64,000 nt of DNA from contig OX439040.1 of assembly GCA_949317995.1 (NCBI GenBank), positions 53,085,186-53,149,185 of the forward strand, read 5' to 3'. A program made the translations under genes and the position numbers. The notes beneath the pieces were generated by a model, which worked only from the letters and a program-made list of their open reading frames with translations, did not search any database and was not told the DNA's origin. The DNA comes from Acholoe squamosa (lineage: Eukaryota > Annelida > Polychaeta > Phyllodocida > Polynoidae). Shown one piece after another: positions 1 through 64,000 of this stretch (positions are counted from its first letter, which is position 1; each line of letters opens with the position of its first letter).

Positions 1-195
1 CCGCACCCATAGAAAGTTATGACCCCCCCCCACCTACAACCGATTTTGCAAAATAACCCCCTTCCAAAAAAAACTACAAAAAACGTGTGGAATGATACGT
101 TGTGGGCACAAGGTGATCTGGTAAGCACTATGTGTAAGTGGTGGTCCCTTGCTGTACCCAACACCAAGTGGCCACCCACTGACAGTACTATACCG

Positions 196-340
196 ACCTA
201 GCGGGATACATTATTGACCAATGAAATTATTCCCTTCATTCAATGCAGACGTTAAGGGTGCATTATATAACACATGGAACCCATCATGTTGGCTGTTATC
301 AGTGCTTACTTCTCCGGATACCAGATCAAGCAATGGTGTG
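196..340 (+). repeat. Dispersed repeat family R1, copy 1
   Basis: This block contains the motif gacctagcgggatacatta followed by a segment ending in ggctgttatcagtgctta. Diverged copies recur at about 31610-31745 (minus), 41397-41560 (plus) and 47950-48060 (plus). No coding capacity or clear terminal inverted repeats were seen, so its class is unknown. Confidence 0.7.
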
Positions 341-408
341 CCCTATAAAGGAATCTGCAACCTCGGTATAGCACCTTGGTGTTAGGTTGTGTGCCTGGAT
401 CATCTTTA

Positions 409-860
409 GGCCACACCAAATAAAATAATTGGTCTATGGATTTTATTTTTTGAAAACTGGAGCGGGAGGGCGAAATTTTTATTTTATTTTTCTAAAAAAA
501 TTTATTTGTCTATGGATTTTCAATATCAAAGATGTGAAGAGGGCGATTTTTTTTTTTTTTTTTTGCTCCTTTTCTCAAATTTATGTCAACTAGTATTTTG
601 GTTGCTAAATGCAGAATAGACACTGAAATGTTCAAATCTAGAGACCTCTACCTATCCAATGAGTGGTCTGCTGTTGCTGTATCTTTATTGGTTGACACTG
701 TAAGGACTTTGCAAAAAAAAAAAAGAAAAAAAATCAATTTTCAAGAAAAAGATGCGGGCGGAATCCATAGACAAAGTTTTTTTCAATTAAAAATAAAATT
801 TTCATTTAGGAAAATCAGGAGCGGGAAATCCATAGACCAATGTTTTAATTTGGTTTGGCC
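409..860. mobile_element. Harbinger-like MITE with TTA target duplication
   Basis: The left end begins GGCCACACCAAAT and the right end closes with the inverted form, ATTTGGTTTGGCC. The inverted match runs about 33 bp inward through a shared ttggtctatggattt segment. TTA flanks both ends (406-408 and 861-863). A 3-bp TWA duplication is characteristic of PIF/Harbinger transposons. The 452-bp element has no transposase and must be non-autonomous. Related end sequence (ttggtgtggcc) occurs near 3180. Confidence 0.7.
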
Positions 861-863
861 TTA

Positions 864-2203
864 ATATATCTTTTTAATGTGAGTACCGGTAATACGGTAA
901 TTGGTTTTCAAAGCCATGAGCACAACAGACTCCAGATTTACACCCCTCTACTACCATATGCAAGGTTTTACAGTATATCACCCCTCATGGTTTCATGGTA
1001 CAGTCGTCTCCGAACGTCCACCTGTTGACATGGTTTCATGGTACAGTCGTCTCCGAACGTCCACCTGTTGATCCTCTCACACTAACCATAATACACCAAC
1101 AGCTGTATCAGGGACCAAAGGGGGGGGGGGGGGGGGGCGGGAGTCAGAGCCTCAGAGGTGCGGACAAAATCAGGACATAATAAACCATGCATGACCATGT
1201 CTGTGTACATATAATGATCTCTTTGACACCCAGAAGTCCTGAATGCCTACTGTCTTACTATATGGTGTATCATCTTCTATTTAGCACTGTCTAACAAGAG
1301 GAGGTCCACCCTCAATCTGCAGACTCACCACTTTCAGCCAGGGTTGTCTTTTACCTACTTTTACCTGAGTTACATACATGACTTTTATTTTTATGCACCT
1401 CCCTCACAAGGTTTTTAATCTTATTGATTCCCTCTCAATACTAACACGAATATGTACCATTATATACTTCATAGTAAAACTACAGCACGTATGTATGTAT
1501 TAGTTTTCCATCATATGTTTACTCACACCAATATGGGTCAGCAGCAGAGGGCCTGTGTCTCCATGACCCACATAGCCCAGCGTCTACATGTACACTGCTT
1601 CTAAAGGACTGGGTGTTGTCAGTAGCCAAGACAAACACCCATATATCAATATTTTCTGGTTCCTGAGCACCCGAACTGCAGACTACTCTCACCTGTGCTG
1701 TTTTATCACATGTCTAGAGTATTTAATTGACTCTAGGTGACAGTTTAAAAGGTCCCAATTGCCTATCAACTGCAGAGGGCCGAAAAAAACTAATATCAGT
1801 CTAGGATTACATATGTAGCACAGAGTGTATGTATCTCTGCACACTGTTTGGTATGTCTCTTTATACAAGGGTTAGTTAGCTACTTTATACAATTACACGT
1901 ACATTTACATCTGAAAAGAAATCAAATATTGTTTTCGTCGTCCATACTTTATAACTGTCATTATCTTCCTTTGGTTTGACCACACTGGTCCTTGTATTAA
2001 AAAAAAGAACATAAATAATATGCATATACAGTTCACTTTCATGCAAAGCCATATCCACATACATGTATTAAGGTAATATTCTGTGTGTAAAGCCGCATCC
2101 TGAATTCATGACTGCTATAGGCCGCACAGGGGTCTCAAACGGTGCCCATTCCTTAGTAAAGTCTATATAAGTAAAACATTCGTATAAGCCGCATCTTAAG
2201 TTC
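864..2203. other. Unassigned intergenic stretch
   Basis: Apart from the 43-bp tandem duplication (986-1071) and a poly-G run near 1120, I see no gene, RNA or transposon ends. The motif ataagccgcat appears three times between 2080 and 2200 and recurs near 24970 and 27185, which suggests another short repeat family with ends of that type. Confidence 0.5.
986..1071 (+). repeat. Perfect 43-bp tandem duplication
   Basis: Two identical 43-bp units lie head to tail, each beginning catggtttcatggtacagtc. There is no difference between the copies, so the duplication is recent or is an assembly artefact. Confidence 0.9.
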
Positions 2204-2403
2204 NNNNNNNNNNNNNNNNNNNNNNNNNNNNNNNNNNNNNNNNNNNNNNNNNNNNNNNNNNNNNNNNNNNNNNNNNNNNNNNNNNNNNNNNNNNNNNNNN
2301 NNNNNNNNNNNNNNNNNNNNNNNNNNNNNNNNNNNNNNNNNNNNNNNNNNNNNNNNNNNNNNNNNNNNNNNNNNNNNNNNNNNNNNNNNNNNNNNNNNNN
2401 NNN
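2204..2403. other. Assembly gap of 200 N
   Basis: A run of exactly 200 N. The round length suggests a scaffolding gap of nominal size. It truncates the left side of the R2 repeat that starts at 2404. Confidence 0.98.
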
Positions 2404-2830
2404 TTGATAAGACTGATAAGAGGGATTGAATAGCTGCCCCCTGCCTCTATCTTAATCACCTTAAGTACCTCTCCATTGTTTTAGGTGTGAAGGGAGGGGG
2501 TTAGCCTGATAGGGAGACAGTGGCTTGGTTTTGCTCATGTGTCGTCTTACCAACCATTTTAAGTTTAATTGCTCTTGTATTTTAAGTATTAAAGGAATAT
2601 GAAGCTTATCTTGTTAAGGTTTAAGGTATTTGCTATCCATGGGTACAAATTTTAGAATATAGCTACAGATAGTCAATTAGGAAGAGCCCACCAAAGTAAA
2701 CTGTACAAAGAGTACAACTGCTGATCTAGCCCCTGACTACATGAGCCACCTAGCTGATTTTCTTTAGTACTAGCAATGGCCTAGTCCCATATAGGCCACT
2801 AGCTGGTCTGGAGCTGGTTCTGGCAACACA
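2404..2830 (+). repeat. Dispersed repeat family R2, copy 1 (cut by the gap)
   Basis: Shared landmarks are ccattgttttaggtgtga, ggggttagcctgatagggag and gactacatgagccacctagc. The same order of landmarks is seen at about 39395-39990 and 47555-47960. No ORF and no clear inverted ends were found. It may be a non-autonomous transposon or a diverged retroelement fragment. Confidence 0.7.
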
Positions 2831-5800
2831 AACTGATAAGATGGCACCAGTATGTCCCTGGAAGTGGGTGTTAACCAGGGACAAGGTACCCATCATGGTA
2901 TGTGTTTCAGTGGGTTTTAACTCAACCAGCGAAATTCAAAATGGCGGCTCCACTAGGCCTCCATACTGAGTCCTATAGGGCTGTCCCGCAAATCTCAAGT
3001 GCTCCCCCACTATACTAGGGATCATGTGGGTGAGAGGGGGATTCTGACTAGCTGGATTGTTGTTCACACATAAAAGTGCTCTCCCCCTTGGCTCAGGCAA
3101 TTTACTATATATAAGTAAACCGCAGAAGCCTCAGACCAAAAAAAAAGAGAAGTATGTTTCCCGGTAGACCAACTTATTTTTTTGGTGTGGCCTAATACTC
3201 GAATGTACATTTTGATATCAAATTGTCAAAAAGATCTTTAAAAAAGTCAGAAAATTATGAAAAAAAAAAATCATCAAAAAATGCTGAGGTCGGCCCCTTT
3301 GGACTAAGGACGGTCGGGGACCGGAAATCTTTTTTTTTTTCGGCCTTATTGGGGAGGTATCAGTCAGGTGCATGACAGACCAACAGGCACCTTGAACACC
3401 ATCACTTACGGGCTGGTCTACCCCGGGGGGGGGGGGGGCACTCCATATATATTCTATAGTAATTCCTCCTTGAAATTGATACCCCTTTTAGCCCAAAATG
3501 TCCAAAAATAGGCCCCTTATATAGGATCCTGCAGGATCCGTTCATAGTGCAAAAAAAGCACCCCCTTTCCCTCTAGTTTTTGTACGCACATGTTTGCCAT
3601 AATTCCAGGAGTGGCCCCCCGGGGGTCTACCTTGCCACCTCCTACCCAGACCCCCCCCCCCCCCCCCCAGTCTACCTCAGACTCATAGAGACGCCATGAT
3701 CTAACTAAGGCAGTTGGGGTGGGTAAATGTTGGGAGATGGGGTAAGTTGGGTGCATGGATGTCTTGTATGTTAGACGGTCGTGACCGCAGCCCCACAGAC
3801 CACGTGAGTAATTGTGGAACTGCGCTGTTGATATATATTCTGGTGGAGGCCGCTGCTACAGGTAGCTAGATCCACGACGTCCTGGGAGGAGACAGTTGGC
3901 GACCGGAGACACCGCCCGCCGCCGCCGCCGCCGCCCTGCGGTTTCTCTGTGGTCGTAACTGACCGCCATAGACTTACCCAAGTCTCTGAACAATCATAAA
4001 TAACAAAGCACAATAATGCCGAGTCTAATATGTAACTTAATACACTTAATTCATCTCCTTTCAAGTGCACAAGTGGCTGAGGTAGGACCAATGTGCTCTT
4101 ACACTAGTTTTTTTTTTCCCTAGTTGTCGTTTCATACTGTCTCTTATTGTAGGTATAACGATTTCGTATAATACCGTAGACATCCTCTCTGGCTACCTTG
4201 TGGCTATTATTCTATATAACATATCATTACTACCGTATCTTATATACAGGTTTCTAGCCAATGCATTCCCAACCAGTATCACCCACTCCGTAGACTTGAC
4301 CCACTCACTCACCTAACCCTTTCTTCTGACACTTTATAGATCTGCACCATTCCCCTCTTCCATCTCACTACACACACAGGAACATCATATTTCTTTTTTC
4401 TATGAAACCCCTGCGATTTTGGCAGGAAGTGGTAAATGTGATCACGAAGAAAAGATGTTCCTCCAAATCGTTTGATATATCCTTGTACACTGGGATGAGA
4501 GTCGGTGTGTATTATGTCCAGGTAGGGGTATCGAGGTAGTTAGAGAACAGGACAAGGTAAGAGGGGTAACTAGGGGGTCAGGGATAGTCCGTGCCTACCC
4601 ACCCACCCCAAATTCAGCACACTCGATAGAAAACAGACAAGCAGTTACATTGCGGCAAGGAAACCTGTGACTGACGAGCGAGACGCCAGGCTGCACTTTG
4701 CCAAATGTAGCTGCCAAGTACGATGAATCCTTTATAGGGGAGTTGGACGACGAGGGCGTGTCTACCAGGAGACGTGGTGGGCGGGGGTTTAGAATTGCAC
4801 ACATGAATCATGAAGTATTCTCATATTTGAAAAAAAAAGAAGAAAATAGATGAATGAAAAGATGGATAACAAAGTGTCATTCTTTTCTTTTCACGCATTC
4901 AAAAATAATCATATCACATTTTGCGTTAGTATGCCTGCCAAGGTGGTGGTATTGTGCATCATCTAATGCTTGGCCATGTGGACTAAAAAGGGTATAATTT
5001 TAGGATTTTAAGTTGGGTCGCCACCATTGAAATTGAGTCTACTGCACAGGTTTCTGCACAGAACGTGATCAATTTTGGTAGGCACATACCTAAAAATGCC
5101 TTAAGTGTCTATAAAAGTTTTTGCGGGATTTTGATCAAAACTGTCCATGTTATGACAACTTTAAATTTTGGCATATTAACATGTGAATTATTTTCTTCAT
5201 ACTCTGACATTCTTTTGGACCTTACAATTATACCCCTCATATTTTTTGCTAGACACTGCTTTCATCGAAAAAAAGGAAAAAATCTTGATAAATTAGGATA
5301 TTAGAACGTTCACCTTGTGAGTTTTCATATTTCTGTGTTTGATAGTTGTTGCAGAAAAAATTCTCAAATCTTAGTCCATTTTTTTCTGTGAAAATAGAAA
5401 TAATTTTATTTTTCAAAAATCTGTAGAAAAAAAAGTAGCTTGGGACCCCCTACTTTTCTATTCATATTCTTATTCTAGATGATTTTTTATAACTCTGAAA
5501 GAAAAATGAAGAAAATCTAGGATCTTTGATTCAATAGTAGCGACCCACCTTAAGCTTATGCAGCAGTCAAGCCAGTACTTGTGGTTATGAAGATCACACA
5601 TATGGTTTCTATTCATCCCAGGGGATGCAGACTGATTGGGGTGCCATGTCCCCTGTTCCTTTTGGGAAAATACCATGTCCTTAAAGCATTGTAATTTGTA
5701 TATATCGATTCAGTAAAGAACAAATAATTTGCCAGTGTTTAACTGTGCGGTTGCAATCATAAGCATGATGGCAAACAATCCAATCAGGGGTGACACTGTC

Positions 5801-6520
5801 TGTTCAACGAAAATTAGGAAACTTTCTCATCATGGAGTCTTCCCAGAGAAAGTGTAGTATAGTCACTACCCGGTCGGTATATGTACTCTGTCCAAATCCT
5901 TTTCAGCCCTCTCACTACCACTTAGAATCTATGGTTTTTCAAAATTCAAAAGAGCTCTATGTAGATAAGATGCCCCGAACCTCCTAGACCCCTTACTCTG
6001 TTGTAGGGGTTTGGGGTTGTACATGTAAATGTAAATTGTAATGTATCAAATGAAAGTTATTGGTGCCCCCCCCCCCCGTGGATCCAGGGAGAACTACATC
6101 TCTGCATATAAAGTGTCATCGCCTACTTTTCCACTTTTTGTTACATGTGAGGTTGGGGATAGGTTGCTGGTTGCTGTGGAAACGGGATTGGGGGTGGGGG
6201 TTGTAAGAGGCGGGATGAGTGATTATGGAACTTGCTTGAATCCCGACACCTCATAATTATTAGAATTTAACATACCGTAGCTTTTGTCAAATAAAACCAT
6301 AGTGTTGTAGATTTTAATACAATAGTAGAGAATAGTCCTGTGAGACATGGCGCGGCGACTTGTAATCTTGTGTCTCGTTTCAGTTGGTGAGACAGATAGG
6401 GCATACTATCATCTGGGCTTTTGGTAGTATATAGCACAAATTCAACCTGAACTACCCACTGCAGCTAAGTACTAATAGTCTTTAGACTGTCCATTCTGCA
6501 TGCACCTCACTCAGCTACTA
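2831..6520. other. Unassigned intergenic stretch
   Basis: Contains poly-C and poly-G runs (near 3425, 3655 and 6070), an AT-rich zone (4820-5760), and one GC-rich pocket around 3850-3970. Short ORFs here are low-complexity and unconvincing. No gene, RNA or transposon ends are supported. Confidence 0.5.
3912..3937. repeat. (GCC)n trinucleotide repeat in a GC-rich pocket
   Basis: A run of CCG/GCC triplets interrupted once. In animals such triplet runs often lie in 5' UTRs or CpG-rich promoters, but no adjacent gene start could be identified here. Confidence 0.85.
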
Positions 6521-6660
6521 ACATAAATTGACTAATTGCTGACAAATAGTGCATTATTACTGACATATTTGGACTAATTACTGACAAAAAGTGAGTAATT
6601 ACTAACATAAATTGACTAATTGCTGACAAATAGTGCATTATTACTGACATATTTGCTGAC
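6521..6660 (+). repeat. 84-bp-period direct repeat beside the satellite
   Basis: The segment acataaattgactaattgc and about 50 following bases occur at 6521 and again at 6605. Between them lies a diverged copy of the same ctgacaaatagtg-type motif. It directly abuts the satellite array. Confidence 0.75.
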
Positions 6661-8360
6661 AATGCATCATGACATCCATAAAAGGGTTAACTGCACATCA
6701 ATGCCTTGTCTATCAATAAAGGGTTGACTGTGCATCAATGCATCATGCTATCCCTAAGGGGTTAACTGTGTATCAATGCATCATGCCATCCATAAAGGGT
6801 TAAGTGCATCAATGCATCAGGTTATCCATGAAGGGTTAAATGTGCATCAATGCATCATGCCATTCATAAAGGGTTAACTGTGTATCAATGCATCATGCCA
6901 CCCATAAAGGGTTAAAGTGCATCAATGCATCATGCCATTCATAAAGGGTGAAAGTGCATCGATGCATCATGTTATCCATGAAGGGTTAAAAGTGCATCAA
7001 TGCATCATGCTATTCATAAAGGGTTAACTGTGCATCAATGCATCATGCTATCCATAAAGGGTTAACTGTGCATCAATGCATCATGCCATTCATAAAGGGT
7101 TAAAGTGCATCGATGCATCATGTTATCCATGAAGGGTTAAATGTGCATCAATGCATCATGTTATCCATGAAGGGTTAAATGTGCATCAATGCATCATGCC
7201 ATTCATAAAGGGTTAACTGTGCATCAATGCATCATGCTATCCATAAAGGGTTAACTGTGCATTAATGCATCATGCTATCCACAATGGGTTAACTGTGCAT
7301 TAATGCTACATGCCATTCATAAAGGCTTAAAGTGAATCAATGCATCATGCCATTCATAAAGGGTTAAATGTACATCAATGCATCATGCCATTCATAAAGG
7401 ATTAACTGTGTATCATTGCATCATGCCATTTATAAAGGGTTAAATGTGCATCAATGCATCATGCCATTCATAAAGGGTTAACTGTGCATCAATCCATGCC
7501 ACCAATAAAGGGTAAAAGTGCATCACTGCATCATGCCATTCTTAACGGGTTAAAGTGTGTCAATGCATCATGCCTTTCATAAAGGTTTAAAGTGCATGAA
7601 TGCCTCATGCCTTTCATAAAAGGTTAAAGTGCATCAATGCATCATGCCATTCATTAAGGGTTAACTGTGTATCGATCCATCATGCCATCAATAAAGGCTT
7701 AAAGTGAATCAATGCATCATGTCATTCATAAAGGGTTAACTGTGTATCAATCCATCATGCCACCAATAAAGGGTAAAAGTGCATCACTGCATCATGCCAT
7801 TCTTAACGGGTTAAAGTGTGTCAATGCATCATGCCATTCATAAAGGGTTAACTGTGCATCACTGCATCATGCCACCCATAAAGGGTTAAATGTGCATCAA
7901 TGCTTAGTGAAATCCATAAAGGGTTAACTGTGCATCAATGCATCATGCTATCCAAGAGGGTTAAAGTACATCAATGCATCATGCCATTCATAAAGGGTTA
8001 ACTGTGCATAACTGCATCTTGCCATTCTTAAAGGGTTCAAGTGCATCAATGCATCATGCCATTCATAATGGGTTAACTGTGCATCAATGCATCATGCTAT
8101 CCATAAAGGGTTAAATGTGCACCAATGCATCATGCTATCTATAAAGGGTTAGATGTGCATCAATGCATCATGCCAATCATAAAGAGTTAAATGTGCATCA
8201 ATGCATCATGCTATCCATAAAGGGTTAAATGTGCATCAATGCATCATGCTATCTATAAAGGCTGAAAGTGAATCAATGCATCATGCCATTCATAAAGGGT
8301 TGACTGTGTATCAATGCATCATGCCATCCATAAAGGGTTAAAGTGCATCAATGCATCATA
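6660..8360 (+). repeat. Satellite array, 38-39 bp monomer, about 44 copies
   Basis: The monomer is roughly catcaatgcatcatgcc followed by ttcataaagggttaactg and a short variable linker (actgtg, aatgtg or aagtg). Copies diverge by a few bases. A block of about 100 bp (near 7473-7572) is repeated near 7736-7830 with shared variant bases, which shows higher-order duplication. Degenerate units trail to about 8430. The monomer contains the palindrome TGATGCATCA. No spacers of CRISPR type are present. Confidence 0.92.
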
Positions 8361-8430
8361 GGGAAGTATGTGCGGCCCCTGGAGAGCCTGCTAATCCTGT
8401 AAGGATCACAGTGTACATCAATGCATCATA

Positions 8431-11400
8431 AACCCTATGCACTGCCCTATGTATACCCCTAAAGAAACAGACACCAGTGCATTAAAGGGTTAAAATGGGT
8501 TTTCACAGCTATATCCAGGGTGAGTAGACTTTCTTTGTCCAAGCACTAACAGCCAATATTAAAAGGATAGGTTGGTCCCTGTGCAACCCTATGTGTAATC
8601 CTATGAGTAAAAAAAGGGCAATATGTGGCTAGGCTATAGCAAGTCTACACTAGAAGGGCGATTCAACATCGGTGAACATGGTTCTTGTAAGTATTCTATG
8701 GTTTGTTTAAGACCATAGAATAATAACCCACTGAGATAAAACCTGTACTACATATATATAGTAGTTTCAAAACGAACAATTCTAAAACAAAGGCTACAGG
8801 GATGCATTTCTGAATCTTAAAATGCTCTAATGCTAATCTGCCATAGGGCTCCAAATGATGAAATGTCTTATCTGCGAATAAAATCAAAAGTATGAGATAT
8901 ATTCTGAAAATTCCTTCACTGATAAGTAAAGTACACACACTGTTGTTATTACATTAGAATAGTGAGCAGGAATAGTCCATAGCAGAGGAGCCACAAACAA
9001 AAATAGATTGCAAGGCCTCCCTATCCCTTACACCGTGGCGACTGTGAACCATACACTAGTCTACTCATCTCACGAGTAGTACTCACTAGTCGCCGCGCTA
9101 AAAAATGAATAACTGAAAGGACATTAGCAAGGCCTAAGCGGTCTAGGTCATGCACTGATGATTTCAGTAGCTGAGCTATTGTATCCGTTTTTGGTCGACA
9201 AATGGGTATTGATTCCTCCCTGTCTTAGGACGATGTACTATAGCTTGGAGGTGTAGACCTCCCAGCTAATAAATCTCCATGTCACCAGACTGAAACTGAC
9301 ACAAATCAGTCTGGCGTAGACAAGCAATCTGCTCGTATACTGCAGTCCAGGAGTTTGGGCTTGCACACGGACCTAAAAAACAACGACTTCTGTATAAAAA
9401 TGTGGCAGGGTGAGGGTCCGTTTGACGCCTATTGTTTGTATGTGTACTACGCAGTGGTTTGTGGCATTGTGTGTGTTATGTCGGTGTGGGGGTGCCCTGA
9501 TACCTAGACTACACCACCCACTATACATACAGTCTAGGCCCTATGGACGAATCCGTGTTAACCACCGACGACAACCGAGTAAATAACCCTTAGTGTGCTT
9601 CACTCGGTGCGTTCGGAGTACGGCCGAGGGATCAATGCTGGTTTGTAAGGCCACCCCCTATTGGTCTGCCCCATGTAGGTCAATGTTGATCCCTGAGTTA
9701 ACTTACTACCCTCCCAAGCATAGTTAAGGATTGGTACCTAGCCAGACCTGGCTGGGGTGGAAGGGGGTGGAGGGAACAAGCTAAGGTGGTGTAGTTAGCG
9801 TTCGAGGTCACCCCTACCCATAATGCAATAGATATCCTTTGAAAACCGCTGCCCGAACGCACCGAAAGTGTGGCTAAGAACTGCACAACCACTTTGGATA
9901 ATGGAAAGGACTTCTCCTAACTCACCTAACTAACTTATACAAGGTGTTCAGCAGTCACTGAAATCACGTCATCTGAGCTGATTTCCAAGCATGGGTGCAT
10001 GGTAAATGTGTTTGATCAATGTTGCACATGTACACGTTCACGTAAAACTGACGTGTGGTAACATGGTGCAATACATGTATAGCCCTATCTGTTGCCTGAT
10101 ATCTGCCATAATCTGATTCATATGCACATGCAGAGGAAGTTGTAGGGGCGCGGATGAGGTACCCCCATATCATACCCCCTTGTTTTTCTCCCCTGGTCTA
10201 TCTTGACAAAATGGAGAATTTTCTTTAGTACTGATAGCCTGATGAAATCAAATAAAACCACCGCTGTTTATCACAAGTTGGTTCTGTGTGACAACATATA
10301 CACGAATGAAAAAAGGATACAAGAATGTCATGTATGATTGTTTTGATTCCTGCACAGGAAGTAGCGTATTGTGCATGTTTAATTTTTCACCCACCATATT
10401 GGGCATGTTTACTTAGCAACCACTATGGGCAATGCTCAGCTTAAGATACGGTCGTTTCGTACTAACTGCAACTTTACCCTGGGTAGACGCCTGAAAGTAT
10501 TTCCCTCAATTTGAATATTCAATTGTACAGCATGAGTTAAAGATAGGCCCCTGCTATGACTCAGGTTGGTTAGCTGGATGCAAACATTGCCTGCGCATAG
10601 TCAGGTATATGAGAAGAGGGAGGGGTATTTACAGAGGTGATTCTGAACCACCTCATAGGATTGGCTCCCAATTCATGGTCTTTGCTCTTGTATTGCATAA
10701 AATGCACCCTCTCCTGCCCAAGGGCCAGGATCAACAGCTAATTAAGGATCAAATGACCTTTTTGAGGACTCGTAGTTAGAGGTTTAACCTAACCGCACAC
10801 CTGTATTGGCTGCAACATCGTTGCCCAATGACCTATGCATCTAATTAACCGCTACAGGTTAGCTACCCACGATGTACTGAGTAAATAGTAAGTGATTAGA
10901 AACAGAAAGTTTTCAAGCACTTGTAAGTGTGAATGCAGACGTACAGCATAGCATTGCTACGTCTGCGTAAAATCAGGTACGAGTAACATACAAAAACAAA
11001 TGTACTCCGTGGTTTCTAAACCTCCCTATTAGTATTACTACTGTTCGTTGCCTGCTGTGCGGAGTACACTTCATGTGCATGGATCAGGAAATCAGTGTAA
11101 CATTCTGTTCCCAAGTCCTACCGCAAAGTCCATCATGGATTTTGCGGTAGTGCTGGGGGGTTTCCGGTGGGGGATAGTATGTTATGGGATCTGACCTTTG
11201 GAAGTTGCATATTGCTCCAAATTGTTAAACATCTTATGTGTCTCGGCACATCCAGACTTTAGGAAGGCCCTAAACATACAACCCACTTGGCATAAAAACG
11301 GTTATTTGGTTGAAAATTGGTTAAAAAACACATTTAAAAACATTTTTCGCCAAGTGGGAATATGCATCGTATTTGCATGAAAACCAGAGCATGTATGTAG

Positions 11401-11517
11401 GATTTTAAAATAAAACCTGGCCCAGACAAGAACTGCCACCTGGTGGTTGGCAAATATCGATACCGGTATGTGTCATGCTCCTAACATTCCTTCTAAGAAG
11501 CAGCACGAGTAATCTAG
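8431..11517. other. Unassigned intergenic stretch left of the Ty3 element
   Basis: No convincing gene, RNA or transposon was found. Short ORFs of 60-80 codons lack recognisable motifs. The only structure noted is the palindrome at 11119-11149. Confidence 0.5.
11119..11149. repeat. 31-bp near-perfect palindrome
   Basis: TACCGCAAA and TTTGCGGTA arms enclose tccat/tgga, leaving a two-base centre. It could form a hairpin or cruciform. No associated gene was found. Confidence 0.7.
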
Positions 11518-11897
11518 TGTAAGGGTTTGTGGCCTTACGGACCTGGGGGGTTCGGGTCTTACGATTCGGAAAGAAAGAGTAAGACAGTATTCCAAGTGTA
11601 TGCCAACGGTTAGGTTTATTACTTAATGCACACTCACGGCTGCCGAATGATATCAAAGAGGCAGCTAATATTAAAAGACAGTGGTTTACATAGTGTGGAG
11701 GCCAGAAGGGCCTCTGACGTAGCGGCTGAGCCCTGGGCTTTATATACGGACCCAGGTGTTCGTCGTCAGATGTCCCCACAGACCCGGATCGGTGCTGTCA
11801 CCTATCCGGAACCTGAGGAACGTCCGACGACTCGACTCACCCGCCACGTCAGACGGTACCCAACTCCTATGGTTTAGTAAAGTGTACCTCTACACCA
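11518..11897 (-). repeat. 3' LTR of the Ty3 element
   Basis: 380 bp, identical to 23984-24363 except one base at 11798. On the minus strand it starts TGGTGTAGAGG and ends CCTTACA. It contains a TATATAA box (11740-11746) and downstream an AATAAA signal (11615-11620), the order expected for a U3-R-U5 LTR with an R region of roughly 100 bases. ORFs read through the LTR are chance openings. Confidence 0.96.
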
Positions 11898-11909
11898 CTC
11901 CCCCAGACA
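11898..11909 (-). promoter_or_regulatory. Polypurine tract
   Basis: On the element strand the sequence CTGGGGGAG sits immediately before the TGGTG start of the 3' LTR. This is the standard site and composition for the plus-strand DNA primer of an LTR element. Confidence 0.85.
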
Positions 11910-13406
11910 TTTAGGAGGGTGTTATACATATAATATTACCAGGATAACATTTCTACATGTCTAAACCTTTAGTAATAGAGGTACAACCATAGGTATAACA
12001 TTAACACTAAATAAATTGTGAACCAGATGTCATATATATATATTCGATAGTGAAATTTAGTTACATATAACGATTAGGATGTTGAAATATTATACGAATT
12101 ACTTGAAGAAGAGACAGTTATGTGAAACGGAACTGTCTATTTAATTATTATACCACATAATATTGTATTATATTTCAGGTATAATTAATAAGACAAGTAA
12201 TATGAATCGTATACATGTGATGATGACAGCTATATGTAACGGAACTGTCGATAATAAAACATATCACATAATAACATCCGTATGTGTGTTTGTAGTTATT
12301 GACACCACATTTGAATATGTAGTCTTAAAGAAGACTGTTATAGTAACATCACTATCTAATGACATGTCGTATATTAATATTATACGAATCCGTTAAGGAT
12401 TCCGTGAGTAGTACGAATAGGATTATTTATAACATACACTTGAAAAAAAAAAAACATCACGGTGTGGTAATGAATATAATGATATATTATCACCGTGTAC
12501 CTAATAACCTTTATAGCACCAGATCATTATACTTATTATATAATTTGTCTCGCAGGACAATAATATGTGTTATCTGGTGAAGTTTAACGGATCTTATAAT
12601 ATAAATACTGATAGTGATTAGAGATCCGTATCAGGAAATGTCTATGTACCCGTATTATAATATGTATCTAGTGGATATGTACATACATATAATATTATAG
12701 AAAAATAGAAATATGACATTATATACAATATACAGGAGTTATAAATGCTGCTGGAGTCTTCTGCTGTATCCTCCGGGTACTAGTAGGTAGGTGTGGTCAG
12801 CTAACCACGGGATGGACGTGCTAAAGTTTATAGTTTCCTTATATTGAGTGAACACGGTAGTTGATTTGGGGCAGCTACCCACAATCCTCTAGTAGTGCTA
12901 AAGTTTATAGTATATCCGAATGGTGTAGATTTGTAGAATATTAGTCCGGATGTGTCAACTGTGTAGAGAACGTAATCCTTTTTAAGTTTTAGTTGACATA
13001 AGTAAAATAATAGTCCGATATAGGTTGATCCGGAAGTAATAGTAGTAGAGATATAAGTCCATTCGGGAGTACAGATGAGTTGTAGAGGTAAATCGTAAAG
13101 TCCATCCTAGTAATTGGTTAGCACGGGTAACAGCAGGAGTCTGGAACTGGCATCCGGATACGTCTCACAGCAGCAAGTCTACTATCGGATTGTTCATGGA
13201 TGAAATTATAAATCCGAATAGGCTATTCAGGGTGTAATAAATGTTATACAACCTGAATAATAGACTGGTCAAAGGAACCCGGAACACATAGCATAGGTGT
13301 TCATGTACTAGAAAAAGCATTCGCAGACCTATAGGGTTCCGCAAAGACTATATCTGGTCATTTGGTGTTGGAAAAAAAATTATGGAAGAAATAACCCTAG
13401 CATGCT
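11910..13406 (-). other. Long AT-rich non-coding tail of the Ty3 element
   Basis: About 1.5 kb lie between the ORF3 stop and the polypurine tract without a credible ORF. It is visibly more AT-rich than ORF3. It contains paired hairpins (12113-12137, 12225-12249), a further 8-bp stem (ACGGATCT at 12587-12594 with AGATCCGT at 12622-12629), a CACGGTG/CACCGTG pair around 12457-12497, and the phrase gctaaagtttatagt twice (near 12820 and 12897). It may hold packaging, export or 3' processing signals; that is inference. Confidence 0.7.
12113..12249. other. Pair of related hairpins
   Basis: GACAGTT and AACTGTC (12113-12137) form a 7-bp stem with an 11-nt loop. GACAG and CTGTC (12225-12249) form a shorter version. 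Both share the 3' arm phrase aacggaactgtc. Recurrence of the same foldable unit 112 bp apart suggests a repeated RNA element. Confidence 0.55.
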
Positions 13407-16355
13407 TTAAACGGATTTCTTAGCATGCTTCTTCTTCAGAAGAGCTAAAGCCGACTCGGGAGTGCCGTCCCACTCGTCCAAGTCGACTCCGAACACCCTC
13501 ATGAACTTAGTGTTCAGGTTGGTGTTCCGAGTGATCTCCTCCTTTACACGCTTTTCCAACACGTGTACATCCATAGCTGCTTTTTCTTGAGCAGCTGAGG
13601 CAGCCTCCTCCTGGGCCTTTACATCGTCCCGGATGAGAGTCTCGAGACGTTGCTTTTCAGCGTCGCCCACCTGTTTCATACACAACAGAGTTTCGTTTAG
13701 GAGACCCTGATGAAACTCGATCGCTTTCTCACGAACGGTCTTCTCCCAATGGGTGTAGATGGCCTTCTGGACATCTGCCTCCCCTTGGCGAGACTTCTCA
13801 AACCAAACTTCCGCATTACCAGTTTTAATGGTAATGGCGTCCTTTGGTTTCTCAGGTGCCGAGACAGCCTTGGGAGGAGTCGAGGCGGCCTGTGGACCAC
13901 TTCCGGGTTTAGGACTCCCGGACACACCTGTCGTTGGTACACAGAAGGCAGGTGGTACATTCTGTTTCAGTCCCATTTGCAGGTACATGTTTAACTGCTC
14001 CTGGGTAAAGGTAACTGGTGGGGCGGCTGGAGCGGATGCAGATCCGGCGGCAGCAGATGCGGTGGTCTTCTTTGGCATAAGGCGACCATCCTTTCCTACC
14101 ACCAAGGTCTGGCTCTCAGGTCCAGGTCCCTGGTTTAAGGACGGAAAGTTTCGAGAACTCACTTTCCCAGGTTTAGATACGGCTCCAGCGTATCCGGCAG
14201 GTTCAGGCTTCTTGAACACCGGAGTGCCCTGAGCCTGTTCTGCGGGGTGCCTTGTCAGAGGGGACCTGGAACGGTCCTCTGCTCTGACCTTCGGTTTTGT
14301 CGTGCTCTGACCATTACCATTGCCGCCACGGTTCTGGTCTCTCCTGCTCCTTTCACGAGCTCTCTTTGCATCCTTTCCGGATTCCTCGCATTTCTGCCAG
14401 AGAGACTCGTGCATGTCCAGTTTACCCTTTCCAGGAGTCAGGACTATCTTTGCTCGGAGTTTCGAATCCTTGGTCTTCGGAACTTCGCAGAGGACTTGGT
14501 CCCCTGGTCGGATCTTAGACCAAGCATCCTCGCTCAGGCTATCGAACTCCTTCATGAGTTCCTGATGAAGCTCCATGATGCGCTTCCGGGCCCCGTCCAA
14601 ACCTTCTGCGTGGCATTTCTTCTGGTGTCTAGCCAGATCACTACGTCGGTTGTATTGCACCTTCGTAGTACACTTCTTGCCCTTCTTACCATAACTCGGA
14701 TCACAAATGTAAACCGGGTGATGGTGGAAGTGGGCCTCTACCAGATGCCTTTGGAACCGGGCTGGAGTACTCCAGGTCCGGATCGAGACATCACTCGCAT
14801 CCTGGCAGATAGAGAAGGGACAGGACTTTTGATCGTCACCGTACCACTTCTCTAAAGCCCAACGCAGCTTCCTCCTCTGGGTATAAGTGTAATACCCTTC
14901 GGTGTGGTTTAGCATAAGCCACATCTTTCGATAGGCTTTGCTCGGATTGGGGTCCTCGTCCGAAAGGCGCATCCAATCTTCATCATCCGACTCATCGTTC
15001 TTATTGATTGAGTCTGGACAGGCATAGAGGGTAGAGCCGTCCTTCTTAACTCCGTACGCACAGTCGGAGAAACACGTCGGGATCCGGGTTTTGAATCCGG
15101 ATTTGGCGTTAGCCCAACGTTCGGCCTCGGTTTGAGTTGATGGAGTGGCCTTCTCATCATACTCAACCGAGGATTCGTGCACCGACTCCTCGTCAGACGA
15201 CTCAACCTCCATGGCAGTACTACCAGTGGTTGAGGTGCTGGGTTTCGGCTCGGCTCTCGCAGAATCCGGGAGATTCTTGAGCTTCCGAGCAGCGGATCGT
15301 CGGTTCTTACTGACCTTCCAGTCTTCCTCCGGTTCCTGGGTTCCGGATGTGCTGGAGGTCGTGGCTTCTACTGGAGTAGTAGTGCTGCCGGTAGCTGATG
15401 TAGCACTGGCGGAGCTTCTGGTGGCAAGCTTCAGGTCGGGGATAGGAGGTGCGGGTGCTTCCGCGGCCCTCTTAGCCTCTTCCTGTGCCTCCTGTTCGGC
15501 AGTCATGCGGCGGACAATAACCGTCCGAAGGGCTGCAGCTCGGTCCAATCCGATTAGTGAATTGTTCTGGACATCCACCAATTCCTGTTCGGTTATGTAG
15601 TAACCGTCGTCCCACTGCTCGAAGTTAGCAGCGGCCTCCCGAAATTCCTTAGTGGTCCGGCACGGCGTCCGGATAGCACTAGGGCGTGGGTAGGTCTGGC
15701 CATCGGTATCCCAGACACAGCCTACCCAGTTAATGTTCGTAGCCTTGACGTTCCACAGGGACTTGTCAGGCTTCGGATACGCTCCGAGCTCGAAGGCTCG
15801 GTTGGCTGCGTACACGGTTTCACGGAAACCGGCGTCCACCATAAGTCCCCGTTGGAACCACGGCCAGTCTCGAAGCCACTCGGGAGGCATCCTGGTCAGC
15901 TGTTCGGGAGCCATGACGCCCTCGATAGCTATCCTGACTTTCGGGTCCATCCTGACTGGTGTCCCGTCCGCGTAGGTCACTTGTGCCTGCAGTTCCGGGT
16001 GGACATACAGGTAGCGACCATCATAGCTAGCTGGAAAAGGCTCCGCCACTGCTGGCTTCCACTCATCCTTCTGTCCGTCAACTTGGGTAGTTTCGGACTC
16101 TGTCGCTGCGGGTTCAGCACTCGCAGTCGCTCCGGATCCCTCTGCTGGGAGTGGAGATAGCAGTTTCTCTGGCTCATTGAGTGAGAATGAAGCCAGCTTC
16201 TCCTCGAACGAGCGATCCGTGGGTTCCTCCACGTCCATCATCTCGCTCTCTTCCTGTGTAACAGGCGACAAAGCTTCCGGAAAAGCTTCTGCGGACGGAG
16301 TCAGCTTATCCGGGTCACCGGATAGCTTGGCTGCAGCTACGGATTCCTCAGCCAT
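13407..16355 (-). CDS. ORF3: 982-residue zinc-finger protein of the Ty3 element
   Basis: I chose the ATG at 16355; the frame is open six codons further to a GTG. Numbering from that GTG, the N-terminal 100 residues are acidic and Ser/Glu-rich. A folded-looking aromatic-rich region spans about 105-300. A low-complexity Ser/Thr/Ala stretch follows (310-420). A Cys/His region covers about 434-588, with Cys residues at 434, 438 and 452, then two C2H2-like fingers (518-548 and 557-588, the second ending RSDLARHQKKCH). A basic Arg/Gly segment (665-705) and a predicted helical C-terminus (880-960) follow. No signal peptide or membrane segment exists, so it is not an envelope protein. It lies 509 bp downstream of pol, within the LTRs and upstream of the polypurine tract. 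Its codons look GC-richer than those of gag and pol. Function is unknown; nucleic-acid binding is a reasonable inference. Confidence 0.9.
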   Translation of the reverse strand: MAEESVAAAKLSGDPDKLTPSAEAFPEALSPVTQEESEMMDVEEPTDRSFEEKLASFSLNEPEKLLSPLPAEGSGATASAEPAATESETTQVDGQKDEWKPAVAEPFPASYDGRYLYVHPELQAQVTYADGTPVRMDPKVRIAIEGVMAPEQLTRMPPEWLRDWPWFQRGLMVDAGFRETVYAANRAFELGAYPKPDKSLWNVKATNINWVGCVWDTDGQTYPRPSAIRTPCRTTKEFREAAANFEQWDDGYYITEQELVDVQNNSLIGLDRAAALRTVIVRRMTAEQEAQEEAKRAAEAPAPPIPDLKLATRSSASATSATGSTTTPVEATTSSTSGTQEPEEDWKVSKNRRSAARKLKNLPDSARAEPKPSTSTTGSTAMEVESSDEESVHESSVEYDEKATPSTQTEAERWANAKSGFKTRIPTCFSDCAYGVKKDGSTLYACPDSINKNDESDDEDWMRLSDEDPNPSKAYRKMWLMLNHTEGYYTYTQRRKLRWALEKWYGDDQKSCPFSICQDASDVSIRTWSTPARFQRHLVEAHFHHHPVYICDPSYGKKGKKCTTKVQYNRRSDLARHQKKCHAEGLDGARKRIMELHQELMKEFDSLSEDAWSKIRPGDQVLCEVPKTKDSKLRAKIVLTPGKGKLDMHESLWQKCEESGKDAKRARERSRRDQNRGGNGNGQSTTKPKVRAEDRSRSPLTRHPAEQAQGTPVFKKPEPAGYAGAVSKPGKVSSRNFPSLNQGPGPESQTLVVGKDGRLMPKKTTASAAAGSASAPAAPPVTFTQEQLNMYLQMGLKQNVPPAFCVPTTGVSGSPKPGSGPQAASTPPKAVSAPEKPKDAITIKTGNAEVWFEKSRQGEADVQKAIYTHWEKTVREKAIEFHQGLLNETLLCMKQVGDAEKQRLETLIRDDVKAQEEAASAAQEKAAMDVHVLEKRVKEEITRNTNLNTKFMRVFGVDLDEWDGTPESALALLKKKHAKKSV

Positions 16356-16864
16356 GACTGGGGAATCGCCCACGGGAGTAAACTACTCCTTTTTCCGGCT
16401 TTTACGGCGCCAGGGCCGGCACAAACGGAGTCTGTCTACCAGGAGACAGACTCTGGAGGAGCAGCGGGGGGTTTGCTTAGCCGGTAAAATCCAAGAAGGG
16501 AGCGAGCTCGACCGTCTTGAACGTTACCGAAAACAAATATGGCGACAGGCCAGCTTTCGTGACGTCATTTCCCCGCGGTCCGCGAGGTCACGAGAGGTCA
16601 GCCGAGACTGGACACGGTGACGTCATGCGGAAACGCACGTGCTACAGGCGGTACATCAACAAACTGATTGTTTTTAGGTAATTATCGCTCACCCCGATGA
16701 CTCGACTGGGGATTTAAGTGGAGATTATGGAAAGCTTAAGCAAATCCACCGGATTATCCGTCCACTACCCATTGGTACATCATGCGGGGGCGACAAATAA
16801 GCCTTTAGGGTCAGTTGTCATCCGTTCCTCTAAATGTAAACATTACACTCGTTGTGTATACAGG
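16356..16864 (-). promoter_or_regulatory. CpG-rich leader of ORF3 with two CRE palindromes and a hairpin
   Basis: The 509-bp spacer between pol and ORF3 carries two perfect TGACGTCA octamers (16560-16567 and 16618-16625), the binding site of CREB/ATF factors, 205-270 bp upstream of the ORF3 ATG. Nearer the start, GAGTCTGTCT (16428-16437) and AGACAGACTC (16444-16453) form a perfect 10-bp stem with a 6-nt loop. CpG density is high around 16540-16640. This suggests a private promoter or structured leader for ORF3. A spliced RNA is the alternative; CCCCAG just upstream of the ATG could be a weak acceptor. Confidence 0.5.
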
Positions 16865-19800
16865 TTAGGTCACTGCAGTCCTCTGGGCAATTCGGGGGCT
16901 GCGGCGAACGTATCTCCCCTTCTCGGATAGTTCTTTATCGGACCTGACAGTCTGAAGAGCTTTCTCTAGGTGCTTCTTAGCCTTAGAAACACCTTTCCTC
17001 TTCTTTTTGTCTTCACCTGCCGAGACTTTTTTAACTCCCCCACGCTTAATCGGTGTTGGCGTGGGTGTCACTGATTCGGAACACTTTTTGGGTCTACCCT
17101 GACCACGCTTCACTGTAGTGTTCTTAACCTGGTCTATTATGCGATTCTGATTCAGGATCCTTTCGGAACCTTCACCATACATTTCTGTGGAGGTCTCCCT
17201 CCCAGACCATCTCCTTAATCTAGCCACATTTGACTTATAGAGTCGACCAAGGTCAGATTTAATAATTACGGTACAATCACTGATAATTTGTGTTATAGTA
17301 AAAGGACCGTCCCAATTAGACGCTAATTTTATGTGTCTAAGTGGTTCATGTAATCTGAGGACTCTGTCTCCGGATTGGAATTTCCGATGTTTTAGATCGG
17401 TATCGTATCCTACTTTCTGCCATTTGGCACTTTTCTCCAAATCAATTCGGACAGACTCATATGCTTTTCTAAATCTGTCTCTTAAACATTCCACAAAAAC
17501 TACATGGCAAGGTAGTTCAGGGTCCATTCCTACGACTCCAAAAACTAGGTCAGCAGGCATTATCAAATCTTCTCCGAATACTAAAAGGTTCGGAGAACAA
17601 TTTGTACTTGAATGTACCGTACTATTATAAGCATGTGTCACAAAATGACATTGCTCATCCCAGTCATCCATATGTTCATTAACGAGTGACTTTAGGACTT
17701 GGATGAGGGTTCTATTGAACCTTTCCACTAATCCGTCGCTTTGTGGTCTATACGGATTGGTTCTAGTCTTGCAAATAGCCAAGTATTCGCACATACCCTG
17801 CCAGAGATTTGATTCGAACTCTCTGCCTTGGTCACTGTGTAACATTAATGGTACACCGAAGCTTAGTACCCAACCTTTTACAAAAGCTTCGGCACAAGTA
17901 ATTGCTTTGTGGTCCGGTAGTGGAAATACTTTAGTGTATTTCGTATAATAATCACACACTACCATCATACAGGTATTATCATTAGCGGTTGTATTAAATC
18001 CACTAATAATATCTACCCCGATTCTTGCGAATCTAACTCCGAAAAGTTCTTGGGATAGGGGAAGTTTGCCCATCCCGGGTCCGGGTTTGTTTTTACAACA
18101 ATCCGGACAGGTGGTTACCCATCTTTGCAAGTCCCGTGTCATGCCAGGCCAATAGTATTTCTTGGAAAGTCGTGCTAGCGAGCGTTTCCTTCCGAAATGA
18201 CCACTGGTCCGATGTCCATGACAGAAGTACATAATGTCATGTCTCATGGCATGTGGTATCACCACTTGCATGATTCTATCACCATTATTACATGGCTTCC
18301 AACGGTATAACACGCCTTTCCGGACTTCAAGCTCGGTCCATTGAGCAAGAAACCTTCTCATTTCTCGATTTTCCAGAGAGACCTCTGGTCTAACTGGACG
18401 TATACCCTTTGGCACTAATTGCAGTAGCTGTGCAGTTATCGAGTCAGCTTCCTGGAAATGTCGTATGTGATCCATAGACCAATCCAGTATACTGGCAACT
18501 AGGGGTACGAATGGTCTTCGAATCCCTGCTAACACTGCCTTATGAGCTCCACAATCAGTACAATCCGGATTATCACATTTCCGGATTGGTATTCGAGACA
18601 AAGCATCAGCATTTAAATGCTTAACTCCGGGTCTATGCTGAATCTGTTGATGTTCAAGCCCATATTCGGATAAATGGGCTAGCCATCGGCCTAACATGCC
18701 TTCAGCATCTCGGAAGTTCAGTAGCCACCTTAAAGAGGAATGATCCGTACGCAAAGTAAAGTTCGTTCCCCATAGAAAATGTTTGAACTTCTTGGTATAT
18801 ACGACTACTGCCAACAACTCTCTTTTGGTTGTGCAGTAATTGCGCTGAGTCTTGCTCAGTGTGTTGCTGGCAAAGGCAATTGGCACTTCTCTCCCATTTT
18901 GGACTTGCGAGAGAGCTGCACCAATGCTATCATTACTAGCATCAGTATCCAGTATGAAATGATCCGTCTCATTCGGATATTGCAATACGGGAGTACTCGT
19001 GAACAGGTCTTTTAGCTTTCGAAAAACATTTTCCTGTTCATGTGTCCAAGGAAATTTTTCCTTGGTACTTCCTGGAGTCCAGTTAGCTATTGCTTGTAAT
19101 GGGTAACTGACTCTAGAATAATTCGGAATAAATTCCCTGTAATAGGAACAGAATCCTAAAAAGGACCTCACTTCTTTGGGTGTTTTAGGTCTATTCCAAT
19201 TCGTAACTGATTCGATTTTTTCCGGATCAGCCTTTATTCCTTCATCACTGATGATGCGGCCCAAATAATTTATGGACTTTCTAAACATGTGGCATTTCTT
19301 AGGTTTCAATTTGAGACCATTTGAAATAATACGTTCTAGTACCATTTTCAGGTTATTAGAACATTCTTCGAATGTTTTTCCGAAGACAATGACATCGTCT
19401 AGATATACAAGACATCTTTTCCACAATAAATCACTTAGAATTGTTTCCATCATTGCTTCAAATGTTGCAGGTGCATTGCACAATCCAAACGGCATTACAT
19501 TATATTGGAATAATCCAATATGACTTGAAAATGCAGTTTTCTCCATATCTGAAGGGTTCATTCCCACTTGCCAATAGCCTGATTGCAAGTCTAGGGTACA
19601 AAACCAACTGTTTCCTCCTAAGGAGTCAATGGTTTCATCTATTCTCGGTAATGGATACGAATTCTTTTTCGTTATTCCATTCAACTTCCTGTAGTCTATG
19701 CAGAAACGGATAGTACCGTCTTTTTTTGTTACCATACACACAGGACTACTCCATGGACTATTGGAAGGGACTATTACATCCTGTTCCAACATTTTATTTA

Positions 19801-21100
19801 TTTCATCCTCAGCTACTCTCTTTTTTGCTAAGGGTAACCGTCGATACGGTATCTTAAAGGGTTCGGCATCTCCAGTATCTATTTTATGTAATACCTTATT
19901 TGTCGTACCTAGTTTTTCACCAGGTTTGGCAAAGGCAGTATGATACTGACAGAGCATATCATAGAACTCTTTCCGGTGTTCCGGATCTTCTAATGAAGTT
20001 TCTTCATACAACTTAAGTAAGTCTTCCGAAATTTCATCATCTCCTGTTACCTTCTGTAAGCTTAGCTTACTATCCGTTACAGTTTCCGAAAGGGTCACGT
20101 TTCCAAAAACTTGTCCCTTTTTCAAGTAGATAGTAGTGTTTCCAGTATTGGAGACAGGTACTACCGACCAGGATGCATTCGCTACTATCGTGTCTACAGA
20201 ATTTAATCCAATACCTGACAAAGTAACTACATCCGGTTCTATCACTGCAGGTTTGTTACGCATTGCAGGATCACTTCTTACAAGCACATCACAGGCTACT
20301 CCCGGAGGGGTTCGCACAGTGTGTGCCACACTAGCCATACTGCTCACTTGTCTCAGTGCACATCTAACCTTCACGGGGTACGGGTATCTCACACTCAACA
20401 CTCCTGTTTGGGGTTCCAATACAGCACCATACAGGGATGCGAAATCCAACCCGAGTATCCCCTCATCTGCTATATCCGCAACGGTGGCGCTCATGACATA
20501 GTCATGTATACCATCTAACTGTAGTCTCACACAAGTTCTACCATACGTTTGCAAGGTACTGCCGTCGGCCGTCTGAGCACTTCCTCCCGATTTGAGAGTA
20601 TCATGTTCATCCGGTATAAGGTCGTAGAACCCCTTGGAGATACAAGAGTGGCTAGCTCCCGTATCCACAAGGAATTCGGCAGACCTTCCGTTAACAGTAA
20701 GGCAAACATACCACCGCCTTCTGTTTAGAACAGAGGGCATGTCCGTGACAATCGGAACGTCATTTTTCACACCAGGAGTCAATCCACATCCTTTTAAGAA
20801 TTCCAGACAAGGATGACCCGGGGGCAGGTGGGCACCACAGACCTTGGCTAACGAATAGCCGCCTGCCTCGTTACTGATATTGGGTTTCCCCTGTGCTCCC
20901 ATAGCACCTGTTATATCAGCTTCCCTAACCTTCCGGGTGTCTACAACCACCTCGGTGTTAGGCGATCTTGTTACTTCATGTGAACTATCATCACAGATGG
21001 TGATATCATGGCAAGATTTGTCACTGGGATCCCCTTCTTTGCCCCTCGGGAGACCCCTCCTTAGTTTTCCTCTGTACTTACTCCAGAGACACTCTCCTGT
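16865..21100 (-). CDS. pol: Pol polyprotein: protease, reverse transcriptase, RNase H, integrase
   Basis: Residues are numbered from a GTG at 20950, but the frame is open up to 21100, overlapping gag in the -1 frame, so a Gag-Pol fusion by frameshift is likely. The aspartic protease motif LVDTGAS is at 94-100. The reverse transcriptase spans about 365-560 with YLDD at 516-519. RNase H follows (Asp668 in ILDTDAS, then Glu711 and Asp736). The integrase has an HHCC zinc motif (His911/918, Cys948/951) and a catalytic Asp980, Asp1040, Glu1076 with the usual 35-residue spacing. The integrase-last order and the motifs identify a Ty3/gypsy polymerase. All catalytic residues I can check are present. 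The C-terminal tail is Lys-rich with an AT-hook-like GRPKK; no chromodomain is evident. Confidence 0.95.
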   Translation of the reverse strand, partial: TGECLWSKYRGKLRRGLPRGKEGDPSDKSCHDITICDDSSHEVTRSPNTEVVVDTRKVREADITGAMGAQGKPNISNEAGGYSLAKVCGAHLPPGHPCLEFLKGCGLTPGVKNDVPIVTDMPSVLNRRRWYVCLTVNGRSAEFLVDTGASHSCISKGFYDLIPDEHDTLKSGGSAQTADGSTLQTYGRTCVRLQLDGIHDYVMSATVADIADEGILGLDFASLYGAVLEPQTGVLSVRYPYPVKVRCALRQVSSMASVAHTVRTPPGVACDVLVRSDPAMRNKPAVIEPDVVTLSGIGLNSVDTIVANASWSVVPVSNTGNTTIYLKKGQVFGNVTLSETVTDSKLSLQKVTGDDEISEDLLKLYEETSLEDPEHRKEFYDMLCQYHTAFAKPGEKLGTTNKVLHKIDTGDAEPFKIPYRRLPLAKKRVAEDEINKMLEQDVIVPSNSPWSSPVCMVTKKDGTIRFCIDYRKLNGITKKNSYPLPRIDETIDSLGGNSWFCTLDLQSGYWQVGMNPSDMEKTAFSSHIGLFQYNVMPFGLCNAPATFEAMMETILSDLLWKRCLVYLDDVIVFGKTFEECSNNLKMVLERIISNGLKLKPKKCHMFRKSINYLGRIISDEGIKADPEKIESVTNWNRPKTPKEVRSFLGFCSYYREFIPNYSRVSYPLQAIANWTPGSTKEKFPWTHEQENVFRKLKDLFTSTPVLQYPNETDHFILDTDASNDSIGAALSQVQNGREVPIAFASNTLSKTQRNYCTTKRELLAVVVYTKKFKHFLWGTNFTLRTDHSSLRWLLNFRDAEGMLGRWLAHLSEYGLEHQQIQHRPGVKHLNADALSRIPIRKCDNPDCTDCGAHKAVLAGIRRPFVPLVASILDWSMDHIRHFQEADSITAQLLQLVPKGIRPVRPEVSLENREMRRFLAQWTELEVRKGVLYRWKPCNNGDRIMQVVIPHAMRHDIMYFCHGHRTSGHFGRKRSLARLSKKYYWPGMTRDLQRWVTTCPDCCKNKPGPGMGKLPLSQELFGVRFARIGVDIISGFNTTANDNTCMMVVCDYYTKYTKVFPLPDHKAITCAEAFVKGWVLSFGVPLMLHSDQGREFESNLWQGMCEYLAICKTRTNPYRPQSDGLVERFNRTLIQVLKSLVNEHMDDWDEQCHFVTHAYNSTVHSSTNCSPNLLVFGEDLIMPADLVFGVVGMDPELPCHVVFVECLRDRFRKAYESVRIDLEKSAKWQKVGYDTDLKHRKFQSGDRVLRLHEPLRHIKLASNWDGPFTITQIISDCTVIIKSDLGRLYKSNVARLRRWSGRETSTEMYGEGSERILNQNRIIDQVKNTTVKRGQGRPKKCSESVTPTPTPIKRGGVKKVSAGEDKKKRKGVSKAKKHLEKALQTVRSDKELSEKGRYVRRSPRIAQRTAVT
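21061..21100 (-). promoter_or_regulatory. gag/pol overlap with candidate -1 frameshift site
   Basis: The pol frame opens after a TAG at 21101-21103 and the gag frame ends at TAA 21061-21063, a 40-nt overlap in the -1 frame. The heptamer G-GAA-AAC (21070-21064) lies right before the gag stop. AAC to AAA slippage in the A site is standard; the P-site change GAA to GGA is not ideal, so the exact site is uncertain. Confidence 0.5.
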
Positions 21101-23958
21101 CTACGAGGGACAGGTTTTTCAGCCATACATTCTGGAGCATAATGCCCCAGTTTCTGGCATCTGAAACATCTCCTCTGAGATTTGTCAACTCTCTGTCTCT
21201 TTAGAGCTTCTGTTAATCCGGCTAATAATGTTTCCATCATGTTAGTCGGAGCAACAGTGGCTGCTACAGTTGGGTTCGCCGTAGAGGCTACACTGCCAGG
21301 TTGAGTTGATCCGGAAGCTGTTTTACCAGCAACTGATCCTCCTCTCCCTCTCGAATGTACTTTCCTATACCGCTTTTGTCGGTAATACTTTCCAGCTACA
21401 TGCACTGAACCAATATAATCTCCGTTTTCATCGGAGACATATTCATCTTTCTCATCAACTTCATTCGATTCAACCGGAGCTAATTGGGAAGTATCGTATA
21501 CCGGAGCAGGTGTACCTCCGTATTGGAATGGAGCTGCTCTTATTGGATTAGGTCCGAGACCTACCAGACGTTTCTTCATGTCATGTCCATCGATTGCTAT
21601 GAACAGATCACTGAAGGAAGTGTCATCTTTCCAAGAGTCCCAGACCACTTGCTTGTGATCCGGATCACGCAATCCACTGTAGAATTGTATAAACAATTCT
21701 TGTAGATAACAATCATCATCATGAGCCCAATTTGGACGTGCTTTCGAAAGCAAGTCCTGTAGCTCCAAACCAAAGACTTTGTGTGATTCTTTAGGTTTTT
21801 GTGTCCTCTTCTTAAAGCTTACCCACGGATCTTCTCTAACGATTGATCCGAAAAGGTATGCGGCACATTCGACCAATTGATCATAGGTACCATATATTCC
21901 GTAAGCTGCTCTCCATTGGTTGAGAGCTACTTTTCCGCCTTTATTTAACCAACAAATCAAATATGGCAGAGCTTCTTCTTTTGTCCAGCCACTACAATTG
22001 ACTTCGTCAACAAAAGCTTGATACCTGTCCTTCCATGGATCATTAGAATCATATGGAGGGGGTATCCGTGCCTGCCTACGTGCCGGATTATTACATCCGC
22101 GTAGTCTATCTGCTTCTCGCATGCTCCAGTTCATGACTTCCATGCCGTCTGCTCCCTTTCGGTAGCAGTCAATGCCAAGGTTTTGTATACATTGGCTTCT
22201 ATCAAAAATGGTTTGCATCCCTGCAGGCATAGAAGTTCTCCTGTTAGGTTTCCTGCCATCTCCTCCTGATCCTGATCCTCCGAATCCGGATCCTCCTGGG
22301 CCGCCTGGAGGGTTTCCTCCTGGTGGACCATTATTATTATAGCCTCCAGATGAACCACCAGGCCATCCACTATTGTGACCGGTGTTTCCAGAAGAAGCGT
22401 GTCTAGGGTAAGAATCATTTTGATTCCATCCCTGGTTATAGCTATTACCATTCTGATAATTGCCACTTCCCGATGGATTATAATTATTTCTATATCCATA
22501 GGAAGATGTTCTCGGTTGGTACGTACCGCCGTTGATATTGTTTTGTGGCGGATTTGGTCTCGGAAAACGTCCATCAGTAGGACCATTACCAGAACCTGGG
22601 GGTGGATTCGGTAATCTTGGTACTGCTGGTGTACTGTGGCCGGGTTGGGGGAAATATGAAGGTGGTGTCAACATATGTCTCATTGGTCCGGGTGCTCTTG
22701 GTTGTGCCACGGGTGAATTATTATTATTCCCTGTAGCACCATCGTGAGTCGCTTTGATTTTGTGACTCAAATCTGGTATGGGTGGTGCTGGACCTATCGT
22801 ATCTAGCATTGGAACTACTGGTTTAGATGCGGTTCCATTTACTGCAGCATTATCCGGTTTCTTATAGATTCCGGATACCACATTCTTGTCAGCCCCATCA
22901 TCAACGAATGGGCTGTATCTAATTGGGGTTGCGTCTTTAGATGTCTTTCCCAACATTGTAGATACCACAGCTGGGTCTATATTACCTATAGTTAACTGGG
23001 CTGCTTCTACATATTTATCTAGAGTTATTGCAGTGGCCTGCAATTCCTGAAGCTCATTCGTGAGTTTCTGTCTATCCTCCTCTAGTTGTCTGTTGTAAGC
23101 TATGATGCCTACCCGGATGGTTTCATTGTCTTCAGCTTGTTTACTGCACTGAAGTTTCAATTTATCCAACTCATCCTGATAATGGCGAATTTCGGATTCG
23201 AATTTTGTCTTATCAAGGTTTAGTTGGTCGTTCGTATCTATGTATGTTTGGATACGAATGTGCCTATTATCATATTCTTTATTGAATGATTCTCTCATAG
23301 ATTGAAGTTTTAGTTCTTCATTCTCGAGTTCTTTCATGTACTCGCTCCTTCTGGCTTCGAATTCCTTTCGCATGCCAGTTAGGTCCTCTTCCATCTGAAG
23401 TTTTTCATGCAATACTTCATCCTTAGCTTTGACCAAGGTATTTAAATTCTCGTTCAAAGTTACATAAGTTTCATTCAACAACAGGACATCCGGTCGTTTT
23501 AATTCTTCACCTTCCGGTACCGCATAGGTTAAGTCGCCATCTATAGCGCTATAATCTAATATTGGTAATTCGGGCCTGGGTAACCTATAAGGTAGTTCTC
23601 CGAATGTTACCCTTTTTCGCATTGGTGCCGGATGTTCTGGGTTAGTACTACCACCGACTTCGAACATCGAATCACATAATTCGTCAACAATTGAATGCTG
23701 GCCTATTAAGTTACTATGTCTCTGTATGGACTGTTCGCGTCGTACAGAGTCTGGCAGATTCTCTTCACTATCATTATAGTGGGGTCCGGGATCTCTCCAA
23801 GATGCTGATTCTGCATCTTGTGAGTCCGAATGGGCTTGGAGCATTAGCGATCCATTTCCATTCTCTTGGGCAAGTGATTGCCCTGCTGGGTTAGCTTCCC
23901 TAAGGGTGTCTAACCCATGTACTAGCCGTTCGGACGTTATAACGTCCGGGCTATACAC
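21061..23958 (-). CDS. gag: Gag-like protein with coiled coil and CCHC zinc knuckle
   Basis: The frame is open from a stop inside the LTR U5, across the primer-binding site. The first in-frame ATG is at 23844 (residue 39 of the frame as numbered from the GTG at 23958), so initiation there or at a non-AUG codon is undecided. About residues 168-312 form a long charged coiled coil. A Pro/Asn/Gly low-complexity region covers about 410-590. A capsid-like segment around 620-800 includes a WTKEEALPYLICWL helix. The nucleocapsid knuckle CFRCQKLGHYAPEC (931-944) fits Cx2Cx4Hx4C. At up to 965 codons it is two to three times longer than typical Ty3/gypsy Gag. The coiled-coil N-terminal half is unusual. 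It precedes pol by a -1 overlap. Confidence 0.9.
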   Translation of the reverse strand: MYSPDVITSERLVHGLDTLREANPAGQSLAQENGNGSLMLQAHSDSQDAESASWRDPGPHYNDSEENLPDSVRREQSIQRHSNLIGQHSIVDELCDSMFEVGGSTNPEHPAPMRKRVTFGELPYRLPRPELPILDYSAIDGDLTYAVPEGEELKRPDVLLLNETYVTLNENLNTLVKAKDEVLHEKLQMEEDLTGMRKEFEARRSEYMKELENEELKLQSMRESFNKEYDNRHIRIQTYIDTNDQLNLDKTKFESEIRHYQDELDKLKLQCSKQAEDNETIRVGIIAYNRQLEEDRQKLTNELQELQATAITLDKYVEAAQLTIGNIDPAVVSTMLGKTSKDATPIRYSPFVDDGADKNVVSGIYKKPDNAAVNGTASKPVVPMLDTIGPAPPIPDLSHKIKATHDGATGNNNNSPVAQPRAPGPMRHMLTPPSYFPQPGHSTPAVPRLPNPPPGSGNGPTDGRFPRPNPPQNNINGGTYQPRTSSYGYRNNYNPSGSGNYQNGNSYNQGWNQNDSYPRHASSGNTGHNSGWPGGSSGGYNNNGPPGGNPPGGPGGSGFGGSGSGGDGRKPNRRTSMPAGMQTIFDRSQCIQNLGIDCYRKGADGMEVMNWSMREADRLRGCNNPARRQARIPPPYDSNDPWKDRYQAFVDEVNCSGWTKEEALPYLICWLNKGGKVALNQWRAAYGIYGTYDQLVECAAYLFGSIVREDPWVSFKKRTQKPKESHKVFGLELQDLLSKARPNWAHDDDCYLQELFIQFYSGLRDPDHKQVVWDSWKDDTSFSDLFIAIDGHDMKKRLVGLGPNPIRAAPFQYGGTPAPVYDTSQLAPVESNEVDEKDEYVSDENGDYIGSVHVAGKYYRQKRYRKVHSRGRGGSVAGKTASGSTQPGSVASTANPTVAATVAPTNMMETLLAGLTEALKRQRVDKSQRRCFRCQKLGHYAPECMAEKPVPRRQESVSGVSTEEN

Positions 23959-23967
23959 CAGAATTAA

Positions 23968-23982
23968 CTGGTCACGGCACCA
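23968..23982 (-). promoter_or_regulatory. Primer-binding site, tRNA-His type
   Basis: The plus strand reads CTGGTCACGGCACCA, matching the 3' end of animal tRNA-His including CCA. It lies one base inside the 5' LTR, the normal PBS position. Gag reading starts almost immediately after it, so there is practically no untranslated leader unless the ATG at 23844 is used. Confidence 0.88.
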
Positions 23983-23983
23983 G

Positions 23984-24363
23984 TGTAAGGGTTTGTGGCC
24001 TTACGGACCTGGGGGGTTCGGGTCTTACGATTCGGAAAGAAAGAGTAAGACAGTATTCCAAGTGTATGCCAACGGTTAGGTTTATTACTTAATGCACACT
24101 CACGGCTGCCGAATGATATCAAAGAGGCAGCTAATATTAAAAGACAGTGGTTTACATAGTGTGGAGGCCAGAAGGGCCTCTGACGTAGCGGCTGAGCCCT
24201 GGGCTTTATATACGGACCCAGGTGTTCGTCGTCAGATGTCCCCACAGACCCGGATCGGTGCTGCCACCTATCCGGAACCTGAGGAACGTCCGACGACTCG
24301 ACTCACCCGCCACGTCAGACGGTACCCAACTCCTATGGTTTAGTAAAGTGTACCTCTACACCA
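23984..24363 (-). repeat. 5' LTR of the Ty3 element
   Basis: 380 bp, one base different from the 3' LTR. TATATAA at 24206-24212 and AATAAA at 24081-24086 on the minus strand place transcription start just inside the LTR. The sequence outside it (gcattgatc) does not match the other flank. Confidence 0.96.
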
Positions 24364-26328
24364 GCATTGATCACGTAAGTGACAGACAATTGGATATGCT
24401 CAAATGCTTTGGTTAAAAAAAGAAGATAGGCCTGCCTGTCGTCCTGCTGCCATCAGAGTGGTATACATTTATATTTTATTAGGGAAAAGAGGGGTAACTT
24501 TTTAAACAAACCAGTCAATATTGCCTGTACATTTTTCTTTATATTCATAAGAGTACATCACTAAGGTAATAAATAGTCATTTCTATCGGAGATACATGCC
24601 CCTTAATTGTCTTTATAATCGATATGTTTACCACATATCACATCTTGCACTTTCTTTTGACATTGTATGTCTAGCACCTGAGATAAGGAGCGCTACTGAT
24701 GAGAAGACCACGAGTCTAGGTCATGCTGAAAATAAAACAACTAAAAAAAACACACAAGCCAGTGTTTACATTCCCACTCAGTAAATACCGATGGTGTGCC
24801 TCATGCAGGGGGATTACCTGTAGTTTTAGCCTTTGACATTAAATTCCATAAACTACCGTATATAAGCTGCGACAACACCTAAGCCATACCCAGACATTGG
24901 GACATGGCTAGTATACTGCACCTTTGCCCTCAGTCCTAGTCTATAAGGATGAATCGCCACCCATAAGCCGCACAGAGACTTTGAAAACACTCTATAAGCC
25001 TGCAGTTTCCTCAATATTTTACGATGCGGGATCCAAAAGAAAAACAATATTGCGACAGTACATGTTTCTAATTGTACGACGCAAAAGACTGCTACTAATG
25101 TGTGATTTATCAAAAAGTTATTACAAGGTCTCGTACAAGTGCTGGCCATGCACAGATTCTGGTGTCTCACCACCTAATCACTAACACATTGAAATGTTGT
25201 CGAGGTAGAATTTGGACGTGGATATTCTAAATCTACAGGTAGGAGGTTCATGACCATGGAACTGGACTACACTATTTCTTTTCTACGTCCCTATCACTTA
25301 TTCATTTAGCTTATATTCATTAGGCTATAATCCTGACACTACTGTTACACTCTTGATAAATTAAACCTTTGAGGCCATCATGATGCAAAGGTGCTTGTTT
25401 GGGTTCATGATGGGTAAATGAAGTACTGTACTTGCTAGTGTCTCACACATGAATATCCCCTTCCGACCAACAAAGGCACCAGTGAGGTCCCAGCATCGGG
25501 ACAAGGAAGGTAAAGATGAAACCTTGAGGCATTATGTTATCTCTAAATGGTTAAGAGACTAAGCGTCCATTTTGAGTTCCGTAGATCCCTCTCCCCATGC
25601 AGGAATGTGCTGAGAGAAGCAGTTGATGACATTTGATTTCTACCTACCTCTAACAAAACCCTCCAACCCAGACTCCTACTAGGGCCTCCGCCTACCTTTT
25701 GTCACGATCTCCAGTGCTGCTACCATAAGAGGCAAAAATGCATAACATGTCCTATTTTTAACTTGATCGGCACTGAGTTTAATATTTTTTTCCACTCGAG
25801 ACCACCCATATTGGTAACTAACTACCTATTTAGTCTCTTTCCTATCCATTTCTTCGTTATTGACTATTCAATTAAATCGACGCAGCCATTTTGAAAAATA
25901 ATCTACATGCTGAGAGTGACTAAATAAAGGCATACTAAAATACGTTGTTTAAAGAAGGGACCAGGTCAGTATTTTATCTTACCGTTCCTAATTGAGAAGA
26001 TACTGAACTATCTGTTGTGCTGTAATTAATTCTATACTCCAATTACTCACCTCCGGTCTTGAATAGTTCACTTTTCTCAACACCCAATTAGCAATGTGCA
26101 ACTGTTTAAGTACACTATTACCTTTAATGTCCGTTTTTTTGTTTTGTTTCGTGTTTTTTTTTTTTTTTTCATATCTTTACATTCATCTTCAAACAGGGTG
26201 TAACCAGCTTGGATGTGGGTCTTTGAGCTTGGTGACGGCCATGATTTAATGATTAAACAATTCTTGGGGTCAGTAATGGCCGCTGGGTGCAGATGGCGCT
26301 GCAGTCAGCCCAACTCCAAAAGCATCTC
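24364..26328. other. Unassigned stretch with one short repeat fragment
   Basis: Around 24850-25030 the phrases accgtatataagctgc, acccataagccgcac and ctctataagcc resemble MITE ends also present near 2080-2200 and 27130-27190. The remainder, including AT-rich and poly-T tracts to 26170, shows no gene. Confidence 0.45.
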
Positions 26329-26587
26329 CAGGGCTCGACAAATCAGTTTGCCCACTGGGCACAAGAGCAAAAAAAAAGTTGTGCCCAATAGGCAAGGTCG
26401 GTGCCCAACACCTTTGCTTTTTATACTCAAAATTACATATTTAGATAAATGGAACACACATAGTTTTAAGATGGCTTTAGTAGCTTTTGGACAGCTGTGC
26501 CCATTGGGCATAACTTGAAAATTTGTTTGTGCCCAGTGAATTTTTTTTGAGTCACGGGCATTGGGCACAGGGATTTGTCGAGCCCTG
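26329..26587. mobile_element. hAT-like MITE (CAGGGCTCGA ends)
   Basis: Perfect 16-bp terminal inverted repeats, CAGGGCTCGACAAATC and its complement, bound a 259-bp element. Inner parts repeat gcccattgggcac-type phrases on both arms. Ends beginning CAGGG are typical of hAT elements. The flanks share atctcc but the 8-bp duplication is imperfect. No transposase is present. Confidence 0.75.
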
Positions 26588-27733
26588 ATCTCCAATATAC
26601 GGCACATGGCTATTGTATTGACCAATGGGAGGCATCCCTGGCATATACTGCGGAGTCGGGGCTGAAGGTGTTAGTCATAGTGCCGTCGGGGTCTAATGGC
26701 GGCCCCCAGCTGATAATGGCTATGTAAGCTATACATCTCCAAAAGCGTGGCAAGGGAAGGCAGTGGGGCGGAGCAGCTGAAAATGTCTATGGGATGAGCT
26801 AAGCAAATTATAAATTTATTTCAATATAATCTAGTAGAGTGGATCTTGAAAGAGTGTGGGAGATGCATACAAAACGGTTACGACGCGACTGTGATGATGT
26901 TCATGCCTAAAATGCTCCAGCATTACCGGTACATTTGTAGGTATCAGAAGAATGTCTTACCTGTTGTGGGGTGGAGGGAGAGTGCGGTGTCTAGGTCAAG
27001 TCTCCCCGAACCACAGATCACCTCCCTGAAAAGACAAGGAGAAATAGTTATAAATATGTTATATTTCTATGTGTATTAGTATAGATCGTGGTGTAGTGTA
27101 CTGTAGTCTGTACTGCCTTGTCACTGCCATAAATCCCTGCATATAAGCCACAGCTTACAAACTAAATCATAAATGAGAGCCAAGATGCGGCTTATATCAA
27201 TGTTCTGGGTGTGTGCTGGGTCCACTGGGTGAGGCCATTTCCTTAACTTGCTACAACCGAGCTATCATTGGATATAGTCTCTCTGAGTTATCAAATACAC
27301 TGTACCTACAAGTTGAAAGCTTATGTGTGGATATTAGCCTCCTCTCAAAGTGCAGCTCAAATGTGGCGACTACAATTCTTCTGGTGCATCTCATATGTGA
27401 AGTGCATCTTTTATGTGATGTACATTACGGTAGTTGGAAATAGACATGTGCCAAGATTATCTGATGATGGAGATGCACTTCATATCATGATGGATGGCAT
27501 CAAACATACAGGGACTTGCTGAGATAAGAGATGCTCAAAGACATTAAAGGGGCACCTGAGATCAATATGGGATTACCGGCAATACAAGTGAGAATACGAA
27601 TGGGACAGTTGGGCAATGTGTGCTGTTGGTACCACCTTCAGCAAAGATTCAACGTAATGCCAAAGTCCACTGTTGTTCATGCCCTTTTTACAAGGAATTA
27701 CGAGATCCATATTATGGCTGACATTAATGCTCC
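26588..27733. other. Unassigned stretch
   Basis: No gene is supported. A short ataagcc-type repeat fragment lies at about 27130-27200. Short ORFs here carry no recognisable motif. Confidence 0.45.
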
Positions 27734-27898
27734 AAAGGGGCCATCCATAAATGACGTCATGCAAAATTTGCCCCCCCCCCCGGTCAATTTTTTTGCCAAA
27801 TTTGCAATGAAGAAGGTACACAGAAAATTGATTCTGTCACGCCGAGCCTGACCCCCTCCCCCCCCTCCAGCGTGACGTCATTTGTGGATGGCCCCTTT
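27734..27898. mobile_element. 165-bp MITE with TGACGTCA-containing ends
   Basis: The ends AAAGGGGCCATCC..AAATGACGTCA are inverted repeats of 26 bp with one mismatch. The core has a poly-C run and a CCCCTCCCCC tract. No clear target duplication was found, so the superfamily is not assigned. Each end carries a perfect CRE octamer. Confidence 0.75.
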
Positions 27899-28431
27899 AA
27901 AGTAAAAAGTGAAAATTGTTCATGGCCACAGCCCAGATAAATCCTATTGTCAGCATGAGACAACTTGCAGGGATTTTGATACGCTGGTCCCCGCAGGTAT
28001 TTGAGGGCTAGATACCTGGTGGCCATGTCTGATGACATTCTCCCCAAAATCATGGGGACAAGTACTCTTGGTCTCCATTAGATGGGAGTATTTCTATTCT
28101 CCAATCATAAACTATATCCAAACATCTGTATAGGAGAGACAGGTTGACAATTGGGGTGTTAGGATGCCCTCTTGTGAGTAAGGGTTAAAACAGGGGATGA
28201 TTGACTGGTAACTTCTTAGACATGGCCTGCCTCTATGATGTCCCTAACATAGAGGCAGGTTGCCAGCCAAGATTTTGCAATGGGCCAAATGGCACACTCC
28301 TGGGCAAAAGAATGCGCCATTCTATAAATCAAAAGGCCACCCATTAGGCTACAAAAAAATTATAGATGAAATCGATTATCGGTGGGTCAATTATCAATAA
28401 AAGCAATCCAATTAATGAGTAAAAATCTAAC
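27899..28431. other. Unassigned stretch
   Basis: No gene or RNA seen. Around 28260-28345 a phrase with aatgcgccattct resembles the hAT-like family whose fuller copy is at 33444-33929. Confidence 0.4.
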
Positions 28432-29437
28432 TTACATAAAACCTCACCTATAAGTAGAATTTTTTTTGCCATTTTCTTTTTGTATTAGTTGAATTATTGG
28501 TCCCAAGTTGGAGGGTCGACTTATAGGTGAGGTTTTGAAAAAAAATATTAATGAAGGTGGTCCCTATAATTCTTTTAGCCTTGAATGTACCAAAGGTCTA
28601 CTTTTAAATTAATAGCTACGTTTCAGGGAGTATCTCCTTTATCATACATCAATTCATATTTTTCTATACATCATTATCACAAAAACCGGGCAAATAATTC
28701 ATTTCAGGGTAAGAAATTGGCTATGGGGGCAGAGTCTGAAACCCTCAAATTTCTCCAGTTAGGGGGTCGACTAATAAGTGAGGTTTTACATTTTCTTATT
28801 GTGATTCATTATAACTCGATTTTGTGCCTGTAAGATGGGGGGTCGACTTATAGTAGTGTGGGGGTTTCCACACCGCCTGCCACTCAGGGAGCTCTGTACG
28901 GTGTGGGAGAGTTATGATACCAAATGTTGCGGGAGTGCGGGGAGACTTTCCCTTTACCCTTTACCCTTAACCAATCCTCTTGAGATTAAGTAGGCCACTA
29001 GATGTAACCCCCCTTAAGGTACCCTGAAATTTTGGGCCTTCTACGACCAGTTAAAGTTAGGGTAAAACAAACATTTTGCCGAAAATACAAAAATAACATA
29101 TATCAAAACAAGATGGCGTCCTTTGCATATGCAAGGCTTCACTCGGCGATTTTCTATCTGCTGTATCTCAAATAATATAGTAAATTTTGTTTCCATCTTT
29201 TCAAATGTTGTAAATATAAACATAAACTATCGTTTATAGCTTTTAGAGATCTTACATTTACCTATAAATATATCGGTCAGCTACTTGTAAACAAAGCACT
29301 TGCCATTTCCGGTGGCAATACCAGTGGCTGAAAGATATGGTATGGGAGAGGAGCTGGTCCCTAACATTATATGCTAGGGGCTGGATAGCAGGTCTAACTT
29401 ATAGGTGAGGTCGACTTATAGGTCAGGTTTTACGGTA
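28432..29437. mobile_element. About 1-kb element with cctataagtcgacc ends
   Basis: The left end holds aaaacctcacctataag and the right end the inverted cttataggtcaggtttta. Internal copies of ggtcgacttataggtgagg occur near 28515, 28765, 28838 and 29400. Such subterminal repetition fits a non-autonomous DNA transposon of Tc1/pogo-like type, but exact ends and target duplication are unclear. Confidence 0.45.
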
Positions 29438-30020
29438 GTAAAAAAGAAAAACTGACCCACCTACCTCTACTTTTCGGTCCCTGTTACTAGAAACTTACAG
29501 AAAAATGGCATAAAAGCACATGTAGTACATTGAACTAGACATGACTGCCTACTTATTACCAGTGCTGGTAGCTTATCAAGTAAACTGGGCAAGAACTTAT
29601 GCAATTAAAGAGAAAAGGAGCTTTTAGATAATTGAAACTTTGTTATTTCTCATGTTTTGGGATCTCAAAATAAAGCCTGGAATATACAATAATCAGTTGG
29701 CTGAATCTGGGAAATTGTATCTTTCCAAAGAGTGGTCTGCTATTTCTTTGCCCCTAATAGTTTGCTCCCCGTGTGTCTGACAGATAGGGAAAAGCCTCCA
29801 ATGGGCCTTAGGGCGCAGATTTACCGATTTTAATGCACCATTGCCGATTTTAATGCGTGTATGGCGCAGGGCGCGGCCCTGTTAAAACCCCTGGACACAA
29901 CCATATAAGAACTCATTGAAAAGGGATTGAGACCTTGGCTTCCGAGACATTTCTTCAGCTAGCCAAAAAAAATAATGCAAATTTTTTTTTTTTTTACGTG
30001 TTTATTGCAACACGTAACAT
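29438..30020. other. Unassigned stretch with a hAT-like fragment
   Basis: Near 29815-29890 the phrase ggcgcagggcgcggccctg followed by ttaaaacccctg matches the right end of the hAT-like family seen at 33444-33929. No gene is supported. Confidence 0.45.
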
Positions 30021-30030
30021 GTTGGAAAAA

Positions 30031-30238
30031 TTAGGTAGGGTAGGTCGGATTTTTTTTGTAATTTTTTTTTAAAACCACAACTAATACACGCACCGACTCA
30101 CAGTGACTCACAACGACTCATGAAGTTTGAAAGTTTTCAAACTTCAAACTTCATGAGACTGAGTCGTCGTGAGTCACCGCGAGTCGTTGTGTCTTAGTTG
30201 TAGTTTAGAAAAAAAAAAATCCGACCTACCCTACCTGG
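30031..30238. mobile_element. Foldback MITE, about 200 bp
   Basis: Left arm ggtagggtaggtcggat and right arm atccgacctaccctacc are inverted, and pairing continues through gactcac/gtgagtc repeats to a centre made of caaacttcatgag-type inverted phrases. Nearly the whole element could fold on itself. Related phrases (aggtagggtcggg, aacccgacccttccta) occur at about 30335 and 32632. Confidence 0.75.
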
Positions 30239-30857
30239 AAGACTAGATTGACTCAAAAATAGCCCAAAAATGCTTAATTTCTTCAAAAATGAAGAAAAAA
30301 AATTTAGGGTCGGCCCTGTATTACTAGGTAGGGTCGGGTGACCTGAAACTAACAATTTTTTTTGGCCCTATACAAGGAAGCCAAGGTCTTAAAAGAATCA
30401 CACTCACATACTCATATTGTCAATATCATGAATATGTCACGTAGTCACAATATCTACGTGAAAATAACAGACTAACTATCTGTTACCGGTAAGACTCGAT
30501 TCAGGTGCGATTCTAGTCAGCACCTACTCGTACTGTGAATCTGCCGATACAGCAAGTTTGTCCTCCTCAGTGAGACAGGAAATTAATGTTGAGAATGTTA
30601 CAAATCAGTGCGTCTGGTTACCAGTTCGAGAGACGTGTACTCTGTGGTAGTAATCTGCCAGTGGGCGCGGTGTGGGCAGCATTAACACTCTCATACTACC
30701 ACAGTAATATGATAATTGGGGAGGTGCCTGCGGCAGTCTTATAATGAACGCCCAGTGATTGACAATAGCAATGCTGGTAGGGACGCAAGGAAAGGTTGGC
30801 AAAATTGAGTTCTCATATGTATGTATATGAACACTGCCAACTCCACCATGCAGAGAG

Positions 30858-31163
30858 GTACTAGGGTAACTGCAGTTACCCGATCCAACAGGGCAGCTGG
30901 TTATTCCAACAGTGTTAACACTGTTTCTCATTTCATACTGCTATAACCCTGTTATATTTTGTGATACATTGTATGATCATAGTTCAGGTATGGATACTCA
31001 TGGAGCCAAGCACGCGAGTAACTCAAACACTGGGATTACTTAGGAATCAGCCAACAATTAATATCTGGTACTAGGGTAACTGATTGTGTGGTACTAGGGT
31101 AACTGATTTCCTGTGATGTGACTGTACTAGGGTAACTGGTAGAAAATGTACTAGGGTAACTGA
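30858..31163 (+). repeat. Left array of GTACTAGGGTAACTG subterminal repeats
   Basis: Five direct copies of the 15-bp motif at 30858, 31068, 31091, 31124 and 31148. The mirror array on the right arm is inverted. Such arrays can bind transposase. Confidence 0.85.
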
Positions 31164-31609
31164 TCCTTTTTCTATCTCTTTGTAAACAGGGGTTGTTGGG
31201 TTTGCACGCAGAAGCGCAAATTTTTTTTTATTTCTTTGACCCCCGTAAGGGACGAAAATCGCATGCAAACGTGCCCTTTTAGCCTATAGTAATGCGCAGG
31301 GCTTTCCACTGAAAACAGGTGAAATTGACTTGACCCTCCCTATCAGAGGGGTTGAAAAAATTCTGCTCCCCCCTCAAAGCCACCAGCCCACCCCACCGTT
31401 GTTAAAAAATGACCACTCACTTAGCAGATTCCTTTGTGGGCTGACCCCTGCTTAATCTTGTACCTTGCTAGATACCATAGTGGCCTGTTTAAGCACCAGG
31501 GTCTCAAATAAGCACCAGTATCGAGTAAACGCCGTGGGTATGGGGGTACTGAAATCATCCTTAAGCACTAAAAACAGTATTCAAATAAGTGCCGGTCTCA
31601 AATAAGGGT

Positions 31610-31745
31610 CATTACGGTAAGGACTGATAACAGCCAGCATGATGGGTACCAGGTGTTATGTAATGCACCCTAAAAACTCAGCACTGAATGAAAGGAATTT
31701 TCTCATTGGTCAATAATGTATCCTGCTAGGTCGGAATAGTGCTAC
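31610..31745 (-). repeat. R1 repeat, copy 2, nested in the Transib-like element
   Basis: Reverse-orientation match to the R1 block at 196-340, with ctgataacagccagcatg and attggtcaataatgtatcc as landmarks. Confidence 0.65.
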
Positions 31746-31800
31746 CTATAGTGTAAATACCTTTACTTTATAGGTGACATTTCTCCATATCAGAGGGCTG

Positions 31801-32320
31801 TAGTTACCCTAGTACATGGAACACCATTCCAGAAATTTGTAGTTACCCTAGTACCAGACCACATTGTCCATATAATGAGCTACTTTTCTCCTTTTCGGCC
31901 ATCCTGGTTGGATCCTGCAGTTCTAATTACCAGTTACTATCCAGATAACATCAACATCATCATTTCATGTCATACATTTGGCCTAATTACCTTATTTTTA
32001 GTAATCTGAGTTGTTTAAATGCTTTTGACCAAAGTACAGTTACCCTAGTACTGCTGTTGTAGTTACCCTAGTACTTCTTATTGTTGACCAGCTTAGTTAC
32101 CCTAGTACAGCCAAATCCAAAAACAATAATTACTGCTGTTTTAGACCATGTCAGCCTATGGGTTATTAGTTCAGACTATTGGGAATTTTTCTGAACAACA
32201 GCTATACAACTCTGCATCATTCAAATCAATAGGAATACAGTGTAATATGCCCTTTTATTTCTTTATGGGGCAGACCAGATCTGCCATGTTGGATCGGGTA
32301 ACTGCAGTTACCCTAGTACC
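31801..32320 (-). repeat. Right array of inverted subterminal repeats
   Basis: Six copies of agttaccctagtac, the inverted form of the left-arm motif, near 31801, 31840, 32037, 32060, 32094 and 32304. Confidence 0.85.
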
Positions 32321-32842
32321 TGTCTGCACGGTGAACTCGGGTACGATGAGGATAAGGGGCTGAGGCAAGCTGGCTGTGGCAGGGTGTGGCAAGCTGTGAT
32401 GAGGGTTTGGAGCTGTGCGTGACAAGCTGTGGTTAACCCCAACCTATCAGCACAGCCCTAGGACGAAAGCCTACTCTTAATTTTCACTTCCTGTCCCCCA
32501 AAACGCCAATTTATAAAAAGTACCTGAACAACCCAAGACAAATTTCGCTTCACTTGTTTCTTGTATAATGGGTTCTTTTAAACTTCAACCGTAAATTTAG
32601 GCGAAAAGAAAATAATTGTTTCTTTAAGGTAACCCGACCCTTCCTAACAAAACACACCGACCCTAAATTTTTTCTTCATTTCTTTAGAAATTATACAATT
32701 TTGGGTGTGTGTTTGAGTCAGTTTCAGTCATCTGCAAGTCACTCGCCACAAGTCACCTGTTAGGGAGTGTTCATTAGGGAAGAAAAACTTCGACCCTTCA
32801 AAGACTGGTGTGGGGGGAGGGGGGGCCCAAAACTTTTCTAGA

Positions 32843-33024
32843 GTGAGTGAGTGAGTAATAGTTGTTTAACGCCATTTCGACAGCTAAGGTCATATTCATG
32901 GCGAGAACTACATTACACAATTTCACAGGGGAATGTGTCAGTACCCGCGCATGTGCACCACACACATCCCGAGGGGATAGGAAAGAGGAGAAATAGACCC
33001 TTATAAGTGGGCTAGGGAAGCCCG
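32843..33024 (+). mobile_element. SINE-like repeat, copy 1 (182 bp)
   Basis: Starts gtgagtgagtgagtaatag, continues tgtttaacgccatttcgac and ends gctagggaagcccg. It is flanked by a perfect 13-bp duplication, aaacttttctaga (32830-32842 and 33025-33037). Long duplications of this type come from LINE-driven target-primed insertion. No tRNA-like A and B boxes were found, and there is no coding capacity. Confidence 0.88.
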
Positions 33025-33037
33025 AAACTTTTCTAGA

Positions 33038-33443
33038 AAAAGTCTATGAATTACTATGGGTTGGCTGCAAAAGATTAATTCTTATAATCACATTAGTAGA
33101 GTCTAAGGGACATATGACTAGGGATTTATCAAGGTGAGTGGATTAACGCTGACCACCTCCTCCAGCAGTCTACACTGAGGGACACATGGGGTACGAGGGG
33201 CCATGGACAGCTGCTGTGTGCCGGTATCAAGGTGTGTGGCGCACCAGACACATCGTCGTTAGCAGTCCTCCCCTCCATCAGTCTGCACACTACAGCTTGT
33301 AAGGTAGACCAGACACTCCCACAATGACCACCACCACCCAGCGGTCCACTGACAGATAGCAGCTGCCTGGGACCAACGCCTTACTGACATACTACTTACT
33401 GTTGTATTTACCTCCAGACCCGCCCAGTCCATGGGTACCCACC
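33038..33443. other. Unassigned stretch
   Basis: No gene or element ends found. A 97-codon minus-strand ORF runs through this stretch into the adjacent MITE and lacks motifs. Confidence 0.45.
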
Positions 33444-33929
33444 CAGGGATATTGCCAGGATTTTTGCCAATGAGCCAATGGCGCACTTTTGGAGAAATTA
33501 ATGTGCCATTTAGGGGCATAATGGGCCATGGACTAGGGATGATCAAGACCATTTTGATATGTTACACTACCCATAAGTCATTATAGGACATAGGGGGTCC
33601 AGGGTGGCATGGGATGCCCTAGGGCCTAGCTAGACATAGCTTTTTGAACATTTAAAATCCATTCACAAGAAGAACTTTTTTTTATTTTTCTGACAATCTG
33701 AAGAGATTTCATCACGATGTTGGCCCTAAACATTTAACAATTATATCATGGGACATTTTGTTCAAAACTCTGGTTCTAATAGGAATTTTTACAAAATTCT
33801 TTCAGTTTTTGAAAGCCCTGTATCAGGGGAATAGGGATGCACCAATAGCGCACAATATGGCCCATTTAATGCGCCATTTTAAATATAAATGCACCTATGG
33901 CGCAGGGCGCGGCCCTGGTAATATCCCTG
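33444..33929. mobile_element. hAT-like MITE, 486 bp
   Basis: Ends CAGGGATATTGCCAGG and CCTGGTAATATCCCTG are inverted with one mismatch. The flanks share cccaccc with one base offset, compatible with an 8-bp hAT duplication. Internal phrases with aatgcgccatttt and ggcgcagggcgcggccctg are shared with fragments near 28260, 29830 and 47400-47550. Confidence 0.75.
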
Positions 33930-34555
33930 CCCACCCATGGGTGGACCAGCGGAGATAACCCCAACCCACCCCAACCCCAACCCGACACACCCACCTAGAT
34001 ATGCCCAAAACCACTGGTAATCAACTACGAGTAAGGAGGGAGAAAGAGCAGATTAAGGATGGCAGTGGGACGGCTAGTGGCAGGGTAGACAATCTATGTG
34101 GTACAATCTATGTCTATCCACCTGTCTACACCATTTTTTTTCCTTTTTTTTTTTTTTTTTTTTTACAATGTGGCCAGGGTGATGGAGGTGGTGGTGTGAG
34201 TGAGTGAGTGTTGGGGGGGTGCAAGGTGAGTCTACTGGCCAGGGACTCCAGACGAAGCTCTGTGCTTTCATAGCACCGGAGGTAGAACAGACCACACAGG
34301 TAAGTCATGCTGCTATCCGACTACATCGACTACTGAGAAAGCAGTGTCCACCCGCCACCTTTTCACACATACTTATACAGATAAGTTGACCACTTCCGTT
34401 AAAAAAAAAATAAAGAAAAAAAAGAAAAAACAACCCATAACTGAATTGCCTTTTTTGTGAAACGGGATTTCAATAGTTGTAATCAAATCTGTTTTGAGGA
34501 ATATGTGTTCAATTATTGAGTTGATTGAATACCGTGCCCTGGCTGTATATATAAG

Positions 34556-34776
34556 TGTAGGGGACCAGAAATCCTTGTGCCCGGTAGATTGACCCTCAGG
34601 GGCCAGATACCTGGTAATCACTGCTCCCCTTGTGTGTATCATACCGATCCAGGTGTAGTTGGAAGGTGGAAATATCAGGCAAGGGATCATGGTGTAATGG
34701 TTAGCATGCTGGAATGTCATGCAAGAGATCCGGGTTCGAGTCCCGGTGATCCTAGATATTTTAACCGTCCTCTACA
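34556..34776 (+). mobile_element. 221-bp element with short inverted ends enclosing a tRNA-like domain, copy 1
   Basis: The unit starts TGTAGGGGAC and ends GTCCTCTACA, a 10-bp inverted repeat with one mismatch. It is about 97% identical to the unit at 35005-35225, 449 bp away. The 5' half is unrelated to tRNA; the 3' half holds the tRNA-like segment. No convincing target duplication was found. It could be a SINE relative or a MITE that captured a tRNA pseudogene. Confidence 0.75.
34684..34752 (+). tRNA. tRNA-like domain with intact A and B boxes (probably not a functional tRNA)
   Basis: GGATCA pairs with TGATCC as an acceptor stem. The A box TGGTGTAATGG and the B box GGTTCGAGTCC fit RNA polymerase III consensus, and the T arm CCGGG-TTCGAGT-CCCGG is perfect. 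The anticodon arm aligns best with tRNA-Asp (GTC in position) but only about three of five pairs form. I read it as a tRNA-derived SINE or pseudogene. Confidence 0.6.
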
Positions 34777-35004
34777 CTGGTAGGATCACCGAGCCGGTCC
34801 TCGCGCAAGTTAATAGGGGGATCGGGGGAACTCGGTACCTGGGCTGGTATGATACAGATATATGCTTCGACCCTGACAGTACTATGTACTGGTAGGTCAA
34901 CTGGGAATCAGGAGTGCCTCAACACTGCTTGATAAAGCCCAACCGATCTGGTTGGGAGGAATGCTTGATGCTGGTTGGCCATGGTTGAAGCTGGTTGGGA
35001 GGAG
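34777..35004. other. Spacer between the two tRNA-bearing units
   Basis: A 228-bp spacer; its last third contains gctggttggga-type phrases three times. No gene seen. It may be part of a larger tandem arrangement. Confidence 0.4.
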
Positions 35005-35221
35005 TGTAGGGGACCAGAAATCCTTGTCCCCGATAGATTGACCCTCAGGGGCCAGATACCTGGTAATCACTGCTCCCCTTGTGTGTATCATAGCGATCCA
35101 GGTGTAGTTGGAAGGTGGAAATATCAGGCAAGGGATCATGGTGTAATGGTTAGCATGCTGGAATGTCATGCCAAAGATCCGGGTTCGAGTCCCGGTGATC
35201 CTAGATATTTTCACCGTCCTC

Positions 35222-35225
<4 letters not shown>
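35005..35225 (+). mobile_element. 221-bp element with tRNA-like domain, copy 2
   Basis: Same length and ends as copy 1, with about six substitutions. It is followed directly by a (TA)n microsatellite. Confidence 0.75.
35133..35201 (+). tRNA. tRNA-like domain, copy 2 (probable pseudogene or SINE head)
   Basis: Identical to copy 1 in the acceptor, A box, B box and T arm. The differences fall in the region 3' of the anticodon (gccaaagatcc instead of gcaagagatcc), which argues against selection for a functional tRNA. Confidence 0.6.
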
Positions 35226-35276
<51 letters not shown>

Positions 35277-35323
35277 CACAGGGAGGGAGAAAGAGCAGAT
35301 TAAGGATGGCAGTGGGACGGCCA

Positions 35324-35384
<61 letters not shown>
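35226..35384. repeat. Two (TA)n microsatellites around a 50-bp unique block
   Basis: TA runs at about 35226-35273 and 35328-35384. The block between them (agagcagattaaggatggc) is also found at about 34031-34080, so it is a dispersed fragment trapped between the microsatellites. ORFs coding IYIYIY are artefacts. Confidence 0.9.
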
Positions 35385-35387
<3 letters not shown>

Positions 35388-35399
35388 GTGGTCACCTGG

Positions 35400-35977
35400 C
35401 AATAGTGACAACTAGTACACTCTCACTATGTCAGTGTGAGTGTGTGTGTCTGAGCGTGCTTAGCTTGCTGAAGTGATGAGCTGGTAGGGTTCCAAATATG
35501 TTAGTTTCTGGTGTAAACCCCTACCCTAATCTTAAATGCCAGCATATCTCCAAGTTCACAAAAAAAGAACGGCACATCTAAATTACATATCAACCGTAGA
35601 TATTTGAACAAGTTGAGAACACGGCAGTATATATTCCATGATACCCTCTGTCTCTGTACTGTACCTTGTCCGATTTGACTCCGAAAGGCTATGAATATAC
35701 TTCCTAGGATTATCTAATACAGTGTTAGAATGTATCATTCCATATTGGTTTATCATTGACGGTGACCTAGGTTGCTGGTATATTGAGGTCATCTGAGATG
35801 TCTATATTCATAAACAAGAGACCCTCCATTTGAATAGATTGGGGAAGTGAGGTGCCCTGATATTTTTGCCCCGCATCTGCATTCTACATTAGATTTTGTA
35901 GGGTGTCGCTGTGTGCGCTTTGTGGCTGATACCTAGGCCCCTCCCCCACCTTAAGCATTATACCACCACCTCCTAGC
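35400..35977. other. Unassigned stretch
   Basis: No gene, RNA or transposon ends seen. Confidence 0.5.
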
Positions 35978-35980
35978 TTA

Positions 35981-36270
35981 GGGAGTGGTCATTATTTATC
36001 AACGGGGGGCGGGGGGGGGGGGTGGTGGTGGGTTTGAGGGGGGGCATAAAATTTTGACCCCTCTTGAGGGGGGGGGCTAAAAAAATTCACCCTCTTTTTA
36101 GCAAAAAAGCCAACGCGCTACTATAGATCAAAGAGGGGCATGAAAACTCTCCGCACATCCGGCGCGGGGGGAGCGCAAGAAATTTTGACTGCCGTCGAGG
36201 GGGGGGGGCGTAAAAAATTTCCACGCGAAAACCCACCACCCCCCCATGTTGATAAATAATGTCCACTCCC
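35981..36270. mobile_element. Harbinger-like MITE H2, copy 1
   Basis: Ends GGGAGTGGTCATTATTTATC and its inverted form bound 290 bp; TTA occurs on both sides (35978-35980 and 36271-36273). The interior has runs of G and the phrase gaccccctcttgaggggg-like blocks. Further copies lie at 50031-50389 and, truncated, at 60244-60400. Confidence 0.8.
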
Positions 36271-36273
36271 TTA

Positions 36274-36633
36274 GAACAGCCGAACACAGCGGCCATCCCG
36301 TGGACATCACTACTGAAGCGGCAGCAGAAGCAGCATCAACAGCAGCTGCAGCAGCAGAAGGCCCAACAGGCGAACTCAGCACATACCAGTACCACGGTAC
36401 GGCAGGCTATATTTAGCCCAGTCGCCCTGCCACCACCATCTCCTGCTCTTCGCCATCTGCTCCTACCTCCATCTGTTCATGTCCTCCATCTGCCCCTACC
36501 GAGTCCTAGTCCTCGCAATATGGGTCTTGAGGATACCACAAAATGCGACTTAGTGGGCCATCACAAGATCTATGTCCTGATTGGTTTAGGGTACTATGAC
36601 TTGTGTTGGGAAGTCCTGACCATGGATAATTGA
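36274..36633 (+). CDS. Possible Gln/Pro-rich coding exon
   Basis: A 119-codon opening begins directly after the ttag that ends the adjacent MITE, a potential splice acceptor (ccactcccttag). It encodes a CAG/CAA-rich QQQLQQQ stretch followed by Pro/Leu-rich sequence. Codon use is regular in the first 90 codons. It could be an exon of a glutamine-rich host protein or a chance low-complexity ORF. No domain is recognised. Confidence 0.25.
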   Translation, partial: EQPNTAAIPWTSLLKRQQKQHQQQLQQQKAQQANSAHTSTTVRQAIFSPVALPPPSPALRHLLLPPSVHVLHLPLPSPSPRNMGLEDTTKCDLVGHHKIYVLIGLGYYDLCWEVLTMDN

Positions 36634-37529
36634 AAACCACACATTCATCTTTCTGTATAGATCATTGATATTAAATAATTTGATATGAAGTTAATCTTGT
36701 TCTCCAACTTATGCACTCACTCATCATTATGACATCTTAAAAATTTTATTCTTTCGAACGCAGGTTCAAAACTCAGAAATGTAACAGTAAGTTAAGATGT
36801 ATGTGAATTCCGATTTCATTATAAAAAAAAACAACACTGTAAAACATTTATCCAAGACAGGAACAAACATTTATCCAAGACAGGAACTTAGAATAAACTA
36901 CACTTCTGTCAAACTGAGAAAGTCCCAAAATCGGACAAGATTTTGAAAACGTACATCCCTGTAAAACTAAATTTGCCAGACCAATTGTCCAATATGGCGG
37001 AGCTACCAGTTCGCCCTCGCTGTGCCCCAGTAGGAACACTAGCATCACCGTGTGTTTATACCACTATGTTCCACTATGAGCAGCTCGGCCTGAGCTACTA
37101 TGGTTGGCCCAGCCGCTCCCCGCCCAGATCGTCTGTTCAATGTGATATGGGGTGGGTCTTTGGGGAGGGGTGTTCACTGGCGCTGTTATAGTATGCCCCA
37201 ATAGCCCACCCCTGGTATAATATACAGGGGCAGTGATTTTATGTTGTATAACCTAGGTACAAATGGGTAGGAAGCTTGCACTGGTACATGTAGTAGGAGT
37301 TGGTATGATGTGAACATTATTGGTATTGTATCTAAGGTACACAAAGACTGTACATCCCTAGGATGAGACCGTTTCTGTTATGCTTTCCATGTATTATTGT
37401 TGTTGTTTTTTTCTCTTGCTATGATTTAGCTTATCCACATGCTGTACTTCTAGTTTGCTGACCTGGTTCTGAATACTCCACTTAGCTTGCTCATCATACG
37501 ACAGTAGCTCCCTATACTATGGCCCTAGT
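36634..37529. other. Unassigned stretch
   Basis: Contains a short direct repeat acatttatccaagacaggaa at about 36846 and 36868. No gene supported. Confidence 0.45.
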
Positions 37530-37920
37530 CCCCTAAATTCGACATGGTGACATGGACATTTCTTAAAAACGACATGGTGACACGGCCATTTCTTAAAATT
37601 TAAATGGGACATGGCAATGCTAGTGACATGTGACAGGGCCATTTCTTAAATTCGACATGTAACATGGGGCTTAGTGACATGAACTATAGGATCAAGAGAG
37701 GTCTCAGCTATCCTCAGAGAGCTTCAGAATGCACTTATTGGTCTCGCAGTCTTCAAAATTTTCCTGGGGGTACCCCCAGACCCCCTTCTTTACTTGTTCC
37801 AATGACAACTTTTTTCAAGGTGTAACTTATGTTAGTGACACTAGTGACATGGGTTTTGGCTTAGTGACATGGGACATGGAAATTTCTTAAAATCGACATG
37901 GGACATTGGGGGTCCCCCCA
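37530..37920 (+). repeat. Dispersed repeat R3 (gacatgg-rich), copy 1
   Basis: The phrases gacatggtgacatgg, catttcttaaaa and tcgacatgggacatt recur many times in this block. A related tandem version is at 51390-51612. Both end beside gggggtcccccc/gggggacccccc, suggesting a shared element end. Confidence 0.65.
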
Positions 37921-39394
37921 TCAAGGACCGCTATACTCCATAGCTAAGTAACAGGAGCCAGATAACAAAACGCCAACATGTCAAAAATCCCAGGCCTTCT
38001 CTATATCTCTGTAAAACAATATTATTATTCATACGCCTAAATTTGTATTTGATACTCAAAACATGTGTAGCATCGGTTATCTAATATTTTGTGCCCCCCC
38101 CCCCCATCCTTTTTATATGATTCCCTAGATCCTCATCTATACATTCAGTTTCATACATACTCAAGAGATGTAGCACAGCATCGTTAGATTCTATATTCTG
38201 AGTATGTGTCTCCCCCTCCCTCCCCCTATGTGATTCTATAGATACTTTTTTTTTCTACACTGTACCTTTAATGCAATTCATACCGGTATATCTTATATCT
38301 AATTTTTTTGCTCAATTTGATAACAAGACTTGAAACAAGTCTATAGTCATGTACCTCGACCCTGGTGCTGCCTGGCTCCCAGCTGTGGATCACGTAGACC
38401 TAACACAGTCTGAGCTCCTCATACAACACTGTCTGATTACCCGTGTAGACACTACCAGTGGACAGCTAACGCCGCCTGCTGCATCCACCCCCTACATGCT
38501 CCATACTGATCCCAAACTACCCTTTAGTTCTATCTTACCCTCAAAGCACATCTCATGCCCCCCCCCCACCGCTATTGCAGTTATGCCATCCTAGACAAAC
38601 ACATTGTAGCACCTAGCTTCAAACCTTACTGCTTTCCGCCTAATACCCCCCCCCCCGAAAACACACTACTGAATGAATTTTCAAAATTCAAAGACCTATG
38701 TGTGACTTGGGCCCCATGGACCCCCTTGGGCCCCAATATATCCTGTTATGGCTAAGGGGGCATGTAACATATCAAAAGAAAGGTTTTGGAGTCCCCCTTG
38801 TGGATGCAACGAGAACTAACCCCCCCCCCCACCGTATAAGACGCACCTTATACGCATGAGATTACGGTACTGTAATCTGTGGCATATAAGGCACGTCTTA
38901 TATGCAAGGTTTTACTTCCGCAAGGGGAACACTGAGACCTTTCTTTTGATATGGGGGTTGGGGGTCCAGGGGGTCATATCTACACACACCTTTTTGAATT
39001 TTTAAAATCAAAAGAACCAAAGTTCTGAATTTTTCATTTATCTGACCATATTCTTGAACTCTAGGTGCATCTTTTGCTTGGGAAGTGCCTTCTACGTGGG
39101 AGATTACGGTACCTACCTAAATCCCTCAAAACAACCCTGCCTTATACTTATGAGAGAATTATTCATCCCATCATGAACCTAGCGTGGCTTACAAACAATG
39201 CTGGACCCATCTGCACCTTATATATCTGCCAAACTTTGGGATGTGCTTTATGTGTATGGTGAATACGGTATAGGGAACAGAGCCATTCCTGTATGGAGGT
39301 GGCCATATTGAAATCAGTTATGTAACTGACCCCCGACAGCCATGTTGGAACTGGCAGAGGATTGTGGGTAATCTCTTATCTTCCCCTCCACCCA
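37921..39394. other. Intergenic stretch with pogo-like MITE fragments
   Basis: Around 38834-38915 and 39060-39110 lie ccgtataagacgcaccttat and cttctacgtgggagattac phrases that match the ends of the MITE at 46236-46471. Several poly-C runs occur. ORFs near 38350-38600 lack motifs. Confidence 0.45.
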
Positions 39395-39990
39395 CAGAAA
39401 ACAATGGGAATTGATATGACTGATATGCTGCCCCTGCCTCTATCCTAATCACCCTAAGTACCTGTCCATTGTTTAAGGTGTGAATAGAGGGGATTAGCCT
39501 GACAGGGTGAGTGAGTAATAGTTGTTTAACGCCATTTCGACAGCTAAGGTCATATTCATGGCAAGAACTATAATACACTATTTCACAGAGGAATATGTTG
39601 GTGCCCACGCATATGTGCACCACACACATCCTGAGGGGATAGGAAAGAGGAGTAATAGACCCTTTTAAGTGGGCTAGGGAGGCCCGGCCTGACAGGGAGA
39701 ATGGTTTTGTTTTTCACAGCCAGGATTATATGTGCCCCCTTAGAAAACTTTTAAAGTTTAATTTCTCCTGTTTTTGAAGTACTAAGTCTAATTAAAGCTT
39801 ATGTTGTTTAAGTTTAATGTATTTGCTATCCAAAGGTATATATTTTTAGAATATAGCTTTATATAGACTATTAGGAAGGGCAAACCAAAGTAAACTGTAC
39901 AAAGAGGCCAACTACTGATCTACCCCCGACTACATGAGCCACCTAGCTAATTTGTTTGGTACTAGCAATGGCTCTGCTCCCTATAGAATA
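39395..39990 (+). repeat. R2 repeat, copy 2, interrupted by a SINE
   Basis: Landmarks match 2404-2830 in order. The SINE at 39508-39686 splits the ttagcctgacaggg segment and duplicated it, which confirms the SINE inserted later. Confidence 0.75.
39508..39686 (+). mobile_element. SINE-like repeat, copy 2
   Basis: 179 bp starting tgagtgagtaatagttg and ending gctagggaggcccg, flanked by the 11-bp duplication gcctgacaggg (39497-39507 and 39687-39697). Confidence 0.88.
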
Positions 39991-42590
39991 ATACCAACTT
40001 CTAAAGATTTATTCTGATAAAGGAGTGGATAGAAAGGATAAAATAAGAGATCAATGTGTGCTTGTTTCTGCGCATATGGAAACCAGACACTAAGAGAGGA
40101 CGGAAGCATCAATGTCAGGGTACCTTGTGCACATATTCGCCTTCAAGGTACTTTTAATGTAAGTCTTTTTAATTCAGAGATGAAAGTGACCACTGAAATG
40201 CTAAAATAGAACCTCATAAGTTTGTATAGTATGGTAGAGGTCTTTGGACCTCTGAAATCCCTGAAATTAGGGAGAATCCTGGAGACATCAATCCCTGCTT
40301 CGTCTTTATATATTGGCAATTGTTTCTTCCGCACAGATGTCCCTTGCTGGCCATTAAAAACCAGGAGAAGTGACATCTTAATTACGATATCTGTTTTATC
40401 AGGACATTGTTATAATCCAACAAAGAAATCTCTATAGAGATACCAGACATTCCTGCTAAATCAGGAAGAGTGGCATCTCTGCTTCTGGTCACGCCTGTTC
40501 TGTTCCCTCCTGTGGGTCCCCCCCCCCCCATTAGAGGCTAGATGTTGCAAAAAAAATTGTGAGCCACCCCTCTCAAATCCTACCTACCGGTTTTTACGCC
40601 CACACAATGAGTGGATGGGGGTGGAGAGCAGGCGGAGAGACTGCCACTAGGGACGTTGGCCCGTCTGTCAATACTGTTGGTAATACGGCCTCCATAGGAA
40701 GACATTATAGTGGCCTCAGAGACCCTCTACCCCAGCAAACATTCCCCTGTACATGGTCTCTCCAGTGCTAGGTCGTTAAATGATCGACAATAGCTGCATT
40801 TGTTGGAATCTACTGCCACTTTTTCTCCTTCTATTCATCTGCTAGATAAGACCCCTCCCACCTCCTTTCTCTCGTCCCCATTCTATCTCTTGTTCTCTCA
40901 TTCTCACCCTCTCCCTCGTTGTGGTGGTTGCAGGACACAATGTGTCTTAACTACTTTAATTACAATATGTGGCATGTATAGTGAAAATGAGGGGCTAAAA
41001 CTCCTGTCCCAAGCTTCATATGGATCCATATTTATCATCTGCACACCAAAACGAGCGTCCCTGTGGTTTGTACATATGCTGGAGTTGTCAACCCTGGAGA
41101 CTAGTTGGGTGTATATCTGTGTAGACCAGGTGCCTAGTGCCTCACGGGATCCACATGAACAGCCTCATCACTCCATCCCACCTCCACCACCTGCTGACAT
41201 CTAGCCCAATGGATGGGTTGTTTAGCCGGTTGTTTTAGTTTTTAAGCCAATGTCTACTTGGTCAGATATTTCTAGGAAGTCCAGAGACAGTGAATATATT
41301 GACAGGTAACTTATGCTTGTTTGCTCCTTATCTACAATAGCAAGCATGAGTCTCATACCTCGAGTATAAGCCATAGTCAGTGTGAATTTATAACGGTCCT
41401 ATTCCGACCTAGCAGGATACATAATTTAGTGACCAATGCGAAAATTCCTCTCATTCAGTGCAGACTTTTAGGGTGCATTACATAACCCCTGGTACCCATA
41501 ATGCTTGCTGTTATCAGTGCTTATCTCGCAAGGTACCAGCTCAAGCACGGGTCAGCCCACTATGGATCCCGCTAACCAGGAATGGTCGTAACAGACCATC
41601 CGGTTTATTCACAAGAGACAGCTAATACTAGTAGACGCCGTTTTTTTCCCATAAAGCATAATACAAAACTTTCATTGGCATGTCACCTTTTTTGCGCCTG
41701 CCACCATGAATTTTGAAAGGCACTACTCTTTAAATTGTTTTTTATGATACTGAAATCAAAATGATTATTTCGAAAGGTGGCCGAGTACTGGTCAGATAGG
41801 CATGTATGAAATCTCTATACGACTTCATATTGCTTTGTGACCACCATAGTTTGGCATCTGTACCATTATTCTGTAATGATTAATCGATCCAAACCTTCCT
41901 CTCCCAACTACATGTCCACCCAACCACCCACGCCCTTAATAACCCCCCCCCACCCCCACCCAACACACGCTAACCTCCTCTCCAAGTGGATGAAATAGAT
42001 TTATGGATGTACGGCCTATTATATATGCAGTGCGTGGGTCATCATAAAACTTATGAAAGAGTATCTAATGACTCAGCTTTCTTGCTTTTTACGGTTCATC
42101 CACAACAATACATAGCACCCTGCAGATAAGACGTGGCTTATACACATAGGGAATTAGTTAGCCCTTGATCAACAAGTAAACATCCGAAACCTTTCCCCCT
42201 GTGCCCAACGGCAGTATAGGGTCGGGGGAGAGCTTTATGAAATTTGAAAATTTATTGGGGAGATCAGAATATCATTTAAATTCTTTTGGGCAAAACCACA
42301 AACCATAGGTGCATCTTATATGTCGGTTGCCTTATATGTGGTATATTACGGTTCATGAAAATCGGTCACATCCACAGAAAGCAAGATATATAAAGCTTTC
42401 CAGCTATCCCACACCCCGCCGTGCCAGAGACGAGTTGAGTTAAGTTTGCAAGGCTTTATTTGACAACAAGTGATACATGATCCTTTTCATCAGGAGTCAA
42501 AAATAATATACATTACTAATGGAATCACAATTCACAATTTAAGTTTCAAAGACAATATCTCTGAAAGCAGCAATATCAGGATTATCTACG
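39991..42590. other. Intergenic stretch with an R1 copy
   Basis: R1 is recognisable at about 41397-41560 (ccgacctagcaggataca). Near 42110-42350 the phrases gataagacgtggcttata and gtgcatcttatatg resemble pogo-like MITE ends. No gene is supported. Confidence 0.45.
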
Positions 42591-42596
42591 CTAAAC

Positions 42597-42790
42597 AAAA
42601 TGCTGGGGGGTCTTATAACATTCTCCCAAGAAGGGGGTGCGTCTTATACGAGGGGTAATTTTACTATAGAACAGTACTGGATTTACAAAATTGAGCCCTA
42701 AGAGGTGCGTCTTATACTTGAAAATGCCTCTGCTGAGTTTGGGGTGCGTCCTATACGCGCAGCGCGTCTTCTACGCGGGAGAATACGGTA
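42597..42790. mobile_element. Pogo-like MITE P1, left-truncated copy
   Basis: The body matches 46260-46471 (tcttatacgaggggtaattt, tttggggtgcgtc, cgcgcagcgcgtct) and the right end cgggagaatacggta is intact with final TA. The left end is missing. It abuts the LINE fragment. Confidence 0.7.
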
Positions 42791-43583
42791 GGTCTCTTTC
42801 TATCAAACGTCTTATTCTTCTCAGCTGCGCAAGTCTGGTATATACAAGACCAATTACCTTATTAGCCTGACTCACAAAAGATAGATGTGTGTCTAGGTTT
42901 ATGCCTAAGTAATTAAATGTCTGTACAACATTTATTTTTACATTATTCAACAGAATGTCGCATCCAATCAAATTGGGTATTTTCTACTGTGAATAATACC
43001 ACATAATTTTTTTTTCAGTGTTTACAGTCAATCTGTTAATTTGACACCATATGAAGATATTATTAATACCATCTTGTAGTAAGGTTTTAACCATCAGAGG
43101 ATCCTTGTGTGAAACAACTATTGCTAAGTCATCTGCATAGAGATAAAATTTAGCATGCTTTATATATCTCACAATGTCATTTATGTATATATTAAACAAA
43201 AGCGGGCCGAGCACACTTCCTTGAGGTACTCCACAGGTAATGTCTTGTTCTGATGATAAATAATCATTTGCTAGTGTTGTATGTTTCCTATTGGTCAGAT
43301 ACGATCTTAGCCAGTATAGCATTTTCATACTACACCCAATATTATTCATATTTTCCAGGAGAGGGCCATGATTTACAGTATCAAAAGCTTTGCGAAGGTC
43401 GAGGAAAAACACAGCACTAACAAACTGTCTATTTCGAGACGCATTTAATTCTTGTACCAAGTAATAAGTTGCCTGTGTTGTTGATCGACCAAGCATGAAC
43501 CCTAACTGGTTTTCACTGATGACTTTATTTTTCAACAAAATATTCATTAAATCACCATGGACTGACTTTTCAACCACCTTACT

Positions 43584-43928
43584 CAGGGGCGTAGGAAAAG
43601 GGAGGGGCCAGGGAAGAGTGAGTGAGTAATAGTTGTTTAACGCCATTTCGACAGCTAAGGTCATATTCATGGCGAGAACTAAATTACACAATTTCACAGA
43701 GGAAAGTGACAGTGCCCGCACATATGTGCACCACACACATCCAGAGGGGATAGGAAAGAGGAGATATAGACCCTTTTAAGTGGGCTAGGGAAGCCCTGGG
43801 CCAAGGGGGCCTGCCCCCCCCCCAATAATGAAGAGGTTCCCTATATAAGCCTATATAAAAATATAGCTGGCCCCCCCAACCGAGACCCCTGGGCCCCCCC
43901 CAATAAAAATTTGCTTCCTACACCCCTG
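43584..43928. mobile_element. hAT-like MITE inserted in the LINE, itself holding a SINE
   Basis: Ends CAGGGGCGTAGGAA and TTCCTACACCCCTG are inverted with one mismatch. ccttac occurs at both borders as remains of the target duplication and restores the reverse transcriptase reading across the insertion. About 165 bp remain when the SINE is ignored. Confidence 0.8.
43618..43796 (+). mobile_element. SINE-like repeat, copy 3
   Basis: Standard family body (gtgagtgagtaatagttg to gggctagggaagccc). The duplication is eroded: gggcca on both sides. Confidence 0.82.
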
Positions 43929-44040
43929 CCTTACCTATCATATTGATCACAGTAATCAGACGCCAATTGCTGACTTGTGATAAGTCACCAATCCTAGGTA
44001 TTGGGTGCACTTTCCCATTTTTACCACGATAAAGGAAAAA

Positions 44041-44300
44041 CGGAGCCTGTAATATTACAGTTTATCATATGTGCCAATAAACTTGATTTATGTTTCAATA
44101 AAGCCTTTATCACCATGAGCGTACATCTGCAATATTCGAGGATTTACTAGTTTTGATATCTCTTGCGAGATATTTTCTAGTATAGCCAGAACATAAAACA
44201 AAACAAACATGAGATAGTTTGCATGAGAATAGAAGCTGAGATTAGTTTGCCTGAAATCAACTAAATTTCACTCCCTACATCAGAAATTGTATAACATTAG
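44041..44300. other. Short unassigned stretch
   Basis: AT-rich sequence between the LINE fragment and the next SINE, with no feature recognised. Confidence 0.4.
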
Positions 44301-44314
44301 TACCTATACTATAC

Positions 44315-44548
44315 GGGCTTCCCTAGCCCACTTACAAGGGTCTATTTCTCCTCTTTCCTATCCCTCGGTGGGCTTGCCTAGCCCACTTAAAAGGGTCTAT
44401 ATCTCCTCTTTTCTATCCCCTCGGATGTATGTGGTGCACATATGCGCGGGCATCGATACATTCCTCTGTGAAATTGTGTAATTTAGTTCTCGCCATGAAT
44501 ATGACCTTAGCTGTCAAAATGGCGTTAAACATCTATTACTCACTCACC
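44315..44548 (-). mobile_element. SINE-like repeat, copy 4, with duplicated 3' part
   Basis: Minus-strand copy of 234 bp. The tail segment (gcccactta..agggtctat) is present twice in tandem. Flanked by a 14-bp duplication, tacctatactatac and tacctatactgtac, with one mismatch. Confidence 0.85.
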
Positions 44549-46235
44549 TACCTATACTGTACTATAAATACCCAAACTTCAACTCCAGTATGGAAAAATA
44601 CAGACTGTATAGCATGGGTGTAAAATACGCGTACATATTTTTCAACATTGGCCTGTTACCAGGGAAACGTTCATTTTCTTAGCCTGATGTGCGACAAGAG
44701 ATCCCTATTTAGGTTGACCTGACAGTGGAGCATGGTTACAGTTCCTTACCTGAGTCTGAGGCGGACTGCCCACCTCATTCAGGTAGAGTAAAGAACCAAG
44801 TCCAAGGTAAGCAGCACCAGCCCCGACCCTACCTGACCCCGCCTACATTAGCAGCACACCTGACAACAGCCACTCTCCAACCACTATACACCTAACACAC
44901 TCATAGCAAATATCAACGATAAATACACAAAATCGGCAAGGAGAGAGCCAATGAGACTAGGGTGCGGTACAGTAGGAGTTTTCCTTAAATATTCTGCTGT
45001 AATTAGAATCTACTAGGAAAATGGAAAAAAATTCTACTTATATAAAGCCAAGCAAGGTACTCTAGAACGAAAGAATATAGAATTTAAGTTAGAAACAACA
45101 GGTGGGGATTCCGGGGGGGGGGGGGTTCTTAAAATACATGATAGAGGTAAATGTTATCATCCATATTATAGGCATATAGCTCACAAGAGAACATAAGCAG
45201 TACATAAGCAGTACCATGTATTAAGAACTATCAGAGAACACCGACCCAATTCTTCACAGTAGCACTCACTTTTAATTGCACCTTTTTCCCTAGACCGATT
45301 CTTATTTTCTGGGTGTGTGTAATTAAGTGTCAGTGGCTTATTTAGAACATTACAGGCATGCCCACATCAAAGGTGAACCAGTATTCATGTCAACAAGTCT
45401 AGTGCCACCAGACCAACCAAATATACTGTGCTTATGATATCCAGTGATCTTACTGGTACTATAAATTAAAAACAGTAACAAAGAAATTCCACGAATTTGT
45501 ACAGTGAACGATGAGAAGTTTGCTGGAACAACTACTATTAAAGTTCGGTGGTATTAGAGATTCCGTTTAAATACTATCAGGGACATATTTCAAAATCAGG
45601 CTTTGCAGTGATATTCGTATCTCATAAAATTAAGTATAAAAAGAGATGGAAATCGGCCAACTATCAGTGGCAACCATCAGAAGTCTTTTGTAGACATGTT
45701 GTGTCTGGAGATTAAAGTGGTAAAATTATGAATTGTCAGAAATCAACATTGGACCATGGTAAATTCATCAGACGTCTGAGATGTCATTTAGCATACATTA
45801 CCCAGCAGTCTGTCAGCACCCTGTGCTGTATCCTCACGTATCCTCACCTGCTGCTGTCCTTGGGTACGTAGACCAGGGGTCCACATTAACTTGGGGGGAT
45901 GGGGTGGCTTGTATTATCTGGGGATGCCTCCTCCTGCCCCCTGCTACAGCTGTACAGTTACATCAAAACCTTAGGTGGTTACTTTAGTGTTAATAGACAC
46001 TGTATCTCCGTTCTCTGCTCTCTTCTCCTGGAAGCCGGCCCGCGGCGACCACAGCATACAGACTCACTACTAACTACATGACCTACTTACACCGCCATGC
46101 CACCTGGCGAGCTGCCAGACAACTACTACTCACCCCCCCCCCCACACACACACACAGACACACAACACACATACCCTGCGTCCCTCCCACCACCACCATG
46201 TCGATCCTCCTCCTGTTGACGACATGGACACAAAG
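44549..46235. other. Unassigned intergenic stretch
   Basis: Only short ORFs and a poly-G run near 45112 are seen. No gene or RNA is supported. Confidence 0.5.
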
Positions 46236-46471
46236 TACCGTAATCTCCCACGTATAAGACGCGTCCTCTAGGCCAAACAAATGCATTGTGAGTCTTATAG
46301 GATTTCTTCAAGTTGGGGGTGCGTCTTATACGAGGGGTAATTTTACTATAGAAATGTACTAATCTTACAAATTCCATCCTTAAAATGTGCGTCTTATACG
46401 CAAAAATGCATGTGTGAGTTTGGGGTGCGTCTTATACGCGCAGCGCGTCTTATACACGGGAGATTACGGTA
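46236..46471. mobile_element. Pogo-like MITE P1, complete copy
   Basis: 236 bp including flanking TA. Ends TACCGTAATCTCCCACGTAT and ATACACGGGAGATTACGGTA are inverted, and pairing continues into ataagacgcg/cgcgtcttat. A TA duplication and such ends fit Tc1/mariner-pogo MITEs. Other copies or fragments: 38834-38915, 39060-39110, 42597-42790, 49276-49370. Confidence 0.82.
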
Positions 46472-47392
46472 ATGTGTCCATACGGTGGTGGAGGTGGTGG
46501 GTGTACATGTATTGAGAGCCGGCATAGTTAGGATCAATACCTGGCTGTATGCTGTCATTGTGGAGCACAGTCATACATCACATTTGTCTATTATATATTT
46601 AAAGCTACAACTGTTAGACCCGTGTCCTCTCACACCCATCCGAGCCTAGGCAGATCCCTTCTACAGTAGGCTATACCATACATACACACACACTCACACA
46701 CACTCCCACCATGATAATAAAGCCTCCCTCACCGACCCTTACTCCTAGAGTCTAGACATATCCTACTGCACTAGTATGTACACTTCGCTCACTCAATTTA
46801 ATAGACAGGTCTATTGTACAATCACGCACTTCTACTGACACTATGTGTTTCTCCTCATCCACCATAGCCTTTTTCCATCCAGTGCAGAAGGAAGGTGTAA
46901 CAACATCTTACTGTCTGACCTCCCTTATACACTATTCTAGGGAGCAGAACTCCGGTTACTAAGGACCTGGCAAAGGATCAAATTACATAGGGAATGTACT
47001 AAGAAAAGTCACCTTTTTGCTGATTTCTTTTCAAATATTAGGGTTAGAAAATAATGCAGTAAGTGTGTGATGCAAATTTTAAATATCTTTCAGAATTTGT
47101 AATGCACTTTCCTGTAGGTGGTCTAGATCTTTCCTAATAAGGGTTAACACCTTTTTCTAGTACATTTCCTATTTAATCTAACCCTTCATGAGGATTCTTA
47201 TCAGTAGGGAGATAAGCCTGATAAGGGCTGCGCTGGTTGCTATGGCGTTACAGCTTCTCCCAAGAATAGGGCACTAGCATATCAGGTCATGGAGGCTGCC
47301 ATCTTGTTTTGCATCATGGGTAGGCCCCCCAGCTCCACAGCATTGCATTCTAGGTAAATGTCTTATCAGCCACTGTTCACACCTCTGAACAA
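46472..47392. other. Unassigned intergenic stretch
   Basis: No gene, RNA or element ends are supported. Confidence 0.45.
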
Positions 47393-47393
47393 G

Positions 47394-47551
47394 GCTTTTG
47401 ACGGGATTTTTTTGCAATGCGCTAATTGCACACTTTTTAGCAAATACAATGCGCCATTCTGTAAATGAATGGCCATTCTAGCCATTTAAATGCGACATTT
47501 AAGCATTAAATGTGTGCATTACGTACTGCGCAGCCCTGTCAAAAGCCCTGC
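47394..47551. mobile_element. Small hAT-like MITE related to 33444-33929
   Basis: Inverted ends ggcttttgacggg and ccctgtcaaaagcc flank about 158 bp with aatgcgccattctg inside. The family resemblance is in the gcgccatt phrases and the GCGCAGCCCTG end. Confidence 0.6.
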
Positions 47552-47554
47552 AAT

Positions 47555-47960
47555 GGTGATTGGTAACACTGATAAGGGTGACACGCTGCCCCCTGCCCCC
47601 ATCTTAATTGCCCTAAGTAACTCCCTATTGTTTCAGGTGTGAGAGAAGTGGATTATCTTGATAGGGATACAATGGAATGGGTGTACTCAATCTTGGTGAC
47701 ATGTGACATCTTATTGAAATCTGAAGGTTTTATTTCTAATATATTTGAACTATTAGGTTTAAAGTAAGCTTATCTAGTTGAAGTTTAAAGTATTTGCTAT
47801 ACATAGATATAATTTTTTAGAAAATAACTTCATGTAGTTGAAGAGGAAGAGACCATCAAAGTAAACTATACAAAGAAGCCAAATGTTGATCTAGCCGCCG
47901 ACTACATGAGCCACCTAGCTGATTCTCTCAGTGCTAGCAATATGCTAGTACTGTATATTG
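47555..47960 (+). repeat. R2 repeat, copy 3, followed by R1 copy 4
   Basis: Landmarks ctattgtttcaggtgtgag and gactacatgagccacctagc match the other R2 copies. An R1 fragment (gacctagcgggatacatta) follows immediately at about 47960-48060. Confidence 0.7.
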
Positions 47961-48060
47961 ACCTAGCGGGATACATTATTAACCAATCAGAAAATTCACT
48001 TTATTCAGTGCAGACACTTACATAACAACTGGTCCCCATCATGCTGCCTGATATATAAGC

Positions 48061-49275
48061 AAATGTCAACGACCATGGACTATTTTTGCATCGTATTTCC
48101 CGCACTGAGTCTACACGGCACGTTACGATGTAGGCTACATCCTTGTATAACATGTAACATGAACCCCCACTATGCACAAATCAGAGGCTTATTCATTGCC
48201 TTTTTTCAAATTCTATAACCAAACCCTCTGTAAGGGTATAGCAACATTCACACATGCAAACTGCGGAAAAGTTATTGATCAAAAGTTATTGAACTCATGC
48301 CCCAAGATGCCCATGCCCTATGATGTCAATATCCCATCATGCCCATGCCCCATGATGCACATGCCCCATCATGGTAGCAGTGTCATTGATATCCAATTCA
48401 TTTCGATTATGATTATCACCATTTTTATCTTGATAGTTCGAATATATCAATCATTTTGACACAGGCCAAAATAGCCTTGAACTGGGCCTTCTAACAGTGA
48501 AAGAATTTTTCAAATATTCCAAATAGAAGAAAAGTTAGCGACACTTGTATATTCCCTCTCTTTGGTGGAAGATTGAGGCATTTGAAAATATTTCTTTTAT
48601 ATTATTGACTATTCTTATCCCTGACACTTTGATCAATAACTCTGATTTATTAAGATTTTTTTTTTATGAAATTCTTTCATTTTCACCTACATCACTGGGA
48701 GTAGTCACACAACTTTTTTTTTCAGGGGCCTAAAAACAAGTTTGACATCATCGACACATGAAGATAGGGATTTTTGGTCAAAATAGTAGGCTAGAGGTGA
48801 AGGTATAGGGCTCTGTATGGAGGCCTAGTGGAACGGCCATTGCTTGATCCCGCACCTGGCCTGATAATCACTGATGAGAACCAGCATGACAAAGGTGGTA
48901 AAAGATGTCTTGCAGGGTTCTCCAGAAGGATCAAAAAGCACACAGGTCATTTCTGAAGGTAAGTGCTGCACAACACGCGTCTCATCCCCCAATGAGGATA
49001 CAATTTCAAAAAGAATCTGAGATGAATAAGATTTAATGCGTGCAATCATGCACGACTGGCCCAGGTTGCCCACTACCTACCCAAGGGGACTGTCAATATA
49101 TAGTGACAGTGTGTCAAAGACTCAATGCTTAAGGCTATGGAGGATGCACCCATTATTGCTTGCATGTTTCATTGGCAAATAACTCCTCGCCTGGCGAGTT
49201 AAGCATTGCACAATACGAGCAGGTCTTGAATAATGCAAGGAGAATTAATATCAAATATGTTACTTGCCTGACAAT
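48061..49275. other. Unassigned stretch with a catgcccy simple repeat
   Basis: At about 48295-48375 the phrase catgccccatgatg and variants recur six times. The short ORFs here are not convincing. Confidence 0.45.
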
Positions 49276-49370
49276 ACCGTAATCTCCCGCGTATAAAGCG
49301 CGTCTTATACGCGAATCAGACCATGGGCGGGTCTTATACGCTGCCTTGAGTGGGGGGTGCGCTTTATGAG
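49276..49370. mobile_element. Pogo-like MITE P1, left-end fragment
   Basis: Begins accgtaatctcccgcgtata and has gcgcgtcttatacgcg, matching the P1 family. The right end is not found. Confidence 0.65.
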
Positions 49371-49790
49371 CTGGTTTTTCTGATATGTCAATTGAGATCA
49401 GGTTGGGTATGATGCTGAACGTATGTTTTTTTTTAATGCCACAAATGAGGTGTGACCAGAAGTAGAACTTATCTCTAACATTGTATCATCAGTTCTTTTG
49501 ATTTCTCTTCCTACACTCATGTTTCCATCAATGTTGTAGCATGTTAGGGAATGAATTTAAATCATAACCTTATCTAAACATAGTCGGAACATCTGTTCTT
49601 AAGTCAAACATAAAGCAAGTGTATATAAATGGTATACTGGCTCTATCTGGTGGCACTTCTAGGAACCATTCCCAGTGAATACGCGATTTTAAATGATGGA
49701 TATTATTATACAGGGATAATAACCTGTATGATACAGGGATAATAACCATCAATATCCATAATATTAGGCATAGTCTATCCTCTCAAAACA

Positions 49791-49950
49791 GAGTGAGTGA
49801 GTGAGTAATAGATGTTTAACGCCATTTCGATAGCTAAGGTCATATTCATCATGGCGAGAACGACATTACACAATTTCACAGAGGAATGTTTCAGTGCCCG
49901 TGCATATGTGCACCACACACATCCGAGGGGATAAGAAAGAGGAGATACAG
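49791..49950 (+). mobile_element. SINE-like repeat, copy 5, 3'-truncated
   Basis: Starts gagtgagtgagtgagtaat and stops after aagaggagatacag, lacking the gggctagggaagcccg tail. No clear duplication was found. Confidence 0.78.
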
Positions 49951-50030
49951 AAATAAACTTTATGAAGGCTTGGCATAGTCATACATCTGGCGTTTCCACA
50001 GGCGAGGGCGATGTTATGAAACAGAATTAA

Positions 50031-50389
50031 GTGAGTGGTCATTATTTATCAACGCCGTTGATAAGTAATGACCACTCACGTACCCCCCCTCAAACCCAAC
50101 CTCCCCCCGTTGACAACGGGGGGAAGGGTGGGTTTGAGGGGGGGCGTAAAAAATTCAGACCCCTCTTGAGGGGGGGGGGGCTAAAAAAATTTACCCTCTT
50201 TTTAGCAAAAAAAGCCAGCACGCTACTATAGATCAAATAGGGGCAGGAAAATTCTCCGCGCCTCCGGCGTTGGGGGGGGGTGCAAAAAAAATTGACTGCC
50301 GTCGAGGGGGGGTGCATAAAAAAATTTTGCGCGTTCATGCGAAAACCCACCATCCCCCCTGTTGATAAATAATGACCACTCCATAAAGA
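50031..50389. mobile_element. Harbinger-like MITE H2, copy 2, with an internal end-to-end palindrome
   Basis: The left terminus gtgagtggtcattatttatc is followed at once by its own inverted copy, gataagtaatgaccactcac, then by the body shared with 35981-36270 and by a right terminus gataaataatgaccactcc. Three copies of the end therefore occur. Confidence 0.75.
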
Positions 50390-50391
50390 CT

Positions 50392-50567
50392 CTTTGAAAA
50401 AGGTCGACATGATCGGGGTTGACAGTGGCGACGAAACCGTGGCGACAACGACAAGCCTTGCCACTTGGGTCTTGACTAGAGGTTGGCACTGCAGTGCCAG
50501 TGTCGACTTCTGAGTTCTGTTTCAAAATCCAACTACTCAGTAAGAGTAAACCACAGAGGAAAATCAT
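50392..50567 (-). CDS. Possible secreted-peptide exon
   Basis: From the ATG at 50567 the minus strand encodes a hydrophobic start, MIFLCGLLLLSSW, that looks like a signal peptide, followed by a segment with KACRCRHGF. The frame then runs on into the H2 MITE, where the translation is nonsense. It may be a first exon whose 3' part was invaded by the MITE, or a chance ORF. No domain is recognised. Confidence 0.22.
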
Positions 50568-50924
50568 TCAAATCAATAATATATCTACCTACCTCTAGGT
50601 TTCTCCACAGCACCCACGAATCTCCTTTAGTAGGCTTTACTTCCAGAGAGAATCCTCTCGTCGTTCAAGAAGGCCATGTTATTTGCTTCAGGTGTCAGGA
50701 ATAAAAATGGCTGCTGGATTACCACAATGCCTATGGACGAAACCTAGCGGTACTACACGAAAATATCTCCCCATAGGTAAAGCATTTAGCCATTTTAATC
50801 CGATAGATGACACCACGACACGTTAAGGACAGTTCTACAAGGAGCGTGGTAAGCATCCGGGTACCTGCTGACCTAGATTCTCTGCATACCCGGTAGGCAC
50901 GCGTCCTGACCTCCCTAGAAACAA

Positions 50925-51190
50925 TTTCTTGTGAATTCACGTGAAATTCATGTGATTTCACAAGAAAATTTGGTGTAATTCATGTTATTGATCACGTGAA
51001 TTCACATGAATTTGTGAGCAGCAATTCACGTGAAATTCAGCAGTCACATGAAATTCATGCGATTTCATGTGAATTTCACATGACTTTCACATGTAGGCCT
51101 ACATGCATCTGATAATAAAATGTGAAGAACTCGTGAAATTCACAAGATTTCACAAGAATTTCTGTTGAACCAAATTTTCACCAAATTTAC
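50925..51190. repeat. Palindromic ttcacrtgaa motif array
   Basis: About 265 bp are built from variants of gtgaaattcatgtgatttcac and its inverted forms, including three CACGTG hexamers. The repeats are short, inverted and irregular, unlike a normal microsatellite. Confidence 0.75.
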
Positions 51191-51389
51191 TCGTGTCAAA
51201 GTGGTGAAAAGTCGTTCCTTGTTTCCAGGGCTACGTCTCTTGGTCCATTCAGAACCACAGTACAGTAGGGTAAGAGGCTGCAGAACACTAATTATTTTTC
51301 CACTGTTGGCCTATATAGCTTTTGGGCGAAAATAAAATACTTGTGCAAGTATCTGGGCTTAGCCACTATTATGGGTGTGGACCACTAAA

Positions 51390-51612
51390 TTTGACATGGT
51401 GACATGGCAATTTCTTAAAATCGACATGTGACATGAGAGGTTCTTAGAGGTGACATGGGACATGGGGATTTAAGTGACATGTGACATAACCATTTCTTAA
51501 AATCGACATGTGACATGAGAGGTTCTTAGAGGTGACATGGGACATGGGGATTTAAGTGACATGTGACATAACCATTTCTTAAAATTGACATGTGACATGG
51601 GGGACCCCCCAT
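51390..51612 (+). repeat. Dispersed repeat R3, copy 2, with tandem duplication
   Basis: A roughly 80-bp unit with ttcttaaaatcgacatgtga, gaggttcttagaggtgacat and gacatggggatttaagtgac is present twice in tandem and ends gggggacccccc. Related to 37530-37920. Confidence 0.7.
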
Positions 51613-51995
51613 CCACACCCCCACTATTATTTTCTTGTAGATATACATTTTTCCCAATAATTTAGGGCCATGGCATGTGGTACAATGTGATTAACTTTTT
51701 TGCTATAGGTCTTAGAGTGCGGACATACCCAGATTTGGGGGTTTTGCAGTGAATGATTTCAATACATTCTCTAATTAAATAGAGTGCACCCCCCTCAACT
51801 TACCATCAAATATCAGCCTAAATAACACTCAAATCGATTAATATACACCCTAAGGATTAATTTGATACCTGGTTTGCCTACCCACTGTCAGATTTTAGAC
51901 CAATAATCTTTGTACAACACCCTTCAGTGCGGAGCTACAAAGTGTCTCCTGCTGCCACCTCCCGCCAATTAGTGTTCTGCAACCAAGAGGGGGTA

Positions 51996-52279
51996 GTGAG
52001 TGAGGTGAGTAATGGTTGTTTAACGCCAAGCCGACAGCTAAGGTCATATTCATGGCGGAAAAAGTACATTAGACATCACGTCACAAAGGAATACATGTGC
52101 CTGTGCCCGTGCATATGGACACCAGACACATGTAAGAAAGAGGGGACAGGAAAGAGGAGATTCAAGGAACGAATATGTGCCAGTGCCCATGCATATGGAC
52201 ACCACCCACACTCAGAGAGGATAGAAAAGCAAGACATAGACCCCTTTTAAAGATGGCCTGGGGCTGGGGAGGCCCGGGT
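51996..52279 (+). mobile_element. SINE-like repeat, copy 6, long variant
   Basis: 284 bp. The middle segment around gcccrtgcatatggacacca is duplicated. Flanked by the 11-bp duplication aagagggggta (51985-51995 and 52280-52290). Confidence 0.85.
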
Positions 52280-52428
52280 AAGAGGGGGTAAGAGGACCTT
52301 TGGGGTAAAAGGTCCTTTAGCCCTCATAACCAAGGTACTAGTTGTATGCAGCCATTTAACACTTGGAAGTAAGGATAACTTCAAGGAGATCTCTTTTGTA
52401 GGTTTTCATAATGATTGGATGAGAAAGA

Positions 52429-52510
52429 GTTAAAGGCGCTCTGAATCGAGGACCTTCGTCCGCCGACGTTAGCACTTTGGCGGACGTAGCTGATTCAGAG
52501 CTCCTTTAAC
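52429..52510. mobile_element. 82-bp double hairpin flanked by TTAA
   Basis: Outer arms AGGCGCTCTGAATC and GATTCAGAGCTCCT sit inside TTAA on both sides. An inner stem CGTCCGCC/GGCGGACG adds eight GC-rich pairs. TTAA duplication suggests a tiny piggyBac- or Kolobok-type MITE. Confidence 0.65.
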
Positions 52511-53292
52511 TTATCAGACATTCAATATTTTTAATATAACTGTAAAGATCATTGTGCTCAATTTGAGATAATTAGAAATAAAAGGGTCCTAAAAAAATAT
52601 GCATGGATTTTTGGGTAGCAAGTTAAATGGGTTCAAAGTATTAGGTGAGGTATTATTAGATAAAGGGGTGAAGGGTAGGTCATAAAGATACATTTTTTTT
52701 ACCTTACACTTTGTTCCAATACCTACATGGGCTTTTGAGATGAACCTTATCTTATCAATTACAATTACAATTTTATTTTACAATTTTATTTATTCACATC
52801 CTCATCAGAGGTAAAGGAAAGAAAATAAGAAAAGAAATCAGCTCTAGCCGATACTTACAATGGCTTCACTGAGTTACAAGTGTATAAACATTACAAGTGT
52901 GATAATAAGTTTACATATAAATGAATGCAAATACTTGAAACAGAAAAAGATCAACTTAGTACCTGACTATGTACATTTGAAGTAGGACACAAAAGTACTA
53001 CTGATAATACTTCATCCAGTGGATGTGAGGGCCAGGCAAATCTGGCAGTACCAATAAAATAAGTTGAGATTCTCGGTCTCCAGCACCGATGAGCACCATG
53101 TTGACTATAGTAAACGGTGTGAAGACGGTATGAGGTATAGGAGCACCACACAAACTACCTAATTTGACTAGTGTGTCCTAATGACAATATAAAGTACAGT
53201 ACACAACTCTAGCTATCCAACTTTTATCTATCCACCATGGTAAGATTGACAGGTCAATATGCGATGAAACAGTTACACTATGCTTTGGGCTA

Positions 53293-55477
53293 TTATTGCG
53301 TAGACTTTTTCCTTCTTGCCTGCTTTTTATTGTTCTTTTTTGCTGGGGCTATCCTCTTCGTGGGTCTGAATTTTTCCATGACAATTGCACAAAATTTGGA
53401 TAAGTGTGTAAGAACAAAGGGGTTTTTGTTATTAAAAAGATCCACCATAGCCACCCTACTTGGTCGTGGTGGTATATTATTGGCAAGAAGTAATGCTCGA
53501 TCATGGTCAAAAGCTGGACAATGGAAAACGTAATGGAATTCATCCCCAATGTCATCACTCTTGCATAGGGGGCACTTTCTTTTGGAATACTCAATACCAG
53601 CGTATCTCCCAGTTACCACCGGAAGACGATGATTTCCACACCGGAATCTACACAAAGGGATTGAATACTTTTGATTAAGGTTAAGCAGATATGGTTCAAG
53701 ATTGAGCTCAGTTTTGAAAATTCTGTAATTGTAACAGTGTCCAGAGCCCATTACACTACTGTGCCAATCCTGATATTCTATGTCAGTGAGTCGTCTTTTA
53801 ACTTTGGCTTTTAACAAGTTATGTGGTATATTAGTAGCAGCATGCCCAAGAAGATTGCCAAGTCCATTTTGATCCATACATTTCTGGACATATGTGAGCC
53901 ACTGTGACTGTAGGCTACCATTAGTCTGCTTACCATGCACAATATTATACAATATAAGAGATATCTTGCTTGTTTTCCCTGTAACAATCTTGTGCCAGAA
54001 ATTAATTACCCTCTGTTTTACCAAACAACTTAGCCTGGAGCGACCAAGCTCTCCTAGTGCAACACAGTTGGCTGTGCGGCCATTCAATTTTAGAATAAAT
54101 TTACAAAAATAGCTCTGGACATGTTCAATCTCACTTAAGTCTGAGAAACCCCATACTTCACAGCCATACAATAGTATTGGGACAATGCAAGAATCAAATA
54201 GGTGGCACTGTATGTCAACTGGTAGTTGAAGTTTTCTTGACTTTGATAGTAGGCTGAACAAGGCCCGCTTAGCCTGTGTGACTTGCTTCTTTATAGCTTG
54301 GGGGAATTTTCCATTAAAATTGAATTCTATACCCAGATATGTGTAACTATATTGTACTTCAAGCTGCTCATTCTGGTAAAACAGTTTGGGTAGTTTCTTT
54401 ACCTTTCCCCTAGAGAAAATCACTACTTTTGTTTTTGAGGTATTTACATCAAGTTTCCAATCATGGCAATACTTCTGCAGCACATGAAGCATGTCTTGCA
54501 GATCCTGGGCTGACTCACTAAGTAGAATTGTGTCATCGGCATACAATAACATATAAAGCTTCAGAAGCGCTTGAGATTCAGGATCAGTACCTAAGGAGCT
54601 AATACCTTTGCAGTGATTTTGAAAATGAATTTCCAGATCATTCAAGTAAATTGCGAAAAGGAGTGGGGAAAGATTCTCCCCTTGTCTTACTCCAATGTTG
54701 CAGCTAAAATACTCAGATAGGCAGTTGTCAACCCGGATGCAAGATTTTGCAGCCTTGTACATGTTCTTAATAACAGTAAGTACCTTGCCATCAATATTAG
54801 TTTTAAGGAGTTTCAACCACAATGATGACCTGTCCACAGTATCAAATGCCTTCCTATAGTCAACAAAGGCACAAAATAACCTTTTTTTCTGGGAAAGAAA
54901 TAGTTCAGTTATACAGTGCAAGTTAAATATGTGATCAAGCGTGGAGTAACCTTCTCTAAATCCTGCTTGCTCTTCTCCTAACATATTGTTATGTTCCAAG
55001 TAAGTGCGTAGGCGTAAATCTAGTAACATAGTGAACAACTTTCCCATGCAACTAAGTAGAGTTATACCTCTGTAGCTGTCAGGATCGTTAATATTACCCT
55101 TATTCTTATATATAGGTACTATAACACCAACAGACCAGCTCTCGGGGACAATACCAGTATCTAGCACCAGATTGAAATAGCCACAGATCACAGTTAAAAG
55201 AGAACGAGGACTGTTTTTCAAAAACTCATTAATAATGGAGTCATTTCCCGCCGCTTTCCCATTTTTTAGTCTCTTTACCACTGCCTCAATTTCTGCGACT
55301 GTTACTGGCTTGTTAAAGGATAAATTACTAGCCTCAGGCAGCAGGCCCCCATGATCAGTCCTTAAACCATCATCGTCAGTATTTGCATACTCATAAGGTG
55401 CATTCGTTACCACATTCAGGCTTTCAAAGTGGGTCTTGAAAGAGTCAAGAGAGATTAGGGCACTCTTGCTTTTCGAA
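53293..55477 (-). CDS. LINE ORF2, reverse transcriptase part
   Basis: Numbered from the in-frame codon at 55413. Reverse transcriptase landmarks are GNDSIINEFL (57-66), the PIYKNKG motif (100-106), VDYRKAFDTVDR (184-195), GVRQGENLSPLLF (241-253) and catalytic YADD (291-294). The C-terminus has a Cys/His motif, RKCPLC..DEFHYVFHC, typical of many LINE proteins. It reverse-transcribes LINE RNA at a nicked target. The frame is open upstream of the first Met to the SINE boundary at 55477 and would join the endonuclease frame if the SINE and one duplication copy were absent. In this allele the reverse transcriptase is separated from its own start and is probably not made. Confidence 0.93.
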
Positions 55478-55659
55478 TGGGCTTCCCTAGCCCACTTAAA
55501 AGGGTCTATATCTCCTCTTTCCTATCCCCTCAGGATGTGTGTGGTGCACATATGCGCGGGCACTGACACATTCCTCTGTTAAATTATCAACCTGTGAAGC
55601 ACGGGATAGCCACTTAGTGCCGCTAGAGTGCTGTAAAACACAAATCAATCAATCAATCA
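55478..55659 (-). mobile_element. SINE-like repeat, copy 7, inserted in LINE ORF2
   Basis: 182 bp, flanked by a perfect 12-bp duplication, ttgcttttcgaa (55466-55477 and 55660-55671). The element starts (TGAT)n then gttttacagcactctagcgg, a different head from the (GTGA)n copies, but shares the 3' half (atgtgtcagtgcccgcgc to gctagggaagccc). It terminates the LINE ORF2. Confidence 0.9.
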
Positions 55660-57251
55660 TTGCTTTTCGAACCCTGGGCATTGTTAATGATCTTCCAGTA
55701 TTCTTTAGGGTTTGTACTTTTTACACCCCATAGCTTTGTAGTCAACTTACTGTGGTAGTTTGATATGGCAAGCCTTATGGTTTTCTTGTATTTCTTGTTT
55801 AACTGTTTTAACAAAAACTTATCTGCAGGGTCCTTGCCCATGGCATAGCGATTTTTTATCTTGAGCACTTCTTTTCGGGCTTTCTCACACTCCTCCGTGA
55901 ACCAGGGTTTTCTGGGCATTATGCGTTTCCGGTATGCACCTGTGCTATTATTTGTAGCCCTTCTGTGGGGTACAGTTTTAATAACACCGGTATGCTTACC
56001 ACTCTCCATGTACAGCTGGATGACCAACTTGGATATGTGGTCAATGTCTGCCTGGACTACTTCGGTACCTGACTCTTGCATGTTTCTGATAAGTGCATTT
56101 ATATTCCAAACAATATCCAGATCAAACGATTCTTTAAACACTGGACCCTTACCAACTTCCCAACATACTCTAGTGGAAGGCACTTGAAGGCCAATATCCC
56201 GAGTACAAGGCTCATTCTGTGTTACCACAGGTGGACTTGATGCAGAGAGCTCTAGAATGATAGGGGAATGCACATCTGATAGGCAGGAGTCAAAAGTACC
56301 AACAGAGAAAGTGTTTATAGAAGGAAACAACGATGCAGTTGCAACAGCGTAGTCTATAGTGCTCGCACCTTTACACGTAAATTCAGCCGATCTTTTGCCA
56401 AATCTACCGTTTACAAGGAGGAGGCCCGCACTTATGCAGAGGTCAATAAGCTTCTTACCATTTAAGTCGAGCTTCTGGTCAGTCCACATCCTTTCTACTT
56501 CTATACCCAGCCTCCTCATAGCAGTAGTGTCTAAGTAGATTTCACTTGCAATGTCCTCCAAACCTGTTTCATGTTGTACATGTTTACCTGGTTCTGTAAA
56601 GTCATGTGCACTTCCAGTCCTTGCATTAAAGTCACCGACCAGACATATTTCACAATCAGCATCAAGACTTTGTATATTGATAAGGTCAGACAGTATGCTT
56701 TCAAACTCCTCACTTGTGCTGTAGGGGGAGTCTGAGGGGGGAATGTAAACGGTTCCTAAAATGAGGTTATATCCTAAGATTATTGGTTCTAGTCTTAACC
56801 ACTGGACAAATTCATTCTCACTAGGTTTGACGGGGCTAACATATTTTGCTATTTCATTTTTGAAAAATGTAGCTATGCCCCCTGACTTCCTCGAGAATTT
56901 CTCCCTATGATGATAAAACGGGGTAAAACCTTCTATGTCTATATTTGCCTCATCAAGAGCATCAAGCTTTGTCTCTGATAGGCTAATGACATCAAAGTTA
57001 TCATAAATATAGTCTTCTAGTACTGCATAGTTAAGCTTCGAGATAAGGCCACAGACGTTCAGTCCTAGGATTCGCAGGTGTTGGACTTGACATTTGATAT
57101 CCACATTGGAAATAACCTCTGGGCTGACTAACAAGAGTGGATGTGGCTCAGCTCCTGGAGCTCTGCAGAAACTGTTTGAGGGTGGGGTTTTAGAGAAACC
57201 ATGCCCATGGGGTGATGTTAACGGAGTAACATCATTGGGACTTGTCCCCAT
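55653..57251 (-). CDS. LINE ORF2, APE endonuclease part (truncated by SINE)
   Basis: Chosen start is the ATG at 57251; it overlaps the end of ORF1 by 34 nt in another frame. Counting from a TTG five codons upstream, the AP-endonuclease fold shows Asn70 (LNVCGL), Glu98 (SETKLD), YIPP (174-177), Asp212 and Asn214 (GDFNART), and a late SDVHSPI. These are the catalytic residues of APE-type LINE endonucleases, which nick the target DNA. The protein runs about 530 residues, then the SINE supplies two foreign codons and a stop. The endonuclease itself looks complete. Confidence 0.93.
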   Translation of the reverse strand: MGTSPNDVTPLTSPHGHGFSKTPPSNSFCRAPGAEPHPLLLVSPEVISNVDIKCQVQHLRILGLNVCGLISKLNYAVLEDYIYDNFDVISLSETKLDALDEANIDIEGFTPFYHHREKFSRKSGGIATFFKNEIAKYVSPVKPSENEFVQWLRLEPIILGYNLILGTVYIPPSDSPYSTSEEFESILSDLINIQSLDADCEICLVGDFNARTGSAHDFTEPGKHVQHETGLEDIASEIYLDTTAMRRLGIEVERMWTDQKLDLNGKKLIDLCISAGLLLVNGRFGKRSAEFTCKGASTIDYAVATASLFPSINTFSVGTFDSCLSDVHSPIILELSASSPPVVTQNEPCTRDIGLQVPSTRVCWEVGKGPVFKESFDLDIVWNINALIRNMQESGTEVVQADIDHISKLVIQLYMESGKHTGVIKTVPHRRATNNSTGAYRKRIMPRKPWFTEECEKARKEVLKIKNRYAMGKDPADKFLLKQLNKKYKKTIRLAISNYHSKLTTKLWGVKSTNPKEYWKIINNAQGSKSND

Positions 57252-59119
57252 GGGCTCTGGCCCCAACCGCCGGGCACCATCGCCTGCCAGCTGGGGTGGG
57301 ACGGCTGTAGCCCAACATTATAGACAATGCCAGGTCGAGCAGGGATACTAGGTGATAATTGACCGAACCCACTCTGTAGCTGTGCAAAAGGCATTTGCGG
57401 GTAGGTCATCTGACCTAGGTTTAATGGTTGGACATAGGGCAGTACTTGTGTAAGCCCCGTAACCCCAGTAAAGGTTGGCTGCAAGATTTGGGTCTGGACT
57501 TGTGGTAGGGTAGGGCTAGAAGTATTACTATCCTTGTCCTTGGTTGCTGTTCCCTGGTTGCTCTGGTTTGGCTGGGAGGCTTGGGCCTGAGCTTGTGGCA
57601 CTTGATGTAGGGCAGGGCTAGGGTCATTACTATCCCTATCCTTGTCCTTGTCGGACGACTTCTGGTCGCTTGTGCATGTCTGGGGGGCTTGGACCTGAGC
57701 TTGTGGCTCCTCCTCATCTTTTAGGCGTACAAATGTTTCTTTCATGAGTTGTTGCAACTCATCCATGCTCATTTGCTTTTCAAAGGCCACGGATGGAGAT
57801 GGTTTTGGGGTAGAGGCCTGAGGGACCTTCTTGGCCTTGGCCTGCCCTCGACTGGGTTGCGTTGGATAGGCACCCTTATTACTGTGACCAGTAACATCCT
57901 CTTCAGATTCTAGTTCTGAGAATCTATTGCTGACCGGTATCGGGACAGCCCTCGGGTGATTCTGTGAGTTTTGGCCACCCTTTAGTTTATTGTGCACAGG
58001 GGCTGACCAGCCATTTCCTCCAGCAGGGACTTGGCGGGCCGTTTTCTGATGGGCCACTGTCACTGGGTTATTTGCTGCCTCCTCTCCTGAGATCACAATC
58101 TTCAGATTACTTGCTACTTGCTTCAAACCTGGCTGACGAAGATGCAATTTGTCCTTCTTAAGCCTACTGGGCAGGTATTTGAAAGTGGAATTGTGGTCCA
58201 CAAAACACACCCGCTCTGAATGCAGTGACTCCAAGAAATCATTGAAGTTGTCAATACGGTCATTAAGGTTCAGGTGCGCCTTGTCATAGCGATGGAGTAT
58301 TCCTGAGAGCACCACCTTTGTGTCCTGGTTGTAGAACAGGATGTCACTAACCAATGCCTGGTATTCAGACTTCATGCTGTAGAAATATCCCTGTTCCACA
58401 TTATTCGTCCCACAATGGACGATGACATACTTAGGAGTTTTCCCTTGTAGCACATTCGCTATGCGGCGCCGGACACCCTTGATGTCTGCACCGGGGTTGA
58501 CATCTACAAAGGCCCGGACATCTCCCATGCACTGGTCAATGCCTTGCAGCATTGAGTCTGAGAGGATAATCACGTCAGTTCCAGCAGGGGTGCTTGGCAC
58601 AGTGCACGCACTTGTGTGAGCTGCAGTTGTTTGGGTTGTGCCGGCTGTAGGGGCAGCAGGGGGGATGAGGCTGATCTTTCGAATCTCTTCCCTGACGTTC
58701 TGGAGAGTGACTCCCATGAGGTTTACCCCTTTACCATCTCTGCCAAATCCCCAGCATGAGTCCGTCTCCATGTTGTGGATGAGTTGGCTGGTACCAGTGG
58801 CCTGGAGGGCGTCATAGTACTCCCATGACTGCTGTGCCCGAATTGTTCCTATGTGCAACATGACTTCCCCTTTCATGTTGTCCCAATCACTGGAAGGCTT
58901 GGGTACCTTTTTTTGTGTGTACGCCTTTGCCATGCCAGCATGTTTTAGCTTCCTCATTTCTTCAGCTTTGTCATCGAGCCCATGCTGCTTCAGCTTGTTG
59001 TAGCAGTACAGATGCTCCTGTGATTTAAATGACAGGCCCTTGTCTGTCAAATGGCATGGGTAGTGGGTGGAGAGTATATTCTTCCACCCTCTGAAGTAGA
59101 TGACATTATTGCTACTGTA
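57218..59119 (-). CDS. LINE ORF1: NADAR-type domain fused to an SGNH esterase-type domain
   Basis: Numbered from a TTG at 59050; the frame is open to 59119 (TGA at 59120-59122) without an ATG, and these extra codons (VIYFRGWKNILS) complete the domain start, so the N-terminus is truncated, non-AUG or spliced. Residues up to about 125 match the NADAR/YbiA family: SQEHLYCYNK (10-19) and DSCWGFGRDGKGVNLMG (97-113). Residues about 158-320 form an SGNH hydrolase-like domain with SDS (164-166, nucleophile Ser166), GTNN (214-217) and DKLH (Asp300, His303). The rest is Pro/Gln/Ser/Lys-rich. Esterase ORF1 proteins are known in CR1/L2 LINEs; NADAR proteins include hydrolases of ADP-ribosylated guanine. 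The fusion is unusual. Functional roles here are inference. Confidence 0.85.
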   Translation of the reverse strand, partial: YSSNNVIYFRGWKNILSTHYPCHLTDKGLSFKSQEHLYCYNKLKQHGLDDKAEEMRKLKHAGMAKAYTQKKVPKPSSDWDNMKGEVMLHIGTIRAQQSWEYYDALQATGTSQLIHNMETDSCWGFGRDGKGVNLMGVTLQNVREEIRKISLIPPAAPTAGTTQTTAAHTSACTVPSTPAGTDVIILSDSMLQGIDQCMGDVRAFVDVNPGADIKGVRRRIANVLQGKTPKYVIVHCGTNNVEQGYFYSMKSEYQALVSDILFYNQDTKVVLSGILHRYDKAHLNLNDRIDNFNDFLESLHSERVCFVDHNSTFKYLPSRLKKDKLHLRQPGLKQVASNLKIVISGEEAANNPVTVAHQKTARQVPAGGNGWSAPVHNKLKGGQNSQNHPRAVPIPVSNRFSELESEEDVTGHSNKGAYPTQPSRGQAKAKKVPQASTPKPSPSVAFEKQMSMDELQQLMKETFVRLKDEEEPQAQVQAPQTCTSDQKSSDKDKDRDSNDPSPALHQVPQAQAQASQPNQSNQGTATKDKDSNTSSPTLPQVQTQILQPTFTGVTGLTQVLPYVQPLNLGQMTYPQMPFAQLQSGFGQLSPSIPARPGIVYNVGLQPSHPSWQAMVPGGWGQSPWGQVPMMLLR

Positions 59120-60235
59120 TCAGATCCATAGGCCTTTTGCCCCATCACTTTGGGCCTTTTACCCCAGCCTTTCAACCTACGGGGCAAAATGCCCCACTTT
59201 TTGTCAAGCATTCTATTAGAATTTTCCATAAGGATAGGCTGACAACATATTTCACAAGTACCGTATGATACATTGTTCCATCTCTTGATTGGTGTGAAAA
59301 ATATGCATTAATTAGGGATTATTCTCTTAGAACTAGCTCATTTACGTGCTATTAGGGTATTTTAGATTATCCTACTCTATCACCCCTTGGACTTCGACAT
59401 GAATTATCGAAAATGCTACTTTAGGTGGTTTAGGATGTCCAAATCTCAACAGCAGTTCATGGATACTAACTTTATCTTCTTTTTTAATGACAAGAATCTA
59501 AATGAAGCATTTATTCCAATTATGATCCTCTTTATTCTGCATGTGGGCCTTTTTTCCCAAAGGTTGTGGGTTTTTACCCCAGCTGTGGGCCTTTTACCCC
59601 AGCATCCACTTTTTTTCATACATGATTTACTGTAACAATCTATGGGGCAGAGCTGACAAGCTTTTGTGAATGAAGAAAATGTCATTCCATCCTTTGATTA
59701 ATGAAAAATTTATTCTGGAAGAAGCCATGAATTTCTTATAAATGACACATTTGAAAATTAAGGGCGTCTTACCCCACCCTACCCTACCCTGGGTAGGATA
59801 CGGCTGTCTGACAGAGTGCCCTGCAAACAAAACACATTTTTCATTAAGGTTAAAAAAAAACGTTCAGAAAAGGTTGAGAAAACGTTTTCGCACTTTAAAA
59901 AAAAAAAATGCAAATATAAACAAACATTATTTTAACGTTAAAATAACGTTTTTAAAAAATGAAAGACAATGTTTTGCAGCTTTCCTGAACCTTCACAAAA
60001 GGTGCAGAAAGGTTCAGATGAAACTTTTAAAAACGTTCAGAAGAAAAGGTTAGCCTAAGAAATAATGTTTTCTCTTCGACCTTTTAAAAACAAAATCTAA
60101 ACCATTTTAGGTAATCAGAAAGGTAACGCTTTTTGAAGGATGAAAATAAGTTTTTCAAAAAGCGTTGGAGTAATAACCATTTAAAAACGTTTTTTTAATG
60201 TTAAAAAAAAGTTTCTTGTTTGCTGGGCGGGTGAT
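59120..60235. other. Stretch upstream of the LINE, with motif repeats
   Basis: The phrase ggccttttaccccagc occurs at about 59153 and 59588, with variants between; it may be the LINE 5' region. From about 59850 to 60220 the palindrome AACGTT and aaaacgttt-type phrases recur many times, a low-complexity repeat. Confidence 0.5.
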
Positions 60236-60243
60236 AGTGTGTG

Positions 60244-60400
60244 GGATCATTATTTACCAACAGGGGGGCGTAAAAATTTCAGACCCCTCCCGGGGGGGGC
60301 TGTAAAAATATTGACCCCTCTTGAGGGGGGGGTAAAAAATTTACCCTATTTTTTAGCCAAAATGCCTGCACGCTACAATGGATCAAAGAGGGGCGCTAGA
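60244..60400. mobile_element. Harbinger-like MITE H2, truncated copy 3
   Basis: Contains atcattatttaccaacaggg, gacccctcttgaggggg and the gatcaaagaggggc phrase of the family; the right end is missing. Confidence 0.65.
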
Positions 60401-60469
60401 AAAAGTCTTTTTGGGTGATTTCTTATTTTTGAGATCTTGGCCATATATGATCAGCATGATAACGGATAA

Positions 60470-60600
60470 GAATGCAGCGTTAACCCTGTATGTTCAGCAT
60501 GGTGTTCAAATGCACCATTAACCCTGTATGGTCAGTATTACACATAAATGCAGACTTTACCTCCTCTGGTCAGCATGATTATATACTGTAAATGTATATA
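60470..60600 (+). repeat. Short tandem repeat, about 50-60 bp period
   Basis: taaccctgtatggtcag and its variants occur three times with spacers containing aaatgca. Confidence 0.5.
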
Positions 60601-60960
60601 TTTTCTTGCTATACATATTTTTGTGAATTTCGCTAATTTAAGTACATCATGAATATTTATCCCTTCCAGGTGGTCTGGTCAGGAGAAATTACATGTAGGT
60701 TTTTTTCTATTAATGAAATATGTAGCCTACAAATGAAATAATCTTATTTATTTCCACCAGCAAACACTTAAGCATAGGGTACCAATAGTGATGGGCACAT
60801 GTAAATTTGGAACAGCCGGGACAGGTGGGGGGATGGGTTTGGGCTATCACAGGCAGAGGGGATTTGAGGAGGTTAGGGTTCTAATGTTGGGGTTGAAGCT
60901 TTAATGGGGGTTTAGCTAACTTTAAAGGGGTAGCTTCTTTTGGGGTAACTTTGATGCAAT

Positions 60961-60982
60961 AATCGAACTCGGGTTTCCACCA
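60961..60982 (-). promoter_or_regulatory. Candidate primer-binding site of a second LTR element
   Basis: The plus strand reads aatcgaactcgggtttccac then ca, i.e. a T-loop-like tcgaa followed by an acceptor-like segment ending CCA. It lies four bases from a TG that would be the LTR border (60987). I could not name the tRNA. Confidence 0.5.
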
Positions 60983-60986
60983 GTTA

Positions 60987-62230
60987 TGTTTCACCTCAAT
61001 CCCATCTCCACTCGTAGTTTAATTATGTACTTGGGGAATGTTCTCAAGCTAGCGTCAAGTAGTAGAGCTTGTGTTTAAATCCCATAGCCCATTTGGAAAG
61101 AAAACACAATTGGGTACTTCATCTCCAAGGGTTTTTATTGAATAGAAATATATGCCAATCCAAGGTCGAATACAAATCAGACTCCAGCGTCGATTTCACA
61201 TTTCAATTTAGAATTCCTAAACACACGCCTTAAACAGGAAGAATTTCAATAAGTTAGATCCAATCGGTTTCAAAGACAATGGTGTCAATATCTATAAACC
61301 TCAAATAATAATACCACCACATTTCATCAATAACATCATATACCCTATCTTGGGCATGAGTAGTTTCCATCGTTGTTGAATGTACTTAGTTCCACACAAT
61401 TACAAACCTTTACAAATTTTCATCCTCATTAAAGTTCAAATGCAGGGGTATTTCCAAAACACAATTTCACAAATAGCGTTGAATTTCAAAGCATAATCAT
61501 AAATGTCTATCACAATACACAATCACAAACCGTGGGCCTTTGAATTCCATTATGGCATAACTCCAAATCAAATTAGCATGAATTCCATCATGGCATAACT
61601 CCAAGTATCAATAATCACAAATGGCTATCGCAATACACAATCACCAACTGTTGGTGTCTTCAAATTCCATCATGGCATAACTGCAAGTTAAATCAATAAC
61701 TCCATAGTGAGATGTTCAAGTGAGCATTGAGAATATAGCAATGGGTAGTGAGACCAAATGAAAGCTAACCAAATTTAAGTCCTTCTGATGTGTGGTTCCT
61801 CTATGTAATAATCAGATCCCTTAGAGTGTTTGTCTAGATTCAGAATTTCAATTGATTCCTACTTGTGGACTAACAAATATAATTCTCTTCCCCTATGATT
61901 CCAGGGCAGACCATGAATCCCTTACTCCTGAGCACAGCCTGCAACCAACCCCTTCAGTTCCAGCCTTATATACTCCCAGACTGCCGGTGGTTTTGATCTT
62001 TTGCCATCCAACACCCTTTGGACTTTAAGCCTGGTGGTGCTCTAACAGATCATTCATAGAGGACACACCCATCCACTCATAAGAATATAATCTCTACTGC
62101 TGCCACCGGGACCCCCAGGACCTACATGGGCAAAGTCTAAAACAATGACTCAGCCTTCACAGCCACTCCTGGCATCCTATAGGGCCATAATACACAGCGC
62201 CCACTCTAGACTTAATGTAACTAAGGACTT
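60987..62230 (-). mobile_element. Probable LTR of a second retrotransposon, right border uncertain
   Basis: On the minus strand, TATATAA (61966-61972) precedes an AATAAA (61134-61139), and the presumed 3' border is followed by a primer-like site, the arrangement of U3-R-U5-PBS. Phrases such as attccatcatggcataact recur three times (61546-61690) as internal duplication. No gag or pol follows; only about 700 bp of non-coding DNA lie downstream before other repeats, so the element is truncated or this is a recombinant. The right border was not located. Confidence 0.45.
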
Positions 62231-62694
62231 ATAGTGATATTCTTTAGCTGTTCCCGGTGACATATCGCATTCAAAAGTTTTCTTTGTTTGTATCATACTT
62301 TATAGTAAACATTCATGTATGATATACCTGCAGACACTTAGTATGAAGGAACCCCGCGTCTTCATATTATTTCCAGAATTACTATTGTAACTCCTCAAAC
62401 AATAGCGGTCGACTTGTCGCTCTTCTCAATTCCCTATAACTCACAAGGCCCCCCTCAATTACAATCAAGATCCTCTTTCGGACCTGGTTGTAGCGTCCTC
62501 TAGTTTCAACCACTTCCATATACACGCTCACTCTCTTTCTTACTTAGCTGTTTTTCCAATACCCGGGTTCCTTCACCTAACTTGTCCTCCCCCTTTTTAA
62601 AACAGAATGCGATATACAGTACCTACTATGTTATTTTTCACCTGGTCTTCACTTTTTACGCATATAGCTACCCATGTTATTATTTTTTTAGGAA

Positions 62695-62698
<4 letters not shown>

Positions 62699-62745
<47 letters not shown>
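62699..62745. repeat. (TA)n microsatellite
   Basis: About 23 TA units. Confidence 0.95.
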
Positions 62746-62748
<3 letters not shown>

Positions 62749-63415
62749 TGCATGCACACATTATCACGATCACACGCCCTAACCAAATACAATCATATCA
62801 CCTGTATTTTAAAAATACCTCACACCTTTGGTGTATATACATGCTCCCTAATATCTTCTGCTCACAGTATTTAGTATACAAATTACAATACGCATACATA
62901 TAGTTTATAACATAATCATGTAACACTCATATATGCATAGTTTTGTTCATACAGAAAATCTTGTAATAATATAGAGTCTATTGCCACTAATCATCATCAT
63001 TCTTTTTTTTTTTTACTCAGTGAAATTTACTTTTGTTTACTTTCAGTTTCACCACCAGTACTATTGTCTTTCTTTTGGGTCACAGACTATTTCAGAATGT
63101 CACGATTGTTGATTGCAACATCCCGACTGCTAATGACAACATATGCCATTGTTCTGGTTTCATGTTGTGATTTCATGGGATTGTTCTGGATCCATACTAG
63201 ACAGTCATGTGAAAATATTGAGAAAGAACCACGGACACGGATGGATGTTAGTTCATTTTCATAATTGACATCCACTATGTATAACACACTTCGCACTACA
63301 CCAAGCAGAATTGTCCGCCGATAGATCTTGTTTTAACTTGGTGGGTTGGTCGACAGTGTTCATGATTTCTGCATCATTAGTCACAGCAGTTTTTTATAAT
63401 TCTGCATCATTCGCC

Positions 63416-63490
63416 ATGGCAGACGTCAGAGCCATCGAAACAGATGAAGACAAGGCAACAAAGCAGGTGGCCGACTTTCCTGAACCTTAG
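63416..63490 (+). CDS. Possible short first exon with strong start context
   Basis: GCCATGG matches the Kozak consensus. The 24-codon frame starts MADVRAIETDEDKATKQ, is hydrophilic, and has AAGCAG-GTGGCC, a possible splice donor, after residue 17. Unspliced it ends at TAG 63488-63490. It could be the first coding exon of a host gene extending beyond the window. Confidence 0.22.
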   Translation: MADVRAIETDEDKATKQVADFPEP

Positions 63491-64000
63491 CGATCACTCA
63501 GGTTTTCATCACAATGTTTATATGCTGCCCTTTTGAGCCCTCATTCATTACTTACAAGTTCATCTGAGGCATTTTGTAGTGTATGGCGCTCAGTCATCTG
63601 ATCACTCATACATATGGTAGCTCGTATCACTCACTGCTCACTCAGTCAGTGTGTAGTATAGTCATAGAGTGCACCACCTTATAGAGGTAGAGTCAAGAGA
63701 GGTCTCTGTGGATTTTCTGAGCGTCCCCCCTATAGGCCGTAAGATGCCCGTGGCCGCAGTTGCCAGATCCATCGAGAGAGAGATGCAGGGCAGAGATAGG
63801 ACTGAGCTGACTTGTGTGTGGTAAGTACCTCGTAGACCACAGGCCACACCGGACCAGTGACCATCAATTATAGAGTCAATATACGACCCCAATGTTGTTT
63901 GACGATCAGCATTCACCGGTCCCATCGTACAGGTTCCCTTGTGGTTCAGCTCACAGAGTCTAGTAGTTACTGCGGCGCTCGATCGTTACATGTTATCCAG

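Follow-up and report, generated by a model that had tools for sequence, protein, structure and literature searches.

A LINE family of the annelid Acholoe squamosa whose ORF1 protein joins a NADAR domain to an SGNH esterase-like domain: a candidate eraser of guanine ADP-ribose

LINE ORF1 proteins (ORF1p) coat the RNA of their element. The question raised by this locus of the polynoid annelid Acholoe squamosa is why such a protein should carry a NADAR domain fused to an SGNH esterase-like domain. The locus lies in a stretch of 64,000 nucleotides from contig OX439040.1 (the window), whose numbering is used throughout; the element and all of its parts are on the minus strand (−).

Comparison by blastn with two further copies, L032 and L033, delimits a 5′-truncated LINE copy at 52765..59118 (∼6.35 kb, including an insert in ORF2), with 97–99% identity over 55660–59118 and ∼52770–55477. 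ORF1 (57218..59119) is open from 59119 down to a stop at 57218, a stop-to-stop frame of 633 amino acids comprising the NADAR domain, the SGNH domain and a P/Q-rich tail. Its 633 codons are not a product of chance, since the longest frame in 300 single-base shuffles of the stretch has at most 242. Downstream on the same strand, as in other LINEs, are an endonuclease frame forming the first part of ORF2 (55653..57266; Pfam Exo_endo_phos, 1.8e-8) and a second part (53293..55413) comprising the reverse transcriptase (Pfam RVT_1, 3.9e-35) and a C-terminal Cys/His region recognized by eye. The reverse transcriptase motif GVRQGENLSP is presumably RTE/RTEX-like. The two parts of ORF2 are divided by a 182-bp insert (55478..55659) that has no counterpart in L032 or L033 and looks SINE-like, because a 12-bp duplicated word flanks it and TGAT repeats lie at one end; that ORF2 of this copy is broken by the insert corrects an earlier reading. 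The 3′ end (52765..53292), defined by comparison with L031, L032 and L033, carries short AATTGTA-type tail repeats common to all four copies. By eye, the flanks present no clear target-site duplication. The element itself is decayed; its LINE family includes young, 92–98% identical copies.

The NADAR domain occupies residues 4–150 of the frame (58670..59110). It scores 67.3 bits against the Pfam NADAR profile (PF08719; curated cut-off 35.1), has the predicted YbiA fold of the NADAR superfamily, and carries both signatures of the family: SQEH (E35, H36) with K42, and WGFGRDGKGVNLMG (W123, N133). The third active-site residue is H115. The SGNH esterase-like domain follows at residues 179–352 (58064..58585; S189, G210, N239, D323, H326). 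Here the Pfam Lipase_GDSL_2 match is borderline, just below the cut-off of 32.9 in the window (32.5 bits, 1.5e-7) and just above it for the same domain in L033 (33.2 bits). A phmmer comparison with the structure of the ZfL2-1 ORF1p (4c1b) gives an E value of 2.1e-8 and aligns the S, G, N and D/H blocks, with GTNN (N239) and DKLH (D323, H326) inside the aligned stretch. The structure model of this domain has pLDDT below 50 over residues 162–201 and 238–350, its input alignment consisting of NADAR relatives only. The preliminary description had read from the letters a single open frame with both NADAR signatures, and had proposed a LINE ORF1 that joins NADAR to an SGNH domain with Ser166, GTNN and DKLH as esterase residues. 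The frame, the significant profile match, the 4c1b alignment and the downstream endonuclease and reverse transcriptase bear this out, Ser166 being S189 on the 633-residue frame.

That description was right to call the frame an ORF1, but not in taking it as whole: in the copy L003/L033 the full ORF1 has 1077 amino acids, ∼440 N-terminal residues more than the window version. This missing part likely contains a putative coiled coil, as judged from sequence; the helical hydrophobic moment of two stretches within it in L033 was reached by 33 and by 1146 of 2000 shuffles. The C-terminal tail (57221..58063) has no Pfam match, and the corresponding tails of L033 and a second family, L021, are 19% identical. 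The NADAR-SGNH ORF1s of the window, L033 and L021 were scanned with Pfam, and none of the three has an RRM match. The full ORF1p can accordingly be laid out from its sequence as a coiled-coil-like stretch within a low-complexity N-terminal region, followed by NADAR, the SGNH esterase-like domain and a tail that is again of low complexity.

A genome search scored 70 of its 1662 candidates, and these gave 74 matches. Counting 21 rows of at least 92% identity, plus one 89% row belonging to a place already counted, the window family occupies at least 16 genomic places, and the real number may be higher because only those 70 candidates were scored. Nine of the 16 places, the window copy included, cover NADAR together with some or all of SGNH; six have SGNH or tail parts only, with matches starting at differing residues, and one is a short piece. 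The varied starts are as expected from 5′ truncation, and many copies with variable 5′ truncation and a common 3′ end are what a LINE family presents. Both ORFs are open in L033, where ORF2 is one frame of 1276 amino acids; within the family, ORF2 was followed over its full length in L032 and L033. L021 (ORF1, 717 amino acids; ORF2, 1221) has the same layout as the window family and is 42–43% identical to it in NADAR, SGNH and endonuclease. NADAR is thus retained in other copies and other families, which disposes of the possibility of a one-off fusion at this locus.

Comparison of L033 with L021 bears on how firmly the domain has been kept. Synonymous sites are saturated (pS 0.74–0.82; NADAR 0.81), and pN in NADAR (0.40) is near that in SGNH (0.42) and endonuclease (0.40), with reverse transcriptase at 0.29, and well under that of the flanking low-complexity parts (0.61–0.62). 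On this sequence evidence, conservation of NADAR since the two families split has matched that of SGNH and endonuclease, indicating long-term constraint. Eight young copies give a different picture: pN/pS is 0.79 in NADAR (variant codons, 15 nonsynonymous and 6 synonymous) and 0.20 in SGNH (9 and 11). So little NADAR constraint counts against an enzymatic role as an eraser of ADP-ribose, though weakly, since broken copies are common in the sample.

The active-site residues themselves point the other way. By alignment, window residues E35, K42 and H115 correspond to E43, K50 and E125 of the P. nicotianae NADAR, its active site in the account of PMC11543638, where the mutants are of the E. coli C7 enzyme. 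The third residue is reported as Glu, Asp or His according to subfamily, with His in phage gp30.3 (PMC11125620); His115, on the last strand, is by alignment of this phage type. Among 18 transposable-element NADARs less than 80% identical to one another, Glu is kept in 17, and Lys/Arg, Glu/His and Asn in all 18; the sole Glu exception, L020, is a decayed copy. Over all 24 transposable-element rows, Glu is kept in 23 and Lys or Arg in 24, set against a mean majority share of 0.44 across 146 columns. The Trp of the WG motif is freer, kept in 10 of the 18 (the window family included) and changed in 8. Because Glu, Lys, Glu/His and Asn are kept across these elements, enzyme activity of the window-type NADAR is plausible from sequence.

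The domain recurs in unlike LINEs of the same genome. A Pfam search found at least 150 NADAR matches, all above cut-off, among 3224 candidates. The two best, L009 and L010, have no endonuclease or reverse transcriptase in the 9.9 kb around either and are probably host genes. Of 37 other fetched loci with a NADAR frame (two being second cuts), 27 have an endonuclease or reverse transcriptase match, in every case with at least one such match on the NADAR strand; the remaining ten comprise six with only ∼1.5 kb of flank and four others (L025, L028, L029 and L039). Three kinds of LINE can be distinguished. Kind (a), with NADAR followed by SGNH, includes the window family, L021, L023 and relatives. 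In kind (b) (L038, L037 and L017), NADAR is followed by an SGNH-related domain (hhalign probability 97%; profile E values ∼5e-7 in L038 and L017, 9e-5 in L037) which, by eye, retains Ser, Gly and Asp/His and lacks the Asn. Kind (c) (L036, L040, L041 and L042) has NADAR C-terminal to a stretch weakly resembling the LINE-1 RRM (E 0.14–0.31); L043, grouped here, presents the NADAR side only. ORF2 directly follows ORF1 in kinds (a) and (b) and begins 0.5–2.3 kb further on in kind (c).

Sixty-three loci have a sufficiently long NADAR match, and a 55-row tree was built with eight second cuts or near copies kept out; partial-NADAR loci and L073 also lie outside it. In this tree, a 97/84 branch separates ten rows whose third active-site residue is His; this set contains kind (a), L025 (which is without SGNH), L028, L029 and L039. 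Kinds (b) and (c), with Glu at that position, belong to another set (98/95), which also contains the two probable host genes. In an 11-row reverse transcriptase tree, (a) and (b) join each other (100/99). Kind (c) stands elsewhere, in a 97/98 group that also includes a window LINE fragment (42984–43736; no NADAR is known for it); the L041 row is half empty. Two NADAR types therefore lie in two LINE lineages, and NADAR likely entered LINEs from more than one origin. These trees do not fix the number of gains, as they are midpoint-rooted and the virus (25 loci) and bacterium (4 loci) rows were chosen by pattern searches from the His-type alignment, a choice that leaves NADAR diversity unsampled. 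The presence of NADAR in unlike LINEs points to a shared pressure.

Several known systems resemble parts of this arrangement. YbiA-type NADAR domains in retrotransposons are already in print: PMC12477816 describes them in Pol of Ectocarpus gypsy elements and, on the basis of Repbase, in several Tx1 LINEs of Crassostrea gigas, where they lie within ORF1, and suggests that they help process RNA intermediates. The available text of that paper mentions no SGNH fusion for these elements, in contrast to the window LINE. The earlier impression that the fusion is undescribed therefore fails for NADAR in a LINE ORF1 and stands for the NADAR-SGNH combination; among the papers listed by a literature search with most subscription papers outside its reach, we found no report of such an ORF1, nor of dissimilar LINEs acquiring NADAR within a single genome. 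The esterase half resembles the type IV ORF1p of ZfL2-1, which likewise keeps S, G, N and D/H beside an endonuclease–reverse transcriptase ORF, but the window protein has NADAR ahead of the esterase. PMC3905857 reports SGNH esterases from CR1, RTEX and Penelope elements, and weak activity together with binding to acidic phospholipids for that of ZfL2-1; in the set examined by PMC4120745, only two vertebrate groups have esterase ORF1s. DarT1-linked NADAR antitoxins and phage gp30.3 share fold, active-site Glu and Lys with the window domain, and phage NADARs also its third-position His. Unlike the DarT1-linked antitoxins, the window domain is fused into a retrotransposon protein in a genome where no DarT was found. 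Nematode SNA-3 is likewise an animal protein that handles RNA and contains NADAR, although it is a cellular trans-splicing factor with three such domains (PMC9303266).

Work on NADAR enzymes suggests what such a domain would act on. As far as the available text of PMC11833690 goes, NADARs are the only hydrolase family found to reverse ADP-ribosylation of the guanosine base in RNA, and are inactive on the phosphate-end RNA ADP-ribose made by PARP14; the T4 phage NADAR acts on guanosine-ADP-ribosylated RNA, more weakly than the DarT1-linked E. coli C7 enzyme. Because NADARs remove the guanine-linked and not the phosphate-end adduct, by analogy the opponent would be expected to be a guanine-specific transferase rather than a PARP, and the preliminary suggestion of protection from host PARP-type modification is not supported in that form. 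In vitro activity need not mean protection, since phage and YbiA NADARs active in vitro failed to protect E. coli from DarT1, and only the C7 and EPEC enzymes among those tried did so, according to the accessible portion of PMC11125620, which also calls the role of NADARs in animals unclear. A six-frame search of the genome for transferases of the DarT type gave no matches. Guanine transferases do exist in some invertebrates, as six edible clams can ADP-ribosylate DNA at guanine N2 (PMC11209040).

We tentatively favor, at somewhat less than even confidence, a reading in which the LINE NADAR is a guanine-ADP-ribose eraser within an RNA-packaging, membrane-docking ORF1p. The domain order, the fact that further copies and a second family repeat it, the conserved active-site residues and the constraint on NADAR are all read from sequence; the case for the eraser adds to sequence a predicted fold. 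We infer such a protein because NADARs reverse guanosine ADP-ribosylation, ORF1p coats RNA and the ZfL2-1 esterase binds phospholipids. ORF1p would coat the LINE RNA, and NADAR would free the guanines of this RNA, of the cDNA or of the target DNA from ADP-ribose by hydrolysis, such that neither translation nor reverse transcription would be stalled by a modified template. Delivery of the particle to membranes may fall to the SGNH domain, a role already suggested for ZfL2-1, and the presumed opponent would be a guanine ADP-ribosyltransferase.

A rather doubtful alternative makes NADAR an RNA- or RNP-binding module that recognizes an ADP-ribose-like group or an RNA end, replacing an RRM with no need of catalysis. 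The lack of a Pfam RRM in the three scanned ORF1s is consistent with this, as is SNA-3, whose NADARs work in an RNA complex, but the active-site positions are kept in 17–18 of 18 transposable-element families, and in kind (c) NADAR adjoins the weakly RRM-like stretch and so is no substitute there. SNA-3 itself cuts both ways: changes at residues equivalent to those of the YbiA N-glycosidase impair or abolish its function, although its authors allow for effects on folding, and YbiA has no equivalent of one of the Trp residues changed (PMC9303266).

The remaining alternatives carry less weight. It is improbable that NADAR keeps the cell permissive by removing a soluble signal or toxin that host immunity derives from NAD or ADP-ribose; PMC9503650 proposes this role for phage NADARs, but in its available part argues that those of eukaryotic RNA viruses act mainly on macromolecular ADP-ribosylation, and a tether to an RNA-coating protein would be odd for such an enzyme. 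The weak constraint among young copies would suit a captured gene piece, a chance passenger of no use to the element, yet its retention between families despite saturated synonymous sites and its presence in several LINE groups make this highly improbable. We give slightly less credence still to a NADAR directed at protein ADP-ribosylation or chromatin, that is, at PARP products at the integration site: the genome has 37 exon-level PARP-domain matches, but the inactivity of NADARs on the PARP14 product argues against it.

Returning to the eraser, that other LINEs of the same genome carry a different NADAR version hints that LINEs with NADAR may need to undo modification of their own nucleic acids. 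A bolder extension, which we regard as unlikely, is that guanine-ADP-ribose erasers were recruited into ORF1p at least twice, in one reverse transcriptase lineage as a His-type NADAR with SGNH and in another as a Glu-type following a stretch with weak RRM resemblance. They would there counter a host defence, not yet described, that holds retroelements in check by ADP-ribosylating guanine in their RNA or cDNA. What accessory domains of LINE ORF1p do is an old open question, which a probable eraser in several LINE families makes testable, and a NADAR fixed in ORF1p does the same for the role of these domains in animals. Should the NADAR prove active, ADP-ribose on guanine may serve some animals as a mark of retroelement RNA or cDNA.

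The top two NADAR matches of the genome lie at loci L009 (1486-2151; coordinates here are within each locus) and L010 (1336-2076). No LINE frames were found near either match, and both are probably NADAR genes of the host itself. A 780 amino acid open frame at L025 (4960-7299) carries a NADAR of the His type, named for the residue at the third active-site position, together with a long RG-rich tail. This frame has no SGNH match, and the 9.9 kb of sequence at the locus yielded neither an endonuclease nor a reverse transcriptase; the frame is perhaps an ORF1 that has been orphaned or adopted.

The LINE ORF1s at L036 (1297-3780), L040 (208-1548), L041 (901-2613), and L042 (3094-4890) comprise a stretch weakly resembling the LINE-1 RRM, followed by a Glu-type NADAR, and are separated from ORF2 by a gap of 0.5-2.3 kb. 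They are perhaps of the same kind as the published oyster elements (PMC12477816).

The window contains further retroelement-like sequences. Ty3/gypsy-like frames were recognized by eye on the minus strand (13407-23958), with FGLCNAPATF in the Pol frame and a CCHC motif ending another. The GVPQGSVLGP motif of a second LINE reverse transcriptase fragment (42984-43736) differs from its counterpart in the NADAR-SGNH LINE.

Short ORFs of ∼326-340 amino acids, with an N-terminal SGNH domain and a His-type NADAR second, recur at four loci (L028:2535-3512, L029:2509-3486, L039:1080-2057, and L073:3-1010). The first three have a 3′ end in common, with an A-rich run behind it. These three loci gave no match to a LINE endonuclease or reverse transcriptase and may therefore be non-autonomous retroposed elements with the SGNH-NADAR pair as their sole cargo.
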